Assembly: GCF_028748185.1 (NCBI RefSeq)
Contig: NZ_CP118164.1
Coordinates: forward strand, 3,038,001 to 3,102,000
Direction of reading: 5' to 3'
Source: Bremerella sp. P1
GTDB lineage: Bacteria; Planctomycetota; Planctomycetia; Pirellulales; Pirellulaceae
Length of the DNA: 64,000 nucleotides
Part shown: piece after piece, positions 1-64,000 of the stretch
Position numbering within the stretch: the first letter of the stretch is position 1
How the letters are laid out: every line of letters begins with the position of its first letter
Notes under the pieces: generated by a model
The model's database searches: none
What the model was told of the DNA's origin: nothing
The model's input: the letters and a program-made list of their open reading frames with translations, nothing else
Translations under genes and position numbers: made by a program

Positions 1-1
1 C

Positions 2-304
2 GCCTATGGGGCCCATAGTGGTGATCATGCCATATATCCCGATTGCCGTCCCGAATTTGCCGACGCGATGGATGCAGCGGCTCGATTGTGTGATTGGAAT
101 CCGATCGAGCTGTGGCGGCCTTTTGTCCACATGGATAAGGGAGAGATCGCCAAGCAGGGTGTCGAGCTTGGGGTTCCCTATGAAAAGACGTGGACCTGCT
201 ACAAGGGGCTCGAAAAGCACTGTGGGAAGTGTGGGGCCTGCGTCGAACGCAAAGAGGCGTTCGCATCCAACAATCTAATCGACCCAACCGATTACGCTGA
301 TTAG
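2..304 (+). CDS. queC: 7-cyano-7-deazaguanine synthase QueC, C-terminal part
   Basis: This is the C-terminal ~100 residues of QueC; the start lies before the window. QueC is a cytosolic ATP-dependent enzyme that converts 7-carboxy-7-deazaguanine to preQ0 in queuosine synthesis. The open frame runs from base 2. It begins with the [19 protein letters not shown] segment typical of the family and ends with the zinc-binding cysteine cluster C-x8-C-x2-C-x2-C in the segment [19 protein letters not shown]. The stop is TAG at 302-304. Identification rests on these two conserved blocks and is firm; the N-terminal PP-loop cannot be seen. Confidence 0.93.
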
Positions 305-698
305 GGATAGCTGACTAGGCGTTCAGTTCTCAGAAAACTTGGCAACTGCTAGCTGTTGGCGTCGATAACTCCTGTGAACGTCAAGTCGCACGAATCACTC
401 GTCCAGGGGGTGCGTGCCAAATTGGGGGATTGGCGCAAGACTTGCGGTTAGACAATATTTAAACCAGATTGCCTATTTATCCCTGGTATCGAAGATTCCC
501 AGCGTACATTTGGGTACATTCCCACCACCGTAATGACGTCGTATCGCAGCGAATGGCCGGCAATGAGAAGGTTTTGGGGTTCTACTGATTAGTTGCACTT
601 GGCTGAAATCAATGGCCGAGAGCCCCCAAACTGGTCGAAGTCGTCCTATATCGAAGTTCTGATCGGTCATTACCTACCCCCTAACGGGCCCACCACGA
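305..698. other. Intergenic region between queC and the polyketide operon
   Basis: About 390 bases without a credible gene. Short frames in both directions have no recognisable protein character. I found no clear sigma-70 promoter. The best guess is TTGGCG at 430-435 with an AT-rich CAATAT near 453-458, which is weak. No tRNA-like cloverleaf or strong intrinsic terminator is visible. The promoter of the following biosynthetic operon should lie here. Confidence 0.4.
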
Positions 699-1463
699 AT
701 GATTCAACTTTCCACGAAGCCGTTTCCACTGCCGCGTCCGATGCGACAGTTGGAGATCGCTCAAACGGAACTGCACCTGTGGCGGATTTCGCTTGAGGAA
801 GGCCTGTCGGGCGTCGATCAATTGCACAAGCAGCTTTCTGAAGCCGAGCAGGTGCGGGCCTCGAAGTTCTTTCGCGAAAACCAAGCTCAGCAGTACGTCG
901 TGTTTCATGCGGCCCTGCGGGACATTCTGGCCCGATACTTGGATGTCGAACCATCCGAAATCACTTACGAGACTGGCGAATTTGGTAAACCGAACATCAT
1001 TCGCGGCCAGGCGGGTCAGCTGAGCTTCAATCTGACGCATTCGGGCGAACTGGCCGTCGTGGCGGTTTCGATGGGGATGGAAGTCGGCGTCGATATCGAG
1101 CGGATTCGCAAAGTTCGCAGCTTCGCTAGCATGCTTGAACGTTGTCTGTCGGACGCTGAGCGTAAGGACCTTTGTGCCTACCAGGAAACGGATCGATTCC
1201 ACCAGTTTCTGCGGTTCTGGACCCATAAAGAGGCCTACTTAAAGACCATCGGGGTCGGCCTGCGAGCTCCGCTGGATCGTGTGACGCTCGATCTTCAGGC
1301 GCCTGAGTCCCGTAAGGTCGTGAACCATTTCGATGTCTTTCCACAATCTCCGCAGGTTCGTCTGATGGAGCTGGCACCGTGTGAAGGGTTTGTCGGGGCT
1401 GTCGGTTCCACTCACGAAGACTCGCCAGAGATCAAAACGTTCGGTTGGGTCAGTGGTCGATAA
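699..1463 (+). CDS. 4'-phosphopantetheinyl transferase (Sfp/Gsp type)
   Basis: The enzyme moves the phosphopantetheine arm from coenzyme A to a serine of carrier proteins. It carries the two family signatures: GVDIE (in VGVDIERIRKV, Mg-binding acidic residues) and WTHKEAYLKTIG (the WxxKEAxxK motif). At 254 residues it is of Sfp-type rather than AcpS-type size. An in-frame ATG at 741 is an alternative start that would put the HLW segment nearer the N-terminus; neither start has a clear ribosome binding site. It is the first gene of the cluster, 49 bases before an acyl carrier protein and close to a large PKS, so those two are its probable substrates. Family assignment is firm; partner assignment is inferred from position. 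Confidence 0.9.
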   Translation: MIQLSTKPFPLPRPMRQLEIAQTELHLWRISLEEGLSGVDQLHKQLSEAEQVRASKFFRENQAQQYVVFHAALRDILARYLDVEPSEITYETGEFGKPNIIRGQAGQLSFNLTHSGELAVVAVSMGMEVGVDIERIRKVRSFASMLERCLSDAERKDLCAYQETDRFHQFLRFWTHKEAYLKTIGVGLRAPLDRVTLDLQAPESRKVVNHFDVFPQSPQVRLMELAPCEGFVGAVGSTHEDSPEIKTFGWVSGR

Positions 1464-1512
1464 GTCGGTTAATGGGTAAACTGGTGTGTTACCCTTAGCC
1501 ACGAGGTGCTCA

Positions 1513-1788
1513 ATGACAGCCGAGCCATCCGGACCTTCCGGCGATGCGCCTAAGTCCGCGGAAGAAATCCAAGACTGGATTATCGATTATCTTGCCAAAG
1601 AGTTGGACACGAACCCCAACTCTATTGATCCTAGCGCCACTTTCGATTCCTTCGCCCTCGATTCGGCCACGGCCATCGGGATGACCGGCGATATGGAAAA
1701 CTGGCTTGGGAAACGGATTGATCCCACGATCGTTTACGATTACCCCACGATCGAAGAGTTCTCTAGCTATCTGGCGGGCGAGAAGTAA
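1513..1788 (+). CDS. Free-standing acyl carrier protein
   Basis: A 91-residue carrier protein. The sequence around DSFALDSATAIGM holds the serine (in LDS) that would be phosphopantetheinylated, followed by the usual helix II and a YDYPTIEEFSSYLAG helix III signature. ATG 1513 is preferred to upstream in-frame starts because GAGGTG lies 4 bases before it (1503-1508). It sits between the transferase gene and the PKS, which already has its own C-terminal ACP domain. A second, separate carrier may load a starter acyl chain or feed the C-terminal PLP domain of the PKS. That role is inferred. A peptidyl carrier is possible but no adenylation domain is encoded nearby. Confidence 0.88.
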   Translation: MTAEPSGPSGDAPKSAEEIQDWIIDYLAKELDTNPNSIDPSATFDSFALDSATAIGMTGDMENWLGKRIDPTIVYDYPTIEEFSSYLAGEK

Positions 1789-1845
1789 GCCCTCGATCGC
1801 CCGAAGTGTGCCTGGTTTCATTCACCTGCGACGGAAGCCTTTTCG

Positions 1846-4800
1846 ATGCAGCCAAAACATGAACCGATTGCCGTTATCGGGATCGGTTGTCGTTTGCCCG
1901 GGGCCGATAGCCCGGAAGCTTTCTGGAACTTGCTGATCGAAGGTCGCGACGCCATTGGCGAAGTACCGCCCGACCGCTGGGACGTCGACCGACTCTACGA
2001 TCCTGAACCAGCGACCCCTGGCAAGATGTACACGCGCCGGGGTGGTTTCTTGAGCAACGTCGCCGACTTCGATCCGACCCTTTTCGGCATCAGCGGACGC
2101 GAAGCGGAAAAGATGGACCCCCAACAGCGGATACTGTTGGAAGTGACCTGGGAAGCATTCGAGAACGCCGGCATCCCCGTCAAAACGCTCGGTAACAGCG
2201 CGACCGGCATTTACGTCGGCATTAGCAACAGCGACTACGCCCGGCTTCTCTTTCGTGGGCTCGATTCGCTCAGCGCGTACAGTGCCACCGGAACCAGTCT
2301 GTCGATCGCTGCCAATCGATTGAGCTATCTGTTTAATTTCCGCGGGCCCAGCATCGCCGTCGATACGGCCTGTTCGTCTTCGCTCGTCTCGGCTCACCTT
2401 GCTTGTCAGGGCTTGCAGTCTGGCGAGACCGATCTGGCGGTTGCCGCCGGCGTGAACTTGATTCTGACGCCAGAAGGCACAATCACCTTCTGCCAGGCTC
2501 GCATGATGGCCCCTGATGGGCGCTGTAAGACCTTCGATGCCAGTGCCGATGGCTACGTGCGCGGCGAAGGTTGCGGTGCCGTCATCTTGAAGCGACTGAG
2601 CGATGCCGAACGCGATGGAGACCGCGTATTAGCTGTTATCCACGGCACGGCGGTCAATCAAGATGGTCTCACCAACGGACTGACCGCGCCCAACGGACCG
2701 TCGCAGCAAGAAGTGCTCAAGGCGGCCTTGGACGACGCTCAAGTTGAACCGCAAGCAATCGAACTGATTGAGGCCCACGGTACCGGTACTTCGCTCGGAG
2801 ATCCGATCGAAGTACGTAGCTTGAAAAACGTACTGGGCATGGGGCGAGACGCCCAGCACCCGCTTCGCCTGGGAAGCGTCAAAACCAATATCGGCCACCT
2901 GGAATCGGCCGCCGGGATCGCAGGCCTGTTGAAGCTTGTGCTTTCGCTCAGCAAGGGACAGATTCCTCCGCATTTGAACTTCGAAACACTCAATCCCTAT
3001 ATCGACCTGAGTGGTGCGGAAGTCGAAATTGTCACCGAAGCGAAGCAGTGGAATAGCGATGCCGGCAAACGCCTGGCCGGCGTGAGTGCATTCGGATTCG
3101 GTGGAACGAATTGTCACCTAATCGTTGGTGACTACGTTGCGAAAGAAACCGAAACCAAGTCGTCACCGCCGAAAGATCGCCCGCGGCATATCATTCCGCT
3201 TTCGACACAAACGCATGACGGCTTGCCGCTCTTGGCCGAGCGTTACCTGGAAGAGTTGGAAGACGAAGCGATTTCGCTGGCCGACTTTGCTCACAGCGTT
3301 GCCGTTGGTCGCTCGACGCTCGATGCCCGGACATTCGTTAATGCGGCCGATAAGAAGGAAGCGTTCGCAACGCTTCACAAGTTGGTCGAGAAGGGATCGA
3401 AAGATTCAACCAACGGCCAACCGGTGCGTCGCCGCAACAAAGTGGTGTTCTTGTTCACCGGTCAGGGTTCGCAGTATCCCGGTATGGGGCGCGAGCTGTA
3501 CGAGTCGCACCCCGTCTATCGCGAAGCCATCGACCAGTGCGCCGCAGAGCTCAAGAAGTACGACGTACCGCTGTTGGACGTGCTGTTCGCCGAGTCTGAG
3601 AGCGATACGATTCATCAAACGGCCATGTCGCAGCCGACGTTATTCGCGACGGAGTATGCACTTTTCCAACTGTGGAAGTCATGGGGCATTACGCCCAGCA
3701 TGGCAATCGGTCACAGTGTTGGTGAGTATGTCGCGGCCTGCGTTGCAGGCGTCTTTCCACTCGAAGATGCATTGAAGCTGATTGCGCTTCGTGGCAAGCT
3801 GATGCAAAGCTTGCCTGCCGGCGGAGCCATGTTGGCCGTTTCGGCCGGTGCCGATCGCATTGAAACACTCCTCAACGGACATGCCGGACAGGTCGGCATC
3901 GCCGCGGTGAATAGCCCGCAGCAGACGGTCCTTAGCGGGGCGGCGGAAGCGATCGATCAAGTTGCCGAGCTCTGCCAGACGGAAGGCATTCGTGCTACGC
4001 GATTGACGGTCTCCCATGCGTTCCATTCAAAGTTGATGGAGCCGATCCTCGACGAATTCGAACAGGCCGTTTCTTCGATCGAGATGAAGCCTGCTTCGTT
4101 CCCGATCGCTGCGAACTTGACGGGCGAGCTATCCAAAGACGCGTTCACCAAGCCTGCCTATTGGCGTCAGCATCTCCGCGAGGCGGTTCGCTTTGCCGAT
4201 GGTATCCAGGCCATTGCCGCGAAGGGTGGCAATGTCTTTGTCGAAGTGGGACCGCAGCCGGTTCTTTCCGGGCTTGGTCGCGTGAGCGTGCCTGGCAAGG
4301 AAAACGCCTGGCTTCCGAGTCTGCGTAACGGTCGCAGCGATTGGCAGATGATGCTCAACTCGCTGGGCGAACTATACGAGACAGGCATCACGATCGACTG
4401 GAAAGCGTTTGATGCTCCGTACGATCGTAAGCGAATCGAGCTGCCGACCTATCCGTTTGTGCGAAGTCGATTCTGGGCACCCGATACGATGCCCGTCACC
4501 AGTGGCGAAGACTTTGGCGGCGGTACGGGGCTTATGCCTACCCGCACAACGCATCCACTGCTGGGCGTGAAGATTCCGACGGCAACCGACGAAGTCCTTT
4601 TTCAAACGAACCTGGCACCTGGTTTCCCGGCATATCTGAACGATCACCAACTGTTCGGCAACCCGGTCTTTCCCGCGACTGGTTATGTCGAACTAGCTCT
4701 CGGTGCGGCGAGCGCCCACTTCGAGGAAGGACAGTATTCCGTCGAGCAGTTGCAAGTGCAGCAGCCGCTGGTGTTTGAAGAGCAGCACTCGAAGACGGTT

Positions 4801-7800
4801 CAGGTTGTGTTGACGCCGGAAGATCTGGGCTACGCTTCGTTCCGGATTCTCAGCGCCGAGACGTCTGATAGTGACGATACGATTTGGAAGCTGCATGCCG
4901 CGGGAAAGATCGTCCCGGCGGCGGCTCGTCCCGAGAAGGCTGACCTGCAAGAAGCCTTCTTCCGCATGGAAAAGCAGGTCGATGTCGAAGAGTTCTACGC
5001 CGGTGCCAAACAAAGCGGCCTGCAGTACGGCCACGCTTTCCAAGGGATCAAGCAGCTTGGCAATGGCGAAGACGAAGCCCTGGCCGAAGTGGCACTTCAA
5101 ACCGATCTTCAGAGCGATGCACGCAACTATCACTTGCATCCAGCCTTGCTCGACGCTTGTTTCCAGACGGTCGGAAGCTTGCTGGTCGATGAACTGACGC
5201 CTGGGACAACGTTCATTCCCATTGGCATTGGCAGCGTGACCTGCTTCGAGGGACACTCGCCGCAGCGGGTGGCTTGCTGGTCGAAGATCGTTAGCCGCAA
5301 ACCGGGACGCATGCCGCAGGTTGAAGCCGACATCTTGCTGGCCAATGAAGAAGGGGAAGTTCTGGCCGAAGTCCGCGGCTTGAAGCTGGCTCGTCTTGCA
5401 AAGATTGATCTGCAGAAACGATTGGTCGCCGATGTCGATCGCTGGTACCACGAGGTTAAATGGCTAGAAACACCGCGAATCGGCAATCCGCTGACCGTCG
5501 ATGAGAAGGAAGAATCGATTTGGCTCATCTTCGGCGATGGTCGACCGATGACGCAGTATCTCGTCGAACAACTCGAGCAGCGCAAGCAGCAAGTGATGCA
5601 GGTATTCCCCGGCACCGAATTGGAGTTCGGTGAAGTCGATGCCATGCTCGATCCAGCCGAACCTACCGAGTTCGTTGAACTGCTCGATTCGCTTCAGCTT
5701 TCCGACACTCGGAAGCTGCGAGGTGTGATCTATCTGTGGGCTCAGCAGGATCTGTCGGGCAAAGCCAACGAGTCGATGGTTGATCATGCTCTCGGCTGCC
5801 AAGGTCTGCTGCATGTCGCCCAAGCTTTGGGCCAGCGGGAAGATCAATCGCCTAGACTCTACGTGGTCACCCTCGGTGGTCAGCGAATTTACTCCGGTGA
5901 CAAGATTGGCCATCCCTTAGAGGCCGCCACTTGGGGCCTAGCTGGCGTGATTGCCAACGAACTACCGAAGCTCAACTGCACGCGTGTCGACGTCGATGCG
6001 GCCGATCGCGAGACGGCTGGTCGCTTGTTCGGCGAGATCTGGGTACCTGACTCGGAAACCGAAATCGCGTTGCGTGGCGAGAAACGATTCTCGTCACGAT
6101 TGATGCCGATGCGTCTGGCTGCTGATGGCGAGTTGACGGTTCCGGAACAGTCGTATCAGCTGGGCCTGAAGAAGTTCGGCATGCTGACGAATCTGGAGTT
6201 GGTCCCCAAACCGCGTACCGAACCGGCTGAGACCGAAGTCGAGATCGCGGTCAAAGCGTCGGGTCTCAACTTCCGCGATGTGCTGCGGGCCTTGGGGATG
6301 CTGCAGGAATATGAAAAAGAGATTGGCATTCTTACCGAAGCGGACGTGACCTTCGGCTTCGAGTGCAGCGGCGTCGTCACAGCGGTCGGTAGCAAGGTGA
6401 AGAACCTGAGTGTCGGCGACGAGGTAATCGCGCTTTCCACCGCCAGCATGACCAGCCACTTGCTGGTCGATCAAAACTATGTGGCCAAGAAGCCAAGTAA
6501 TCAGACGTTTGACGAAGCAGCGACCATTCCTCTGGCGTTCCTGACCGCCCACTACGGGCTCGTACGGCTGGCGAAGCTACGCAAAGGCGAACGGGTTCTC
6601 ATTCATGCCGCCGCCGGTGGTGTAGGCCAGGCAGCCGTGGCGATCGCCCAGGCCATCGGCGCCGAGATCTACGCTACGGCCAGCAAGGGCAAGTGGGACT
6701 TCCTGCATTCGCTGGGCATCAAGCATGTTTACGATTCGCGTACAACGCTCTTCAGCGATCAGATTCTGGAAGACACGGGTGGCGAAGGAGTCGACGTTGT
6801 CCTCAATAGCTTGAACCAGGAGTTCATTCCCAAGAGCGTCGAGTGTCTGGCCAAGGATGGGCGTTTTGTCGAGATCGGCAAGATTGGTATCTGGACGCCT
6901 GAGCAGTTTGCCGAAGCCAAGTCGGCCGCGACCTACTTCCCGTTTGATCTCGGGGACGAAGAACGAAAGGCACCAGGCCTGATCGCGACGATGCTTGAGG
7001 AACTGTTGCCGCAGTTCGAGTCGCACAAGCTAACTCCCCTGCCCTTGCAGGCCTATCGCATCGAAGACGCCGTCGAAGCGTTTCGCTTTATGCAGCAGGC
7101 CAAGCACCTGGGCAAGGTCGTGCTGCAAATGACGTCGCCTACCGGCGAACGACCATTGATTCGGGAAGATGCAACCTACCTGATCACCGGCGGTACCGGG
7201 GCGATTGGTCTAGAAGTCGCGCAGTGGTTGATCCAGCAGGGAGCCAAAAGCGTTGTCCTAACCAGCCGCAGTGGGAAAGCGAACGAGGCCGCTGCCGAGC
7301 GGATTGCGGCTTGGGAAAGCGAAGGCACTCAGGTCACCGTTTCAACCATGGATGCCGCCAAGGCCGATCAAGTCGCCGCCGTGCTGGGCTTCATCCAAAC
7401 CGAGCTTCCACCACTGGCAGGCGTGTTCCATGCTGCTGGTGTGCTGGACGATGCGACCATCCCACAGCAGTCGTGGGATCGCTTCGCCAAAGTGTTGCCA
7501 GCCAAGGTGGATGGTTCCTGGTATTTGCACCAGCAGACACGCGAATTGCCGCTCGATTACTTCGTCTGCTTCTCATCGATCGCCGCGATGATCGGATCGC
7601 CGGGACAAGCCAACTACGCTGCGGCCAACGCATTTATGGACGCCTTGTGTGCAGGTCGCCGCGCTGAAGGCCTGACTGGTCTGAGCATCAACTGGGGGCC
7701 ATGGAGCGGCGGTGGCATGGCCAAATCGGCCGACGCCCGACGGCTTGCAGGGATTGGCTTGGGCATGATTGCTCCGCAGCAAGGTTTGCTCGCGCTGGAA

Positions 7801-9549
7801 GAACTTCTGCCGACGCGCTACGCCGACGTGGGTGTCTTCCCGGTCGACTGGACGAAGTTCCTCAAGCAGTTTGGTCGTAACAAGCATCCACGGATCCTCG
7901 ACGAGCTCGCCAAGATTCATCGTCAGGAACGCACCGTCGGCGCGGCCGCCGGTGGGGCGCTTCGCGATCGCATGGCCGCCGCAGACGAAGTCAAGCGAGC
8001 CTCGATGATTGGCGACTACGTTGCTGATCAGGCTGCCAAGACACTCGGTATTGCGGCTTCGCAGTTAGATCGCGCCAAGCCGCTTGCTGAAATGGGGCTC
8101 GACTCCTTGATGGGGATCGAGCTGAAGAACGCGATTGAAGCCGAGCTTGAGATCGATATCCCCGTCGAAGAATTCTCGCAAGACACCACAGTCACAAGCC
8201 TGGCGACAGCGGTTGCCAATCTTGTGGGCGTGGAAGGAGACTTCACGTCGAGCGGTGGTGGTGAAGCTTCGGCTCCGGTAGCGAAGGAGAAGCCTGCCCG
8301 TGCTCTGGAAGACATTCCTGTTTCCGACTTCCAGACCGATCAGTTCCCCGAAGTGGTCGAGCTGCAAGAGCGTATCGCGCGGTTTGCTCGGATGGGAATG
8401 GAAAGCCCTTACTTCGATGTCCACGAAGGAACCACGCGCGACACGGCCATCATCGGCGGTCGCGAGTTCGTCTGCTTCAGCAGCTACAACTATGTCGGCA
8501 GCAGTGGCGACCCGGAAGTGACCGCCGCCGCTCAAGCCGCCATCGAGCAATTTGGCACCAGTGTTTCGGCCAGCCGTGTGGTCTCTGGCGAAAAGACGAT
8601 CCACGGCGAACTGGAACGCAAGATCGCCGAGTTCGTGGGGACCGAGTCTGCTGTTTGTTTTGTCGGTGGTCACTCGACCAACGAAACGACGATCGGCCAT
8701 CTGATGAATCCAGGCGACTTGATCCTGCACGACGAACTAGCCCACAACAGTTTGGTGCAAGGTTGTATTCTGTCTGGCGCCCAGCGACGAGCGTTTCCGC
8801 ATAACGATACGGCTGCCTGTGAACGCATGCTGGCCGAGATGCGGGGTAAATACCGCCGGGCTGTGATTGTCGTTGAAGGTGTCTACAGCATGGACGGCGA
8901 CTACTGCGACTTACCCAAGCTGGTTGAGATTAAAGAGAAATACAAGGCAATGCTCTTCGTCGACGAGGCACACTCGATCGGCACGATGGGCAAGACAGGT
9001 CGCGGGATCTGCGAACATTTCGGTATCCCGGGTTCGCGCATCGATTTCCTGATGGCAACGCTCAGTAAGTCGCTGGGTAGCTGCGGCGGCTACATTGCCG
9101 GTAAGAAGACGATGATCGAGTACCTCAAGTACACGGCACCAGGCTTTGTGTTCAGCGTGGGGATGCCCCCATCGAACGCAGCCGCGGCCCTGGCATCGTT
9201 CGAGCGGATTGAGAAGCACCCGGAAGTGGTCGCCAAGTGCATGAGCAATTCCCGGCTGTTTCTCAAGCTGGCCAAGGAAAAGGGACTCGATACGGGGCTC
9301 AGCGACAATACGCCGGTCGTTCCCGTGATCACCGGCAACTCGCTCTTAGCCCTGCGACTTTCGCGTGCCCTGTACGCGCGCGGGTACAACGTTCAGCCGA
9401 TCATGTATCCGGCCGTGGAAGAGAAAGCGGCCCGACTGCGGTTCTTCATCACTAGCTGCCACAGCGAAGAACAAATCCAGCAGACAGTTGACGCGACGGC
9501 TGAAGAGTTGGAAAAATTGAAAGCCGAATCGAACGACGCGGCGAAATAG
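1846..9549 (+). CDS. Fully reducing type I polyketide synthase fused to a C-terminal alpha-oxoamine synthase
   Basis: A 2567-residue megasynthase. Domains in order: ketosynthase ~1-430 (DTACSSS with Cys176, His311 in EAHGTGT, His351 in NIGHLE); acyltransferase ~530-850 (Ser624 in GHSVGEY; HAFH at 724-727 points to malonyl-CoA); dehydratase ~870-1200 (HxxxGxxxxP with His934; Asp1103); a non-catalytic KR-like linker ~1205-1420; enoylreductase ~1430-1760 (AAAGGVGQ near 1588); ketoreductase ~1770-2010 (GGTGAIG; LDD motif; Ser1911, Tyr1924); ACP with Ser2087 in GLDSL; then a ~370-residue PLP-dependent domain (2190-2560) of the BioF/KBL/SPT family with DEAHS at 2373-2377 and the Schiff-base Lys2408 in LSKSLG. 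There is no thioesterase. By analogy with the OAS domains of RedL, RedN and PigH, the last domain should release the chain by decarboxylative condensation with an amino acid, giving an alpha-aminoketone. Product and amino acid are unknown. Confidence 0.93.
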   Translation: MQPKHEPIAVIGIGCRLPGADSPEAFWNLLIEGRDAIGEVPPDRWDVDRLYDPEPATPGKMYTRRGGFLSNVADFDPTLFGISGREAEKMDPQQRILLEVTWEAFENAGIPVKTLGNSATGIYVGISNSDYARLLFRGLDSLSAYSATGTSLSIAANRLSYLFNFRGPSIAVDTACSSSLVSAHLACQGLQSGETDLAVAAGVNLILTPEGTITFCQARMMAPDGRCKTFDASADGYVRGEGCGAVILKRLSDAERDGDRVLAVIHGTAVNQDGLTNGLTAPNGPSQQEVLKAALDDAQVEPQAIELIEAHGTGTSLGDPIEVRSLKNVLGMGRDAQHPLRLGSVKTNIGHLESAAGIAGLLKLVLSLSKGQIPPHLNFETLNPYIDLSGAEVEIVTEAKQWNSDAGKRLAGVSAFGFGGTNCHLIVGDYVAKETETKSSPPKDRPRHIIPLSTQTHDGLPLLAERYLEELEDEAISLADFAHSVAVGRSTLDARTFVNAADKKEAFATLHKLVEKGSKDSTNGQPVRRRNKVVFLFTGQGSQYPGMGRELYESHPVYREAIDQCAAELKKYDVPLLDVLFAESESDTIHQTAMSQPTLFATEYALFQLWKSWGITPSMAIGHSVGEYVAACVAGVFPLEDALKLIALRGKLMQSLPAGGAMLAVSAGADRIETLLNGHAGQVGIAAVNSPQQTVLSGAAEAIDQVAELCQTEGIRATRLTVSHAFHSKLMEPILDEFEQAVSSIEMKPASFPIAANLTGELSKDAFTKPAYWRQHLREAVRFADGIQAIAAKGGNVFVEVGPQPVLSGLGRVSVPGKENAWLPSLRNGRSDWQMMLNSLGELYETGITIDWKAFDAPYDRKRIELPTYPFVRSRFWAPDTMPVTSGEDFGGGTGLMPTRTTHPLLGVKIPTATDEVLFQTNLAPGFPAYLNDHQLFGNPVFPATGYVELALGAASAHFEEGQYSVEQLQVQQPLVFEEQHSKTVQVVLTPEDLGYASFRILSAETSDSDDTIWKLHAAGKIVPAAARPEKADLQEAFFRMEKQVDVEEFYAGAKQSGLQYGHAFQGIKQLGNGEDEALAEVALQTDLQSDARNYHLHPALLDACFQTVGSLLVDELTPGTTFIPIGIGSVTCFEGHSPQRVACWSKIVSRKPGRMPQVEADILLANEEGEVLAEVRGLKLARLAKIDLQKRLVADVDRWYHEVKWLETPRIGNPLTVDEKEESIWLIFGDGRPMTQYLVEQLEQRKQQVMQVFPGTELEFGEVDAMLDPAEPTEFVELLDSLQLSDTRKLRGVIYLWAQQDLSGKANESMVDHALGCQGLLHVAQALGQREDQSPRLYVVTLGGQRIYSGDKIGHPLEAATWGLAGVIANELPKLNCTRVDVDAADRETAGRLFGEIWVPDSETEIALRGEKRFSSRLMPMRLAADGELTVPEQSYQLGLKKFGMLTNLELVPKPRTEPAETEVEIAVKASGLNFRDVLRALGMLQEYEKEIGILTEADVTFGFECSGVVTAVGSKVKNLSVGDEVIALSTASMTSHLLVDQNYVAKKPSNQTFDEAATIPLAFLTAHYGLVRLAKLRKGERVLIHAAAGGVGQAAVAIAQAIGAEIYATASKGKWDFLHSLGIKHVYDSRTTLFSDQILEDTGGEGVDVVLNSLNQEFIPKSVECLAKDGRFVEIGKIGIWTPEQFAEAKSAATYFPFDLGDEERKAPGLIATMLEELLPQFESHKLTPLPLQAYRIEDAVEAFRFMQQAKHLGKVVLQMTSPTGERPLIREDATYLITGGTGAIGLEVAQWLIQQGAKSVVLTSRSGKANEAAAERIAAWESEGTQVTVSTMDAAKADQVAAVLGFIQTELPPLAGVFHAAGVLDDATIPQQSWDRFAKVLPAKVDGSWYLHQQTRELPLDYFVCFSSIAAMIGSPGQANYAAANAFMDALCAGRRAEGLTGLSINWGPWSGGGMAKSADARRLAGIGLGMIAPQQGLLALEELLPTRYADVGVFPVDWTKFLKQFGRNKHPRILDELAKIHRQERTVGAAAGGALRDRMAAADEVKRASMIGDYVADQAAKTLGIAASQLDRAKPLAEMGLDSLMGIELKNAIEAELEIDIPVEEFSQDTTVTSLATAVANLVGVEGDFTSSGGGEASAPVAKEKPARALEDIPVSDFQTDQFPEVVELQERIARFARMGMESPYFDVHEGTTRDTAIIGGREFVCFSSYNYVGSSGDPEVTAAAQAAIEQFGTSVSASRVVSGEKTIHGELERKIAEFVGTESAVCFVGGHSTNETTIGHLMNPGDLILHDELAHNSLVQGCILSGAQRRAFPHNDTAACERMLAEMRGKYRRAVIVVEGVYSMDGDYCDLPKLVEIKEKYKAMLFVDEAHSIGTMGKTGRGICEHFGIPGSRIDFLMATLSKSLGSCGGYIAGKKTMIEYLKYTAPGFVFSVGMPPSNAAAALASFERIEKHPEVVAKCMSNSRLFLKLAKEKGLDTGLSDNTPVVPVITGNSLLALRLSRALYARGYNVQPIMYPAVEEKAARLRFFITSCHSEEQIQQTVDATAEELEKLKAESNDAAK

Positions 9550-9591
9550 GTGACCCGCGCGATTCGCTTGTCACACAAGAGGGGAAATCAC

Positions 9592-10485
9592 GTGTCGAAA
9601 GCTGTCTGTACACAAGCATTGGCACTGCTCACTAAGCGAGTATTTTCCCTTGAGGAGATCCAGCAGCAGCTGGAAGCTGGCAAGTTTCCCTGCACGATTG
9701 AAGATGCGGATGGCGAAAACGTAGGCCGCACGCTTCAGGGGCAATTGCCTAATGGCGGCCCGAGTGTTGTGATCGAGATAGTTAATTCTGTGTGGCCGGC
9801 CAAGATCGAAGCCGACCAAGACTTGGGTCCCTTCAGCCACGGGCAGTCGCTAGAGCGAGCTTGCAAGTTCAATGTGAACTGGACGAAAGCGGCGGAAGTT
9901 GCTGCGCAGCACCAAGGAATCGTGCTTGTACGGATGCTGCCCGATTCCTCGGAGCCTGTGTCGGCAACCGAAGTGCTTACGCAATTGATGGCATTGGCCA
10001 AGGTAAGCTTGGCGATTGGGTCGCTGCCTGACGTGGCAGGCTATTTCTGTCCCGGCGGCGAGATCTTCGTCCCGATCGAAGTGCTTGATGAAATTCTTCA
10101 GGCCAGCAAGGTCGCTGGGTTTCCGCCGCTCGATCTGTTTGCCAACTTGCGACTATCGTGGCTGGACGATCGTTGGATCATCTTTGAAACGATTGGCAAC
10201 GCGCAGCTGGGTTTGCGTGACTTCGAGGTCTACGCCGACAGCAAGCAGCACGACTTGAACGACATTGCCGCATGGCTGAGACGTTGGAGTTGGCAGCATT
10301 TACAAGCCGAGAACGCATTAGAAAACGGATCGGTCGCCAGTGGTCCAGGTGAAGCGAAATTCGATGTCGTCTATGCCGACGATGCGCTCTTGGCACCTAA
10401 GCGGCCGGTGATTCGTTTGATTGCCCAAGACGAAGCGAAGATGCCTGAGGGCTTGCCGGCTCGGCTACGGATCGATCGAACATAG
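9592..10485 (+). CDS. Conserved protein of unknown function, possibly DUF4261-containing
   Basis: A soluble 297-residue protein with no signal peptide or membrane segment. I chose GTG 9592 because a good ribosome binding site (GAGGGG) lies about 8 bases before it; an in-frame GTG at 9550 directly follows the PKS stop and is less likely. The C-terminal half, with an IIFETIGNAQLGLRDFEVYAD segment, resembles DUF4261 proteins in my judgement, but I could not test this. It follows the PKS by about 40 bases on the same strand and is probably cotranscribed. No catalytic motif is recognised. A link to polyketide synthesis is suggested only by position. Confidence 0.6.
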   Translation: MSKAVCTQALALLTKRVFSLEEIQQQLEAGKFPCTIEDADGENVGRTLQGQLPNGGPSVVIEIVNSVWPAKIEADQDLGPFSHGQSLERACKFNVNWTKAAEVAAQHQGIVLVRMLPDSSEPVSATEVLTQLMALAKVSLAIGSLPDVAGYFCPGGEIFVPIEVLDEILQASKVAGFPPLDLFANLRLSWLDDRWIIFETIGNAQLGLRDFEVYADSKQHDLNDIAAWLRRWSWQHLQAENALENGSVASGPGEAKFDVVYADDALLAPKRPVIRLIAQDEAKMPEGLPARLRIDRT

Positions 10486-10498
10486 TCGCGTTGGGCGA

Positions 10499-10798
10499 CT
10501 AGCGATTCTTCCGCTGGGATTGCTTATCCCAGTACCGCATCAGTTCCTTGCCGATGCTCAAGAGGGTGAGCAGCAGCATCGGAGCGGCCAGGGTGACGAA
10601 GATAAAGCTGAAGCGATTGGAGAGGACACCTTCTTTGGAGTCGTTCAGCATGTAGTGCCCCATCACAAAGAGCACGCTGAGCAGGAAGGTCGCCAGCATA
10701 ATCGACCCGATACCGAAGCGTGGTCTCCAAGGCCGCTTTAGTTGGGGCTCGTGGACTTCGGGAGTGTCGTCGTCGTCAAAAAGGGGATCGTCGCCCAT
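10499..10798 (-). CDS. Small membrane protein, unknown function
   Basis: A 99-residue protein with an acidic N-terminus (MGDDPLFDDDD), then two hydrophobic segments at about 29-50 and 62-82 and a basic, asparagine-rich tail. The layout suggests two transmembrane helices with both ends in the cytoplasm. It converges on the preceding gene with only 13 bases between them and follows the phosphoesterase gene closely on the minus strand, so the two may form an operon. I do not recognise the family. Confidence 0.6.
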   Translation of the reverse strand: MGDDPLFDDDDTPEVHEPQLKRPWRPRFGIGSIMLATFLLSVLFVMGHYMLNDSKEGVLSNRFSFIFVTLAAPMLLLTLLSIGKELMRYWDKQSQRKNR

Positions 10799-10800
10799 TT

Positions 10801-11691
10801 TTAGGACATGGCTGCCAAGATAGGATCGTGAAGAGAATGAATGCGATTGAGCAGGTCTTCCTGTGTCAGATCATTCGACATGGGGATCATAAGATACTTG
10901 CCCAGTCGGCTGCAACAGTCGAGCACAATCTGACGCGAGTTGGGAGACGCGAACCCATACTGACATGGTTCGTGACCGGTAATGAAGAGTTCGACACCTA
11001 GCTGCTTGGCCAGCAGATCGACATTCTCTTGGCGGAAGTCTCGGCCCCATACCAAGCGATGAAGCGATCCGCCGCACGATCGATCGTGACACGTCAATTC
11101 CCGATCGAAGATGCTGGCGTCAAATGGTTCCTCGTCGCACTGCTTGGGCAGACTATGAGTCACCATGATCTGATCCCCAATCCGAATCGCAATCGGGAGG
11201 CTCGCTAAAAACTCGAGCTGGGCGGCACGCACCACGGGGACCGAGTCGCCGTACATCTGTCCCATTCCACAACGGAACATCAGGTTGAGCATCTTGCCCG
11301 CTTTCATGATCGGAAAGTCGGTCAGTTCGGCGAGCTCGTGGTTGGAAATCAAAAAGTGAACCTGGTTCGGGAACTGAATCACCAGCTTAGCGATGTCTTC
11401 CAGCATCAGGTGCGACATGCAGCCGCCCGCCTTGGGATAGGTCGGTCCGCCGTGGCATACTTCCTGGAATACCAAGTGCCGACGTGGATTACTCTCGAGA
11501 TCGGCGATGTTGAGGATTTGCCGGAAATTGGTGCGGTTGCCGTGCAGGTCGGCCGTCACCATCACATCGTCTGTGTTCGATGTGTCGAGGTAGACGACAT
11601 TGCCTCGCCGAAGCGAAGATTCCCGCAAGATTTGCCCGGCTCTCTGGTAAGCCTCGACCGTATTCTGGGCCACGCTGGCGGCAACACTCAT
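10801..11691 (-). CDS. Metallophosphoesterase, calcineurin-like
   Basis: A 296-residue protein with phosphoesterase motifs in order: TADLHGN (GDxH-like block), ISNHE (variant of GNHE), VTHS and ITGHEP. The GNHE block carries Ser for Gly and no clear GDxVDRG block is seen, so it is a divergent member of the Ser/Thr phosphatase-like superfamily. Several cysteines (VCHGG, GGCMSH, CDE, CHDRSCGG) are unusual for the family. The start at 11691 (MSVAASV) is preferred to an upstream ATG at 11772 because the extension lacks family character. Substrate unknown: it could be a protein, nucleotide or other phosphoester. Confidence 0.75.
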   Translation of the reverse strand: MSVAASVAQNTVEAYQRAGQILRESSLRRGNVVYLDTSNTDDVMVTADLHGNRTNFRQILNIADLESNPRRHLVFQEVCHGGPTYPKAGGCMSHLMLEDIAKLVIQFPNQVHFLISNHELAELTDFPIMKAGKMLNLMFRCGMGQMYGDSVPVVRAAQLEFLASLPIAIRIGDQIMVTHSLPKQCDEEPFDASIFDRELTCHDRSCGGSLHRLVWGRDFRQENVDLLAKQLGVELFITGHEPCQYGFASPNSRQIVLDCCSRLGKYLMIPMSNDLTQEDLLNRIHSLHDPILAAMS

Positions 11692-11946
11692 AAGCTTTGA
11701 TGCAGGCAAATAGGAAAGAACAAGAAAACACTGGCGTTGATTTATTGTTGTCAGTAGAGCCCGCCGAGGCAAACCTTATTCGTTGGGTGGCCGATTGTAG
11801 GGAATATTCCGCCAGCGGAGGCCAGGCCATTGGTTCGTCAGGAAGTTTCTATCAGAATTTCCTCAATTCCTTGCCGGACCCCGGTGAGATTGGGACCTAT
11901 ACTTCCAGTGAACTTTTCACCTTTTCTTATTGCGTTCTGAAGTCCG

Positions 11947-12846
11947 ATGAGCTCCGATCGTCGAAATTCGATGCGATTTTCCGTCGCCCCCTCACGGGTA
12001 AAAGCCCAGTTGCGGGTAGGTAAAGATACCTACCGGGCGGAATTATTGGATGAATCGATGGCTGGATTCGCGATAGCCGTCGAAATCCCTCGACGTAAGC
12101 TCGGAGAACAAGGCTTTGTCAGCGAGTCGGAATGTCCTCTGTTTGGAGAAATCGCACGACTGAAGGTCTCTGGACATAGCGAATACGAAGTCCAGATTAT
12201 CAGTATTGTGCCGCGAGAGGACGGTTCGGCTTCCACGACCAAATCACGCGTTTGCTTGCGTTTGGGTACCCGAGTTGTCCGAGAGATCTACGGAGAGGAT
12301 CGTAATTCGGTCGGACGCAATCTTCGCCTGGTGGCCGCATTGTTGCTGGCCATGGTTTTCTCGGTCTACTGCACGGCTCAGTCGTATTCTGGACAATTAG
12401 CCGCGATGATGCCTACCGGCGAACTGGCTTGGGGCGAGATGTTCCAGGAGTGGCAGCCGTTTGGCTCGAAGGAACGCTCCTGGCGGAAGGAAATCGCCCA
12501 CGCACAGAGCCACGGATACGTCGTACCTAAATCGGAAGAGATGGCGAAGCTCATCGAGTTTTCCGAGGCATTGCCTACCCTGCATCGGGTGGAAAAGGTC
12601 ATGTTGTTCCAACAGGACAATGCGTTTCTACAGCAGCTTAAGCTGACGGCGGATCAAACATTAGCCGTCCGCAAAATTGCCATGGAGGCCGCGGCCGCTA
12701 TGGAGCAGCTTTGGATGCAACTTAAGCACGAGCAGGAAGCCTTTCAGCAGCAGCTTGCCAGTTTGCTGACCGAGCTCGAAACCCGCATCATGGCCAATCT
12801 GAGCCCAACTCAGGCCAAGATGTGGATGCATGCCCAGTTCGGCTAA
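11947..12846 (+). CDS. Membrane-anchored PilZ-domain protein
   Basis: A 299-residue protein. The N-terminal ~110 residues carry both halves of the PilZ c-di-GMP signature: RRNSMR (R5-R10) and DESMAG at 35-40 (D/NxSxxG). A single hydrophobic segment at about 127-146 follows. The remaining ~150 residues are mostly helical, glutamine-rich and likely coiled coil (EQLWMQLKHEQEAFQQQL). This suggests a cytoplasmic c-di-GMP sensor linked through the membrane to an extracytoplasmic helical domain. The PilZ assignment is by motif; ligand binding and output are inferred. No diguanylate cyclase or motility gene lies next to it. Confidence 0.75.
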   Translation: MSSDRRNSMRFSVAPSRVKAQLRVGKDTYRAELLDESMAGFAIAVEIPRRKLGEQGFVSESECPLFGEIARLKVSGHSEYEVQIISIVPREDGSASTTKSRVCLRLGTRVVREIYGEDRNSVGRNLRLVAALLLAMVFSVYCTAQSYSGQLAAMMPTGELAWGEMFQEWQPFGSKERSWRKEIAHAQSHGYVVPKSEEMAKLIEFSEALPTLHRVEKVMLFQQDNAFLQQLKLTADQTLAVRKIAMEAAAAMEQLWMQLKHEQEAFQQQLASLLTELETRIMANLSPTQAKMWMHAQFG

Positions 12847-13088
12847 GCTCTGCTAGCACAAGAGCGTTTCTGAGCGCCCGAGCCTGATTTCTGTGACGGC
12901 TGGTAGGGATTGACCTGATTTGTTCAATTTTCCCGGATCTTAGGCCGATCAATCCTATTGGACTTGCCCAGTAGAGACACTTGGCAGGCGATGAGTTTCA
13001 GCACAAGGCTCCTGCACCTTCGCGCTGGAATCAATGACCCCCAAAAACGACCCAACGCCGTGCCCGCAAACGCGCGAGGAAATTCACC

Positions 13089-13310
13089 ATGAATCGCTTG
13101 TTCTTCATTCTGGCAGCCGTATGCCTTCTGGCGGGAAGTGGCTGTTGCCATCGCATCGGGGCGAGTCCCTGTAACAACCCGACCAGCGTAAGTGCTCCGC
13201 CACCGGCCGTTCAAGGCGGTCCTGGTTCGGCTCAAGTCACTTACCCCTATTACACAACTCGCGGGCCGCGAGACTTCCTGGATCCGGCTCCGTTCGATAT
13301 CGGATACTAA
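13089..13310 (+). CDS. Small secreted or lipoprotein-like protein
   Basis: A 73-residue protein with an N-terminal signal segment ending in LLAGSGCC, a lipobox-like site with two cysteines, followed by a proline/serine-rich stretch and a C-terminal YYTTRGPRDFLDP motif. I have the impression that the YTTRGPRDF motif recurs in small planctomycete proteins, but this was not checked. A strong intrinsic terminator begins 33 bases after the stop, which supports a real, independently transcribed gene. Function unknown. Confidence 0.7.
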   Translation: MNRLFFILAAVCLLAGSGCCHRIGASPCNNPTSVSAPPPAVQGGPGSAQVTYPYYTTRGPRDFLDPAPFDIGY

Positions 13311-13342
13311 GCGCTCGTCGCAAATTGGAACACGAAGACGCG

Positions 13343-13381
13343 AGTGCCGCTCATCAGATCTTCTGAGAGCGGCACTTTTTT
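13343..13381 (+). terminator. Intrinsic terminator after the small lipoprotein gene
   Basis: A 10-bp perfect stem AGTGCCGCTC (13343-13352) pairs with GAGCGGCACT (13367-13376). The inner bases TCAGA/TCTGA extend the pairing, and a run of six T follows at 13376-13381. This is a textbook rho-independent terminator. Confidence 0.92.
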
Positions 13382-13535
13382 GCGCGCTGGTCGTTGGAAT
13401 ACGTCGGCAAGCCGGCAGGCTGCGTAATCCCTCAGGTTCCCCTGGTTTGTGATGCCAAGGCACCACAACGAGGTGGCGAACCAAGATTCGTGCGAAACGT
13501 GCGTTAAATATGGGGCCTTATCCCCCCGCTAATCC

Positions 13536-13564
13536 TTGACAACTACCATCGCTGCCCCTATGTT
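13536..13564 (+). promoter_or_regulatory. Candidate sigma-70 promoter for tex
   Basis: TTGACA at 13536-13541, 17-base spacer, TATGTT at 13559-13564. Transcription would start near 13571, leaving a leader of about 100 bases before ATG 13670. This supports the ATG at 13670 over earlier in-frame starts. Between the previous terminator and this site no gene is seen. Confidence 0.6.
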
Positions 13565-13669
13565 GCCGTGCTGGTATCCTCGATACTAAGTATCGCTTTA
13601 GTCAACCAGCATCTGCGCTTACGTCAAATCTATGAAGCGCAAGTTTGCGAAAGCTCCTCAGGCATCCAC

Positions 13670-16600
13670 ATGGATACGACAATCGTCACGGACCTACAAG
13701 TCGTCGCCCGTGAAGTTGGTATTCCTCTCGAAAAAGTTCAGCGGACTGTCGAACTGCTCGACGATGGGAACACCGTTCCATTTATCACTCGCTACCGTAA
13801 AGACGAAACGGGCGGGTTAGACGAGGAGCAGATCCGCGCCATTCAAAGCAGCAACACCAAGCTGCGTCAATTGAATGAACGCAAACGGACAATTCTCAAG
13901 TCGATCCAGTCGCAAGAGAAGCTGACCGAAGAACTCGCTGAGCAGATCAAGAAAGCCCAGACCCAGAAGCTTCTGGAAGACCTCTATCTCCCCTTCAAGC
14001 CCAAGAAGCAAACCCTGGCCACCCAGGCACGTGAACGTGGTTTGGAGCCGTTGGCCCTGGAAGTGCTCAACGATGCCGAAGAGGCCAAAGACTTAAAGGC
14101 CCGAGCCGAAGCATTTGTCGATGCCGAGAAATCCTTGGCGGATACCGATGCCGTTATCCAAGGCGTCGGATGCATCATCGCTGAGGTCTTCTCAGAAAAC
14201 GCATTGTTACGCGGGCGGCTGCGTAAATTGTTCTGGAAGACAGGACAGTTGACCAGTTCGCGAATCGAGAACGCCGATCAGCCTGACAAGTCGGATTCCG
14301 ACGAAGATCATAGCGACACAGAGGAAGAGGCATCGTCGTCTTCCACCGAGGAAGCGGCGAAGACCACAGCCGAAGCTACCGAGGCCGAAGCAAGCGAATC
14401 CACCGACGCGAAGCCCGCCGCGAAACCCGAAGGCGATAAAGACAGTGGCAAGAAGCCCACGATCCAAGAGATTCGCCGCGAGAAACGCAAGCGACAGAAA
14501 GAGAAGGAACGTGCCAAGAAGGACAAGGCGTTCCGCGACTATTACGATTATCACGAACCGGTCTCGAAGATCCCACCACACCGAGTCCTAGCCATCAATC
14601 GGGGTGATCGTACCCGCTTCCTGAAGGTTCGGATCGAGGTCGACTTCGATAAGATCATCAAGACGGCCGAAGAAGTCGTCATTCCCGAAGGGCACTCCCA
14701 CGCCGAATACTTGAAGCAGTGTTTGCGTGACAGTCTGAATCGTCTGATCATCCCAGGCATCGAACGCGAAATCCGTCGCGAGCTGACCGAAAAAGCAGAA
14801 ACGCATGCGATCGAGGTGTTTGCCTGCAACCTCCGCAAACTGCTTCTCCAGCCGCCTGTTCGCGGCAAACGCGTGCTCGCCGTCGACCCAGGCTTCCGTA
14901 GTGGATGCAAACTGGTCGCCATCGATCCGTTTGGCAATGTGATGGGCACCGGCGTGATTCACTTGATCGGTCCCCAGGATCGCGTCGAGAAGAGCCGCAG
15001 CCGAATCGTCGAAATGATTAAGCAGTTCGACGCCCAGATCGTCGCGATTGGGAATGGCACGGCTTGCCGGGAAACTGAACAGATCGTCGCTAGCGCCATC
15101 GCCGACGAACTGAAAGATCGCGACATCTGCTACCTGATCGTCAACGAAGCTGGGGCGAGTGTTTACTCGACCAGTGAACTGGGACGCGAAGAGTTCCCCA
15201 AGTTCGATGCGACCATTCGCGGCACGATCAGCATTGGTCGCCGTCTGTTGGATCCGCTTTCGGAACTGGTAAAGATCAACCCATCGAACATCGGTGTCGG
15301 ACTCTATCAGCACGACGTCAAAGCCAAGCATCTGCGCGACTCGCTGGACGATGTGGTGGAATCGTGCGTGAACTATGTGGGCGTAGATGTGAACACAGCC
15401 AGCCCTGCCCTGTTGAGCTACGTGTCGGGTCTGAATCAATTGACCGCACGTCGCATCTACGAACATCGCCAGGCAAAGGGCCCCTTCCGGTCCCGCGAAG
15501 AAATTCGCGAGGTTGCCGGGATCGGAGAAGCGACTTTCGTGCAAGCGGCCGGTTTTTTGAAGGTCGTTCCCGCCGAGAATCCTCTCGATGCAACCTGGAT
15601 TCACCCGGAAAGCTACGAGGTCGCCACGAAGCTTCTGGATAAGCTCGGCTGCTCGTTGACCGAAGTTCTTTCCACCGTGCCATCGCCTCCACCGATTGTG
15701 GAGAAGCCGAAGTCGTTCCAGTTGGAAGAAGAGGCTGCCGGTGCCGAGGCCGCTACGGAAACGCAGCCCGCCGAAGCCGAGGTCGCAGAAGCCGTCGCGT
15801 CGGCAACGACCACTGAGGAAGTTGGCAGTGAGCCGAGTGTCGAGACCGCGGCTCCGGAAGCTCCGGCCGCTACCGAAGAAGCGGCTGCTCCAGTGGTTGA
15901 GTCCAGCAGCGAGGTAGCGGAAGTTGCGGCTCCGACAAGCGAAGAACCGGATGTGCCTGCCCCGCAGCCAGCACCGGCCGAGATCGCGGCTTCGGACGAG
16001 AATCATAAGCAGCTTCTGGCCAAGATTGCTTCGGCCGATATTGATAAGCTGGCCGAAGAGCTGAACATTGGTGTCCACCTGGCCCGCGACATTACGGGCG
16101 CCCTTTCACGCCCAGGTCGTGACCCGCGTGCCGACTTCCCACCGCCGCTGTTCCGTCGTGGCGTGCTCAAGTTGGAAGACTTGGAGCCCGGCATGGAGAT
16201 GATGGGCACCGTGTTGAATGTGGTCGACTTCGGTGCGTTCGTCGACATCGGCCTGCATGACAGCGGCATGGTTCATATCAGCCGTTTGGCCGATCGCTAT
16301 GTGGCTGACCCGCATGAGGTGGTCAGCGTCGGAGACGTGATTCGCGTCTGGGTGATCGAAATCGATCGCGAACGCCGCCGCGTCTCGTTGACCGCAATCG
16401 ATCCTTCTATCGTGACCGAGAAGAAGGAAAAGCCGCAGGGACGTTCCAATCGACCACCCCGCTCCGAGCGTCCGCAGCGAGCCAAGGGCAAAGGTGGCCA
16501 CAAGCCTCAAGGTGGCGGTCACGGCAAGGGCAAGCCAGGTGGCAAGCCGCGTCACACCGAACGCCGGGCCAAGCCGAAGCCTTCCAAGCCGATCACCGAT

Positions 16601-16696
16601 GCGATGAAGGAAGGGAAGGAACCACTTCGTTCGTTCGGAGATCTGCAGCAGTTTTTCGATATGCAGCGGGACGATAAGAAGAAGCCGAAGAAGTAA
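13670..16696 (+). CDS. tex: Tex-family RNA-binding transcription accessory protein with two low-complexity insertions
   Basis: A 1008-residue Tex protein; typical Tex is near 750-800. The recognisable order is the Tex N-terminal helical region, a YqgF/RNase H-like domain starting near 397 (VLAVDPGFRSGCKL), HhH repeats near 570-640 (SPALLSYVSGLN, EVAGIGEATF), and an S1 RNA-binding domain near 840-910 (GTVLNVVDFGAFVDIGLHDSGMVHIS-type block). Extra material: an acidic/serine then basic stretch at about 200-290 within the N-terminal region; an Ala/Glu-rich stretch at about 683-777 before the S1 domain; and a Lys/Gly/Pro-rich basic tail after ~920. Tex binds nucleic acid and affects transcription; the insertions probably add disordered, charged linkers. 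Start chosen from the promoter position. Confidence 0.93.
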   Translation: MDTTIVTDLQVVAREVGIPLEKVQRTVELLDDGNTVPFITRYRKDETGGLDEEQIRAIQSSNTKLRQLNERKRTILKSIQSQEKLTEELAEQIKKAQTQKLLEDLYLPFKPKKQTLATQARERGLEPLALEVLNDAEEAKDLKARAEAFVDAEKSLADTDAVIQGVGCIIAEVFSENALLRGRLRKLFWKTGQLTSSRIENADQPDKSDSDEDHSDTEEEASSSSTEEAAKTTAEATEAEASESTDAKPAAKPEGDKDSGKKPTIQEIRREKRKRQKEKERAKKDKAFRDYYDYHEPVSKIPPHRVLAINRGDRTRFLKVRIEVDFDKIIKTAEEVVIPEGHSHAEYLKQCLRDSLNRLIIPGIEREIRRELTEKAETHAIEVFACNLRKLLLQPPVRGKRVLAVDPGFRSGCKLVAIDPFGNVMGTGVIHLIGPQDRVEKSRSRIVEMIKQFDAQIVAIGNGTACRETEQIVASAIADELKDRDICYLIVNEAGASVYSTSELGREEFPKFDATIRGTISIGRRLLDPLSELVKINPSNIGVGLYQHDVKAKHLRDSLDDVVESCVNYVGVDVNTASPALLSYVSGLNQLTARRIYEHRQAKGPFRSREEIREVAGIGEATFVQAAGFLKVVPAENPLDATWIHPESYEVATKLLDKLGCSLTEVLSTVPSPPPIVEKPKSFQLEEEAAGAEAATETQPAEAEVAEAVASATTTEEVGSEPSVETAAPEAPAATEEAAAPVVESSSEVAEVAAPTSEEPDVPAPQPAPAEIAASDENHKQLLAKIASADIDKLAEELNIGVHLARDITGALSRPGRDPRADFPPPLFRRGVLKLEDLEPGMEMMGTVLNVVDFGAFVDIGLHDSGMVHISRLADRYVADPHEVVSVGDVIRVWVIEIDRERRRVSLTAIDPSIVTEKKEKPQGRSNRPPRSERPQRAKGKGGHKPQGGGHGKGKPGGKPRHTERRAKPKPSKPITDAMKEGKEPLRSFGDLQQFFDMQRDDKKKPKK

Positions 16697-16841
16697 GCTT
16701 CTTGCCAGGTGCCCCTGCCCTGAAAACGGAAAGCATCTCACGGAAGCCCTCCAGTTCATAACGGTGGTTTTTCCTATCGCGATCAAGCGTAATAATGGAT
16801 TGACCGCATTGCCATGTTCTGCCTAGGGGAAAGACTGTCGT

Positions 16842-17324
16842 ATGTCCGACTTTGAAGATCGATTGAAACGCGCCATCGAGCGCGGTGAGAAACGGAGCGA
16901 ATCGAAGCGACGCGCTGCTGAAGAGGCGGCGATGTCCGATGAGGAATGCCGTGAACTGCACAGTCGATTGCGTCTCAAGATCTCGGACTATATCGAAAAG
17001 TGTCTTCAAAAGCTCCCCAATCACTTTCCCGGCTTTCAGTACGAAACGCTCTTCGGCGATCAAGGCTGGGGCGGGGCCTGCGTTCGTGACGATCTCGATC
17101 TGACCGGCGGCAGACGCCGGAATCTTTACAGCCGGATCGAGTTGGCGGTCAAACCTTATTCGTCGGTGCGTGTGTTGGAACTCACTGGCAAAGCCATGAT
17201 CCGCAACAAAGAGTTGTTTCACCGAACGCACTTCGAGAAGCTGAGCGAGGTCGAAGAAGCCGACTTCCGCGACCTGATCGATTTGTGGGTCGTCGAATAT
17301 GCCGAGCAGTACTCCGCATCCTAA
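16842..17324 (+). CDS. Conserved hypothetical protein
   Basis: A 160-residue soluble protein. The first ~45 residues are highly charged and probably helical (DFEDRLKRAIERGEKRSESKRRAAEEAA). The remainder has mixed alpha/beta character with the segment QYETLFGDQGWGGACVRDDL and a C-terminal acidic helix. An AGGGG sequence about 12 bases upstream could be its ribosome binding site. I do not recognise the family. It follows tex by about 145 bases and may be read from the same or its own promoter. Confidence 0.6.
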   Translation: MSDFEDRLKRAIERGEKRSESKRRAAEEAAMSDEECRELHSRLRLKISDYIEKCLQKLPNHFPGFQYETLFGDQGWGGACVRDDLDLTGGRRRNLYSRIELAVKPYSSVRVLELTGKAMIRNKELFHRTHFEKLSEVEEADFRDLIDLWVVEYAEQYSAS

Positions 17325-17415
17325 GCGTTGCGTTCATCGACCGCGTTTTGCGGTCTTGTCACTGTTGGGCTAATCTTAAGCAAGCCGTTTGATTGGTTTG
17401 TTACGGAGGATGTCG

Positions 17416-18174
17416 ATGCATTGGCTGATAATCTATGTAGTCGTTCTAGGGGCGGAAGTCAGTGACCGGGAGACCTCGAAGCCGGACCCCGTGAGTGCCT
17501 ACCACCAGAAGAACATCCGCGGCTGGGATGTCTTCGTGCACAAGACTTTGCTGCGCGAAGAAAAGGAAACCGGGGACGCCGCACTTGAGCTAATCGACTA
17601 CCAACTCTACGAGATCCAAAGGCGTCTGCCCGAGCATGCCGTCGCCGCGATGCAGAAGATTCCGATTTGGTTGGAGAGTGACAATACGATTACCAATCCA
17701 TGCGCGGCTTACCACGTGTCTGCCGATTGGCTCGGCGAGAATGGTTTTCTGCGAGAGAAGGCCAAGTCGGTCGAAATATCAAGCGCCAAAACCTTCTTGG
17801 AGTGGACCAAAAAGCAGCCGTTCATGCTACTGCACGAACTCTCGCACGGGTATCATGACCGCGTACTCGGCTACGACGAGCCGCGTAATATCGCCGCCTT
17901 CCAGCAAGCTCGAAAGTCAGGCGGATATGACAAGGTGCGTCATATCGATGGCTCAGAGAAGAAGCACTACGCCATGGAAGATGAAAAGGAGTACTTCGCC
18001 GAATTGACCGAAGCTTATTTCGGGACCAACGATTTCTACCCGTTCGTCAAGGCAGAGCTGAAAGAGCATGACCCCGAAGGCTTTCGTGTGATCGAGATGC
18101 TCTGGAACGAAAGGCCGAAAGCGACGGCGAGTGACGGTGGGCAGTCGGAAGCTGATACCGATTCAAGCGAATAG
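17416..18174 (+). CDS. Exported HExxH-type zinc metallopeptidase-like protein
   Basis: A 252-residue protein with an N-terminal hydrophobic segment (MHWLIIYVVVLGAEVS) that may be a signal peptide. The core motif HELSHGYHD is an HExxH zinc site with a further histidine, and EKEYFAELTEAYFG about 50 residues later supplies a probable third ligand glutamate, the gluzincin arrangement. ATG 17416 was preferred because GGAGG at 17405-17409 is 6 bases upstream; earlier in-frame ATG 17410 and TTG 17389 are possible. Substrate unknown. Some such proteins bind zinc without peptidase activity. Confidence 0.72.
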   Translation: MHWLIIYVVVLGAEVSDRETSKPDPVSAYHQKNIRGWDVFVHKTLLREEKETGDAALELIDYQLYEIQRRLPEHAVAAMQKIPIWLESDNTITNPCAAYHVSADWLGENGFLREKAKSVEISSAKTFLEWTKKQPFMLLHELSHGYHDRVLGYDEPRNIAAFQQARKSGGYDKVRHIDGSEKKHYAMEDEKEYFAELTEAYFGTNDFYPFVKAELKEHDPEGFRVIEMLWNERPKATASDGGQSEADTDSSE

Positions 18175-18184
18175 TGTATCAGGC

Positions 18185-18565
18185 TCAATCCGACGTTTCT
18201 GATTTGCGACGGTTAACATACCAACGAACGATCCGCTGGCCTGCTTGAATCAAAGGTGACCGGAACACGACGAGGATGCATCCCAGTACACCTCCGGTCA
18301 GCAGTAGTCCCAGTTGCCGGTGAAATAAAACCAGCATCAGTGTCCACACGACCAGCGCGATTGACCACCACCAGGGAAAGTCTTTGACGTATAGAGCAGC
18401 CAGAAGCGTCGAGGCACCGAGCATCGTCCCGACCATCAAGGGGAAGAGCAAAGAGCCAAGCACGGAAGCTTGATCGATAGCCACTCCCAGGATGGGAATG
18501 ACCAGCATGAGCACCAACAGTGTTAGCCAGCCCCACGCGGCCCAGGAGACCTTCTTGTCGGCCAT
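18185..18565 (-). CDS. Hydrophobic membrane protein, unknown function
   Basis: A 126-residue protein with four hydrophobic segments (about 12-32, 36-57, 62-84 and 87-105) and a basic C-terminal tail (RWYVNRRKSETSD), so probably an integral inner-membrane protein with four helices. It converges tail-to-tail with the preceding HExxH gene, with about 10 bases between the stops. I do not recognise the family. Confidence 0.6.
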   Translation of the reverse strand: MADKKVSWAAWGWLTLLVLMLVIPILGVAIDQASVLGSLLFPLMVGTMLGASTLLAALYVKDFPWWWSIALVVWTLMLVLFHRQLGLLLTGGVLGCILVVFRSPLIQAGQRIVRWYVNRRKSETSD

Positions 18566-18656
18566 TCGCTCTCCCGCGCAGAAAGTGAGAGGATCAGACC
18601 TTCCCAGGTGACTAAAGCAAGGAACGTCTTTGCTTTGGTGGTACGGGCTTATTTGC

Positions 18657-18935
18657 TTAGCCGAACTTCATCGTACGTGCTTCGCGGACGGCGCGTGCCG
18701 CATTGTCGGCGAAGTTGTCGATTTGGTTTAAGCCCCGCAAGAGCATTGCGTGTCCATCGATCACCACTTCATCGATGTCCGCGTCATCCAGCGTTCGTGC
18801 CAACTGCGAAAGACGTCCCGCTTGCTCACGCAGGCGTTCCACGACGTTACTCATGCGATCACTATCGTAAGGTTCTTTGCGTGGAATGCGTTTGTTTGCG
18901 TCCGCAGCCGACGGTTTCGCCTTCTTTTTGGCCAT
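18657..18935 (-). CDS. Small basic hypothetical protein
   Basis: A 92-residue soluble protein. The first 25 residues are lysine-rich (MAKKKAKPSAADANKRIPRK) and the rest forms heptad-like helices (VVERLREQAGRLSQLARTL; LLRGLNQIDNFADNAARAV). It could be a small DNA- or protein-binding helical protein; function unknown. A good candidate promoter lies about 70 bases upstream on the same strand. Confidence 0.6.
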   Translation of the reverse strand: MAKKKAKPSAADANKRIPRKEPYDSDRMSNVVERLREQAGRLSQLARTLDDADIDEVVIDGHAMLLRGLNQIDNFADNAARAVREARTMKFG

Positions 18936-19007
18936 GGTTCTTCTTTATGAATGCGTTAAGGGGTGGACAAGCGGAGGTTATCAGAGGCTCAGCAAGTTGT
19001 GAAGTAT

Positions 19008-19036
19008 TTAGTACCAATTAATTAATGCAAAGTCAA
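19008..19036 (-). promoter_or_regulatory. Candidate sigma-70 promoter for the small basic protein gene
   Basis: On the minus strand, TTGACT (19036-19031), 17-base AT-rich spacer, TACTAA (19013-19008). Transcription would begin near 19001, giving a ~65-base leader to the start at 18935. The surrounding 18936-19301 intergenic region is AT-rich and otherwise holds no recognisable gene. Confidence 0.55.
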
Positions 19037-19301
19037 CTTTCGGTAGATAAATCGCTTGATATCGCGGAATTTCAACTGCGACATTTTTGTTGAATAAGCG
19101 AAGTCCGTGCGAGGGCATTTAAAACATACAGGTGCTTTGATGGGAATAACCGCTTTCTTTGGAATCTCAGGTCGCGCTTCTGGTAAGGGAAATCGCGAGA
19201 ATCTCTCATTCGAAGCCCCCCACCGATGACCGTAAGCTAGATTTGGTCGCACCCCAAGACCGTGTGGGGTAGCTTGCCGAATCGACAGGGACAAAAGCGA
19301 A

Positions 19302-19790
19302 ATGGCTACCGCAAACCTGAGCAAAACTTCGATCCGCGTGCCGATGGCCGGGATTGTTGCTTCGTCCGCACCCAACGTGCTGGAGACGTTGCTAGGTAGT
19401 TGCGTCGGTATCACGCTGTGGTGTCAGGAGACACGCCACGGGGCCCTAGCTCATGCGATGCTCAGCGAAAGCCAAGGTTGCATGAAACAGCCGGGCCGCT
19501 TTGTCGATACGGCCATTCCCGCGATGCTGGACCAGCTGGCCAAGAACGGTGCTCGACGCCGGGCCATCGTGGCGAAGGTCTGTGGCGGCTCGAATATGTT
19601 CAAAGCGTCTAGCTCTGCTCATGAAGTGGGCCGCAAGAACATCGACAAGGCCTGCGAGCTTCTCCGACTTCAAAAGATCCCCATCCTGGCTCAGCACGTC
19701 GGTGGATCGAACGGGCGAGTCATCTATTTTGATCTAGAAACGGGCGAAATTCGGGTCAAAGTTGGCCTCGAGTTTGTCGCCAAGGTCTAA
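19302..19790 (+). CDS. cheD: Chemoreceptor glutamine deamidase CheD
   Basis: A 162-residue CheD. Catalytic Cys34 in LLGSCVG and His51 in ALAHAML have the 17-residue spacing found in Thermotoga CheD, and the KVCGGSNMF block is also a family marker. CheD deamidates glutamines of chemoreceptors and binds CheC in chemotactic adaptation. No other chemotaxis gene is in the window, so this is an orphan; it may serve receptors encoded elsewhere. The residue six before the cysteine is Glu28 and the threonine is one position later (Thr29), a small difference from the Thr-His-Cys triad of Thermotoga. Confidence 0.9.
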   Translation: MATANLSKTSIRVPMAGIVASSAPNVLETLLGSCVGITLWCQETRHGALAHAMLSESQGCMKQPGRFVDTAIPAMLDQLAKNGARRRAIVAKVCGGSNMFKASSSAHEVGRKNIDKACELLRLQKIPILAQHVGGSNGRVIYFDLETGEIRVKVGLEFVAKV

Positions 19791-19886
19791 GCATTTGATG
19801 CCAATCTCGGCATTCATCTCCTGCATTTAGCAACATGAAACCTGCGGATACCAGGTTTTGATCTGTCAAAAATCAGTGTTTGGTCA

Positions 19887-19916
19887 TTGACAAAAGCAAG
19901 TCTTCGCTGCTAGATT
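19887..19916 (+). promoter_or_regulatory. Candidate sigma-70 promoter for the DUF1559 gene at 20000
   Basis: TTGACA at 19887-19892, 18-base spacer, TAGATT at 19911-19916. Transcription near 19923 would give a leader of about 77 bases before ATG 20000. Confidence 0.55.
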
Positions 19917-19999
19917 TTTGAGTAATCCAAAAAAAGGATGCTGTAAACAGAAAAGTGAACTTTGGTACTTGCTAATCGTGGGTAGAAGGCCTCTTTGAA

Positions 20000-21073
20000 A
20001 TGAATCGATCCCAACGAGGATTTACTCTGGTCGAGTTGTTGGTGGTGATCGCCATCATTGGCGTCTTAATCGCGCTGCTTTTACCGGCGGTCCAGCAAGC
20101 CCGAGAAGCGGCTCGGCGGATGCAGTGCACCAACAACCTCAAACAGATCGGCCTGGCCATCCACAACTACGCTTCCACCCACCGGGTCTTTCCCTCAGGC
20201 TACGTCAGCTACGCCACGCGGGACGGCAGTGGGCCTGCGTCGGCTGCGATCGATTCCGATACGTGGGATGCGGCACCTGGCTGGGGCTGGGCCGCGTTGA
20301 TCCTTCCGTTCATGGAGCAGCGCACCATCACCGATTCGCTGAACATGGGGCAGCCTATTTGGGATTCAGCGAATCGGCCTTTCATCAATACGAGGCTCGA
20401 AGCCTATCTTTGTCCGTCATCCAGCGGAGACCACGACCCGTTCACAGTCCGAGACAGCTCGGGTGGTGCTTTGACTCGCTATGGCAGCGACATCGTCGTG
20501 GGGCGGTCTCACTATATCGCCAGTCACGGGCAGGAGTCGTGCTGGGGAGACTGCGGGGCGTCGGCCAGTGGCCCGGTGTTCACCAACATCTATACCGGTG
20601 CCACGACCACCGTTCAGATCCATGGTGATGCTTCGAAGGTTGCTGATGGACCTTTCTATCGCAACTCGAAGGTCAGCTTCCGCGACGTGACCGACGGAAC
20701 GACCAACACGCTGTTCATCAGCGAGCATTCCTCGAAGCTCAGCGACAAGACTTGGGTCGGCGTCGTTCCGGGCGCGTTTACCCATCCGAGATACTCCACG
20801 CCTGAAAATGGCCCCGACGCCGCGGCTACGCTGGTCATGATGCATGTGGGACCCTCGGGCGGCGAACTGGATATCACCGGCGATCCAATCATTCACCCGA
20901 TGAACTTTCCGACTCTGCACGTCGGGCAGATGTATTCGGAACACCCAGGCGGCGGGAATGTCCTCTTCGGCGATGGCTCGGTCAGCTTGCAACCAGAGAC
21001 GATTGATCTGATTCTGGCTGCCGAATTGGCGAGCATGAACGAAGGCGAAGTCATTAAGTCTCGGGGGTTCTAA
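20000..21073 (+). CDS. DUF1559 protein with prepilin-type N-terminus
   Basis: A 357-residue planctomycete-type DUF1559 protein. The N-terminus [17 protein letters not shown] is a type IV prepilin methylation and cleavage site followed by a hydrophobic helix, then [12 protein letters not shown] and [13 protein letters not shown]. Near the C-terminus HPGGGNVLFGDGS is the H-x8-DG motif of the family. Such proteins are probably processed by prepilin peptidase and assembled or displayed at the envelope, but their role is not established. It is followed after 2 bases by a small membrane-anchored protein gene, so the two form an operon. Confidence 0.9.
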   Translation: MNRSQRGFTLVELLVVIAIIGVLIALLLPAVQQAREAARRMQCTNNLKQIGLAIHNYASTHRVFPSGYVSYATRDGSGPASAAIDSDTWDAAPGWGWAALILPFMEQRTITDSLNMGQPIWDSANRPFINTRLEAYLCPSSSGDHDPFTVRDSSGGALTRYGSDIVVGRSHYIASHGQESCWGDCGASASGPVFTNIYTGATTTVQIHGDASKVADGPFYRNSKVSFRDVTDGTTNTLFISEHSSKLSDKTWVGVVPGAFTHPRYSTPENGPDAAATLVMMHVGPSGGELDITGDPIIHPMNFPTLHVGQMYSEHPGGGNVLFGDGSVSLQPETIDLILAAELASMNEGEVIKSRGF

Positions 21074-21075
21074 TC

Positions 21076-21432
21076 ATGGAAATGTCCAAACCAGCCGTAA
21101 CAGGTGTCGCGTTTGTTGTTGTCCTGGTCGTCGCAGCAGTCGCCTATTGGCTCACGCGTCCGACATTTGGTGAGATCAGCCGCAAAGGATACGACTATGC
21201 GATGGCGCTGGGATCGGCCTGCAATGGAAAGAATGAAGCAAAGGTCGCGAAGATCACACAGATGATCGATCAGTCGACCGAAGACGGTGAACTGGAAACC
21301 CAGGAAGCAGCCTGGTTGAAGGGAATCGCCCAGCAGGCCAGCGACGGTCACTGGGAACTGGCCTACGCCTCGGTCAGGACGCTAATGCAGGAGCAAACGC
21401 AAAAGGCGGTTCCCCTGCCCCGGCTTGATTAA
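21076..21432 (+). CDS. Small membrane-anchored protein encoded with a DUF1559 gene
   Basis: A 118-residue protein with one N-terminal hydrophobic segment (about 8-26) and a soluble helical domain (YDYAMALGSACNGKNEAKV...). ATG 21076 lies 2 bases after the DUF1559 stop; ATG 21082 is an alternative. No lipobox is visible. Coupling to the upstream gene suggests an accessory role in the same envelope process. Its 3' end overlaps the convergent methyltransferase gene by 4 bases. Family not recognised. Confidence 0.65.
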   Translation: MEMSKPAVTGVAFVVVLVVAAVAYWLTRPTFGEISRKGYDYAMALGSACNGKNEAKVAKITQMIDQSTEDGELETQEAAWLKGIAQQASDGHWELAYASVRTLMQEQTQKAVPLPRLD

Positions 21433-22208
21433 TGCTCTGGCTTGAGGGCTCGTGTCGACACAAAAGAGCTGAGGTAGCGGGAAATCAAATCACTCTCGTC
21501 CCAACGATCTTCATAAAGTTCGATGAGATGAAACCCGGCCTGCATCTGACCCCCAAGTTGGTCTTCCAGCGTGTGTCCAAACATCAGCGGTTGTGTCTTC
21601 AGTATCTTGTCGAGTTCGTCAGGATTCAGGTGGGTTACGTCTGCATAGGGAATGTTGTGGCGGACGACCAGTTCGCCTCGATCTTCCTCGGCAGCGACGT
21701 CGAAGATGAATCGCACCGGATTGCAGATCCCTGCTAGAAGCGTTCCGCCTGGTCTTAGGACGCGGTAGGCTTCCTTCCATACCGGCAGGATATTCTCGGC
21801 AAAGCAGTTCGAGCAGGGGTGAAAGATCAGATCAAACGAATCATCGGCGAACACCGCAAGATCGGCCATGTCTCCCTGTTCGGTCGTGAGCGAAAGCCCG
21901 TCGCGTTCGGCGACGAAACGGTCCTGGGCAAGCTGATTGGGCGAGTTGTCGTACACCGTCACATCCGCCCCGGCAGCAGAAAGGGTCGGCCCTTGCTGTC
22001 CACCGCCCGAAGCCAGGCACAAGATCTTCACGCCGGAGAGATCCTCCGGAAACCAGTGCCGCGGAACGCGCTTGGTCGGCGTAAGCCCCAGCGACCACTC
22101 CCCTGCCCTGGCCTGAGCGATCTTTTCGCTGGAAACAGGGACCGTCCACCGGTCGTGCTCCACGACGAGTCGATTCCACGCATCACGATTGTGCTTGAGA
22201 ACGTCCAT
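21429..22208 (-). CDS. Class I SAM-dependent methyltransferase
   Basis: A 259-residue protein. Motif I is VKILCLASGGGQQGPTLS (a GxG-type SAM loop with extra glycines), the acidic residue at the end of strand 2 is in VTVYDNS, motif II/III is FDLIFHPCSNCF and YRVLRPGGTLL is the post-motif helix. It probably methylates a small molecule; substrate unknown. ATG 22208 (MDVLKHNRDAWNRLV) is chosen because the upstream in-frame extension overlaps the neighbouring kinase gene end and is unlike a protein. It lies 23 bases after the sigma-kinase gene on the same strand. Confidence 0.85.
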   Translation of the reverse strand: MDVLKHNRDAWNRLVVEHDRWTVPVSSEKIAQARAGEWSLGLTPTKRVPRHWFPEDLSGVKILCLASGGGQQGPTLSAAGADVTVYDNSPNQLAQDRFVAERDGLSLTTEQGDMADLAVFADDSFDLIFHPCSNCFAENILPVWKEAYRVLRPGGTLLAGICNPVRFIFDVAAEEDRGELVVRHNIPYADVTHLNPDELDKILKTQPLMFGHTLEDQLGGQMQAGFHLIELYEDRWDESDLISRYLSSFVSTRALKPEH

Positions 22209-22231
22209 GGGTATGTGCCTTGTAGTAGTCG

Positions 22232-23644
22232 TCAATGAATGCGGTCGACGGCATTGAGAAATGTGAGAATATCGCGAAATCGACGAGCAGGATTGGGGTC
22301 GAGGCACCGCATAATAAGCTCATCGAATTCGGGAACGATATTCAAATCTGGGCGAACGGAGGAGGGATGCACCGATGGCGAGTTATTCTCAAGCTGCCTC
22401 AGTATTTGGTCAGGGGAGCCGCTGCGAGGAGGTTTGCCAGTAAGCAGTGCGTACAGCAGTCCACCCAGCCCATAGATGTCGATCGTGTTATCAATCGATG
22501 CATTACGAAGTTGTTCCGGCGCAAGATACGCGATGGTCCCGCCACGAATCCTGTGAATGGCACGTCGATCCGATCGCAACGCGGCGAATCCAAAGTCAGA
22601 GACCTGAACCGTTCCACTTCTCGAAAGGAGAATGTTCCCCGGCTTCAGGTCTCCGTGAATGATGTTTGCCTCGTGAGCGGCTTGGATGCCAAACGCAACT
22701 TGGAGGATGACGCGAATCGCTTCGCTACTGCTTAGGGGCTGCCGATCGATGATCTGCTGCAGGTCCTCACCTTCGACCCAATCGAGCGCCAGAAAGTAGC
22801 CTCCGCCTGGGTATTGCCCGAGCCCGTGGATGCCGACAACACACGGGTGATGGATCTTGCCCAACAAGATCGATTCCTGGATGAAGTGCTCGACCGCAGA
22901 CGGATCTTTCTGATGGCGTTTGTGGAGTGCTTTGATAGCCACCGTGCGGTTGCGGCGTTTCTCAATTGCCCGATAAACCTTCCCGAACCCGCCGCTACCG
23001 ACGTGCTGTTTCAGTACATAGTCTTCCCAGGATAGCGTTGCTCGAGGATCTGCTTGGGGAAATGTTGGCGGAGAGAGCTCTCGCTCCAGCGTTTCACGAA
23101 GCGTCTGTAGCCACCTTCGGACTGTGCGTGGAGATTTGCCCAGCTCGATGGCAATTTCCTCAGGCGTATTCCCTGCCAAAGTGAGCTTGAGCACCGTTTT
23201 TGCTTCGTCGGGTAGTTCCTGAAAGATCTCATCGGCTATCTCTAAGACCGCGAGGGCATCCTCATGTGAGGGAGCCGCGTCAGGGCTTGAAAGCAGCGGA
23301 AGTTCCTCACGCTCGACGGAACGTTTCGCGGCCAAGTGCCAGGCAACTTTTCGGCGGAGCTTATTGAGAGAGATTGCGGCCAGCAATCTCCAGAGGTCTC
23401 CCGATCGCTCTAGCACAAATTGGTCGTCGGCTGCCCTAAGAAAGAAGCTGCCCATTGCCGATTGTGTGATGTCCTCGGCATCGATCCGGCTTCGCAGCTT
23501 CTGCGAGATTTGTTGCCGGATCAGTGGCAAGAGACGTGCTGCATATCGCGAAACGATACGATCCGCCGCACCAGGGCTCCTCGCGATCCAACCCGCGAGC
23601 AATTCCCTGGAGCTTAGTTCGGATTGGGGCTCTGCCTGGGACAC
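22232..23644 (-). CDS. ECF sigma factor fused to a Ser/Thr protein kinase
   Basis: A 470-residue fusion. Residues ~15-115 resemble sigma region 2 (DAEDITQSAMGSFF, LAAISLNKLRRKV) and ~128-188 region 4 with a helix-turn-helix (AGNTPEEIAIELGKSPRTVRRWL). A protein kinase domain follows from ~207: glycine loop GSGGFGKVYRA (216-226), VAIK Lys238, catalytic loop HGDLKPGN (330-337), DFG 350-352, APE 375-377. The Arg usually before the catalytic Asp is Gly331, a non-RD arrangement. The kinase looks intact otherwise. There is no extracellular sensor or membrane segment. Planctomycetes are known to link ECF factors with Ser/Thr kinases; a direct fusion implies one polypeptide joins phosphorylation and promoter choice. 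Confidence 0.88.
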   Translation of the reverse strand: MSQAEPQSELSSRELLAGWIARSPGAADRIVSRYAARLLPLIRQQISQKLRSRIDAEDITQSAMGSFFLRAADDQFVLERSGDLWRLLAAISLNKLRRKVAWHLAAKRSVEREELPLLSSPDAAPSHEDALAVLEIADEIFQELPDEAKTVLKLTLAGNTPEEIAIELGKSPRTVRRWLQTLRETLERELSPPTFPQADPRATLSWEDYVLKQHVGSGGFGKVYRAIEKRRNRTVAIKALHKRHQKDPSAVEHFIQESILLGKIHHPCVVGIHGLGQYPGGGYFLALDWVEGEDLQQIIDRQPLSSSEAIRVILQVAFGIQAAHEANIIHGDLKPGNILLSRSGTVQVSDFGFAALRSDRRAIHRIRGGTIAYLAPEQLRNASIDNTIDIYGLGGLLYALLTGKPPRSGSPDQILRQLENNSPSVHPSSVRPDLNIVPEFDELIMRCLDPNPARRFRDILTFLNAVDRIH

Positions 23645-23711
23645 GGGAAAACTTTCTGAAAACCCTTCGCGTCGTGACCAAACACGAAAGGAAAACGCAT
23701 GTACCTCTTAG

Positions 23712-23758
23712 ACGAGGAATGCTTCCTCGTAAGAATCAGGACACCAAAACACGAGGAA
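23712..23758 (+). promoter_or_regulatory. Possible RNA switch in the ferredoxin leader
   Basis: TTCCTCGT at 23723-23730 is fully complementary to ACGAGGAA at 23712-23719 (hairpin with a 3-base loop) and equally to a second ACGAGGAA at 23751-23758, which overlaps the ribosome binding site of the ferredoxin gene. The two pairings exclude each other, so the leader could switch between open and blocked translation. Seen in sequence; regulation is inferred. Confidence 0.4.
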
Positions 23759-23765
23759 AGTTCTC

Positions 23766-24041
23766 ATGGCCTTTGTGGTTACGTCGTTATGCGACGGTTG
23801 CAAGTATGCCGACTGTGTTACCGTTTGCCCCGCGGATTGTTTTCACGAGGGGGAAACGATGCTGTATATCAACCCGGAAACTTGCACTGAATGTGGTGCC
23901 TGCGAGCCGGAATGTCCTGTCGCGGCGATCTTCCATGAAGATTCAGTGCCGGATGAGTGCCAGGAGTTCATTCAGATCAACGAAGAGATGGCGGCGAAGT
24001 TGCCGTCGATTGTGACTAAGAAGCCACCACTTGCCCAATAG
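23766..24041 (+). CDS. fdxA: 7Fe-type ferredoxin ([3Fe-4S]/[4Fe-4S])
   Basis: A 91-residue ferredoxin. The block CDGCKYADCVTVCP followed by DCFHEGETMLYINPETC and TECGACEPECP matches the FdxA/Azotobacter FdI pattern, with cysteines for one 3Fe and one 4Fe cluster. It is a soluble electron carrier of low potential; partners are unknown. The ribosome binding site GAGGAAAG lies 7 bases upstream. The gene diverges from the ECF-kinase gene. A small upstream frame at 23699 (MYLLDEECFLV...) with its own AAGGA site overlaps this gene in another frame and could be a leader peptide, but that is speculative. Confidence 0.9.
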   Translation: MAFVVTSLCDGCKYADCVTVCPADCFHEGETMLYINPETCTECGACEPECPVAAIFHEDSVPDECQEFIQINEEMAAKLPSIVTKKPPLAQ

Positions 24042-24082
24042 ATTTCAGACACACTTTGGTGCTTAAATTGGTTGCCAAACGC

Positions 24083-24108
24083 AAACCAGGGGTGCGTACC
24101 CCTGGTTT
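24083..24108. terminator. Bidirectional terminator-like hairpin between ferredoxin and carB
   Basis: AAACCAGGGGT (24083-24093) pairs perfectly with ACCCCTGGTTT (24098-24108) around a 4-base loop. It sits between two convergent genes (ferredoxin stop 24041, carB end 24163). T-rich flanks are short, so termination strength is uncertain. Confidence 0.75.
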
Positions 24109-24162
24109 ATGTTCGGCTGCCCTGCTGGGGCTTTAGAGCTAAGGTAGAAGTGACCTCAGGCA

Positions 24163-27438
<3,276 letters not shown>

Positions 27439-27977
27439 TGGGGGCTCTCGTACTGGGCTGAAGTGAGGGCGGTGACAGGCGCGTAGTGACCCCTGTCTTC
27501 ATGAACTTGAAGTGCAAAATCCCACCAATTTAACCGCACGATCGACGCGATAACAAGGGGCGCGCTAAAGGCATTCAAAAAAGCGCGACTGATCAAATCG
27601 CGTCCGCATCCACTAGGTTATCGCGAGCGGGGGCTATTCTTCCGAAACATAATTACGTGCTGGGGATTTAGACCGAATTTGCAGAACCGGCGAATTTGGG
27701 TTGATACAACGTGGCATGTGGTGCATGAAGCGTGGGCATCGGCTTGGCGTAACAGTTTGCGGGAAATAACAGGATGGCCTAGAAGCATCCGAATTTCCCA
27801 TGATTGCGCGCATCATTCCGGCTGTATCGATCAAAGGATTCGATTTCGTCTCGTACGATGCTTAATAACTGCGCAGCCCCTAATCTGGCGCGTTGACAGT
27901 GGTTACCGATCCACTTAGCATTTAAGTGGTTTACGAATCTTAATACACGTCAGTCCTTGCATAATTCTGAGGCAACC
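27439..27977. other. Divergent carB-argH intergenic region
   Basis: About 540 bases without a credible gene; short frames on both strands lack protein character. Its right end holds a strong candidate argH promoter with an overlapping palindrome. No tRNA is seen. The carB promoter should be in the left part, but I could not pick a convincing one. Confidence 0.4.
27893..27929 (+). promoter_or_regulatory. Candidate argH promoter with overlapping palindromic operator
   Basis: TTGACA at 27893-27898, 17-base spacer, TAGCAT at 27916-27921. A perfect 7-bp inverted repeat, CCACTTA (27911-27917) and TAAGTGG (27923-27929) separated by 5 bases, covers the -10 element and the expected start point. It could be a repressor site or the base of a leader hairpin. 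Confidence 0.6.
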
Positions 27978-29366
27978 TTGTCGCGGAACAGCCCCTCTCA
28001 AAGTGGAGTTTTTAACTCCGCAGTCGACACACGGGTCGAAAAGTTCACCGAAAGCATCAGCTTCGACCACCGACTGTACGCCCAGGACATCCGTGGCTCG
28101 ATCGCCCACGCCGAGATGCTTGCCGATGTGGGCGTGCTGACCAGTGATGAGGCAGCACAAATCACGACGGCGCTGGCACTTATTAAGGGCGAGATCGACA
28201 ACGGTGATTTTGAGTTCGACGAGAAGCTGGAAGACGTTCATATGAACATCGAAAGCGCACTGGTCGATCGCTTAGGGGATGTGGGACGAAAACTGCACAC
28301 CGGTCGTAGTCGAAATGATCAGGTTTCGACCGACGCACGGCTGTGGATTCGCGATTCCATCGACGAAACAGATCAACTGTTAAAGCAGTTACAGGTCGCG
28401 TTCGTTGGTCGCTGCGATGCGGATATGGACGTGATTCTGCCAGCCTACACGCACATGCAGCGAGCCCAGCCCGTGCTCGCCCCGCACTACTGGCTCGCTT
28501 ACACCGAGAAATTCCAACGCGATCGCGAGCGTCTGGCCGATTGCCGTCGCCGCGTGAACGTCTGCAGCTTGGGCACCGCCGCGTTGGCCGGCACGACGAT
28601 TCCGATCGATCGCGAAAATGTAGCTAAGCGGTTGGGATTCGAGTCTGTGGCCGCCAATAGTATCGACGTCTCCAGCGATCGTGACTTCCTGGTGGAGTAC
28701 GCGTTCTGTCTGACGATGATTGCCGAGCATCTGAGCGTCTGGGCCGACGAGTGGGTGTTGTGGTCGAGCGTCGAATTCAAATTCATTCAGGTTCCGCAGC
28801 AGTTCTGCACCGGCAGTTCGATCATGCCGCAGAAGATTAACCCGGACGTGTGCGAACTCATTCGCGGAAAAACGGCTCGCGTTATTGGGAACCTCCAGTC
28901 GCTGCTGGTCCTCATTAAGGGACTGCCACTGGCCTACAACCGAGACCTGCAAGAAGACAAAGAGCGGCTGTTCGATTCGGTTGATACGGTTCATCGCTCA
29001 CTCGACCTGGCGGCTTCGATGGTTGAAGGGGCCAAGTTGAACACCGATTCGATCAACTCGCGGCTGGAAGATGGCTTCCTCGATGCGACCACGCTGATGG
29101 AGTACCTGATTGGTAAAGGGACTCCCCAGCGAACGGCCCATCATCAGATTGGTAGCCTGGTCGCTACGGCGATGGAAAAGGGATGTCGCCTGGCCGAATT
29201 GCCGCTCGAGGATTTTACGGCCGTTAACGATTCATTGGATAAGTCCGTTTATGACGTCCTGGGAGTGGAGCGAGCGGTCGCTGCATTCCGAAGTTATGGC
29301 TCAACCTCGCCTGACATGGTGAAAAAGCAAGTGGTTCGCTGGAAGGAGCAATTAGAATTGAGCTGA
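27978..29366 (+). CDS. argH: Argininosuccinate lyase
   Basis: A ~462-residue cytosolic lyase that splits argininosuccinate into arginine and fumarate. The fumarase/aspartase superfamily signature [12 protein letters not shown] is intact, and [13 protein letters not shown] and [12 protein letters not shown]-type blocks ([11 protein letters not shown]) are present. No ATG precedes the conserved region. TTG 27978 has TGAGG 5 bases upstream and is preferred; an in-frame TTG at 27957 is the alternative. Nearby carB shares the pathway but is on the opposite strand. The final gene of arginine synthesis sits 24 kb from argBDF. Confidence 0.95.
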
Positions 29367-29444
29367 CCGCTCAGGATTGTTTCCTTGCCAAGGAATGGGC
29401 ATTTTCATCCGGAATGCCATCCCCACTAACCTTGCGAAAATCAG

Positions 29445-31649
29445 ATGCAACGATTCCTTAAGTTTGCTTTTACGATCGCTCTCCTTGTTGGTTCGGTCAT
29501 CGTTTCCGATGCACTGGCACAGCAACCGGAACAGCCCGCGCCCGAAGCACCTGTCGACACGGCGGCGATTCAAGCAATTAAAGAGTCGAACCCGACCACA
29601 GCTGAGCAGTTGATCAATGCGGCCATTCTTTCGGTCGATCTGGGCCGTGCCGATTTGGCCAAAGCCTATCTGAATAAGTTGATTCAGAACGATCCTCCCG
29701 AAGACGAGGTTCTGGCCGCTCAGCAGAAGCTGGGGACCGGTCGTATCTTCCGTCTGCAATCGATCGATGCGCTGCAGCCTGAGGGTGCCAAGGCAGCGAC
29801 CTTGCTGCTGACCAAGCTCGACACCTACTTCAAAGATCCGCAGCGACTTGGCCAGCTTGTCGATCAATTGATTGACAAGGATGAAGTCACACGCAAAAAG
29901 GCGGTTCAACAACTGAAGAACGCTGGTGCCGACGCTGCCAATCCGCTGTTTGCCGCGCTCGCCGACCCCAGCCGAGAAGCCGTCCGTCCCGCTGCCAAGA
30001 AGATGCTGGTCCTGCTTGATCGGCCGATCCGTGATCCGCTGCTCGCGGCGCTCGATAGTTCCGATCCATTGCTCGTCGCCGAACTGGTCGACGTTGCCCG
30101 GCAGCTCGACCTGACGCAAGCCACGCAGTTCCTTGTGGGGCCGTACGTTCTGACCGATGACGATCAGTTGCGATCGGCGATCGGTGAGTACCTGGATGCG
30201 ACGGTCAAGTCGCGACCGAGCGAGAGCGACGTCAAAACCTACCTGATCAAGCGGGTAAAGATGTATCTGGGCGATGGTCCGATGTTTACGGTCAACGAAG
30301 AGGGCCTGGTCGAACTTTGGACGTGGGATGCCGCCAAGAAGCAAGTCGTGATGACCCCGGTTCCACCGGCGGATGCAGAAGTGATCACCGCTGGTCAGTT
30401 ACTTCGCGACCTCTACGCGCTGGACCAAACCAATGCCGAGGTCCAGGTTCAAGCCGCTTTGGCTGCCATGCAGCGAATGGGTGTCTTGGGCGAGTCTGAT
30501 GCCGAACTCAAGAAACTGGTTGACCAGCACGGAGTCGAGCTTCTCCAGGCAGCACTAACCAAAGCCCTGGAAGATCGTAAGTTCTCGCAGGCCGCGGTTG
30601 TTGCCTGTGAGCAGATCGGCGCGACCAAGAACGCGGACCTATTGATCGCGGTTGAAGGAAAGCTTAGCCCATTGGCTTTGGCCCTGCAGTCGCCTGTGTA
30701 TCGCATCCGCCGAGCCGCTGCGAAAGCGATTCTGACCATCGATCCGAAGACGCCGTATGCCGGTTCAGCCGAACTGTTGGATACGCTCGGTTTCATGGCG
30801 GCCGCCCAGGGCAAGCGAAATATCTTGCTGGGTGAACTGCATCAACAAAATGCCCAACGCATGGCTGGTCTGCTGGCGGAACTGCAGCTTGAACCGCTGG
30901 TCACACCAGGGGGCCGAGAGTTCTTCAAGCAAGCCTACTCCTCGCCGGACGTGGAAGCCATATTTATCAGCAAGCCACTGGCTTTACCGGCCATGATGGA
31001 GTCGGTTCAGATCCTGCGGAAAGATCGCCGCACGGCCGATCTGCCAATTGGGATCATCGCCCCGATTGGTGAAGTCGTTCATTATCAGCTGCGAACCAAG
31101 GACGATCCGCTGACCGTGGTGATGATTCGTCCCAACGATGTCGAAGGCTTTGTCTTTCAGTTGCAGCAGCTTTACCTGGCCCAGGGGCGATTGCTGGTTC
31201 CGGCCGACGAACGCGAAGCCGATGCCGAGTTCGCGATCGCCGAAATCAGCCGCATGCTGGATGCGTCCGATGAATACGACTTCTACGACTTCCTGAAAGT
31301 TGAAGAGATTGGCGTCCGCCGCCTGGTGGACCAAAGCGTCACTGCGAATGTTGCCAACCTGCTTGGCAAGCTTGGTACGCCTGCCGCTCAAACGGCATTG
31401 GTCGACTATGCCAGCGATCCATTCAATCCAGCTGCCCTGCGTCAGGCATGTGCCGACGCATTGAAGTCCGCGATTGAGCGTCGCGGGATCCTCCTCACCA
31501 AAGATCAGATCGTCGCCCAGTACGACCGCTATAACGCCTCGGAGGAATTGGACCCCGAGACGCAGGCCGTGCTTGGCAAAATTCTGGACATCATCGAGGC
31601 GCCGACCCAAGACGTTCGTTTCGACCAACCGGCCAAGATCGGCTCGTAG
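29445..31649 (+). CDS. Secreted HEAT-repeat protein
   Basis: A 734-residue protein with a clear signal peptide (AFTIALLVGSVIVSDALAQQ), then a Pro/Gln-rich linker. Helical repeats with HEAT-like spacing follow (LVDQLIDKDEVTRKKAVQQL; NPLFAALADPSREAVRPAAKK; SPVYRIRRAAAKAIL; ANLLGKLGTPAAQTALVDYAS). HEAT repeats are protein-interaction scaffolds, here probably in the periplasm. It is the first of three closely linked genes: the sigma-54 activator starts 7 bases after its stop. Function of the protein is not known. Confidence 0.78.
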   Translation: MQRFLKFAFTIALLVGSVIVSDALAQQPEQPAPEAPVDTAAIQAIKESNPTTAEQLINAAILSVDLGRADLAKAYLNKLIQNDPPEDEVLAAQQKLGTGRIFRLQSIDALQPEGAKAATLLLTKLDTYFKDPQRLGQLVDQLIDKDEVTRKKAVQQLKNAGADAANPLFAALADPSREAVRPAAKKMLVLLDRPIRDPLLAALDSSDPLLVAELVDVARQLDLTQATQFLVGPYVLTDDDQLRSAIGEYLDATVKSRPSESDVKTYLIKRVKMYLGDGPMFTVNEEGLVELWTWDAAKKQVVMTPVPPADAEVITAGQLLRDLYALDQTNAEVQVQAALAAMQRMGVLGESDAELKKLVDQHGVELLQAALTKALEDRKFSQAAVVACEQIGATKNADLLIAVEGKLSPLALALQSPVYRIRRAAAKAILTIDPKTPYAGSAELLDTLGFMAAAQGKRNILLGELHQQNAQRMAGLLAELQLEPLVTPGGREFFKQAYSSPDVEAIFISKPLALPAMMESVQILRKDRRTADLPIGIIAPIGEVVHYQLRTKDDPLTVVMIRPNDVEGFVFQLQQLYLAQGRLLVPADEREADAEFAIAEISRMLDASDEYDFYDFLKVEEIGVRRLVDQSVTANVANLLGKLGTPAAQTALVDYASDPFNPAALRQACADALKSAIERRGILLTKDQIVAQYDRYNASEELDPETQAVLGKILDIIEAPTQDVRFDQPAKIGS

Positions 31650-31656
31650 GTTAGCA

Positions 31657-32742
31657 ATGGGACTGTATTCCGAAACGACTTCGAATTACACGCAAGACTA
31701 CGCACCCTTAGGGTACGAACCACCCATCCCCGGCCTGATCGGATCGAGTAAGGCTATGGGGGACGTCTATCGTCTCACGCGCAAAGTCGCCCAGACGAAT
31801 GCTTCCGTGCTTCTGCTCGGTGAAACGGGTACCGGTAAGGAAATGATTGCCTCGGCAGTGCACCGCCTGAGCCAGCGAGCTTCGGGGCCTTTCGTGAAGG
31901 TGAACTGTGGTGCTCTGAGTGAAAGCCTCTTGGAAAGTGAACTGTTCGGTCACGTTCGTGGGGCCTTTACCGGGGCCATCGGCAACCGCACCGGGCGATT
32001 TGAAGCAGCCCACGGTGGCAGCATCTTCCTCGATGAAATCAACTCCACCACGCTGCACCTGCAGGTGAAACTGCTACGCGTGCTGCAAGAACGTGAATTT
32101 GAACGCGTTGGTGATACGGCCACGATCCGAGTTGATACCCGCGTGATTGCCGCGAGTAACCGTCACCTCTTGGAAGAAGTTGGTGAAGGCAAGTTCCGTG
32201 AAGACTTGTACTGGCGACTCAATGTCGTTCCGATCCGCATTCCGCCCCTGCGTGAACGCCGCGAGGACATCCCCGAACTGGTCGCTCACTTTCTGAACGT
32301 CTACAGCGAAGTCAACGATCGACACGTGGTTCACATCCAGCGCGAAGCGATGGAAGCCTTGCAGGACCATAGCTGGCCCGGGAATGTGCGTGAGCTGCAA
32401 AACTACGTCGAACGCGCCGTCGTGTTGGCCGAAGGGGACGAACTGGCGATAGACCTTCTGCCGCCAGAGATTCGCAGCGGCGATAATCGCTCGGCCATGA
32501 GTCTCGGCCGCGGTGTGGCTGACTTCGACACGCTGGCATTTGAAGTCGTTCAGCAAGGCCTGCAAGATGCCGACGCAGAAGCGGAAGACCTCCACTCGCG
32601 CGTTGTGAATCGCGTCGAGAAAGAACTGATCGTTCAGGTCATGTCTTCCTGTGCGAACGTGCAAACCAAGGCTGCTACTCGCCTGGGTATCAATCGCAAT
32701 ACGCTGCATAAGAAGCTGAAAGAATACGAGATCGAGTCGTGA
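31657..32742 (+). CDS. Sigma-54-dependent transcriptional activator without a sensor domain
   Basis: A 361-residue bacterial enhancer-binding protein. AAA+ domain: Walker A GETGTGKE (55-62), the sigma-54 contact loop GAFTGA (102-107), Walker B IFLDEI (123-128), arginine-finger region near [18 protein letters not shown], and [12 protein letters not shown] Fis-type helix-turn-helix ends the protein ([21 protein letters not shown]). Only ~25 residues precede the AAA+ domain, so there is no receiver, GAF or PAS domain; control must come from another protein or from expression. The GTG start of the next gene overlaps its stop by 4 bases. An upstream in-frame extension into the HEAT gene is rejected. 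Confidence 0.92.
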
Positions 32743-33773
32743 TCGCCCAAGGGCAGGCTGAGCTTCCGGCTGAAAGGTCGTGGAAGCAGTTCCTTATTGC
32801 TCGTCTCTGGCGTTATTCTTCTTTGCTGATCGTCCTGCTCGCTGCGGCAACCATTCTGACAGGGTTTGCCCGAATCTACTGGGTGTGGGATCTTCTGGCC
32901 AACCTAAGGGTTCAACAGGTTCTCGTCGCGGTCGTATTGATCGCCACCTGTGCGATCTATCGGCGATGGATATGGCTCGCCATTCCCCTGGCTTGTTTCC
33001 TGGTACATACGCCCTGGTTTTTGCCTGGCCTCCAGAATGTTGGTGGAGTGCCTGACGTTCAGCATGTGATGAATGTAACCGTTTGCAACGTGTTGACGAG
33101 TAATCGAAACGTCGATGCCGTACTAGCCGACATCCTCCGCGACCAGCCTGATGTCTTCGTCGTGCTGGAGATCGACTCCCAGTGGGCAGAAGAGATCGAA
33201 GCCGCCACGCATACAGACTACGCGTATAAGGTAATTCACCCGGACGATCGCGGGAACTTTGGCATGGGGCTCTATTCGCGTCACCCGATCCAGCACTGGC
33301 AGATCTTTCGTTTGAATGAAGGGATTGCTTCAATCGAAGCGGTAGTGGACGTCGAAGGGACATCGTATCGTGTTATCGGAACGCACCCGTTGCCGCCGAT
33401 CCGAGACCGTGGATTTCGCTCGCGGAACCAGCACCTGCAAATGTTGGCACAGAGAGTCCAACATCCCGAATCGGCATACGAAGGGCTACCCACGATTGTG
33501 ATGGGAGACTTCAACGTAACGCCCTGGTCTCCCTTCTTTCACGACTTTGAATTGGCCAGCGGGCTGCGAAGAGCCGAGCACGTCGCCAACATGACACCCA
33601 CTTGGTATGTCATGCCGATCTTCCCACTGGGGCTGTCGCTCGACCACATCTTCATCAGCGACGATCTTACATACTGGGGACGAGAGGTCGGCGGCCCGAT
33701 GGGTTCGGACCATCGCAGCGTGAGCGTCACCGTCAGCCCGAAAGTGCGAGGAGACGGAGTGTTCATGAACTAG
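32739..33773 (+). CDS. Membrane-anchored endonuclease/exonuclease/phosphatase family protein
   Basis: A 344-residue protein starting at GTG 32739, which overlaps the stop of the sigma-54 activator (GTGA). Three hydrophobic segments at about 29-48, 60-77 and 80-98 are followed by a EEP-fold hydrolase domain: VCNVLTSNRNVDAVLADIL, VVLEID, VIGTHPLPP, MGDFNVTPWSP and GSDHRSVSV. Conserved Glu, Asp/Asn and the terminal SDH are present, so a metal-dependent phosphodiesterase or phosphatase is likely. The catalytic domain probably lies outside the membrane. Substrate could be a phospholipid, nucleic acid or other phosphodiester. Confidence 0.85.
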   Translation: MIAQGQAELPAERSWKQFLIARLWRYSSLLIVLLAAATILTGFARIYWVWDLLANLRVQQVLVAVVLIATCAIYRRWIWLAIPLACFLVHTPWFLPGLQNVGGVPDVQHVMNVTVCNVLTSNRNVDAVLADILRDQPDVFVVLEIDSQWAEEIEAATHTDYAYKVIHPDDRGNFGMGLYSRHPIQHWQIFRLNEGIASIEAVVDVEGTSYRVIGTHPLPPIRDRGFRSRNQHLQMLAQRVQHPESAYEGLPTIVMGDFNVTPWSPFFHDFELASGLRRAEHVANMTPTWYVMPIFPLGLSLDHIFISDDLTYWGREVGGPMGSDHRSVSVTVSPKVRGDGVFMN

Positions 33774-34702
33774 CTCCACTCGTGTCGCGTGTGCGACCAA
33801 CTTCCATCGGGGTAAAGCTTCAGCTCCATCCAACACGCCGGGCAGCCGAGATACTCTTTTCCGCCCCACCAATTCCCACTCACTGCTCCACCGCAGATAT
33901 AAGTGGTGTCATCGACGTCGACGCGATCGACCGTATGCATGTGACCGCTCAAGCATAGTTTTACCCGCGGGTACTTACGAAATAGCTTTCGGATGTCGGC
34001 CAGCTTATGCGCCGACCAGCCGGAAGGCACGACGTATCCTTTGCCCAGGCCTTTGTCGGTGGATGGTTCGTAGAAGTGCGTCACGGACATCAGCGGAGCA
34101 TGGGTGACCACGCAGGCCGGCTTGTCGCTCTTGGCGAGTTCCTCTTCAAACCACTTCCACTGGGCATCATCGATTTCGCATCCGTTATGTTGAAACGTAT
34201 CGAGCAAGAAGAACTGCCATCCGCCGTGTTCGGCCGCGTAGTACCGCGAAGGCATGCCGAACGTTTCAACGGCTCGCTTCTTCTCGAGGTAGCTTTCTGC
34301 CTGGTCTTTGACATGGTCTTTCCAACGGATGTCATGATTGCCAATGCAACTGACGCTGGGGACCTTGAGTCGGTCGATGACGTTCTCTTTCCATTGCTGG
34401 AACTGGATGTCGACTTGCTCGTCGGCTTGCCCGCCGTCAACCGCCATGACATTGTCGCCGCCAAAGACAAACAGCCCGGGCGATGTTTCGCGCGATTGGA
34501 TCGTGTCCAGAAGCTGCTCGACCTTCTGCATGACCTCGCCGTTTCCTGCCGGCTGATGGGTATCGGTCAGGAAGGCCACCGTAAAGGGGCTATCGGTTGT
34601 CGAGTTGGTTGAGTTAGTCTCTTCGGCCAAGGTGACGCCGCCGGTGAGGGCCAGGCTGCCGCCGAATAAGGTTTGTAAGAATGAACGACGTATGAGAGAC
34701 AT
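33770..34702 (-). CDS. Tat-exported metallophosphoesterase
   Basis: A 310-residue protein beginning MSLIRRSFLQTLFGG, a twin-arginine signal. The calcineurin-like motifs follow in order: AFLTDTHQ (DxH), FGGDN (GD), SCIGNHD (GNHD), VTHAPL, and LSGHMHT (GHxH). It should hydrolyse phosphoesters in the periplasm with two bound metals. Start at 34702 fits the RR motif; an upstream in-frame ATG at 34714 adds only 4 residues. The gene ends tail-to-tail with the EEP gene, overlapping by 4 bases. Substrate unknown. Confidence 0.86.
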   Translation of the reverse strand: MSLIRRSFLQTLFGGSLALTGGVTLAEETNSTNSTTDSPFTVAFLTDTHQPAGNGEVMQKVEQLLDTIQSRETSPGLFVFGGDNVMAVDGGQADEQVDIQFQQWKENVIDRLKVPSVSCIGNHDIRWKDHVKDQAESYLEKKRAVETFGMPSRYYAAEHGGWQFFLLDTFQHNGCEIDDAQWKWFEEELAKSDKPACVVTHAPLMSVTHFYEPSTDKGLGKGYVVPSGWSAHKLADIRKLFRKYPRVKLCLSGHMHTVDRVDVDDTTYICGGAVSGNWWGGKEYLGCPACWMELKLYPDGSWSHTRHEWS

Positions 34703-35024
34703 CGGGACCTCCAAGCGAAGAGAGTTGGTTGCAGCCAGCTAAATCGAACGATTCGCACCAGCGTTTGAAACGCGATTCTAGTCCCGTTTTCTGATGGATC
34801 GATAAGCAACGGGCCATTTTGCGGACATCGAATGGCGTTCTTACCCAATGCGCACAAATCTCGAAAAACTTCTTACTACATCCCGGTCGTAACCAGCCAC
34901 AGATGCGGGTGACCGTCTTCCCTGCCGATGCTCAGATTGTCCCATCCCCTAAACCCAAGGCCGACGATAGAATACGTCGCTTCCATTTCGGTCCCCTCCC
35001 CTCTCCCGGTCATGTAGTCGTCCT
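34703..35024. other. Intergenic region between a phosphoesterase gene and a UPF0316 gene
   Basis: About 320 bases. No credible coding frame, tRNA or terminator was recognised. A C-rich tract (about 34991-35006) precedes the downstream gene. Divergent promoters for both flanking genes should be here but none stands out. Confidence 0.35.
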
Positions 35025-35597
35025 ATGGAATGGCTTTCGGAACTTTCGCCCTGGGTTTTGGCGCTGTTGATCTTCCTGGTTCGCATGGTCGATGTGTCCA
35101 TTGGAACCTTGCGCACCATTTGTGTCGTTCAAGGACGCATGGGGCTATCAGTCGTGCTGGGCTTCTTTGAAGTGCTGATTTGGATTGCGGCCTTGTCGCA
35201 GGTCATCATGGGGGTTTCGGAGAGTCCGATCTTGATGGTTGCCTATGCAGGTGGGTTTGCCCTGGGGAACGCCGTGGGGATTGGACTTGAGCGACACTTG
35301 GCCTTGGGCTCGGTGGTGGTTCGCATCATTGCCCAGGAGGACGACGCCGAAATCGTGCGAACGCTGAGAACGAGCGGCTTTCGCGCTACGACCTTTGAGG
35401 GAGAAGGGGTAGAAGGCCCGGTCGACCTGATTTATGTCCGCTGCGCCCGGCGTGAGGTCGCCAAGCTATTGAAGATGGTGAAGTTTCTGAAGCCGAACGT
35501 GTTCTACACGGTCGAGCCGGTCCAGGAGCAAAGCGAACGCTTCGCCGAAGCGCTGCCGCATGCAACCGGTTGGCGTGCTGTCTTCAAGATGAAGTGA
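35025..35597 (+). CDS. UPF0316/DUF2179-type membrane protein
   Basis: A 190-residue protein with three N-terminal hydrophobic helices (about 10-28, 36-56, 62-84), the motif VDVSIGTLRTICVVQGR typical of UPF0316, and a soluble C-terminal DUF2179-like domain (VVVRIIAQEDDAEIVRTLRTSGFRATTFEGEG). The family is widespread and its role is not established; the C-terminal domain may bind a small ligand. It appears to be transcribed alone. Confidence 0.82.
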   Translation: MEWLSELSPWVLALLIFLVRMVDVSIGTLRTICVVQGRMGLSVVLGFFEVLIWIAALSQVIMGVSESPILMVAYAGGFALGNAVGIGLERHLALGSVVVRIIAQEDDAEIVRTLRTSGFRATTFEGEGVEGPVDLIYVRCARREVAKLLKMVKFLKPNVFYTVEPVQEQSERFAEALPHATGWRAVFKMK

Positions 35598-35731
35598 ATT
35601 GTTGGGGGTTACGGCCGTAAACTGCCTTACCGCTGCTTGACCCCTGGGCAGCGGTACTAAAGAATCGGGAGATTGAATTCGCCCCCCAGATGCGCCCTGA
35701 GTGGGCTCGCAATGAAATAGGAGTTCGTTTG

Positions 35732-36862
35732 ATGCCTGCCCGAACGTTATGGTTGGTCCTTCTGTTGGCTTGTTTAGCTCCCGTCGCTCTCTTGGCTCAA
35801 GCTCCGGAAGGAGCCGCTGAGGCTGAAGCAACCGCTTCGACCGGAGAAAAAGACGATTTCGATACGATGATCGCTCAGTGGAAGGAGATCATCACCGAGC
35901 TTCGCCGCGTTCAGCAGGCCTATCGCCTGGCACCAGAGAAAGACTTGCCTAAGCTTCGTAAGGAGTACAACGAAATCCTGGAGCAGGGCATGGTCTTATT
36001 GCCTAAGATCGAAGACGCTGCCGTGAAACGCCTGGCAACCTCGCCGGACGATCAAGATGCCAAGCTCTTTTTGGCCAAAGTCCTGGCCGATGCCCTGGAA
36101 AAGGATGACTACGAGCGTGGCTATCGTTTAGTCCACTTGCTGCTGGACAACGGGTTCGACGAAAACGAACTGCTGGCTAACCAGGTCGTCGCGGCCTTTG
36201 GGACCGACCACTTCGAAGAGGCAGAAACAGCCTTCAAGAAGCTGCGGGAAAAGATGCTGCCGATCGACGATCGTGTCGGGCAGAACGGTGTCATGGCGAC
36301 CGAACTCAAGGAAAAGTGGGTCCGCGAAGAAGAACTGCGGAAGAAGGAAGCCGAGGCAAATGACCTTCCCCGGGTGAAGATGTCGACCACGCAGGGAGAT
36401 ATGGTCATCGAACTTTACGAAAACGAAGCTCCCGATACGGTTGGCAACTTTGTGAGTCTGGTCGAGAAGAAGTTCTACGACGGTCTCCCATTTCACCGGG
36501 TTCTCCCGCACTTCATGGCTCAAGGTGGTGACCCCCAAGGCGATGGTAGCGGCGGACCGGGATACAACATCTTCTGCGAATGCTATGAAGATGATGCCCG
36601 CGATCACTTCGCCGGCACGCTCAGCATGGCCCATGCGGGCAAGAACACCGGTGGATCGCAGTTCTTCCTGACCTTCCAGGCCACGCCGCATCTCGATGGC
36701 AAGCACACCGTGTTTGGTCGAGTGGTTGAAGGGAAGGATGTCCTTTCCAAGATCACGCGTCGCGAACCAGGTGGGCTATCGGGTCCGGCTGCCGACCGAA
36801 TCTTGAAGGCCGAAGTGATCCGCAAACGCAATCACGAGTACGTACCCAACAAAGCGCCGTAA
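35732..36862 (+). CDS. Exported cyclophilin-type peptidylprolyl isomerase
   Basis: A 376-residue protein. The N-terminus MPARTLWLVLLLACLAPVALLAQA is a signal peptide. About 200 charged helical residues follow, then a cyclophilin domain from ~225 (MSTTQGDMVIELYENEAPDTVGNFVSL; FHRVLPHFMAQGGDPQGDGSGGPGY; SMAHAGKNTGGSQFFLT; HTVFGRVVEG). Catalytic Arg (FHRV) and the FxMxGGD-like and QFF blocks are intact. It should catalyse proline isomerisation during folding outside the cytoplasm. Start chosen at 35732 because TAGGAG lies ~10 bases upstream and the signal peptide then begins at residue 1. The helical N-terminal part may be a chaperone or targeting region. Confidence 0.88.
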   Translation: MPARTLWLVLLLACLAPVALLAQAPEGAAEAEATASTGEKDDFDTMIAQWKEIITELRRVQQAYRLAPEKDLPKLRKEYNEILEQGMVLLPKIEDAAVKRLATSPDDQDAKLFLAKVLADALEKDDYERGYRLVHLLLDNGFDENELLANQVVAAFGTDHFEEAETAFKKLREKMLPIDDRVGQNGVMATELKEKWVREEELRKKEAEANDLPRVKMSTTQGDMVIELYENEAPDTVGNFVSLVEKKFYDGLPFHRVLPHFMAQGGDPQGDGSGGPGYNIFCECYEDDARDHFAGTLSMAHAGKNTGGSQFFLTFQATPHLDGKHTVFGRVVEGKDVLSKITRREPGGLSGPAADRILKAEVIRKRNHEYVPNKAP

Positions 36863-36911
36863 AAACACAACGCGCGCAAAGTTGTATATGTGATCCTGCT
36901 GCGCAAATTTC

Positions 36912-37028
36912 TATAATTATGGCCAGGTTTTCCTGACAAACGAGAGTGTCTCCTTGGCCTTTCATCGGCCTGGCGACCCCTAAGTTCAGTCTCGGTAATG
37001 TAAGGCACGTCCTAAGACGTGCCTTTTT
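36912..37028 (+). ncRNA. Candidate small RNA: orphan promoter and terminator without an ORF
   Basis: A perfect -10 hexamer TATAAT lies at 36912-36917, with only a weak -35 (TGTGAT near 36889). About 85 bases later is a perfect intrinsic terminator: AAGGCACGTC (37002-37011), loop CTAA, GACGTGCCTT (37016-37025) and a T run. No open frame lies between. GGCCAGG near 36921-36927 can pair with CCTTGGCC near 36952-36959. The unit could make a ~105-base RNA, or it may only be the terminator of the isomerase gene. Confidence 0.35.
37002..37028 (+). terminator. Intrinsic terminator downstream of the cyclophilin gene
   Basis: A 10-bp perfect stem (37002-37011 with 37016-37025), 4-base loop, and five T (37024-37028). 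Strong rho-independent terminator. Confidence 0.92.
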
Positions 37029-37322
37029 AATGCGCCCACAATTGCTAGCACTTCTCAAAGCGCCAAACCTTAACGGAAAATAACGCGCAGCTATTCCACG
37101 AAGAGGGCGTTTAAAGGGCTGCTTGTTATGTGGCTAATTTCTGACCACATCACAACTTACGTAAATTGCTACTATTCACCCGTAGTAAACTTAGGGAAAT
37201 TAAACCTCGACATGCTTGACGATGGGGGCTGGGATCAATAACCTTACATTTCGGATTTTAATCTTGGATTTCACCAGTATCTAAATTCCGCATAGTTCCC
37301 CCTTCAATTCCTGAAGACGTTT

Positions 37323-38321
37323 ATGCACGTAAAGTCCCTCAAGGTGTTCTGCGACGTTGTCGGTCAACGCAGCTTCTCACGAGCTGCGGATGAGAACGGC
37401 ATTTCGCAATCTGGCGCGAGCCAGGTGGTGCACCAATTGGAGGAACGTCTCGGGGTGAAGCTTATTGATCGCTCAAAGCGTCCCTTGGTTCCGACCGCCG
37501 AAGGCGAGTTGTACTATCAAGGCTGCCGCCAACTCGTTCAGCGATACTATGCCTTGGAAGAGGACGTCCGCACGTTCCACAAGGAACTCGCCGGACAGGT
37601 AACCATCGCTTCGATCTACTCGGTAGGTCTGAGCCATATGAATGCCTGTGTGCAGGAGTTCTTAGGCAAACATCCCAAGGCAAATGTTCGTCTCCAATAT
37701 CATCACCCCGACACGGTGGTGCAGTTGGTCGAGACGGATCAGGTCGACTTCGGTCTGGTTAGCTATCCGAAGGCGTCCAAGAGTATCAAAGTCGACATGT
37801 GGCGTGCGGAACCCATGTTCCTGGTCTGCGCACCTGGCTGCGAACTAGCCGATCGTGAAACGGTCTGGCTCGACGAACTCGATAGTCGCCGCATGGTGGG
37901 CTTTGACACCCGATTGCAGATTCGTCGCGAAATCGATTTCGTGCTCTCTTCTGCCGGGGCTGACGTTCAAGTTGTCATGGAATTTGACAACATCGAGACT
38001 ATCAAGCGGGCCATCGAGATTGATGCCGGTTTTGGCCTGTTACCGATCGACACGGTAACACGCGAGTTGGAAACCGGTTCGCTCGTGGCTGTGCCTATCG
38101 AAGGAGCCCCCCTGTCTCGACCGCTGGGTATCGTCACCCGGCAAGGCAAAGAGTTAGGGAAGACGGCTCGCCGTTTCATTCAACTGCTGCATGAGAAAGC
38201 AGAAAACTCGGATGCCACTGGCTCCGAGGCGGAAGTTAAACAGGCTTCGGCCAGCTTCGCCGATGAGGAAGCTGCCGGTGCCAATAGTGATCTTGAAAAC
38301 GGAGTTTCGGCACGCACCTAA
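37323..38321 (+). CDS. LysR-family regulator upstream of gltBD
   Basis: A 332-residue LysR-type regulator. The winged helix-turn-helix is at ~1-60 (LKVFCDVVGQRSFSRAADENGISQSGASQVVHQLEERLG) and a two-lobed periplasmic-binding-like effector domain covers ~88-290. The last ~40 residues are acidic, alanine-rich and probably disordered. It is encoded just before gltB on the same strand, with a 134-base gap. By analogy with GltC of Bacillus it may control glutamate synthase in response to a nitrogen or carbon signal; this is inference from position. A weak promoter candidate (TTGACG 37216-37221, TAACCT 37239-37244) lies upstream. Confidence 0.88.
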   Translation: MHVKSLKVFCDVVGQRSFSRAADENGISQSGASQVVHQLEERLGVKLIDRSKRPLVPTAEGELYYQGCRQLVQRYYALEEDVRTFHKELAGQVTIASIYSVGLSHMNACVQEFLGKHPKANVRLQYHHPDTVVQLVETDQVDFGLVSYPKASKSIKVDMWRAEPMFLVCAPGCELADRETVWLDELDSRRMVGFDTRLQIRREIDFVLSSAGADVQVVMEFDNIETIKRAIEIDAGFGLLPIDTVTRELETGSLVAVPIEGAPLSRPLGIVTRQGKELGKTARRFIQLLHEKAENSDATGSEAEVKQASASFADEEAAGANSDLENGVSART

Positions 38322-38455
38322 GACGTTCCCCGCTCGAAGACAAAGTCTCCAAGGGGAATAAGCCTGCGGAGATCTTGTCTACCGACTAGATCCAACACCC
38401 CATTGAAGACATCCGGGCGCGCGGCCCGAAGTTTTAGCTAGAAGAAGGTAGAACC

Positions 38456-44522
<6,067 letters not shown>

Positions 44523-44575
44523 CAGCACTGCTGATGAAAGCAAGGTGTTTCATTTCACCTCATATGCTCTAAGCT

Positions 44576-44609
44576 AGGGTGAGTCGCCAAAATCGACTCA
44601 CCCTTTTTT
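44576..44609 (+). terminator. Intrinsic terminator after gltD
   Basis: An 11-bp perfect stem AGGGTGAGTCG (44576-44586) with CGACTCACCCT (44594-44604), 7-base loop, and a run of T to 44609. It lies just 20 bases before the next ATG. Confidence 0.94.
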
Positions 44610-44628
44610 ATTGCCCGAGCGTGCCCCC

Positions 44629-45687
44629 ATGAATGATCTTGCCCAAAAGATTCTAGAGAATCCCATCGATAACTATCCTGCGGCCACCGTGGCCTGCTTT
44701 GATCCAACCTGCGGTGATCTTCCACGGCGGAAGCTCGATGAGAAGCGACTGGTCAGCTATCTCGAAAAGTTAGCCGCCGCGGGTGCCGAGGCCGTTTTGC
44801 TGGCGGCATCGACTGGGCATGGTCACTTACGGACGGTCGAAGAACTCGAGCGTTGGTTCGAAGTCGCGGCCCAAGCCAACGCACCTTCGCTGGTACGCAT
44901 GGCCCTGCTCCGCCCGGAAGATGGCGAAGAGGCGAATCGCAAGCTGGTCGCGCTGTTGCGGGAACACGCCTACCCGGTGGTCTTCATTCGTCCCGGCACG
45001 AACTTGCCTGCCCATGCCACGGATGCTCAGATCGTCGAGAACATGCGTCCCCTGGTCGAGATGATCGCCGAAGCAGGCATGGCGGTGGGCGTCTATTCCA
45101 TTCCGGACGTTAGTGGCGTTAAGCTGCCAGCAACCGCCACCGAAAAACTGCTCGACCTGCCTGGGGGCGATAAGATCGTGGCGGCCAAGATCACCGAAGC
45201 CGATTACCTGACAAGCACGCGCGAGTACCTCCTCAGTCCGCGGTTGGCCAAACTGAAGATCGTCCAAGGATGGGACCCGCATCTCGCCCAGGCACTCAGC
45301 GAAGGCCCGCGCTCGAACATCGAAAACAAGCAGCGAGTCGGCGTGACGTCCGGTCCGATGTCGTTTGCCGTCTATCAATACCTTTACATGCTGGAAGCGG
45401 CCAAAGAGCACGACTGGAACGAACTGGCGCTGGCCCAGAAAGCGGTCACCGCTCTCTTCGAGGCGATGCAGGACGATCCCACCAAGTTCGCCGACCTGCA
45501 GCGAGCCAAGTTCATCATGGGCCTGGGACTGCCGCTGACTGGAAGCTTTGAAACCGAACAGGTCGAGAAAGTTCTTACGGCACTCGAACACTTGCCACGC
45601 AAGTCCGATCAAAAACGCCTGGCCAAAAGCTTAGACCTGATGGGAGACGGCCCGTACCACGATCGCTTGGCGGCGTTATATGCGTAA
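44629..45687 (+). CDS. DapA-superfamily aldolase/lyase
   Basis: A 352-residue protein of the dihydrodipicolinate synthase/N-acetylneuraminate lyase superfamily. Tyr in VYSIPDVSG and Lys in VAAKITEADY fit the conserved catalytic Tyr and Schiff-base lysine. The usual GTTGE loop is replaced by AASTGHG, so substrate specificity is probably not that of true DapA. The protein is also longer than DapA (~290). ATG 44629 is taken as the start; an in-frame TTG at 44611 lies inside the terminator tail of gltD. It stands alone. The true substrate cannot be told from sequence. Confidence 0.82.
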   Translation: MNDLAQKILENPIDNYPAATVACFDPTCGDLPRRKLDEKRLVSYLEKLAAAGAEAVLLAASTGHGHLRTVEELERWFEVAAQANAPSLVRMALLRPEDGEEANRKLVALLREHAYPVVFIRPGTNLPAHATDAQIVENMRPLVEMIAEAGMAVGVYSIPDVSGVKLPATATEKLLDLPGGDKIVAAKITEADYLTSTREYLLSPRLAKLKIVQGWDPHLAQALSEGPRSNIENKQRVGVTSGPMSFAVYQYLYMLEAAKEHDWNELALAQKAVTALFEAMQDDPTKFADLQRAKFIMGLGLPLTGSFETEQVEKVLTALEHLPRKSDQKRLAKSLDLMGDGPYHDRLAALYA

Positions 45688-45698
45688 GTGAATATCGG

Positions 45699-46463
45699 CT
45701 AGATCTCGTACACGGCATCGCGACAGGCAACTTCTACGTTGGGCATGTTCAGCGACTTGAGTTCTTCGCTCACTTGATCGTGGAAGCCTGGCTTCAAGTG
45801 TACGGCGACGATGCGGACGTCCGGGGCGACGTTTTCGATCTGTCGTTTGAATTGCCCTGGCGTGGTGTGCAGGCTCTTCTCGGCCAGCCACTGCATTTGG
45901 TTAGGGAAGCTGGCATCGAGGAAGATGATCTTCAGGTTCGGGATCGACTCGGCGATCTTCTCGAACTCTAAAAAAGGAGCCGTGTCCCAGGCAAACAGCG
46001 CGCTGCCTGTTTCCCCTTCAAAGACATACCCGAGCGTCGGTACGATGTGCTCAAGTGGGATCGGCGTCACTTGGTAATCAGCAATCGTGATCGGGCGATG
46101 CGCGTCGATGATCTGCTTGCGATAGAACGGGAATTCGGTTCCAGCGATACGCTCCAGATCGGGCCACACCTGATCGTTGAAGATGTGGTTCTCCAAGCAG
46201 TTCCACGTCGCTTCGCTGGCATAGACCGTCGGGCACTCAGGCGATGGCGCGTAGATGTTATCGAGGAACAGAGGCAGCCCGCCAATGTGGTCGATGTGCG
46301 AGTGCGTCAGAAGCACCTGGTCGACAGCACGCTGCACGTCGATGCAGCCGAGGTAAGGGAGCCCGCCGGTATCGATTGAGATATGCTCATCAATCAAAAT
46401 CGAGACCGTAAACTGCAGCCGACTTTGGGAATCGACTGACGGCATAAGCAGGCGAATCTTCAT
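45699..46463 (-). CDS. MBL-fold hydrolase resembling class-II cyclic-nucleotide phosphodiesterase
   Basis: A 254-residue metallo-beta-lactamase-fold protein with the HSHIDH zinc motif at 54-59, and further ligands in LEHI, WDTAPF and VHLKPGFHD. The segment LENHIFNDQVWPDLERI resembles a conserved block of class-II cAMP phosphodiesterases such as yeast Pde1. It should therefore hydrolyse a cyclic nucleotide, although other MBL activities are possible. ATG 46463 (MKIRLLMPSV) is chosen; the long upstream in-frame extension has no protein character. It is divergent from an NADH dehydrogenase that carries a cyclic-nucleotide-binding domain. Confidence 0.78.
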   Translation of the reverse strand: MKIRLLMPSVDSQSRLQFTVSILIDEHISIDTGGLPYLGCIDVQRAVDQVLLTHSHIDHIGGLPLFLDNIYAPSPECPTVYASEATWNCLENHIFNDQVWPDLERIAGTEFPFYRKQIIDAHRPITIADYQVTPIPLEHIVPTLGYVFEGETGSALFAWDTAPFLEFEKIAESIPNLKIIFLDASFPNQMQWLAEKSLHTTPGQFKRQIENVAPDVRIVAVHLKPGFHDQVSEELKSLNMPNVEVACRDAVYEI

Positions 46464-46717
46464 GCATTGCTTACCCAGAACCAACGGCGGTGCCGGGCAC
46501 TTCCTCAGATAAGTGGTAATTGTGGCGAAAAATTGGCAGCGGAATCCTTTTGTTTGACGGACTTCAGGAGGCCGCGCCTGTCGCTCAGTTTTACTGTAAA
46601 AAGGGCATACTGTGGGTGCAAGCACCGCGAATCGATTGTGGCGAATAAACTGGTTACAATGGGCTGCTGAAGGCGGATTGCACGCACGGCAGTTCTTCAC
46701 AGGCAGTAGAAGACTTG
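46464..46717. other. Divergent region between the phosphodiesterase-like gene and NDH-2
   Basis: About 250 bases with no gene. It includes the short palindrome TTTTACTGTAAAA near 46590 and a TACAAT at 46655-46660 that could be a -10 element for the NADH dehydrogenase gene, but no good -35 is at the right distance. A Crp-like site was looked for and not recognised. Confidence 0.35.
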
Positions 46718-48364
46718 ATGGAAAAGAAACGGATCATCATTCTCGGTGGCGGCTTCGGCGGCGTGTATACGGCGAGCGAACTGCTCAGACGCCTGAAACG
46801 TTTTCATAAAGCGAATCTCGATGTCGAAGTGATTCTCGTCAGCGAAGAGAATTACATCACCTTTCAGCCGCTGCTCCCTGAAGTCGTTTCAGGAGCGGTC
46901 GAACAGCTGCACGTCATCAGCCCCATTCGCCGCACCGCCCCCGGTGTCGTGCTGTACTCGCGGCAGGTCGAGAAGATCGATATCGAGAACAAGACCATAC
47001 AACTTTCACCGGGACGTATGCCGCGCTCCGAGGTGCTTCCGTACGATCACCTGGTCATCGCCCTGGGCAATCAGCTGGCCCACAACATGGTGCCCGGCAT
47101 GTACGAGCACGCGATCCCGTTTAAGTACCTGGGCGATGCCCTGCGGCTGCGGAATCACATTGTGCAGATGCTGGAGGAAGCGAGCGTTTGCCAAGACGAC
47201 GAAGAACGCGAGCGGCTGTTAACGTTCGTGGTCGCTGGGGGTGGCTTCTCGGGCGTTGAATGCATTGCCGAAATGGATGACTTTCTGAAGAAGGCCGTCC
47301 GTTCATTTCCCCGCATCACACGCAATGACTTGCGGATGGTCTTGGTGCAAAGTGCCGATCGTATTTTGCCTGAGATGAAAGAAAGCCTCGCCACGTATGC
47401 CGATAAGCTGCTGCGTCGCCGTGGCATTAATATCGTTCTCGAGCATCGTCTGCACGAAGTCTCCGCTGATCGTGCGATCATCTTGTGTAAAAAGACCAAA
47501 GAGCATGTCACCATTCCGTCGCGGACGGTCGTGGCCACCGTGCCGACCGAACCGCATCAGGTCATTCTGGATACACCGCTGGAGTGCGAGCGAGGACGGA
47601 TTCTCGTGAGCGATGAAATGGAATCGACCAGTCACCCTGGCGTCTGGAGTTTGGGCGACTGTGCGGCCGTGCCCAGTGGCGAAGGCTATTACAGCCCGCC
47701 CACTGCGCAGTATGCCGTCCGCCAGGCCGTGATCTGTGCCGAGAACATCCTGGCGACGATGCTGGCCAAGCCACGCAAGCGATTCAAATTTGCCGGTCTT
47801 GGCAAGCTGGCTTCTTTGGGCGCTCGCTGTGCCGTGGCCGAAGTGTTGGGCTTTACGTTCTCTGGCTTCATTGCCTGGGTCATGTGGCGGGCAATTTACG
47901 TTGGCAAGATGCCTGGTTTGGATCGCAAGATTCGCGTGTTCCTGGATTGGCTGAAAGACTTCTTCTTGCCGCGTGACATCACTCAGCTGAACGTCCACAA
48001 CGAACAACAGGTTCGCCGCGAACACCTGGCCGCGGGGCAGACTCTCTTCCATCAGGGAGACTTTGGCGATCGCTTGTACTTCGTAGCGAAAGGAAAGCTC
48101 GAGATCGAAGTCGATGGCCGTGTGGTGAACACGACCGGCGAAGGCGACGTGATCGGCGAGATGGCACTGCTTTCTCACAATGCTCGCAGCGCGACCGTGA
48201 GGGCCGTCGAGTCGACCGACCTGGTCAGCCTCCCGCGCGATGCGTTCGATTCGATCATTCAGTACGTCCCTGGTGCTGCCGAAGCGATGGCGGAGATCCA
48301 TCGGCAACGGATGCAGCAGAACGCGGAAGAAGAAGCTTCCGCCGACGACCCCGTGCAGAGCTAA
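46718..48364 (+). CDS. Type II NADH dehydrogenase fused to a cyclic-nucleotide-binding domain
   Basis: A 548-residue fusion. NDH-2 part ~1-410: FAD site IIILGGGFGGVYTASEL, NADH site FVVAGGGFSGVECIAEM, the SLGDCA block, and a hydrophobic segment near 382-400 (LGFTFSGFIAWVMWRAIYVG) that may anchor it to the membrane. NDH-2 passes electrons from NADH to quinone without pumping. A Crp-like cNMP-binding domain follows from ~425; its phosphate-binding cassette IGEMALLSHNARSATVRA keeps the key Glu and Arg near 481-492. Ligand binding is therefore likely, giving cyclic-nucleotide control of respiration; this is inferred. ATG 46718 is used; a TTG lies one codon earlier. Its end meets the convergent MATE gene. 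Confidence 0.9.
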   Translation: MEKKRIIILGGGFGGVYTASELLRRLKRFHKANLDVEVILVSEENYITFQPLLPEVVSGAVEQLHVISPIRRTAPGVVLYSRQVEKIDIENKTIQLSPGRMPRSEVLPYDHLVIALGNQLAHNMVPGMYEHAIPFKYLGDALRLRNHIVQMLEEASVCQDDEERERLLTFVVAGGGFSGVECIAEMDDFLKKAVRSFPRITRNDLRMVLVQSADRILPEMKESLATYADKLLRRRGINIVLEHRLHEVSADRAIILCKKTKEHVTIPSRTVVATVPTEPHQVILDTPLECERGRILVSDEMESTSHPGVWSLGDCAAVPSGEGYYSPPTAQYAVRQAVICAENILATMLAKPRKRFKFAGLGKLASLGARCAVAEVLGFTFSGFIAWVMWRAIYVGKMPGLDRKIRVFLDWLKDFFLPRDITQLNVHNEQQVRREHLAAGQTLFHQGDFGDRLYFVAKGKLEIEVDGRVVNTTGEGDVIGEMALLSHNARSATVRAVESTDLVSLPRDAFDSIIQYVPGAAEAMAEIHRQRMQQNAEEEASADDPVQS

Positions 48365-49809
48365 ACTTCGATCCGCGTCCAGGCACCATGCCAGTAGCGC
48401 AGCAGGATGAGGATCATCCGCGCGATGTTATCCAGCAGCATGGCCAGCCAGGCACCGGTCAGCCCCCAGCCCACGCCGGTAAATGCGATACCGGTGAAAG
48501 GGATCTCGATGGCATCCAAAGCCAGCCAGTAGGTAAACGGCATGCGGATCAACAGGAAGCCAATCAGCGTAATCAACAGCGGCCAGGTCGTATCGCCGGC
48601 CCCGCGGAGCGAGCCGCTGATCACGGTGAACACGGCATAAAACGGCAGGCACGCCGACATGATGCCCAGGATCTTCAGCACGGCCTCGCTGGTCGTAAAC
48701 GCCGTGGTCCCTTCTTCGGGGAAGCCCAAAAACAGGTTGGCCACAAAGTCACCGCCAAACATGATGGTCAGCGAGTACGCCGAGAGCAGTGTGAAACAGA
48801 TCGACAGCGAAACGAGCGTTGCTCGGGTTGCTCGACGTGGATTGCTCGCCCCCAGGTGCTGGCCCGTTATGGACGAAGCCGCCACGGCGAATGCCCATGC
48901 GGCCAGAAAGCCAGGCGACTCCAAGCGAATCGCCAGCCCATGCGCGGCGGCTTGTGTTGTGCCCAGGCTATTGATGATGCCCAGATACCAAAGGTGCGAG
49001 GAAAGCACGATCGCGTCGTTCAATCCGCCTGGCAAGCCGACTCGCAGCAGCCGTCGCATTCTCTCTATGTTGGGCCACATGCCGCGCCACTGCACTTTCA
49101 GGTGAGCGCGGCCTTGAAACAGAATCGCGAGCAGCAGCAGTCCGCCAATCGCATGACTGACGGCCGTTCCTATGGCGATACCGCTCCAGCCCAGCTTTGG
49201 AATTGGCCCCACACCAATGGCCAAAGCGGCACTGATAGCGATGTTCAATACGTTGACGATCGTCATCACGATTAGGCCGGTCACCGTATCACCGGCACCG
49301 TGCAGGCAGGCCGTGGTAATCGCGATCATCATGAAGCCGGGGATCGCCGGTATCAGGATGCGCAGGTATAGCAGAGCCATCTCGTAGGCCTTCCCCTCCA
49401 GCTGCATCGCGGCGACATAATCGTCGGCGAGAAACCAGAGGACAACCGTCGTGATCAGGCTCAGGATCATGCCCAGCGAGATGGCCTGCTCGGTGGCGAG
49501 CTCGGCATCCTGCCAGTTGCCGGCTCCGATGTTGCGGGCCACGACGGCGGTCGCTCCGATACCGATCGACGCACAGATGACGAAGATCATCCAGCACGTG
49601 TAGGCCATCAAACCGACGGCAGCCACGGCGGGTACCGAGTTCTCAGCGGACAGGCAGTTGCCGGCCAGATAAGTGTCGGTCGTGCCGACGCAGAACTCGA
49701 GGAACTGCTCGGCCAGCGCCGGCGTAGCGATCGTCATCACGGCGCGCAGATCCCCCTTCGACGTCATCGACGTGCGCGGGGCGGTCTCTTCGATCTGCGT
49801 CATCGACAT
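48361..49809 (-). CDS. MATE-family multidrug/cation antiporter
   Basis: A 482-residue integral membrane protein with about 12 hydrophobic helices in two related halves, and MATE-like blocks such as ATPALAEQFLEFCVGTTDTYL and GASNPRRATRA. It probably exports organic cations using a Na+ or H+ gradient. The 3' end overlaps the NDH-2 gene by a few bases tail-to-tail. A second in-frame ATG two codons later (MTQIEE) is an alternative start. Substrate unknown. Confidence 0.9.
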   Translation of the reverse strand: MSMTQIEETAPRTSMTSKGDLRAVMTIATPALAEQFLEFCVGTTDTYLAGNCLSAENSVPAVAAVGLMAYTCWMIFVICASIGIGATAVVARNIGAGNWQDAELATEQAISLGMILSLITTVVLWFLADDYVAAMQLEGKAYEMALLYLRILIPAIPGFMMIAITTACLHGAGDTVTGLIVMTIVNVLNIAISAALAIGVGPIPKLGWSGIAIGTAVSHAIGGLLLLAILFQGRAHLKVQWRGMWPNIERMRRLLRVGLPGGLNDAIVLSSHLWYLGIINSLGTTQAAAHGLAIRLESPGFLAAWAFAVAASSITGQHLGASNPRRATRATLVSLSICFTLLSAYSLTIMFGGDFVANLFLGFPEEGTTAFTTSEAVLKILGIMSACLPFYAVFTVISGSLRGAGDTTWPLLITLIGFLLIRMPFTYWLALDAIEIPFTGIAFTGVGWGLTGAWLAMLLDNIARMILILLRYWHGAWTRIEV

Positions 49810-49900
49810 GAAGCGTACACCGTACGAAAGGGCGCAGGATGGAAACGTGCATTATAAGCACAAGATGCCGATTCGCACGGGAGGGTTCACCGCAACTGCA

Positions 49901-50458
49901 TTAACCATCCGCGATGGGCGAGAGGGTGTCGGCGGTGACCAAGATTTCGTCGATGTTGGGGAACTCGACCGACGACGAGGGGCGAAAGGCCCACACGATC
50001 TGGCCGTTGGTATCAATCAAGTACGAGCCGGAGAGCTGCATCAAGTCACCTCGGGGGCGACCGATACCGCTACGCGTGAGGGCCTTGAGACCTTGCCACC
50101 AAAGGTGTGGCCCGGCCACTTGCCAGGCGTTGCCCCGCGGAACCTCAAATGCCTGGTAGACGCTTTGGTCGGGGTCGGCATACACCGGGAAGGTCAGCTT
50201 GAGGGCCTCGCGGAACTTCTTGGCTTCCTCTGCTCCACCCATGATGACCAGGGCGACGTCCAGGTTATGACGCGTGAACGTCTCGTAATGCTTGAGCAGC
50301 TGCTTGGCGTGATCGATACAGAAGACGCAGCCCAGGTGCCGTGAAAATTGCAGCAATAGAGGCCGCTGGGCGTACAAATGGGCCAACGGAACTTTGTGGC
50401 CGTCTTCAGCGATCAAAGTTCCTTCTGGGGCCGGGACCGACATGACGTAGTGAGTCAT
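49901..50458 (-). CDS. Peroxiredoxin-like AhpC/TSA-family protein
   Basis: A 185-residue thioredoxin-fold protein. The active-site region FSRHLGCVFCIDHAKQL has a CxxC pair, as in the PRXL2/AhpC-TSA_2 type; LVIMGGAEEAKKFREALKLTFPVYADPDQSVYQAF is also typical of that family. It probably reduces peroxides or other thiols in the cytoplasm; no signal peptide is present. Its ATG overlaps the stop of the preceding secreted-protein gene (ATGA), so the two are coupled. Confidence 0.82.
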   Translation of the reverse strand: MTHYVMSVPAPEGTLIAEDGHKVPLAHLYAQRPLLLQFSRHLGCVFCIDHAKQLLKHYETFTRHNLDVALVIMGGAEEAKKFREALKLTFPVYADPDQSVYQAFEVPRGNAWQVAGPHLWWQGLKALTRSGIGRPRGDLMQLSGSYLIDTNGQIVWAFRPSSSVEFPNIDEILVTADTLSPIADG

Positions 50459-50922
50459 CTTTCTGCGCGTGGAGACGCTTTACCTGGCTGTGCGGCCTCT
50501 TTGCGGAAGGCCTCGAATTCGTCTTTCATCATTGCCCCTATTTTAACCCGATTCACGCCGAACCAAGTAGCATTGGGCGTTTGTGCGTCTAATTGTTTTC
50601 GCTTGCCGTAAATCGCTACCAGCTCATCCAGCTTCTCTTGCTTCACGGCCGGATCGTCACTAGCGCGGAGCTCGGCTTCGGTGTACATCGCTTTCGCGTT
50701 CAGCAAAAGGCCTTCGGGAACGGCTTTCTCTTCTACCCGCTTTTCCAAGTAGGTCGTAAACAGCTGCAGCGACTCGAGTTGCTCCTCTTGCAGGTACCGC
50801 ATGTAGTTCACCAGCCCCTCAGGCATGCGAACATTGCCAGGGCCGATGTAGTTAAGTGTTTGAGCCGTCGCTACTTGGGTCGAAGCCAGAATCAGCAGGA
50901 AAGCGAGAATAATCGATCGCAT
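50455..50922 (-). CDS. Secreted hypothetical protein
   Basis: A 155-residue protein with a signal peptide (MRSIILAFLLILASTQVATAQ) and a helical, charged mature part (MRYLQEEQLESLQLFTTYLEKRVEEK). It overlaps the peroxiredoxin-like gene downstream by 4 bases. I do not recognise the family; export and helical content are the only firm points. Confidence 0.68.
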   Translation of the reverse strand: MRSIILAFLLILASTQVATAQTLNYIGPGNVRMPEGLVNYMRYLQEEQLESLQLFTTYLEKRVEEKAVPEGLLLNAKAMYTEAELRASDDPAVKQEKLDELVAIYGKRKQLDAQTPNATWFGVNRVKIGAMMKDEFEAFRKEAAQPGKASPRAER

Positions 50923-51132
50923 GATAGCACCCTTAGTTGGTCAAAGTCACAACCCGGGTATCGTAACGCCAAGCTCCCCATTTGACCTAGAGCAATGTCG
51001 CTGGGGCATTCTCAGTCAGTGTTAGTAATAAAATTGCTAGAGTTTGGGAAATACCTTATCGTGGGTGAGGCCATTAGCCCCGATCGACGGGACTGGCCAG
51101 TTCCTCATTATCTTTTCTAAGGAACGTTCCCT

Positions 51133-52092
51133 ATGGTCTATTCTACGCCTCGACCCAAGCCCAGGCACGGGTTTACGCTCGTCGAGCTTCTCGTTGTCAT
51201 CGCGATCATCGGTGTTTTGATTGCCCTGCTGCTTCCCGCGGTGCAGCAAGCTCGCGAGGCCGCCCGCCGGATGCAGTGCAGCAACCAGCTCAAGCAGATC
51301 GGCCTGGCGATGCACAACTATCACGACACTTATCAGGTCTTTCCTCCGGGTAGCGTCAATCTCGATACGACGACCGCCGCCAACAAGAGTCTGACGAACT
51401 GGGCGATTGCCATTCTGCCGTTCCTGGAACAAACGGCTCTGTTCGAGCAGTACGATCAGAACGTCCATAACTCGCATGGCAACAATCACGACGTTCTGCA
51501 AACCATTCTGCCGGCAATGCTGTGTCCCTCGGATGTCAATTCCGAGGTCCTCACGCAGCCCAGCCAGCTTCTTTCGGTTGCCATCGCGCCTGGCTCTTAC
51601 AAGGGAAACATCGGCCGACGTTTTCGCGGGGCCAACGGCTACTTCGATTATCCTCCTTACGCAGGGACTTATACCGCGGCCGAGCGTGCATCGATCGGCC
51701 CCCTGCATGTATCTGGGGTGAACGGTCTGGACTGCGAACGTTTCGCCACGATTACTGATGGTTCGACCAACACGCTCTTGGTGGGCGAGTATCACACCAA
51801 GACCATGGACGACCGCAAAGCGTTTTGGGCCAGTTCGCATAGCTTCCATAACCTGGCGGCGGCGCAGCCGGAATCGTACACCCGCATTCCCGACTTCGAG
51901 GCCTGTTGGGCCGCAACCGGCAACACGCAGCATTGGAAGTGCTACCGCGCGTTCGGTGCGCTGCATGCCGCCGGTACGATGAATTTCGTGATGTGCGATG
52001 GTTCGGTGACCAGCGTTCCACAGACAATCGATAACGTCATCTTCGAGGCCCTCTCGACGATCGGCCGAAACGAAATCGCTACGTTGCCCTAG
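51133..52092 (+). CDS. DUF1559 protein with prepilin-type N-terminus
   Basis: A 319-residue paralogue of the 20000-21073 protein. It shares the [17 protein letters not shown] cleavage/methylation site, [20 protein letters not shown], and the C-terminal [14 protein letters not shown] (H-x9-DG) motif. It is followed 26 bases later by a small lipoprotein gene, a pairing also seen at 59-60 kb. Likely an envelope protein handled by the type IV prepilin machinery; role unknown. Confidence 0.9.
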
Positions 52093-52118
52093 TCTCTTTT
52101 CGTCGGGAAGAATTTCGC

Positions 52119-52541
52119 ATGCTCCTTGCGCGGATACTCGCGATCGCTCCGCTCTGTTTGCTCGTCGGCTGTTTCGGGTCGGACAAAATCGTGCCGGTTT
52201 CGGGCTTGGTGACCCTCGATGGCGAACCCTTAGCGGGTGCCATCGTCGGCTTTGAACCGATCGCCCAGGAAGGAGACCTGGAAGCGGGTTACGGTAGCTA
52301 CGCCAAGACCGACGATGAAGGCCATTACCAGCTGCGCTCCCTCAAGAAGGAAGACGGCGCATTGGTCGGACAACACCGCGTCTCAGTGAGCACGGTGGTC
52401 GGCGAGGAAGGTCCCAACGGCGAAATGATCGGCTTGACCAAAGAGCGTGTGCCTTCCCGGTATAACAACGATACCGAGCTGATCATCGAAGTCCCGCCAG
52501 GCGGCACCGACGAGGCGAACCTGGAGTTGGAGTCGCGGTAG
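52119..52541 (+). CDS. Lipoprotein with a carboxypeptidase-regulatory/transthyretin-like fold
   Basis: A 140-residue protein with lipobox LLVGC (cysteine near 18) and a beta-sandwich core of the type PVSGLVTLDGEPLAGAIVGFEP ... TDDEGHYQLRSL ... RYNNDTELIIEVPPGG. This resembles small planctomycete lipoproteins encoded after DUF1559 genes. It is probably anchored in the membrane and may bind the partner protein; no enzyme motif is seen. Confidence 0.8.
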   Translation: MLLARILAIAPLCLLVGCFGSDKIVPVSGLVTLDGEPLAGAIVGFEPIAQEGDLEAGYGSYAKTDDEGHYQLRSLKKEDGALVGQHRVSVSTVVGEEGPNGEMIGLTKERVPSRYNNDTELIIEVPPGGTDEANLELESR

Positions 52542-52922
52542 CGACGGTCATTCTGATCTAGATGGTTCCGCACAAAAGTCAGAGAGATCGTGCGCGCGGG
52601 TGAGATTTTCGGAGGTTTCTGGGCGGGTCCTCAGGCGGGCCGGGACAGGCCGCAAAACGCACGCAAATGGTGCACAATTGCCCCCGGGCTTCCATCTTCT
52701 TCCTATCTTTACGCGATCCCCTGGGTTTACCCGCCCTGCAGCGGGGGAAAGTGGGTCGTCTTGCGTTGACATGGGGATTTGAACGACCGTAAAATGTTGA
52801 GTTTTCCCGGACGCGGGGTGCCTTGACAGGGGAAACCGGAATTCTGATCGGTTTGTCCCTCGTGCCTTTCGTTCGAAGCATGACCAACCTCGGAGCTTGC
52901 TCCACTTTCCAGAGAATCATCC
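52542..52922 (+). other. Intergenic region upstream of argB
   Basis: About 380 bases without a gene. GC-rich inverted repeats occur near 52735-52750 (CCCGC/GCGGG around CCTGCA), perhaps a weak terminator of the lipoprotein gene. The right part carries a good candidate promoter for argB and a ~120-base leader. No ARG box of the E. coli type was recognised. Confidence 0.45.
52766..52795 (+). promoter_or_regulatory. Candidate sigma-70 promoter for argBDF
   Basis: TTGACA at 52766-52771, 18-base spacer, TAAAAT at 52790-52795 (5 of 6 consensus). Transcription near 52802 would leave a leader of about 120 bases before the argB start. Confidence 0.6.
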
Positions 52923-53801
52923 TTGAAAGAAGCCATCGAAAAAGCGGACGTCCTGATTGAAGCCCTAGGATGGATCCGCCGCTTCCGCAACAAAGTCACT
53001 GTGATCAAGTTGGGCGGAAGCGTCATGGAAAACCCCGACGCGCTGCGGCACTGCTTAATTGATATCGTCTTTATGGAAACGGTCGGCATGCGTCCGGTCG
53101 TCATTCATGGAGGCGGGGCCGCCATCAGCCGCGCCATGGCCGAAGCGAAGATCGAGCCCAACTTCATTCAAGGACGCCGCTACACCGACGACGCCACGCT
53201 GAAGATCGTCGAAGAAGTCCTCGCTGGCAAAGTGTGTAGCCACATCACGCAAGAGATCGAAGACATCGGCGGTCGGGCAATGAGCCTGAACCTCGATCCG
53301 CAGTGCGTGCTGTTTGGCGAGCGGATGACGCTGCCAGGCGACAACGGCGAAGCGATCGACCTGGGCCATGTCGGCAACGTGACCGAAGTCGATCGGGCGA
53401 CGATCGAGAACCTGTGCTATGCAGGCCAGGTGCCGATCATCCCCAGCATGTGCATCGATAAGAAGACCGAGCAAAAGCTGAACGTCAACGCCGATACGGC
53501 CGCCAACGCGGTGGCCGAAGCGCTGGGCGCCGAGAAGCTGGTCTTCCTGTCCGATGTGAACGGCGTGCGTACCGACAAAGACGATCCCGATACGCTGGTC
53601 CACTCGCTCAATCGCGAGAAGGCCGAAGCGATGATCAAGTCGGGTCAAATTGCTTCCGGCATGATTCCGAAGGTCGAAGCCTGCCTGGAAACCCTGTCAC
53701 GCGGCGTGAGCAAGATCCACATCATCGACGGCCGCCTGCGACATTCGCTGCTGCTGGAAATTTACACGAACACCGGGGTGGGTACAGAAATCGTTTTGTA
53801 G
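52923..53801 (+). CDS. argB: Acetylglutamate kinase
   Basis: A 292-residue amino-acid kinase that phosphorylates N-acetylglutamate, the second step of ornithine synthesis. Motifs: VIKLGGSVM (ATP lysine), [41 protein letters not shown] and [27 protein letters not shown]. The start is TTG 52923; no ATG precedes the conserved N-terminus. It heads the argB-argD-argF group. N-terminal helix ([20 protein letters not shown]) suggests an arginine-inhibited hexameric form, which is an inference from family knowledge. Confidence 0.95.
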
Positions 53802-53828
53802 AAGCCCATCGCCATCATTCATCCTGTT

Positions 53829-53851
53829 CCCTCTCCCCCAAGGGGCGAGGG
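53829..53851 (+). other. Hairpin between argB and argD
   Basis: CCCTCTCCCC (53829-53838) pairs with GGGGCGAGGG (53842-53851), 9 of 10 positions, around a 3-base loop. No T run follows, so it is more likely an mRNA-processing or stability element than a terminator. Confidence 0.4.
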
Positions 53852-53941
53852 GACAAGAGAAGAAAAGAACCACCGAACATTTTGGTCTGACCGCTGTCCA
53901 TTAGCTTTCCCATTAGTGGATCTGGTCTTGGAGAACCTGCC

Positions 53942-55171
53942 ATGAGTACGACCGATGCTTCCGCCGGTACCGAGCCGTTGAGCTCGACGGAGACAGTAGA
54001 ACTGTTCCAGAAGTATGTAGTGCCCAACTACGTGCGCTACCCGGTAAACCTGGTCCGCGGCGAAGGTTCGAAAATCTGGGATGCCGAAGGGAAAGAGTAT
54101 CTCGACCTGTTCCCCGGCTGGGGCTGTAACCTTTTGGGGCATTGTCCCGACATGGTTGTTTCCGCGGTGCAGGACCAGGTTGCCAAGCTGATTCATGTTC
54201 CCAACACGTGGCACATGGACGTCCAGGGTGAATGGGCCAAGATGCTGTCCGATCGGAGCTTTGGCGGCAAGGCGTTCTTCTGCAACAGCGGAGCCGAAGC
54301 CAACGAAGCGGCGATCAAGCTGGCTCGCCTGCACACGCCCGACGAAAAGTACAAGATCATCACCTTCTTGGGCGGTTTTCATGGTCGTACCTATGGCGCC
54401 GTGACGGCAACTGCGCAGCCGAAGTACCATCAGCACATCGGTCCGATGATGGCTGGTTTCAGCTACGCTCCGCACGGAGATCTGGACGCGGTGCGCGACC
54501 TGGTCGACGAACACACGTGTGCGATCATGATCGAGCCGATTCAGGGCGAAGGTGGCGTGAAGCTGCCGCCTGAGGGTTTCCTGGAAGGTCTGCGAAAGAT
54601 CGCTGACGAGAACAACTTGCTGTTGATCTTCGACGAAGTTCAAACCGGCTGCGGTCGAACTGGCGAGTGGTTCGGCTACCAGCACTTCGGCGTTCAGCCT
54701 GACATCATGACCCTGGCCAAGAGCTTGTGCGGTGGTGTTGCTGGCGGGGCACTGATGACGACGTCCGAAATCGCCAACAGCTTGAAGCCTGGCATGCATG
54801 CGGCCACGTTTGGTGGTAACCCACTGGCTGCCCGAGCCGGGATCGCGGCGATTCAACAGATCGAGCGCGATGGTCTCTTGGAAAAGGCCAAGCAGGCCAG
54901 CGAGATCTTCCGCGAGCGACTGACGGCGCTGAAGGAAGAATGCGACTTGATTCAGGAAGTTCGGATTGTCGGTATGATGATCGGCCTGGAACTTTCGGTC
55001 GATGGGGCCCCGGCCGTGAAGGCCTGCCTCGAGAAGCAGCTGCTGATTAACTGCACGCAAGGACGGGTTATCCGTCTGTTGCCGGCGATGAATATTACCG
55101 AGCAAGAGATTCATCGCGGGTGCGATATTCTTTCTGAAGTGTTGAAAAACTTGCCAACTTCGGCTGAGTAA
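53942..55171 (+). CDS. argD: Acetylornithine aminotransferase
   Basis: A 409-residue class-III PLP aminotransferase that converts N-acetylglutamate semialdehyde to N-acetylornithine. Motifs: [47 protein letters not shown] and the PLP lysine in [20 protein letters not shown] is also conserved. It lies between argB and argF. The family overlaps in sequence with ornithine/4-aminobutyrate aminotransferases, but the neighbours make ArgD by far the best call. Confidence 0.95.
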
Positions 55172-55229
55172 CCTCTTTTCTAATTGGGTACTGTAGAGAC
55201 CCTGTTTTTTCCATCGTGAGATCGTTTCC

Positions 55230-56165
55230 ATGCGACATTTCTTGAGCCTCTTTGACGTTTCCGACGACGAACTAAAGCGAATCTTTGAACTGGGTCACCA
55301 GCTGAAATCCCGCTTGAAGTCAGGCGTCCGCGAACCCATTCTGCAGGGCAAAGTGGCAGGGCTGTTGTTCGAGAAACCTTCGCTGCGAACACGCGTCAGC
55401 TTTGAGGCCGGCATGGCTCAGTTGGGCGGTAGCAGTTTGTTCCTCGGCGAAGATGTTGGCTGGGGCAAGCGAGAAGCTCCGCAGGATTTCAGCCGCGTGA
55501 TTGGCCAGTATCTGGACGTGATTGTCTGTCGAGCCAAGGCGCACGACAAGGTCGAAACGCTGGCCAAGTACGCCGATACGGTCATCATCAATGGCCTGAC
55601 CGACCTGTGCCATCCGTGCCAGGCCCTGGCCGATCTGATGACCATTCACGAAGAGTTCGGCACGCTCGAAGGCCAGAAGCTGACCTTCGTTGGCGACGGC
55701 AACAACGTTTCCCGCAGCCTGGCTTTGGCCTGTGCCAAGATGAACATGCAGTTCACGCTGGCACACCCCAAGGGCTACGAGATCGAGCAAGAGTTCATCG
55801 ATCGCATCCTGAAGGATTCGCCGGCCGCGAAGATCGAACAGACGACCGATCCCATCGCTGCCGTCGAAGGTGCCTGTGCCGTTTACACCGACGTGTGGGC
55901 CAGCATGGGGCAAGAAGCCGAGCAGGCCAAACGTGAGAAGGCCTTCGCTGACTTCCAGGTCAATCAGAAGTTGATGGACGCTGCCGGCAAGGACGCAATC
56001 TTTCTGCACTGTTTGCCAGCCAAGCGTGGCCAGGAAGTGACCGACGAAGTGATGGACTGCCCAACCAGCCGAATCGTCGAACAGGCTGGCAACCGCATGC
56101 ACGCCCAAAAGGGCCTGCTGGTCTGGCTGCTGACCGAAGCGGTCGACAAGGTTCACCTCGACTAG
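55230..56165 (+). CDS. argF: Ornithine carbamoyltransferase
   Basis: A 311-residue transcarbamoylase making citrulline from ornithine and carbamoyl phosphate. Carbamoyl-phosphate motif [11 protein letters not shown], the [15 protein letters not shown] block, VWASMGQE and the HCLPAKRG ornithine-binding motif are intact. It is 58 bases after argD and probably in the same operon. Its carbamoyl phosphate would come from the carB product made 28 kb away. Confidence 0.96.
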
Positions 56166-56184
56166 TTCTTACGAGAAGAGATTC

Positions 56185-56355
56185 GCCACAGAGGACACAG
56201 AGAGCACCGAGAACGAAGAGAAGACTAACCACGGATTTCGCGGATAGACACGGATGAAATCCCGAATCGTCGAAGACGATTCTTAGATATTTGTGTTCAT
56301 CGGTGTAATCCGTGGTTAAGACTCTTGCCTCGGTGCTCTCTGTGTCCTTTGTGGC
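56185..56355. repeat. Nested imperfect inverted repeat (about 170 bp) before rph
   Basis: Outer arms: 56185-56211 and 56329-56355, 27 bases each, complementary at 26 of 27 positions. Inner arms start with TAACCACGGAT (56226-56236) and end with ATCCGTGGTTA (near 56308-56318). The middle holds a further short palindrome. The words CCACGGATT and CACAGAGGACACAGAG recur in many bacterial genomes as interspersed repeats. The element carries no gene and fills most of the argF-rph gap. Confidence 0.85.
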
Positions 56356-56392
56356 TTACACGCATTCACGAATTGCACCCAAGGATAACACT

Positions 56393-57109
56393 ATGCCCCG
56401 TCACGATGGCCGTTCCGCTTCGCAGCTTCGTCCTTTGAAGGTGAAGCGAAAGTACACCAAGAACGCTCCTGGCAGCGTGCTGATTCAAGCAGGCACCACC
56501 ACCGTTCTGTGCACGGCCAGCGTTGAATCGTCGGTCCCGCCGTGGCTGAAAGGGAGCGAGAAGGGGTGGGTGACCGCCGAGTACAACATGCTGCCCGGCA
56601 GCACGCCCACGCGTAAGCCGCGTAAGGTGGATGGTCGCACGACCGAGATCCAGCGGTTGATCGGTCGCAGCCTGCGAGCGGTGGTCGATCTGGAAGCTTT
56701 GGGCGAACAGATGATCACGGTCGACTGCGACGTGCTGGACGCCGACGGCGGGACGCGCACGGCTAGCATTACCGGGGCGTTCATTGCCTTGGTCGACGCC
56801 GTCAGCACGATCGAGCTGCCTGACCCGAAGCGTTCGGTCTTCAAAGACAGCCTGGCCGCGATCAGTGTCGGCGTCGTCAATGGTTCGCCTGTCTTGGACC
56901 TGGATTACGTCGAAGACTTCGCCGCGACGGTCGACATGAATGTCGTCATGACCGGCAGTGGGAAGTTCATTGAGATCCAAGGAACCGGCGAAGAAGCAAC
57001 CTTTAGCGAAGACGAGCTGGCGAAGCTTTTGAAACTGGCCAAAGGCGGCATCAAGGATTTGACCGAGATGCAGCAAAAAGCCCTCGGTCGAAAATGGCCG
57101 ATCGCCTAG
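56393..57109 (+). CDS. rph: Ribonuclease PH
   Basis: A 238-residue RNase PH, the phosphorolytic 3'-5' exonuclease that trims tRNA 3' ends. Conserved blocks: [77 protein letters not shown] and [22 protein letters not shown] 56393 is the family start; an in-frame extension into the upstream repeat is rejected. It is downstream of argF on the same strand but separated by a repeat, so its transcription may be independent. Confidence 0.96.
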
Positions 57110-57124
57110 AAGTTTCTCCACGAT

Positions 57125-59038
57125 CTAACGTCGCGGGGGTTTGCGAAGCGTCGGAGTGCCGCTGTGCCCGGTATGGCAACCGGTGCAGAAGTGCGTGAAC
57201 CCTGGTCGAGCTCCACTGTAGTGATCTCCGGCGAATGCGTAGAAGGTTGCCTTCTCTCCCTTGGCATTCGTGGCGTTGCTCTGCCAGCTCACCACGTGCC
57301 CCTCGGAGTCGAAGCCAGCTAAGACGGTCGGTGCTCCCGGGGGAATACGAAAGCTGAAGTCATCGGCCTTCACGGGGGTCTCTATCAGCAGTTCGAAATC
57401 GCCCGGCACACGTGGTTGCTCGGGTGAATCGAAACGATCGCGATTGGATCCGTAAACGCGGATGGTCTCGATCAGATCTTTGGGAACTGGATTAAAAATA
57501 GGCCCGTCGTTGTTGGCGGCATTTTGCCCTGGGTCATCCTGGTTGCCGGCAAAGCTCACGGCTGAATTGTGGACCTCGGCTGTGGGACCCGTGAACTCTT
57601 CTCCATTGGCAAAGCGAATCGTTCGCGTACCGTCGCCTACTTCCAATGCATAGAAGTTGTACTTAATGTCTCGGGACGTCACCGCGACCGGTTCGCTGTC
57701 GACCAGCTGGGGATCATCGAACACTTTGCGAAGCGAGATGCTCTCCGCCGTGGGTTCTGAGCCCCAATCGGCGCTGGCCAGGTATATTCCATACGCTGAC
57801 TCGTCCCAGGTGCCATCGTCGTTTCCGCTCGCGGCCGCCAAGGTGATTTGGTTGTCCGGGTAGGCGGCAGGCGTCGCGAGTTGCAGACGGTTTCCTTCGG
57901 CATCCTGTGAAGGGCCATAGGTCAGCAGCGAGTCGCTTGTGGTGGGTAGAACCGATTCTTTGGCCAGCGAACTGGGTGAATTGTTCACGCTGCCTGCTTT
58001 CGCTTGAACCACGGTCATCGTGCCTGCCGCTTGATCGTCGGTGGCCGGCGCCGTCATGAAGACGTAGTTGCCGTTGTCCAGTCCGCGAGGACGCCAAACT
58101 GGCTCTTTCGTCTTCAGCACGCCACCAAAGAAATCTCCGTTGGGTTCGACGTGGGCTCCCAGCCACGCATCGGTAGGCAGTGTGGCGGTTTCCGCGCCAT
58201 CGGTATAAGGCTCGATCGTCGTGAGATCACGCGAGATGACTTCGCGATTCCGGCTCCAAAGGCTAAAGACAACGTAACCATTCGGGGCAATCCACGGCCA
58301 GCGATCGTTATTCCGATTGGCAGTCAGTGGCTTCTTGTCGCTGCCATCTTCTTTCATGATCCACAGCGTTGTGCTTCGGCGGGCATGGTCGCGACCCAGA
58401 TCCGGCGTGCGGCTCGAGACAAAGACGATGTGCCCGCCAGGCGCATAAGTTGGATCGACATCGTCGTAGTCGACCTGTTTTCGCTCGGAGTCCGAGAGAG
58501 TTTTTTCACCGCTTTCGTCATAGCGCATCGGCGGAACGGTCGTGCAGCCAGGATCCCTCGGACCGCCGGTCAGCTGACGCAGGCCTGTTCCATCGATTTG
58601 AATTTCGTACAAGCGAAAGTGGCCGGCATCGGGTGATGCTTTGCGTCCGGCGAAGAGGATCTTCTTGCCATCAGGCGAGACGCTGGGGCTCATGACGTCA
58701 ATCAATGTCGAGCCATCAGGCAACTTCTTTTCCCAGGTCAGTTCGCTGACCTGACCACTGGGAAGCAGCATCCGTAGACGCCCCTGGCGGGCCTGCCACA
58801 GCGGTTGGCCCGGGTACACGAAGGTCTCGCCGGGATCAGCGGCAGCACGCAGGCTCGCGGCGCTCGTACGTGACGTGAAGACGATAGGATAGGCCGCTTG
58901 CCCGTGTACGTACTGGGCCAGCTCAGGGCTGCTCGACGGTAAGTGGGCAGTGCTGAAATACCAAATGCCAACAGCGGCCAGAACGAGTACTAAGACAGCA
59001 GACGCAGTTAGAAAAGCTTTGCCTGACCTATTTGTCAT
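57125..59038 (-). CDS. Membrane-anchored beta-propeller protein with a C-terminal heme c motif
   Basis: A 637-residue protein. A hydrophobic N-terminal segment (about 9-28) anchors or exports it. TolB/WD40-like propeller repeats follow (MSPSVSPDGKKILFAGRK; DPTYAPGGHIVFVSSRT; PWIAPNGYVVFSL). The C-terminus has one heme c site, CTGCH, followed by TGHSG. Planctomycete proteins of this type are sometimes labelled hydrazine-synthase-alpha-like, after the middle domain of that complex; I saw no evidence for hydrazine chemistry. An electron-transfer or binding role outside the membrane is likely. It overlaps the upstream lipoprotein gene by 11 bases. Confidence 0.75.
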   Translation of the reverse strand: MTNRSGKAFLTASAVLVLVLAAVGIWYFSTAHLPSSSPELAQYVHGQAAYPIVFTSRTSAASLRAAADPGETFVYPGQPLWQARQGRLRMLLPSGQVSELTWEKKLPDGSTLIDVMSPSVSPDGKKILFAGRKASPDAGHFRLYEIQIDGTGLRQLTGGPRDPGCTTVPPMRYDESGEKTLSDSERKQVDYDDVDPTYAPGGHIVFVSSRTPDLGRDHARRSTTLWIMKEDGSDKKPLTANRNNDRWPWIAPNGYVVFSLWSRNREVISRDLTTIEPYTDGAETATLPTDAWLGAHVEPNGDFFGGVLKTKEPVWRPRGLDNGNYVFMTAPATDDQAAGTMTVVQAKAGSVNNSPSSLAKESVLPTTSDSLLTYGPSQDAEGNRLQLATPAAYPDNQITLAAASGNDDGTWDESAYGIYLASADWGSEPTAESISLRKVFDDPQLVDSEPVAVTSRDIKYNFYALEVGDGTRTIRFANGEEFTGPTAEVHNSAVSFAGNQDDPGQNAANNDGPIFNPVPKDLIETIRVYGSNRDRFDSPEQPRVPGDFELLIETPVKADDFSFRIPPGAPTVLAGFDSEGHVVSWQSNATNAKGEKATFYAFAGDHYSGARPGFTHFCTGCHTGHSGTPTLRKPPRR

Positions 59039-59417
59039 ACTGGCTCAAATCGATGTCGAGAGTATCGCCAGCTTTGACGGACTGCTTAATAGGCGTCTTG
59101 TTCTGGCTGAACTTGCCCTTGAGCTTGTCGACATCGGGGTAAGGATCCAACTGCTGAACAGCAATTCGATAATCGCCGGCCGGCACTTCTGCTTCAAAAT
59201 GACCAGTCGAGTCGACGCTGGCCATAAACGTCTGGCCGGTCATCTTGCCATTCTCTTCCTGGATGAAGTGAATCTGGATGTCTCCCTGGCCGCTAACCTG
59301 AAGGGCTTCGCCACCCTTGCTAACTGAGCCTTTGACGATCGAAGGGGCTTCCGAGCAGCCGACGCAAGCCAGCAACGCGAAGGCAAACAAGCCGATAGAA
59401 ATCCGAGCGGTTGTCAC
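59028..59417 (-). CDS. Lipoprotein with a carboxypeptidase-regulatory-like fold
   Basis: A 129-residue protein starting at GTG 59417. A signal sequence ends in the lipobox LLACVGC, followed by SEAPSIVKGSVSKGGEALQ and a beta-rich domain (MASVDSTGHFEAEVPAGDYRIAVQQLDP). This resembles the lipoprotein at 52119. It lies downstream of a DUF1559 gene and upstream of the heme propeller gene, overlapping the latter by 11 bases. Longer in-frame starts up to 59546 would put non-signal sequence before the lipobox and are rejected. Confidence 0.78.
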   Translation of the reverse strand: MTTARISIGLFAFALLACVGCSEAPSIVKGSVSKGGEALQVSGQGDIQIHFIQEENGKMTGQTFMASVDSTGHFEAEVPAGDYRIAVQQLDPYPDVDKLKGKFSQNKTPIKQSVKAGDTLDIDLSQYDK

Positions 59418-59470
59418 TTCGGCAAACCTTTCAAAGAGCAAAGATAAGACCTGATGAACTGCAAATAAGA

Positions 59471-59496
59471 ATCGGCGAGGAATGCTCCTCGCCGAT
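59471..59496 (-). terminator. Hairpin between DUF1559 and lipoprotein genes
   Basis: A perfect 11-bp stem ATCGGCGAGGA (59471-59481) with TCCTCGCCGAT (59486-59496), 4-base loop. On the minus strand a weak T-rich stretch follows (TCTTATTTG). It may be a partial terminator that lowers expression of the downstream genes, or an mRNA-stability element. Confidence 0.6.
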
Positions 59497-59520
59497 CGAG
59501 TTGAATAAGACGAGCCAGAA

Positions 59521-60537
59521 CTATGGCTTTTGGTATGGAACGCCATCGTTGACGGCGTGGATCATCGCCCAGGTTGGCTGATCGATCGTTTCCGAGATGC
59601 TGCTAACGCTGCCGTCGACATACACGATGTTGACGATGCCCGGATGCAGCGAGCGAGCAACGGCTTGCGTATTGGTGCAGCCTTCCCAGCATCCGCCTCG
59701 GCCGTCGGCAAAGTCTTGGCAGTCCAGGACGTCGTCGGAGTTGCTATTACGATCGTTCGGACCGTGGCAGTCACCACGCGAGAAATTGTTCACGATGCTG
59801 GAACCGGAAACACCCAAAGCCCAAACACCACGCTGATCCGTATCGACTTCACCGATACGAATTTCGTCGACCAAGGCCGTGTTGGATGTACCGTCGGTAA
59901 CGGCCGACATGTTCTTGCCTTTGTTGACGGTGAACACACCGTCCGAGCTGATGCTCTGGCTGTAGCCGTTCGGCGTGGTCGACTCACCGTCATTCCACCA
60001 CGATTGAAAACCACCATTGGCGGCGTAGTTGCCGCGACCCCAGTTGCCACCAAGGCTGCCGCTGTTATAAGGCGTCTTGGATGCAGCATCGCTAGGACAC
60101 AGGTAGCCAGGAATCTCTTGAGCACGAGCGAACTCACCGTTGGGGAGCGTCACATCGCGATTCCACTTATCGACGGTGTTCGCGTTGTTTTCATTAACAT
60201 TGAAAGCGTCGTAAAGGGCCGATTGTTCGACAAACGGCAAGAGCTTAACTGCCCAGTTCGGACCGACCTGGTCCGACTCGTTGTTCCCAGCATAGCCGTT
60301 GTTGTGGTTGTAGAGTGCGGCTGGGAACTTAAGGAACGTGTCGTGATGGTTGTGAGCTGCCAGCCCAATTTGTTTGAGATTATTGATGCACTGAGAGCGT
60401 CGTGCGGCTTCACGTGCTTGTTGAACCGCCGGCAACAAAAGAGCAATCAAGACACCAATAATCGCGATGACAACGAGCAGTTCGACAAGCGTAAAGGCTT
60501 TCTGTCGTCCTAAGCTTTTTGCAAGAGTCTGATGCAT
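59521..60537 (-). CDS. DUF1559 protein with prepilin-type N-terminus
   Basis: A 338-residue third paralogue, with [17 protein letters not shown] (the residue before Phe is Ala rather than Gly, unusual for a prepilin peptidase site), [20 protein letters not shown] and [13 protein letters not shown] near the end (H-x8-DG). AAGGA lies ~10 bases before ATG 60537, and longer in-frame starts are rejected. First gene of a minus-strand group followed by a hairpin, a lipoprotein and a heme propeller protein. Confidence 0.9.
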
Positions 60538-60685
60538 GTACGGAGTTCCTTCGACAAGAGAGGGAAAATGTAAAATAGAAAATTTGAATAGATTGGGGCT
60601 TCTGAGGCAGGTTGTGGGGAAAGAGATGTAGGGGGTGTCAGCCACCACAAATGCCTAGATAGAGAGGATTAAGTCTCTTCTACTC

Positions 60686-60714
60686 GTTATCACTTAACCG
60701 ATGTATACGTGCAA
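60686..60714 (-). promoter_or_regulatory. Possible promoter of the DUF1559-lipoprotein-propeller group
   Basis: On the minus strand TTGCAC (60714-60709), 17-base spacer, GATAAC (60691-60686). Leader to ATG 60537 would be about 140 bases. Match is moderate. Confidence 0.35.
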
Positions 60715-60750
60715 GAATAAACACGGATGAAATGTTGAAATGCGCGAATA

Positions 60751-60861
60751 TCCTACGGGAGAGGCCGTAGGTATAGGGGGAGGGCTGGGAAAAAATCTCA
60801 ATGAAAATGCGCTTCTGCGTCGCGCAAGAGAGTGGCATCGTTCCAAGGAAACGATGCCACT
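60751..60861. other. Intergenic hairpins downstream of the PQQ dehydrogenase gene
   Basis: The 60538-60927 gap (390 bases) holds no gene. Two hairpins are seen: CCTACGG (60751-60757) with CCGTAGG (60764-60770), and AGTGGCATCGTT (60831-60842) with AACGATGCCACT (60850-60861). The second, 12 bp, is 67 bases after the stop of the minus-strand dehydrogenase gene and probably helps end its transcript, though no T run follows directly. Confidence 0.55.
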
Positions 60862-60927
60862 CTTGGTTGAGCCGAGTCAATCGACTGCGCTAGAAACGCA
60901 ATGACCCCGCGAATGGGTTGAGATCGT

Positions 60928-63648
60928 TTACTTCTTTGGGGAGAAGGTCACGCTATCAAGATTCATCAAGCCACCTTGCCGCTCCGGGTTGAGGAACACG
61001 ATGTAGACATCGTGGCGGCCTGCTTGCGGATCGATGGGGCTGGAGACGTCGTGAAACGCATCCCAGCTGCCGTTCACTTCGACCGGCGCCGAAGCAATGA
61101 CAGGGCCATCTAACGAGTCCAGGCGAGCTTCAATTCGACCACCCGATCCGGCCGAGGTCACCCGAAAGATCAGGCTTCCGACACGATCGAGTGGGATCTG
61201 ATTGAAGCGCGCGTAGTGGTTGTGGTTGATCGCTCCCAGGAACTTGCCGTCCGACGCGGTGTGCCCTCCGAGGGTCCGTGGACCGCCGATCTCGTCCGCC
61301 GCTTCCGCTTCAATCTTTCGCTGACGCAAGAAGACCTTTGCAGTACCGACCAGCGGCGGAATCTCTCCGGCGCCCAGATCACGATAACTGGCCTCAAGCT
61401 GAACGTAGCCGGCTTTCTCGACATCGGCATCGGTCAGCTCAATGTCCCCGACGAAACCATCGAAGACACGCACCGCGTTGTCTTTTTCCAGCGAGTAGAC
61501 CCACGTGACCATGTCACGAATTTCGTCAAGCGAATGCTGCGAGTGCGGGAGCATGGGTACCTTACCCCAAACGCCGGCCGAGCCTTCACGAACACGCTTC
61601 ACCGATGCTTCCAGAGCTTCGGCATTGCCGCGATACTTTTCCGCGATCTTTACCAGCGGTGGACCAACACGCAGACCGTCGACGGAATGGCAGTTGAAGC
61701 AGTCACTCTTCTTCATCAGGCGAAGTCCGATGGGGTCATTGTCCGAGGCGTCGCCGCCAGGACCGCGGGGAATGCTGCCGGTTCCCAGGGTCATGTTGAC
61801 CGCCGTACGTCGTGGTGCTTCCAGGTCGATTTCCGCAGCGCCGGTTTCGTCGGCTTCTTCAAAGTCCGAGGTGCCGTCTTCGATGTCGTTGACTTTCAAC
61901 TGATAGCGAATGGAGGCCAGCGAGTCGAAGAAGTCGCCATCCTGCGGCGAAACAAACGAGACCGTCGGTCGGGCGTTGCCCACGATCACCGGTACCGAGG
62001 CCACGGCTTCCGCTCCCTGCGGATCGGTGACTTTCAGCTCGACATTAAACACGCCAGCTTCGCTGAAGGTGATCTCCGGGTTTGCTTCGGTCGAAAGGAG
62101 CTGGGGTGCCTGCTTTTCTTCTCCGGCACGATAGGCGTGCCAGGCGTACTTCAGGTCGTCGCCATCTTTGTCCTGGGTACCGTCGCTGGAAAGCTTCACG
62201 ACCAGGGGTTCTTTGCCGGTATTGTTTTCGGCCGAAGCAATCGCACTGGGTGGTCGATTGCCACGCACATAATCGATGCGAACCAGCTTGGCGTCGTCGT
62301 TCACGCCCCACGTTTCACCGTATTCGAGCATGTACAGCGCCCCATCGGGACCAAACTGCATATCGACCGGACGGGTGAACTTGTGATTTGGCATGAACGG
62401 TTCCAGCAACTCGATCTCGGAATCGCCCGTCAGGTGAACGGCCAGGATCCAGTGACGCGACCACTCGTAAACGAACAAGCAGCGGCTGAAGTGTGGGGGA
62501 AACTTGGTCGTGCTTGGGTTTGCTGCGTCGAAGTCGTATGAGGGACCGGCACATGCCGTGCGTCCGCCTGAGCCGACTTCGGGGAACTTATCGAACGGGG
62601 CTCCCGGGTAGTAGATGAACGCTTCGGTCGCCGGGGGTAGCTCGCGGCTTCCGGTGTTGTTGGGAGATTCGTTAATCGGTTTGGCCGGGTCGAACTTGGC
62701 ACCGATTTTTTGGCTGGCGAAGTCGACGTCGTGGTAGGCCTGGTTATCGGCGATGAAGTAAGGCCAGCCGAAGTTGCCAGCCTTCTTGGCCTGGTTGATT
62801 TCGTCATAGCCACGCGGACCGCGTGGGCCATCGCCACCTGCATCGGGACCGACTTCGCCCCAGTACAGGTAACCGGTCTTTTGGTCGACGTTGATGCGCC
62901 ACGGGTTGCGACAACCCATCACGTAGATTTCGGGGTGTCCCTGCGAGCCATCCTTGGGGAACAGATTGCCATCGGGCACTTCGTAGGTGCCGTCGGCCAG
63001 GGGACGGATTCGCAGCACTTTGCCGTTGTAGCTGTTGGTGTTGGCCGAAGACTTCTGAGCGTCCCAGGGGAACTTGTCGGCACGTTCGTCGATGGGGGCG
63101 TAACCGTGCGAATCGCCATGCGGATGGGTGTTGTCGCCGGTTCCAATGAACAGGCAGCCATCGGGGCCGAATTCCAGCGAGCCGGCATGGTGGCAACATT
63201 GCAGACGCTGCTCTTCATATTTCAGCAGGACCTTCTCACTGGCCATGTCGAGTTTGCCATCGACCAGCGTGAAGCGGCTCACGTGTTGGCCGGAGAACTT
63301 TGGCGGCGAGTACTGCAAGTAAATCCAGTGGTTGTCTTGGAAGTTGGGATCGAGCGCCAGGCCGATCAAGCCGTTCTCCTGAGCGGTCGTGACGACGACT
63401 TCGCCGACCAGTTCGGTCTGCCGGGTGTTGGTGTCGTAGACCTTCAGCTGCCCTTGGATCTCGATATAGAAGACACGTCCGTCTGGGGCGACGGCCAATT
63501 CCATCGGTTGTTTCAGCTGCGTGACAAGCGTGTTGACTTCCAGTCGCGAGGGATCAAACGAAGGTTCTTCGGCAGCAAACGCAGAAAAAGGAGCGATCAC
63601 AGCGCCCACGCACAGAAGCAAACAAATCAACTTGGAAGAAGGCATCAC
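60928..63648 (-). CDS. Secreted PQQ-type sugar dehydrogenase/PKD/cytochrome c/CBM-like multidomain protein
   Basis: A 906-residue exported protein. Signal peptide at 1-26 (ending AFAAEEPS). A six-bladed soluble glucose/sorbosone-dehydrogenase-like propeller covers ~35-460 (MELAVAPDGRVFYIEIQG; LIGLALDPNF; CCHHAGSLEFGPDG; GCRNPWRIN; MQFGPDGALYMLEYGETWG). A PKD-like domain spans ~470-565 (SSDGTQDKDGDDLKYAWH; FNVELKVTDPQG). A monoheme cytochrome c with CFNCH near 650 and Met-containing KVPMLPHSQHS follows. The end (~745-905) looks like a CBM6-type sugar-binding domain. It probably oxidises a sugar and passes electrons to its own heme. Such fusions recur in planctomycetes. ATG 63645 is an alternative start. 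Confidence 0.88.
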   Translation of the reverse strand: MMPSSKLICLLLCVGAVIAPFSAFAAEEPSFDPSRLEVNTLVTQLKQPMELAVAPDGRVFYIEIQGQLKVYDTNTRQTELVGEVVVTTAQENGLIGLALDPNFQDNHWIYLQYSPPKFSGQHVSRFTLVDGKLDMASEKVLLKYEEQRLQCCHHAGSLEFGPDGCLFIGTGDNTHPHGDSHGYAPIDERADKFPWDAQKSSANTNSYNGKVLRIRPLADGTYEVPDGNLFPKDGSQGHPEIYVMGCRNPWRINVDQKTGYLYWGEVGPDAGGDGPRGPRGYDEINQAKKAGNFGWPYFIADNQAYHDVDFASQKIGAKFDPAKPINESPNNTGSRELPPATEAFIYYPGAPFDKFPEVGSGGRTACAGPSYDFDAANPSTTKFPPHFSRCLFVYEWSRHWILAVHLTGDSEIELLEPFMPNHKFTRPVDMQFGPDGALYMLEYGETWGVNDDAKLVRIDYVRGNRPPSAIASAENNTGKEPLVVKLSSDGTQDKDGDDLKYAWHAYRAGEEKQAPQLLSTEANPEITFSEAGVFNVELKVTDPQGAEAVASVPVIVGNARPTVSFVSPQDGDFFDSLASIRYQLKVNDIEDGTSDFEEADETGAAEIDLEAPRRTAVNMTLGTGSIPRGPGGDASDNDPIGLRLMKKSDCFNCHSVDGLRVGPPLVKIAEKYRGNAEALEASVKRVREGSAGVWGKVPMLPHSQHSLDEIRDMVTWVYSLEKDNAVRVFDGFVGDIELTDADVEKAGYVQLEASYRDLGAGEIPPLVGTAKVFLRQRKIEAEAADEIGGPRTLGGHTASDGKFLGAINHNHYARFNQIPLDRVGSLIFRVTSAGSGGRIEARLDSLDGPVIASAPVEVNGSWDAFHDVSSPIDPQAGRHDVYIVFLNPERQGGLMNLDSVTFSPKK

Positions 63649-63940
63649 AGCTTTCCTGGAAGAAGGCGATTACGGAGGGTGTGGTGGCAGGCTGGGTGGG
63701 AGGTGGGGGGACACTGCGAGCAAAGTTCGCTGACGAATCTTTTTTGACATCGGGCAGTGTTCGCTACACGATAGTTGGGAAGGCAATGGTCGTCTACCTC
63801 AGGCCGAAATTCGGCCGCGCCGCTGAAGCCCATTTTCCCAGGCGGGCAAAGATGAGACGATACGTTGCCTGCCGAGTTTTCCTCGTCCTTGCCATCTTCT
63901 ATCCCACAGTACTATGTCCCTGCCAGGTGAAAGGTTACGT

Positions 63941-64000
63941 ATGATTCGCCCTGCCCTGCTCTGTGTCGCTATTTTGGCGTCGCTCTCGCTTACATCGCTT
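63941..64000 (+). CDS. Start of an exported protein, truncated by the window end
   Basis: Twenty codons beginning ATG 63941, MIRPALLCVAILASLSLTSL, which read as a signal peptide. AAAGG lies about 6 bases upstream. The gene continues past the window, so no family can be named. It diverges from the PQQ dehydrogenase gene across 292 bases (63649-63940) that contain no other credible gene. Confidence 0.6.
   Translation, partial: MIRPALLCVAILASLSLTSL

Follow-up and report, generated by a model that had tools for sequence, protein, structure and literature searches.

Among the described systems closest to the locus studied here, SgaAB of Pseudomonas fluorescens MYb115 has been reported to yield C24-C28 sphinganines and to have 6,101 homologous clusters (PMC12134224, 2025), and SgaB is described there as condensing serine with acyl-CoAs to 3-ketosphinganines with a strong preference for L-Ser. 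There, an iterative PKS and an alpha-oxoamine synthase (AOS) of the serine palmitoyltransferase (SPT) fold release a PKS-built chain onto an amino acid. The capsule-lipid genes RkpA/RkpG/RkpH and WcbR (L066, PMC3908369) likewise pair a PKS with an AOS and an SDR. In Rhodobacteria, a dedicated acyl-ACP is described as feeding SPT (AasR-AcpR-SPT, PMC9386255), with YghO alongside, and the gene order of E. coli BL21 is FAAL, epimerase, ACP and spt, with yghO alongside. Cyanobacterial FAAL-ACP-PKS starter cassettes, with cylindrocyclophane-type loading (PMC11837247), are also close. As for planctomycetes, PMC3870968 lists an "A-CP-PLP2" protein from Blastopirellula marina, and 138 Planctomycetota MAGs with Spt-like proteins are mentioned in a Black Sea metagenome study (PMC11334938); no product study on sphingoid lipids of Pirellulaceae was found in the literature searched, which was surveyed in part.

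We analyzed a 64,000-nucleotide stretch (the window) of the genome of Bremerella sp. P1 (6.96 Mb, a single contig). The evidence leans towards a locus whose product would be a lipid of the sphingoid-base type, namely a 2-amino-3-ketone with a long saturated chain, made by the route and with the ancestry proposed below. Four open reading frames were confirmed on the forward strand, at 699-1463, 1486-1788, 1846-9549 and 9550-10485, with intergenic gaps of 22, 57 and 0 bases. The first (699..1463) encodes an Sfp-type phosphopantetheinyl transferase (PPTase; PF01648, 9e-17) that is HetI-like and lies under the NCBIfam cut-off. The second encodes a small stand-alone ACP (PF00550, 2e-13), placed at 1513..1788: in the congeneric locus L041 a stop codon in the same frame separates the two possible starts, so that the ATG at 1513 rather than position 1486 is probably the start. 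The third (1846..9549) encodes a KS-AT-DH-ER-KR-ACP-AOS protein of 2,567 aa, as seen from the reading frame and Pfam. The fourth (9550..10485), whose start may be the GTG at 9592, is accessory at most, and its sole Pfam match is DUF4261 (PF14080), below cut-off. A QueC gene (recognized by Pfam in the orthologue at L036) lies 5' of the operon and metallophosphatase and Tex genes lie 3' of it, and therefore no larger cluster was seen. A foreign base composition was considered and rejected, the G+C content being 0.577 for the operon vs 0.567 for the window.

The domains of the large protein, all on the forward strand, are KS (1861..3126; PF00109/PF02801, with DTACSSS, HGTGT and NIGH intact), AT (3445..4386; PF00698), DH (4552..5403; PF21089/PF14765, motifs present), ER (6172..7131; PF08240/PF00107/PF13602, HAAAGGVG), KR (7171..7707; PF08659, motifs present), an internal ACP (8017..8214; PF00550, GLDSL) and the AOS (8362..9525; PF00155, 2e-46), which is further supported by catalytic residues, tree and predicted structure and whose Aminotran_1_2 match covers residues 2209-2549. 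The AT motifs GHSVGE and HAFH are, we presume, of the malonyl type. By Pfam the protein joins a single fully reducing PKS module to an AOS, the domain content of SgaAB. The window retains intact catalytic motifs in KS, AT, DH, ER, KR, ACP and AOS, and 12 aligned planctomycete homologues keep them with one exception in the DH, where the Gly of HxxxGxxxxP is replaced by Asp in three of the 12 (L043, L087 and L091). None of the 21 Pfam matches of the large protein belongs to a thioesterase family. An earlier note on this DNA thus placed the PPTase, the small ACP and the PKS-AOS gene correctly, as judged by reading frames and Pfam, and was right that the catalytic residues it could locate are intact, as the motif alignment showed, and that a thioesterase is lacking.

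The same note had described four linked genes and suggested a genome search for their order; linkage holds for the first three, since the PPTase, ACP and PKS-AOS genes form a group in 9/9 genomes of the genus, but not for the fourth. The DUF4261-like gene lies directly 3' of the PKS-AOS gene in 6/9 genus genomes, no copy being detected at L039, L041 or L042, and as it is missing from three of nine congeners we rejected it as a core member; a relative with 27% identity lies directly downstream in L087. PPTase and ACP genes also precede the PKS-AOS gene at the Blastopirellula-type loci L087, L088, L183 and L184, where the PPTase is 43-47% identical to that of the window, and at L043, L091 and L190 the small ACP is present and the PPTase absent. 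At L188 and L189, loci of a second type of PKS-AOS, neither small ACP nor PPTase lies upstream, and we count the lack of the small ACP against our main reading. This second type was seen in genus g10 (L188, L189 and L191), and two genomes (G017 and G338) carry both types.

Judged by its residues, the AOS is a catalytically complete alpha-oxoamine synthase: the PLP fold type I and the Lys, Asp, two His and Arg found by alignment to SPT, Kbl, BioF and ALAS references are all present, the catalytic residues of the 412-aa domain being H145, D218, H221, S252, K253 and R377. In a fold search, the AlphaFold2 model (pLDDT 91.7) is closest by E-value to ThAOS and SPT; Kbl structures are about as similar, which counts against our main reading. 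We built a tree of 72 AOS rows (the window, 24 chosen locus stretches, 43 of 80 GTDB loci and 4 typed references), in which, as in the KS tree and the further AOS tree below, stops within tblastn hits were replaced by X. The window AOS falls within a clade of 66 carrier-linked AOSs (100/100), all fused to carrier proteins or encoded beside PKS, FAAL or ACP genes and including those beside Sga/Rkp-type PKSs; the two SPTs, Kbl, BioF, ALAS and ThAOS fall outside it (100/100). The window AOS lies outside the SPT clade proper (3a2b, 2w8t and the E. coli BL21 SPT), and on adding the BL21 SPT the SPTs became the neighbour clade of the carrier-linked AOSs (90/88), a placement that long reference branches make unsure. 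A further tree with added PKS-AOS loci omitted E. coli Kbl and BioF, ALAS and 2w8t, owing to their long branches, as well as L185-L187, which lie on the same contigs as L088, L087 and L091. The grouping with non-condensing aminotransferases that the earlier note had named as evidence against its idea was not seen, and the phylogeny it had proposed set the PLP domain apart from BioF, Kbl and SPT, in a carrier-linked clade of its own and not in the SPT clade proper.

This position bears on the choice of amino acid. The same machinery could use glycine or alanine, giving 1-deoxy-type aminoketones, or cysteate, giving a sulfonolipid-type base, and make no true sphingoid base, an alternative that we regard as rather unlikely. 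It draws on the distinctness of the AOS clade from SPT and on the profiles: the window AOS matches BioF, Kbl and SPT profiles, each below its cut-off, with the BioF and Kbl profiles scoring as well as or above those of SPT, and the cysteate acyl-ACP transferase profile also matches, more weakly. That the domain lies under the cut-off of three SPT models and its clade is another than that of SPT also counts against our main reading. However, the PLP lysine is preceded by Ser in the window AOS, both SPTs and ThAOS, not by Gly as in Kbl and BioF or by Ala as in ALAS; SgaB, which belongs to the same broad clade as judged by gene order, is described as using almost exclusively L-Ser (PMC12134224); and a YghO homologue is present in the genome. 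A docking-based proposal has the hydroxyl of serine held by Ser242 of 3A2B, and the same paper (PMC3870968) calls this pre-lysine Ser conserved throughout its whole AOS set, which is why we do not take it as proof of serine use.

Returning to the sphingoid-base reading, the genome was searched for its further enzymes. Other than the window, the ACP-AOS query matched a FAAL-ACP-AOS paralogue and two genes scoring as BioF and Kbl, and no classical SPT was seen among these matches. YghO, a presumptive sphingolipid N-acyltransferase, has a single homologue in this genome (36%, 2e-69), a GNAT gene on the reverse strand at L209:8422-9570 (G000:C1:2746422-2747570); no sphingolipid genes were recognized next to it. 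YghO homologues occur in 118/119 family genomes, and among three further loci inspected for AOS-YghO linkage the genes are adjacent in one (L210, genome G009) and not in the other two. Across the phylum, YghO is found in 93/246 genomes, yet just four of the 12 genomes with the AOS have it, so that it does not track with AOS as it does in the family. Searches of the genome with SgaC and the BL21 epimerase identified no keto-reductase: the best SgaC match is generic (31%), with no SgaC-like reductase adjoining the operon, and the best epimerase match (29%) is generic as well. We weigh the phylum-wide YghO pattern and both of these search results against our main reading; the YghO homologue itself, its presence across the family and the BioF and Kbl scores of the two other matches speak for it.

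Carrier-linked AOSs are widespread in the family, a match to the window ACP-AOS being found in 106/119 genomes (E <= 1e-120, best 12 candidates per genome), and rarer in the phylum at large (12/246 genomes; E <= 1e-95, best 5 candidates per genome). The PKS form, recognized by domain mapping, was found in 12/119 family genomes and 5/68 genera, including 3/3 genomes of genus g33 and 3/3 of g10, whereas most other frames with a family match are about 1,100-1,300 aa long and those examined are FAAL-ACP-AOS proteins. Eight of the 12 PKS-form genomes also carry a FAAL-sized second copy; in the other four (G017, G338, G368 and G327) the PKS form is the only AOS form passing the cut-off, as if it stood in for FAAL-ACP-AOS. 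At 80 loci of GTDB genomes, the AOS was preceded by a full PKS, by a FAAL, by KS-AT (KR present or absent) or by no partner, these architectures being drawn from blastp with the window domains, which may miss diverged domains. KS-AT-AOS proteins are found in Actinobacteria and Ectobacillus (L064, L125, L126, L135, L140, L144, L146, L151, L156, L161 and L165), in which blastp with the window domains detected no reducing domains (L064 is KS-AT-ACP-AOS by Pfam) and whose product is likely different and less reduced.

This distribution also bears on a second alternative, which we consider improbable, namely that the product is a specialized metabolite, a signal or antibiotic-like aminoketone that is exported or cyclized and has no ceramide-like lipid role. 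The restriction of the PKS form to 12 of the 119 family genomes, the kinship of the KS with cyanobacterial NRPS/PKS modules and the lack of any reductase or acyltransferase beside the PKS-AOS gene in the neighbourhoods examined would fit such a product. Nevertheless, the locus is present in 9/9 genomes of the genus and in 3/3 each of g33 and g10, nearly all family genomes carry some member of the AOS family, and no transporter, tailoring or resistance genes were seen among the Pfam-annotated neighbours of the operon.

We then compared the locus with its possible relatives. The ACP directly precedes the AOS in the window as it does in the FAAL-ACP-AOS proteins of Pirellulaceae and others, whose AOSs share one clade with it; for most of the planctomycete copies compared, AOS identity is 58-64%. 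Unlike the window protein, these obtain the acyl group from a fatty acyl-AMP ligase domain and not from a PKS. The rhodobacterial system shares the dedicated acyl-ACP supply, but consists, as described in PMC9386255, of separate proteins with FAAL supply, and its AOS belongs, in our tree with the BL21 SPT, to the SPT clade proper. The Sga proteins, according to PMC12134224, are separate and have the SDR SgaC in the cluster, whereas here PKS and AOS form one protein, and the Rkp/WcbR proteins are described in PMC3908369 as products of separate genes in capsule loci; in our 72-row tree their AOS lies in the proteobacterial clade. A Pseudomonas plasmid locus (L063) with PKS, AOS, SDR and LTA-synthase-like genes, taken as equivalent to SgaABC by gene order, encodes an AOS to which that of the window is 52% identical, and neither a small ACP nor a PPTase was seen beside it.

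The KS points elsewhere. In a tree of tblastn hits of at least 330 aa, seven planctomycete KSs join three cyanobacterial ones (L176, L177 and L179; 97/97) encoded next to FAAL and ACP genes, while the KSs of L178 and of Ectobacillus L125, also adjacent to FAAL, are unplaced. KS identities to the starter cassettes of Gloeothece (L179) and Planktothrix (L176) are 59-64%, and the small ACP is 58% identical over 74 aa to that of L179 and 38-46% to those of L176-L178. The Gloeothece cassette comprises FAAL, ACP and a module with the window's own order, KS-AT-DH-ER-KR-ACP; in contrast to the window, FAAL lies alongside and no AOS occurs at the cyanobacterial cassette loci. As both small ACP and KS resemble those of FAAL/ACP-primed cassettes, the small ACP is probably a starter-loading one. 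A FAAL gene next door was sought and rejected, as none lies near the operon or its relatives (L035-L043, L086-L088, L091 and L183-L190). In the genome, PF23024 detects a single FAAL, within the FAAL-ACP-AOS paralogue, although a FAAL lacking that domain would escape such a search; this too speaks against our main reading.

Regarding the origin of the fusion, the AOSs of planctomycete PKS-AOS proteins form one clade of 10 rows in the 72-row tree (97/96). Planktothrix agardhii L062 has the window's domain order in one protein, and Chroococcus L163 has it across the locus although its open frame covers KR-ACP-AOS only; their AOSs sit with cyanobacterial AOSs, apart from the planctomycete clade, and their KSs group with those of proteobacterial loci that pair a PKS with an AOS (94/87, not starred). 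A single clade of all 12 PKS-AOS AOSs was rejected (p-AU 8.9e-5), and with this topology test one origin for all PKS-AOS proteins is rejected. The trees indicate that the planctomycete fusion would have arisen apart from the cyanobacterial one. Direct joining of an SgaA-type PKS to its SgaB-type AOS, the two being inherited together, matches the identical domain content and the 52% AOS identity noted above, but we rejected it as highly improbable because the AOS and KS trees disagree with it, both window domains lying outside the clades of the SgaAB-type proteobacterial relatives (by which MYb115 was represented), and because the Planktothrix and Chroococcus proteins would fit such a fusion better.

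Our preferred reading, the sphingoid-base route, may be drawn as follows. The PPTase would arm both ACPs; the small ACP would load the KS with an acyl starter; malonyl-derived C2 units would then be added by the PKS, once or repeatedly, with full reduction; and the AOS would join the acyl-ACP to an amino acid in a decarboxylative condensation, L-serine being the likeliest substrate, to give a 3-keto-sphinganine-like base. Enzymes encoded elsewhere may N-acylate this base (the YghO homologue) and reduce it. The predicted release of the saturated acyl-ACP by an SPT-like domain is well supported by homology, while which amino acid is used, how long the chain is and where the starter comes from are inferences. 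In evolutionary terms, an ACP-AOS pair that is usually FAAL-fed in the family would have come under supply by a PKS module akin to FAAL/ACP-primed cyanobacterial modules and apart from both cyanobacterial PKS-AOS and proteobacterial SgaAB/Rkp. A more far-reaching version is possible though short of probable: this lineage might have swapped the fatty-acid-activating half of its near-universal FAAL-ACP-AOS for a whole PKS, so that one protein would turn malonyl-CoA and serine into a sphingoid base as the entry enzyme of a core pathway to membrane ceramides, with cyanobacteria reaching the same domain order separately.

The saturated PKS-made aminoketone proposed in the earlier note appears right in kind, given the reducing module, the ACP-AOS pair and the catalytic residues, while its novelty was overstated, as the idea is already realized elsewhere in SgaAB, reported to make sphinganines (PMC12134224). 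Its statement that no characterized pathway has this gene set stands insofar as no description of the exact set was found in the partly surveyed literature, and falls short in that the comparable SgaAB had been characterized. What is new is the ancestry of the fusion and the family-wide distribution of carrier-linked AOSs. If our reading is correct, Pirellulaceae would become a testable group of sphingoid-lipid makers, the ACP-AOS pair would be shown to be a portable release module joined to FAAL, full PKS or KS-AT, and the window protein would be a candidate for producing sphingoid bases that are long or unusual with a single polypeptide.

Some further observations concern the relatives of the locus. 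The fused PKS-AOS gene of Planktothrix agardhii plasmid p3 (L062:7608-15206) is flanked by glycosyltransferase-39, FAAL and hydrolase genes. Near FAAL-ACP-AOS genes, the recurring neighbours look porin-like, TraB-like, TIM-barrel and PQQ-type, with no clear link. The FAAL-ACP-AOS protein of G009 (L053:8166-11645) has an AOS without the catalytic Lys and the stacking His, and that genome also has a separate AOS gene beside a YghO homologue (L210). In the own-genome paralogue (L034:4931-8341; G000:C1, about 397,930-401,340), the PLP-binding Asp is replaced by Asn, as it is in 4/4 genus copies inspected (L034, L082, L083 and L196); the Blastopirellula-type FAAL-ACP-AOS copies retain this Asp in 4/4 cases (L192-L195).
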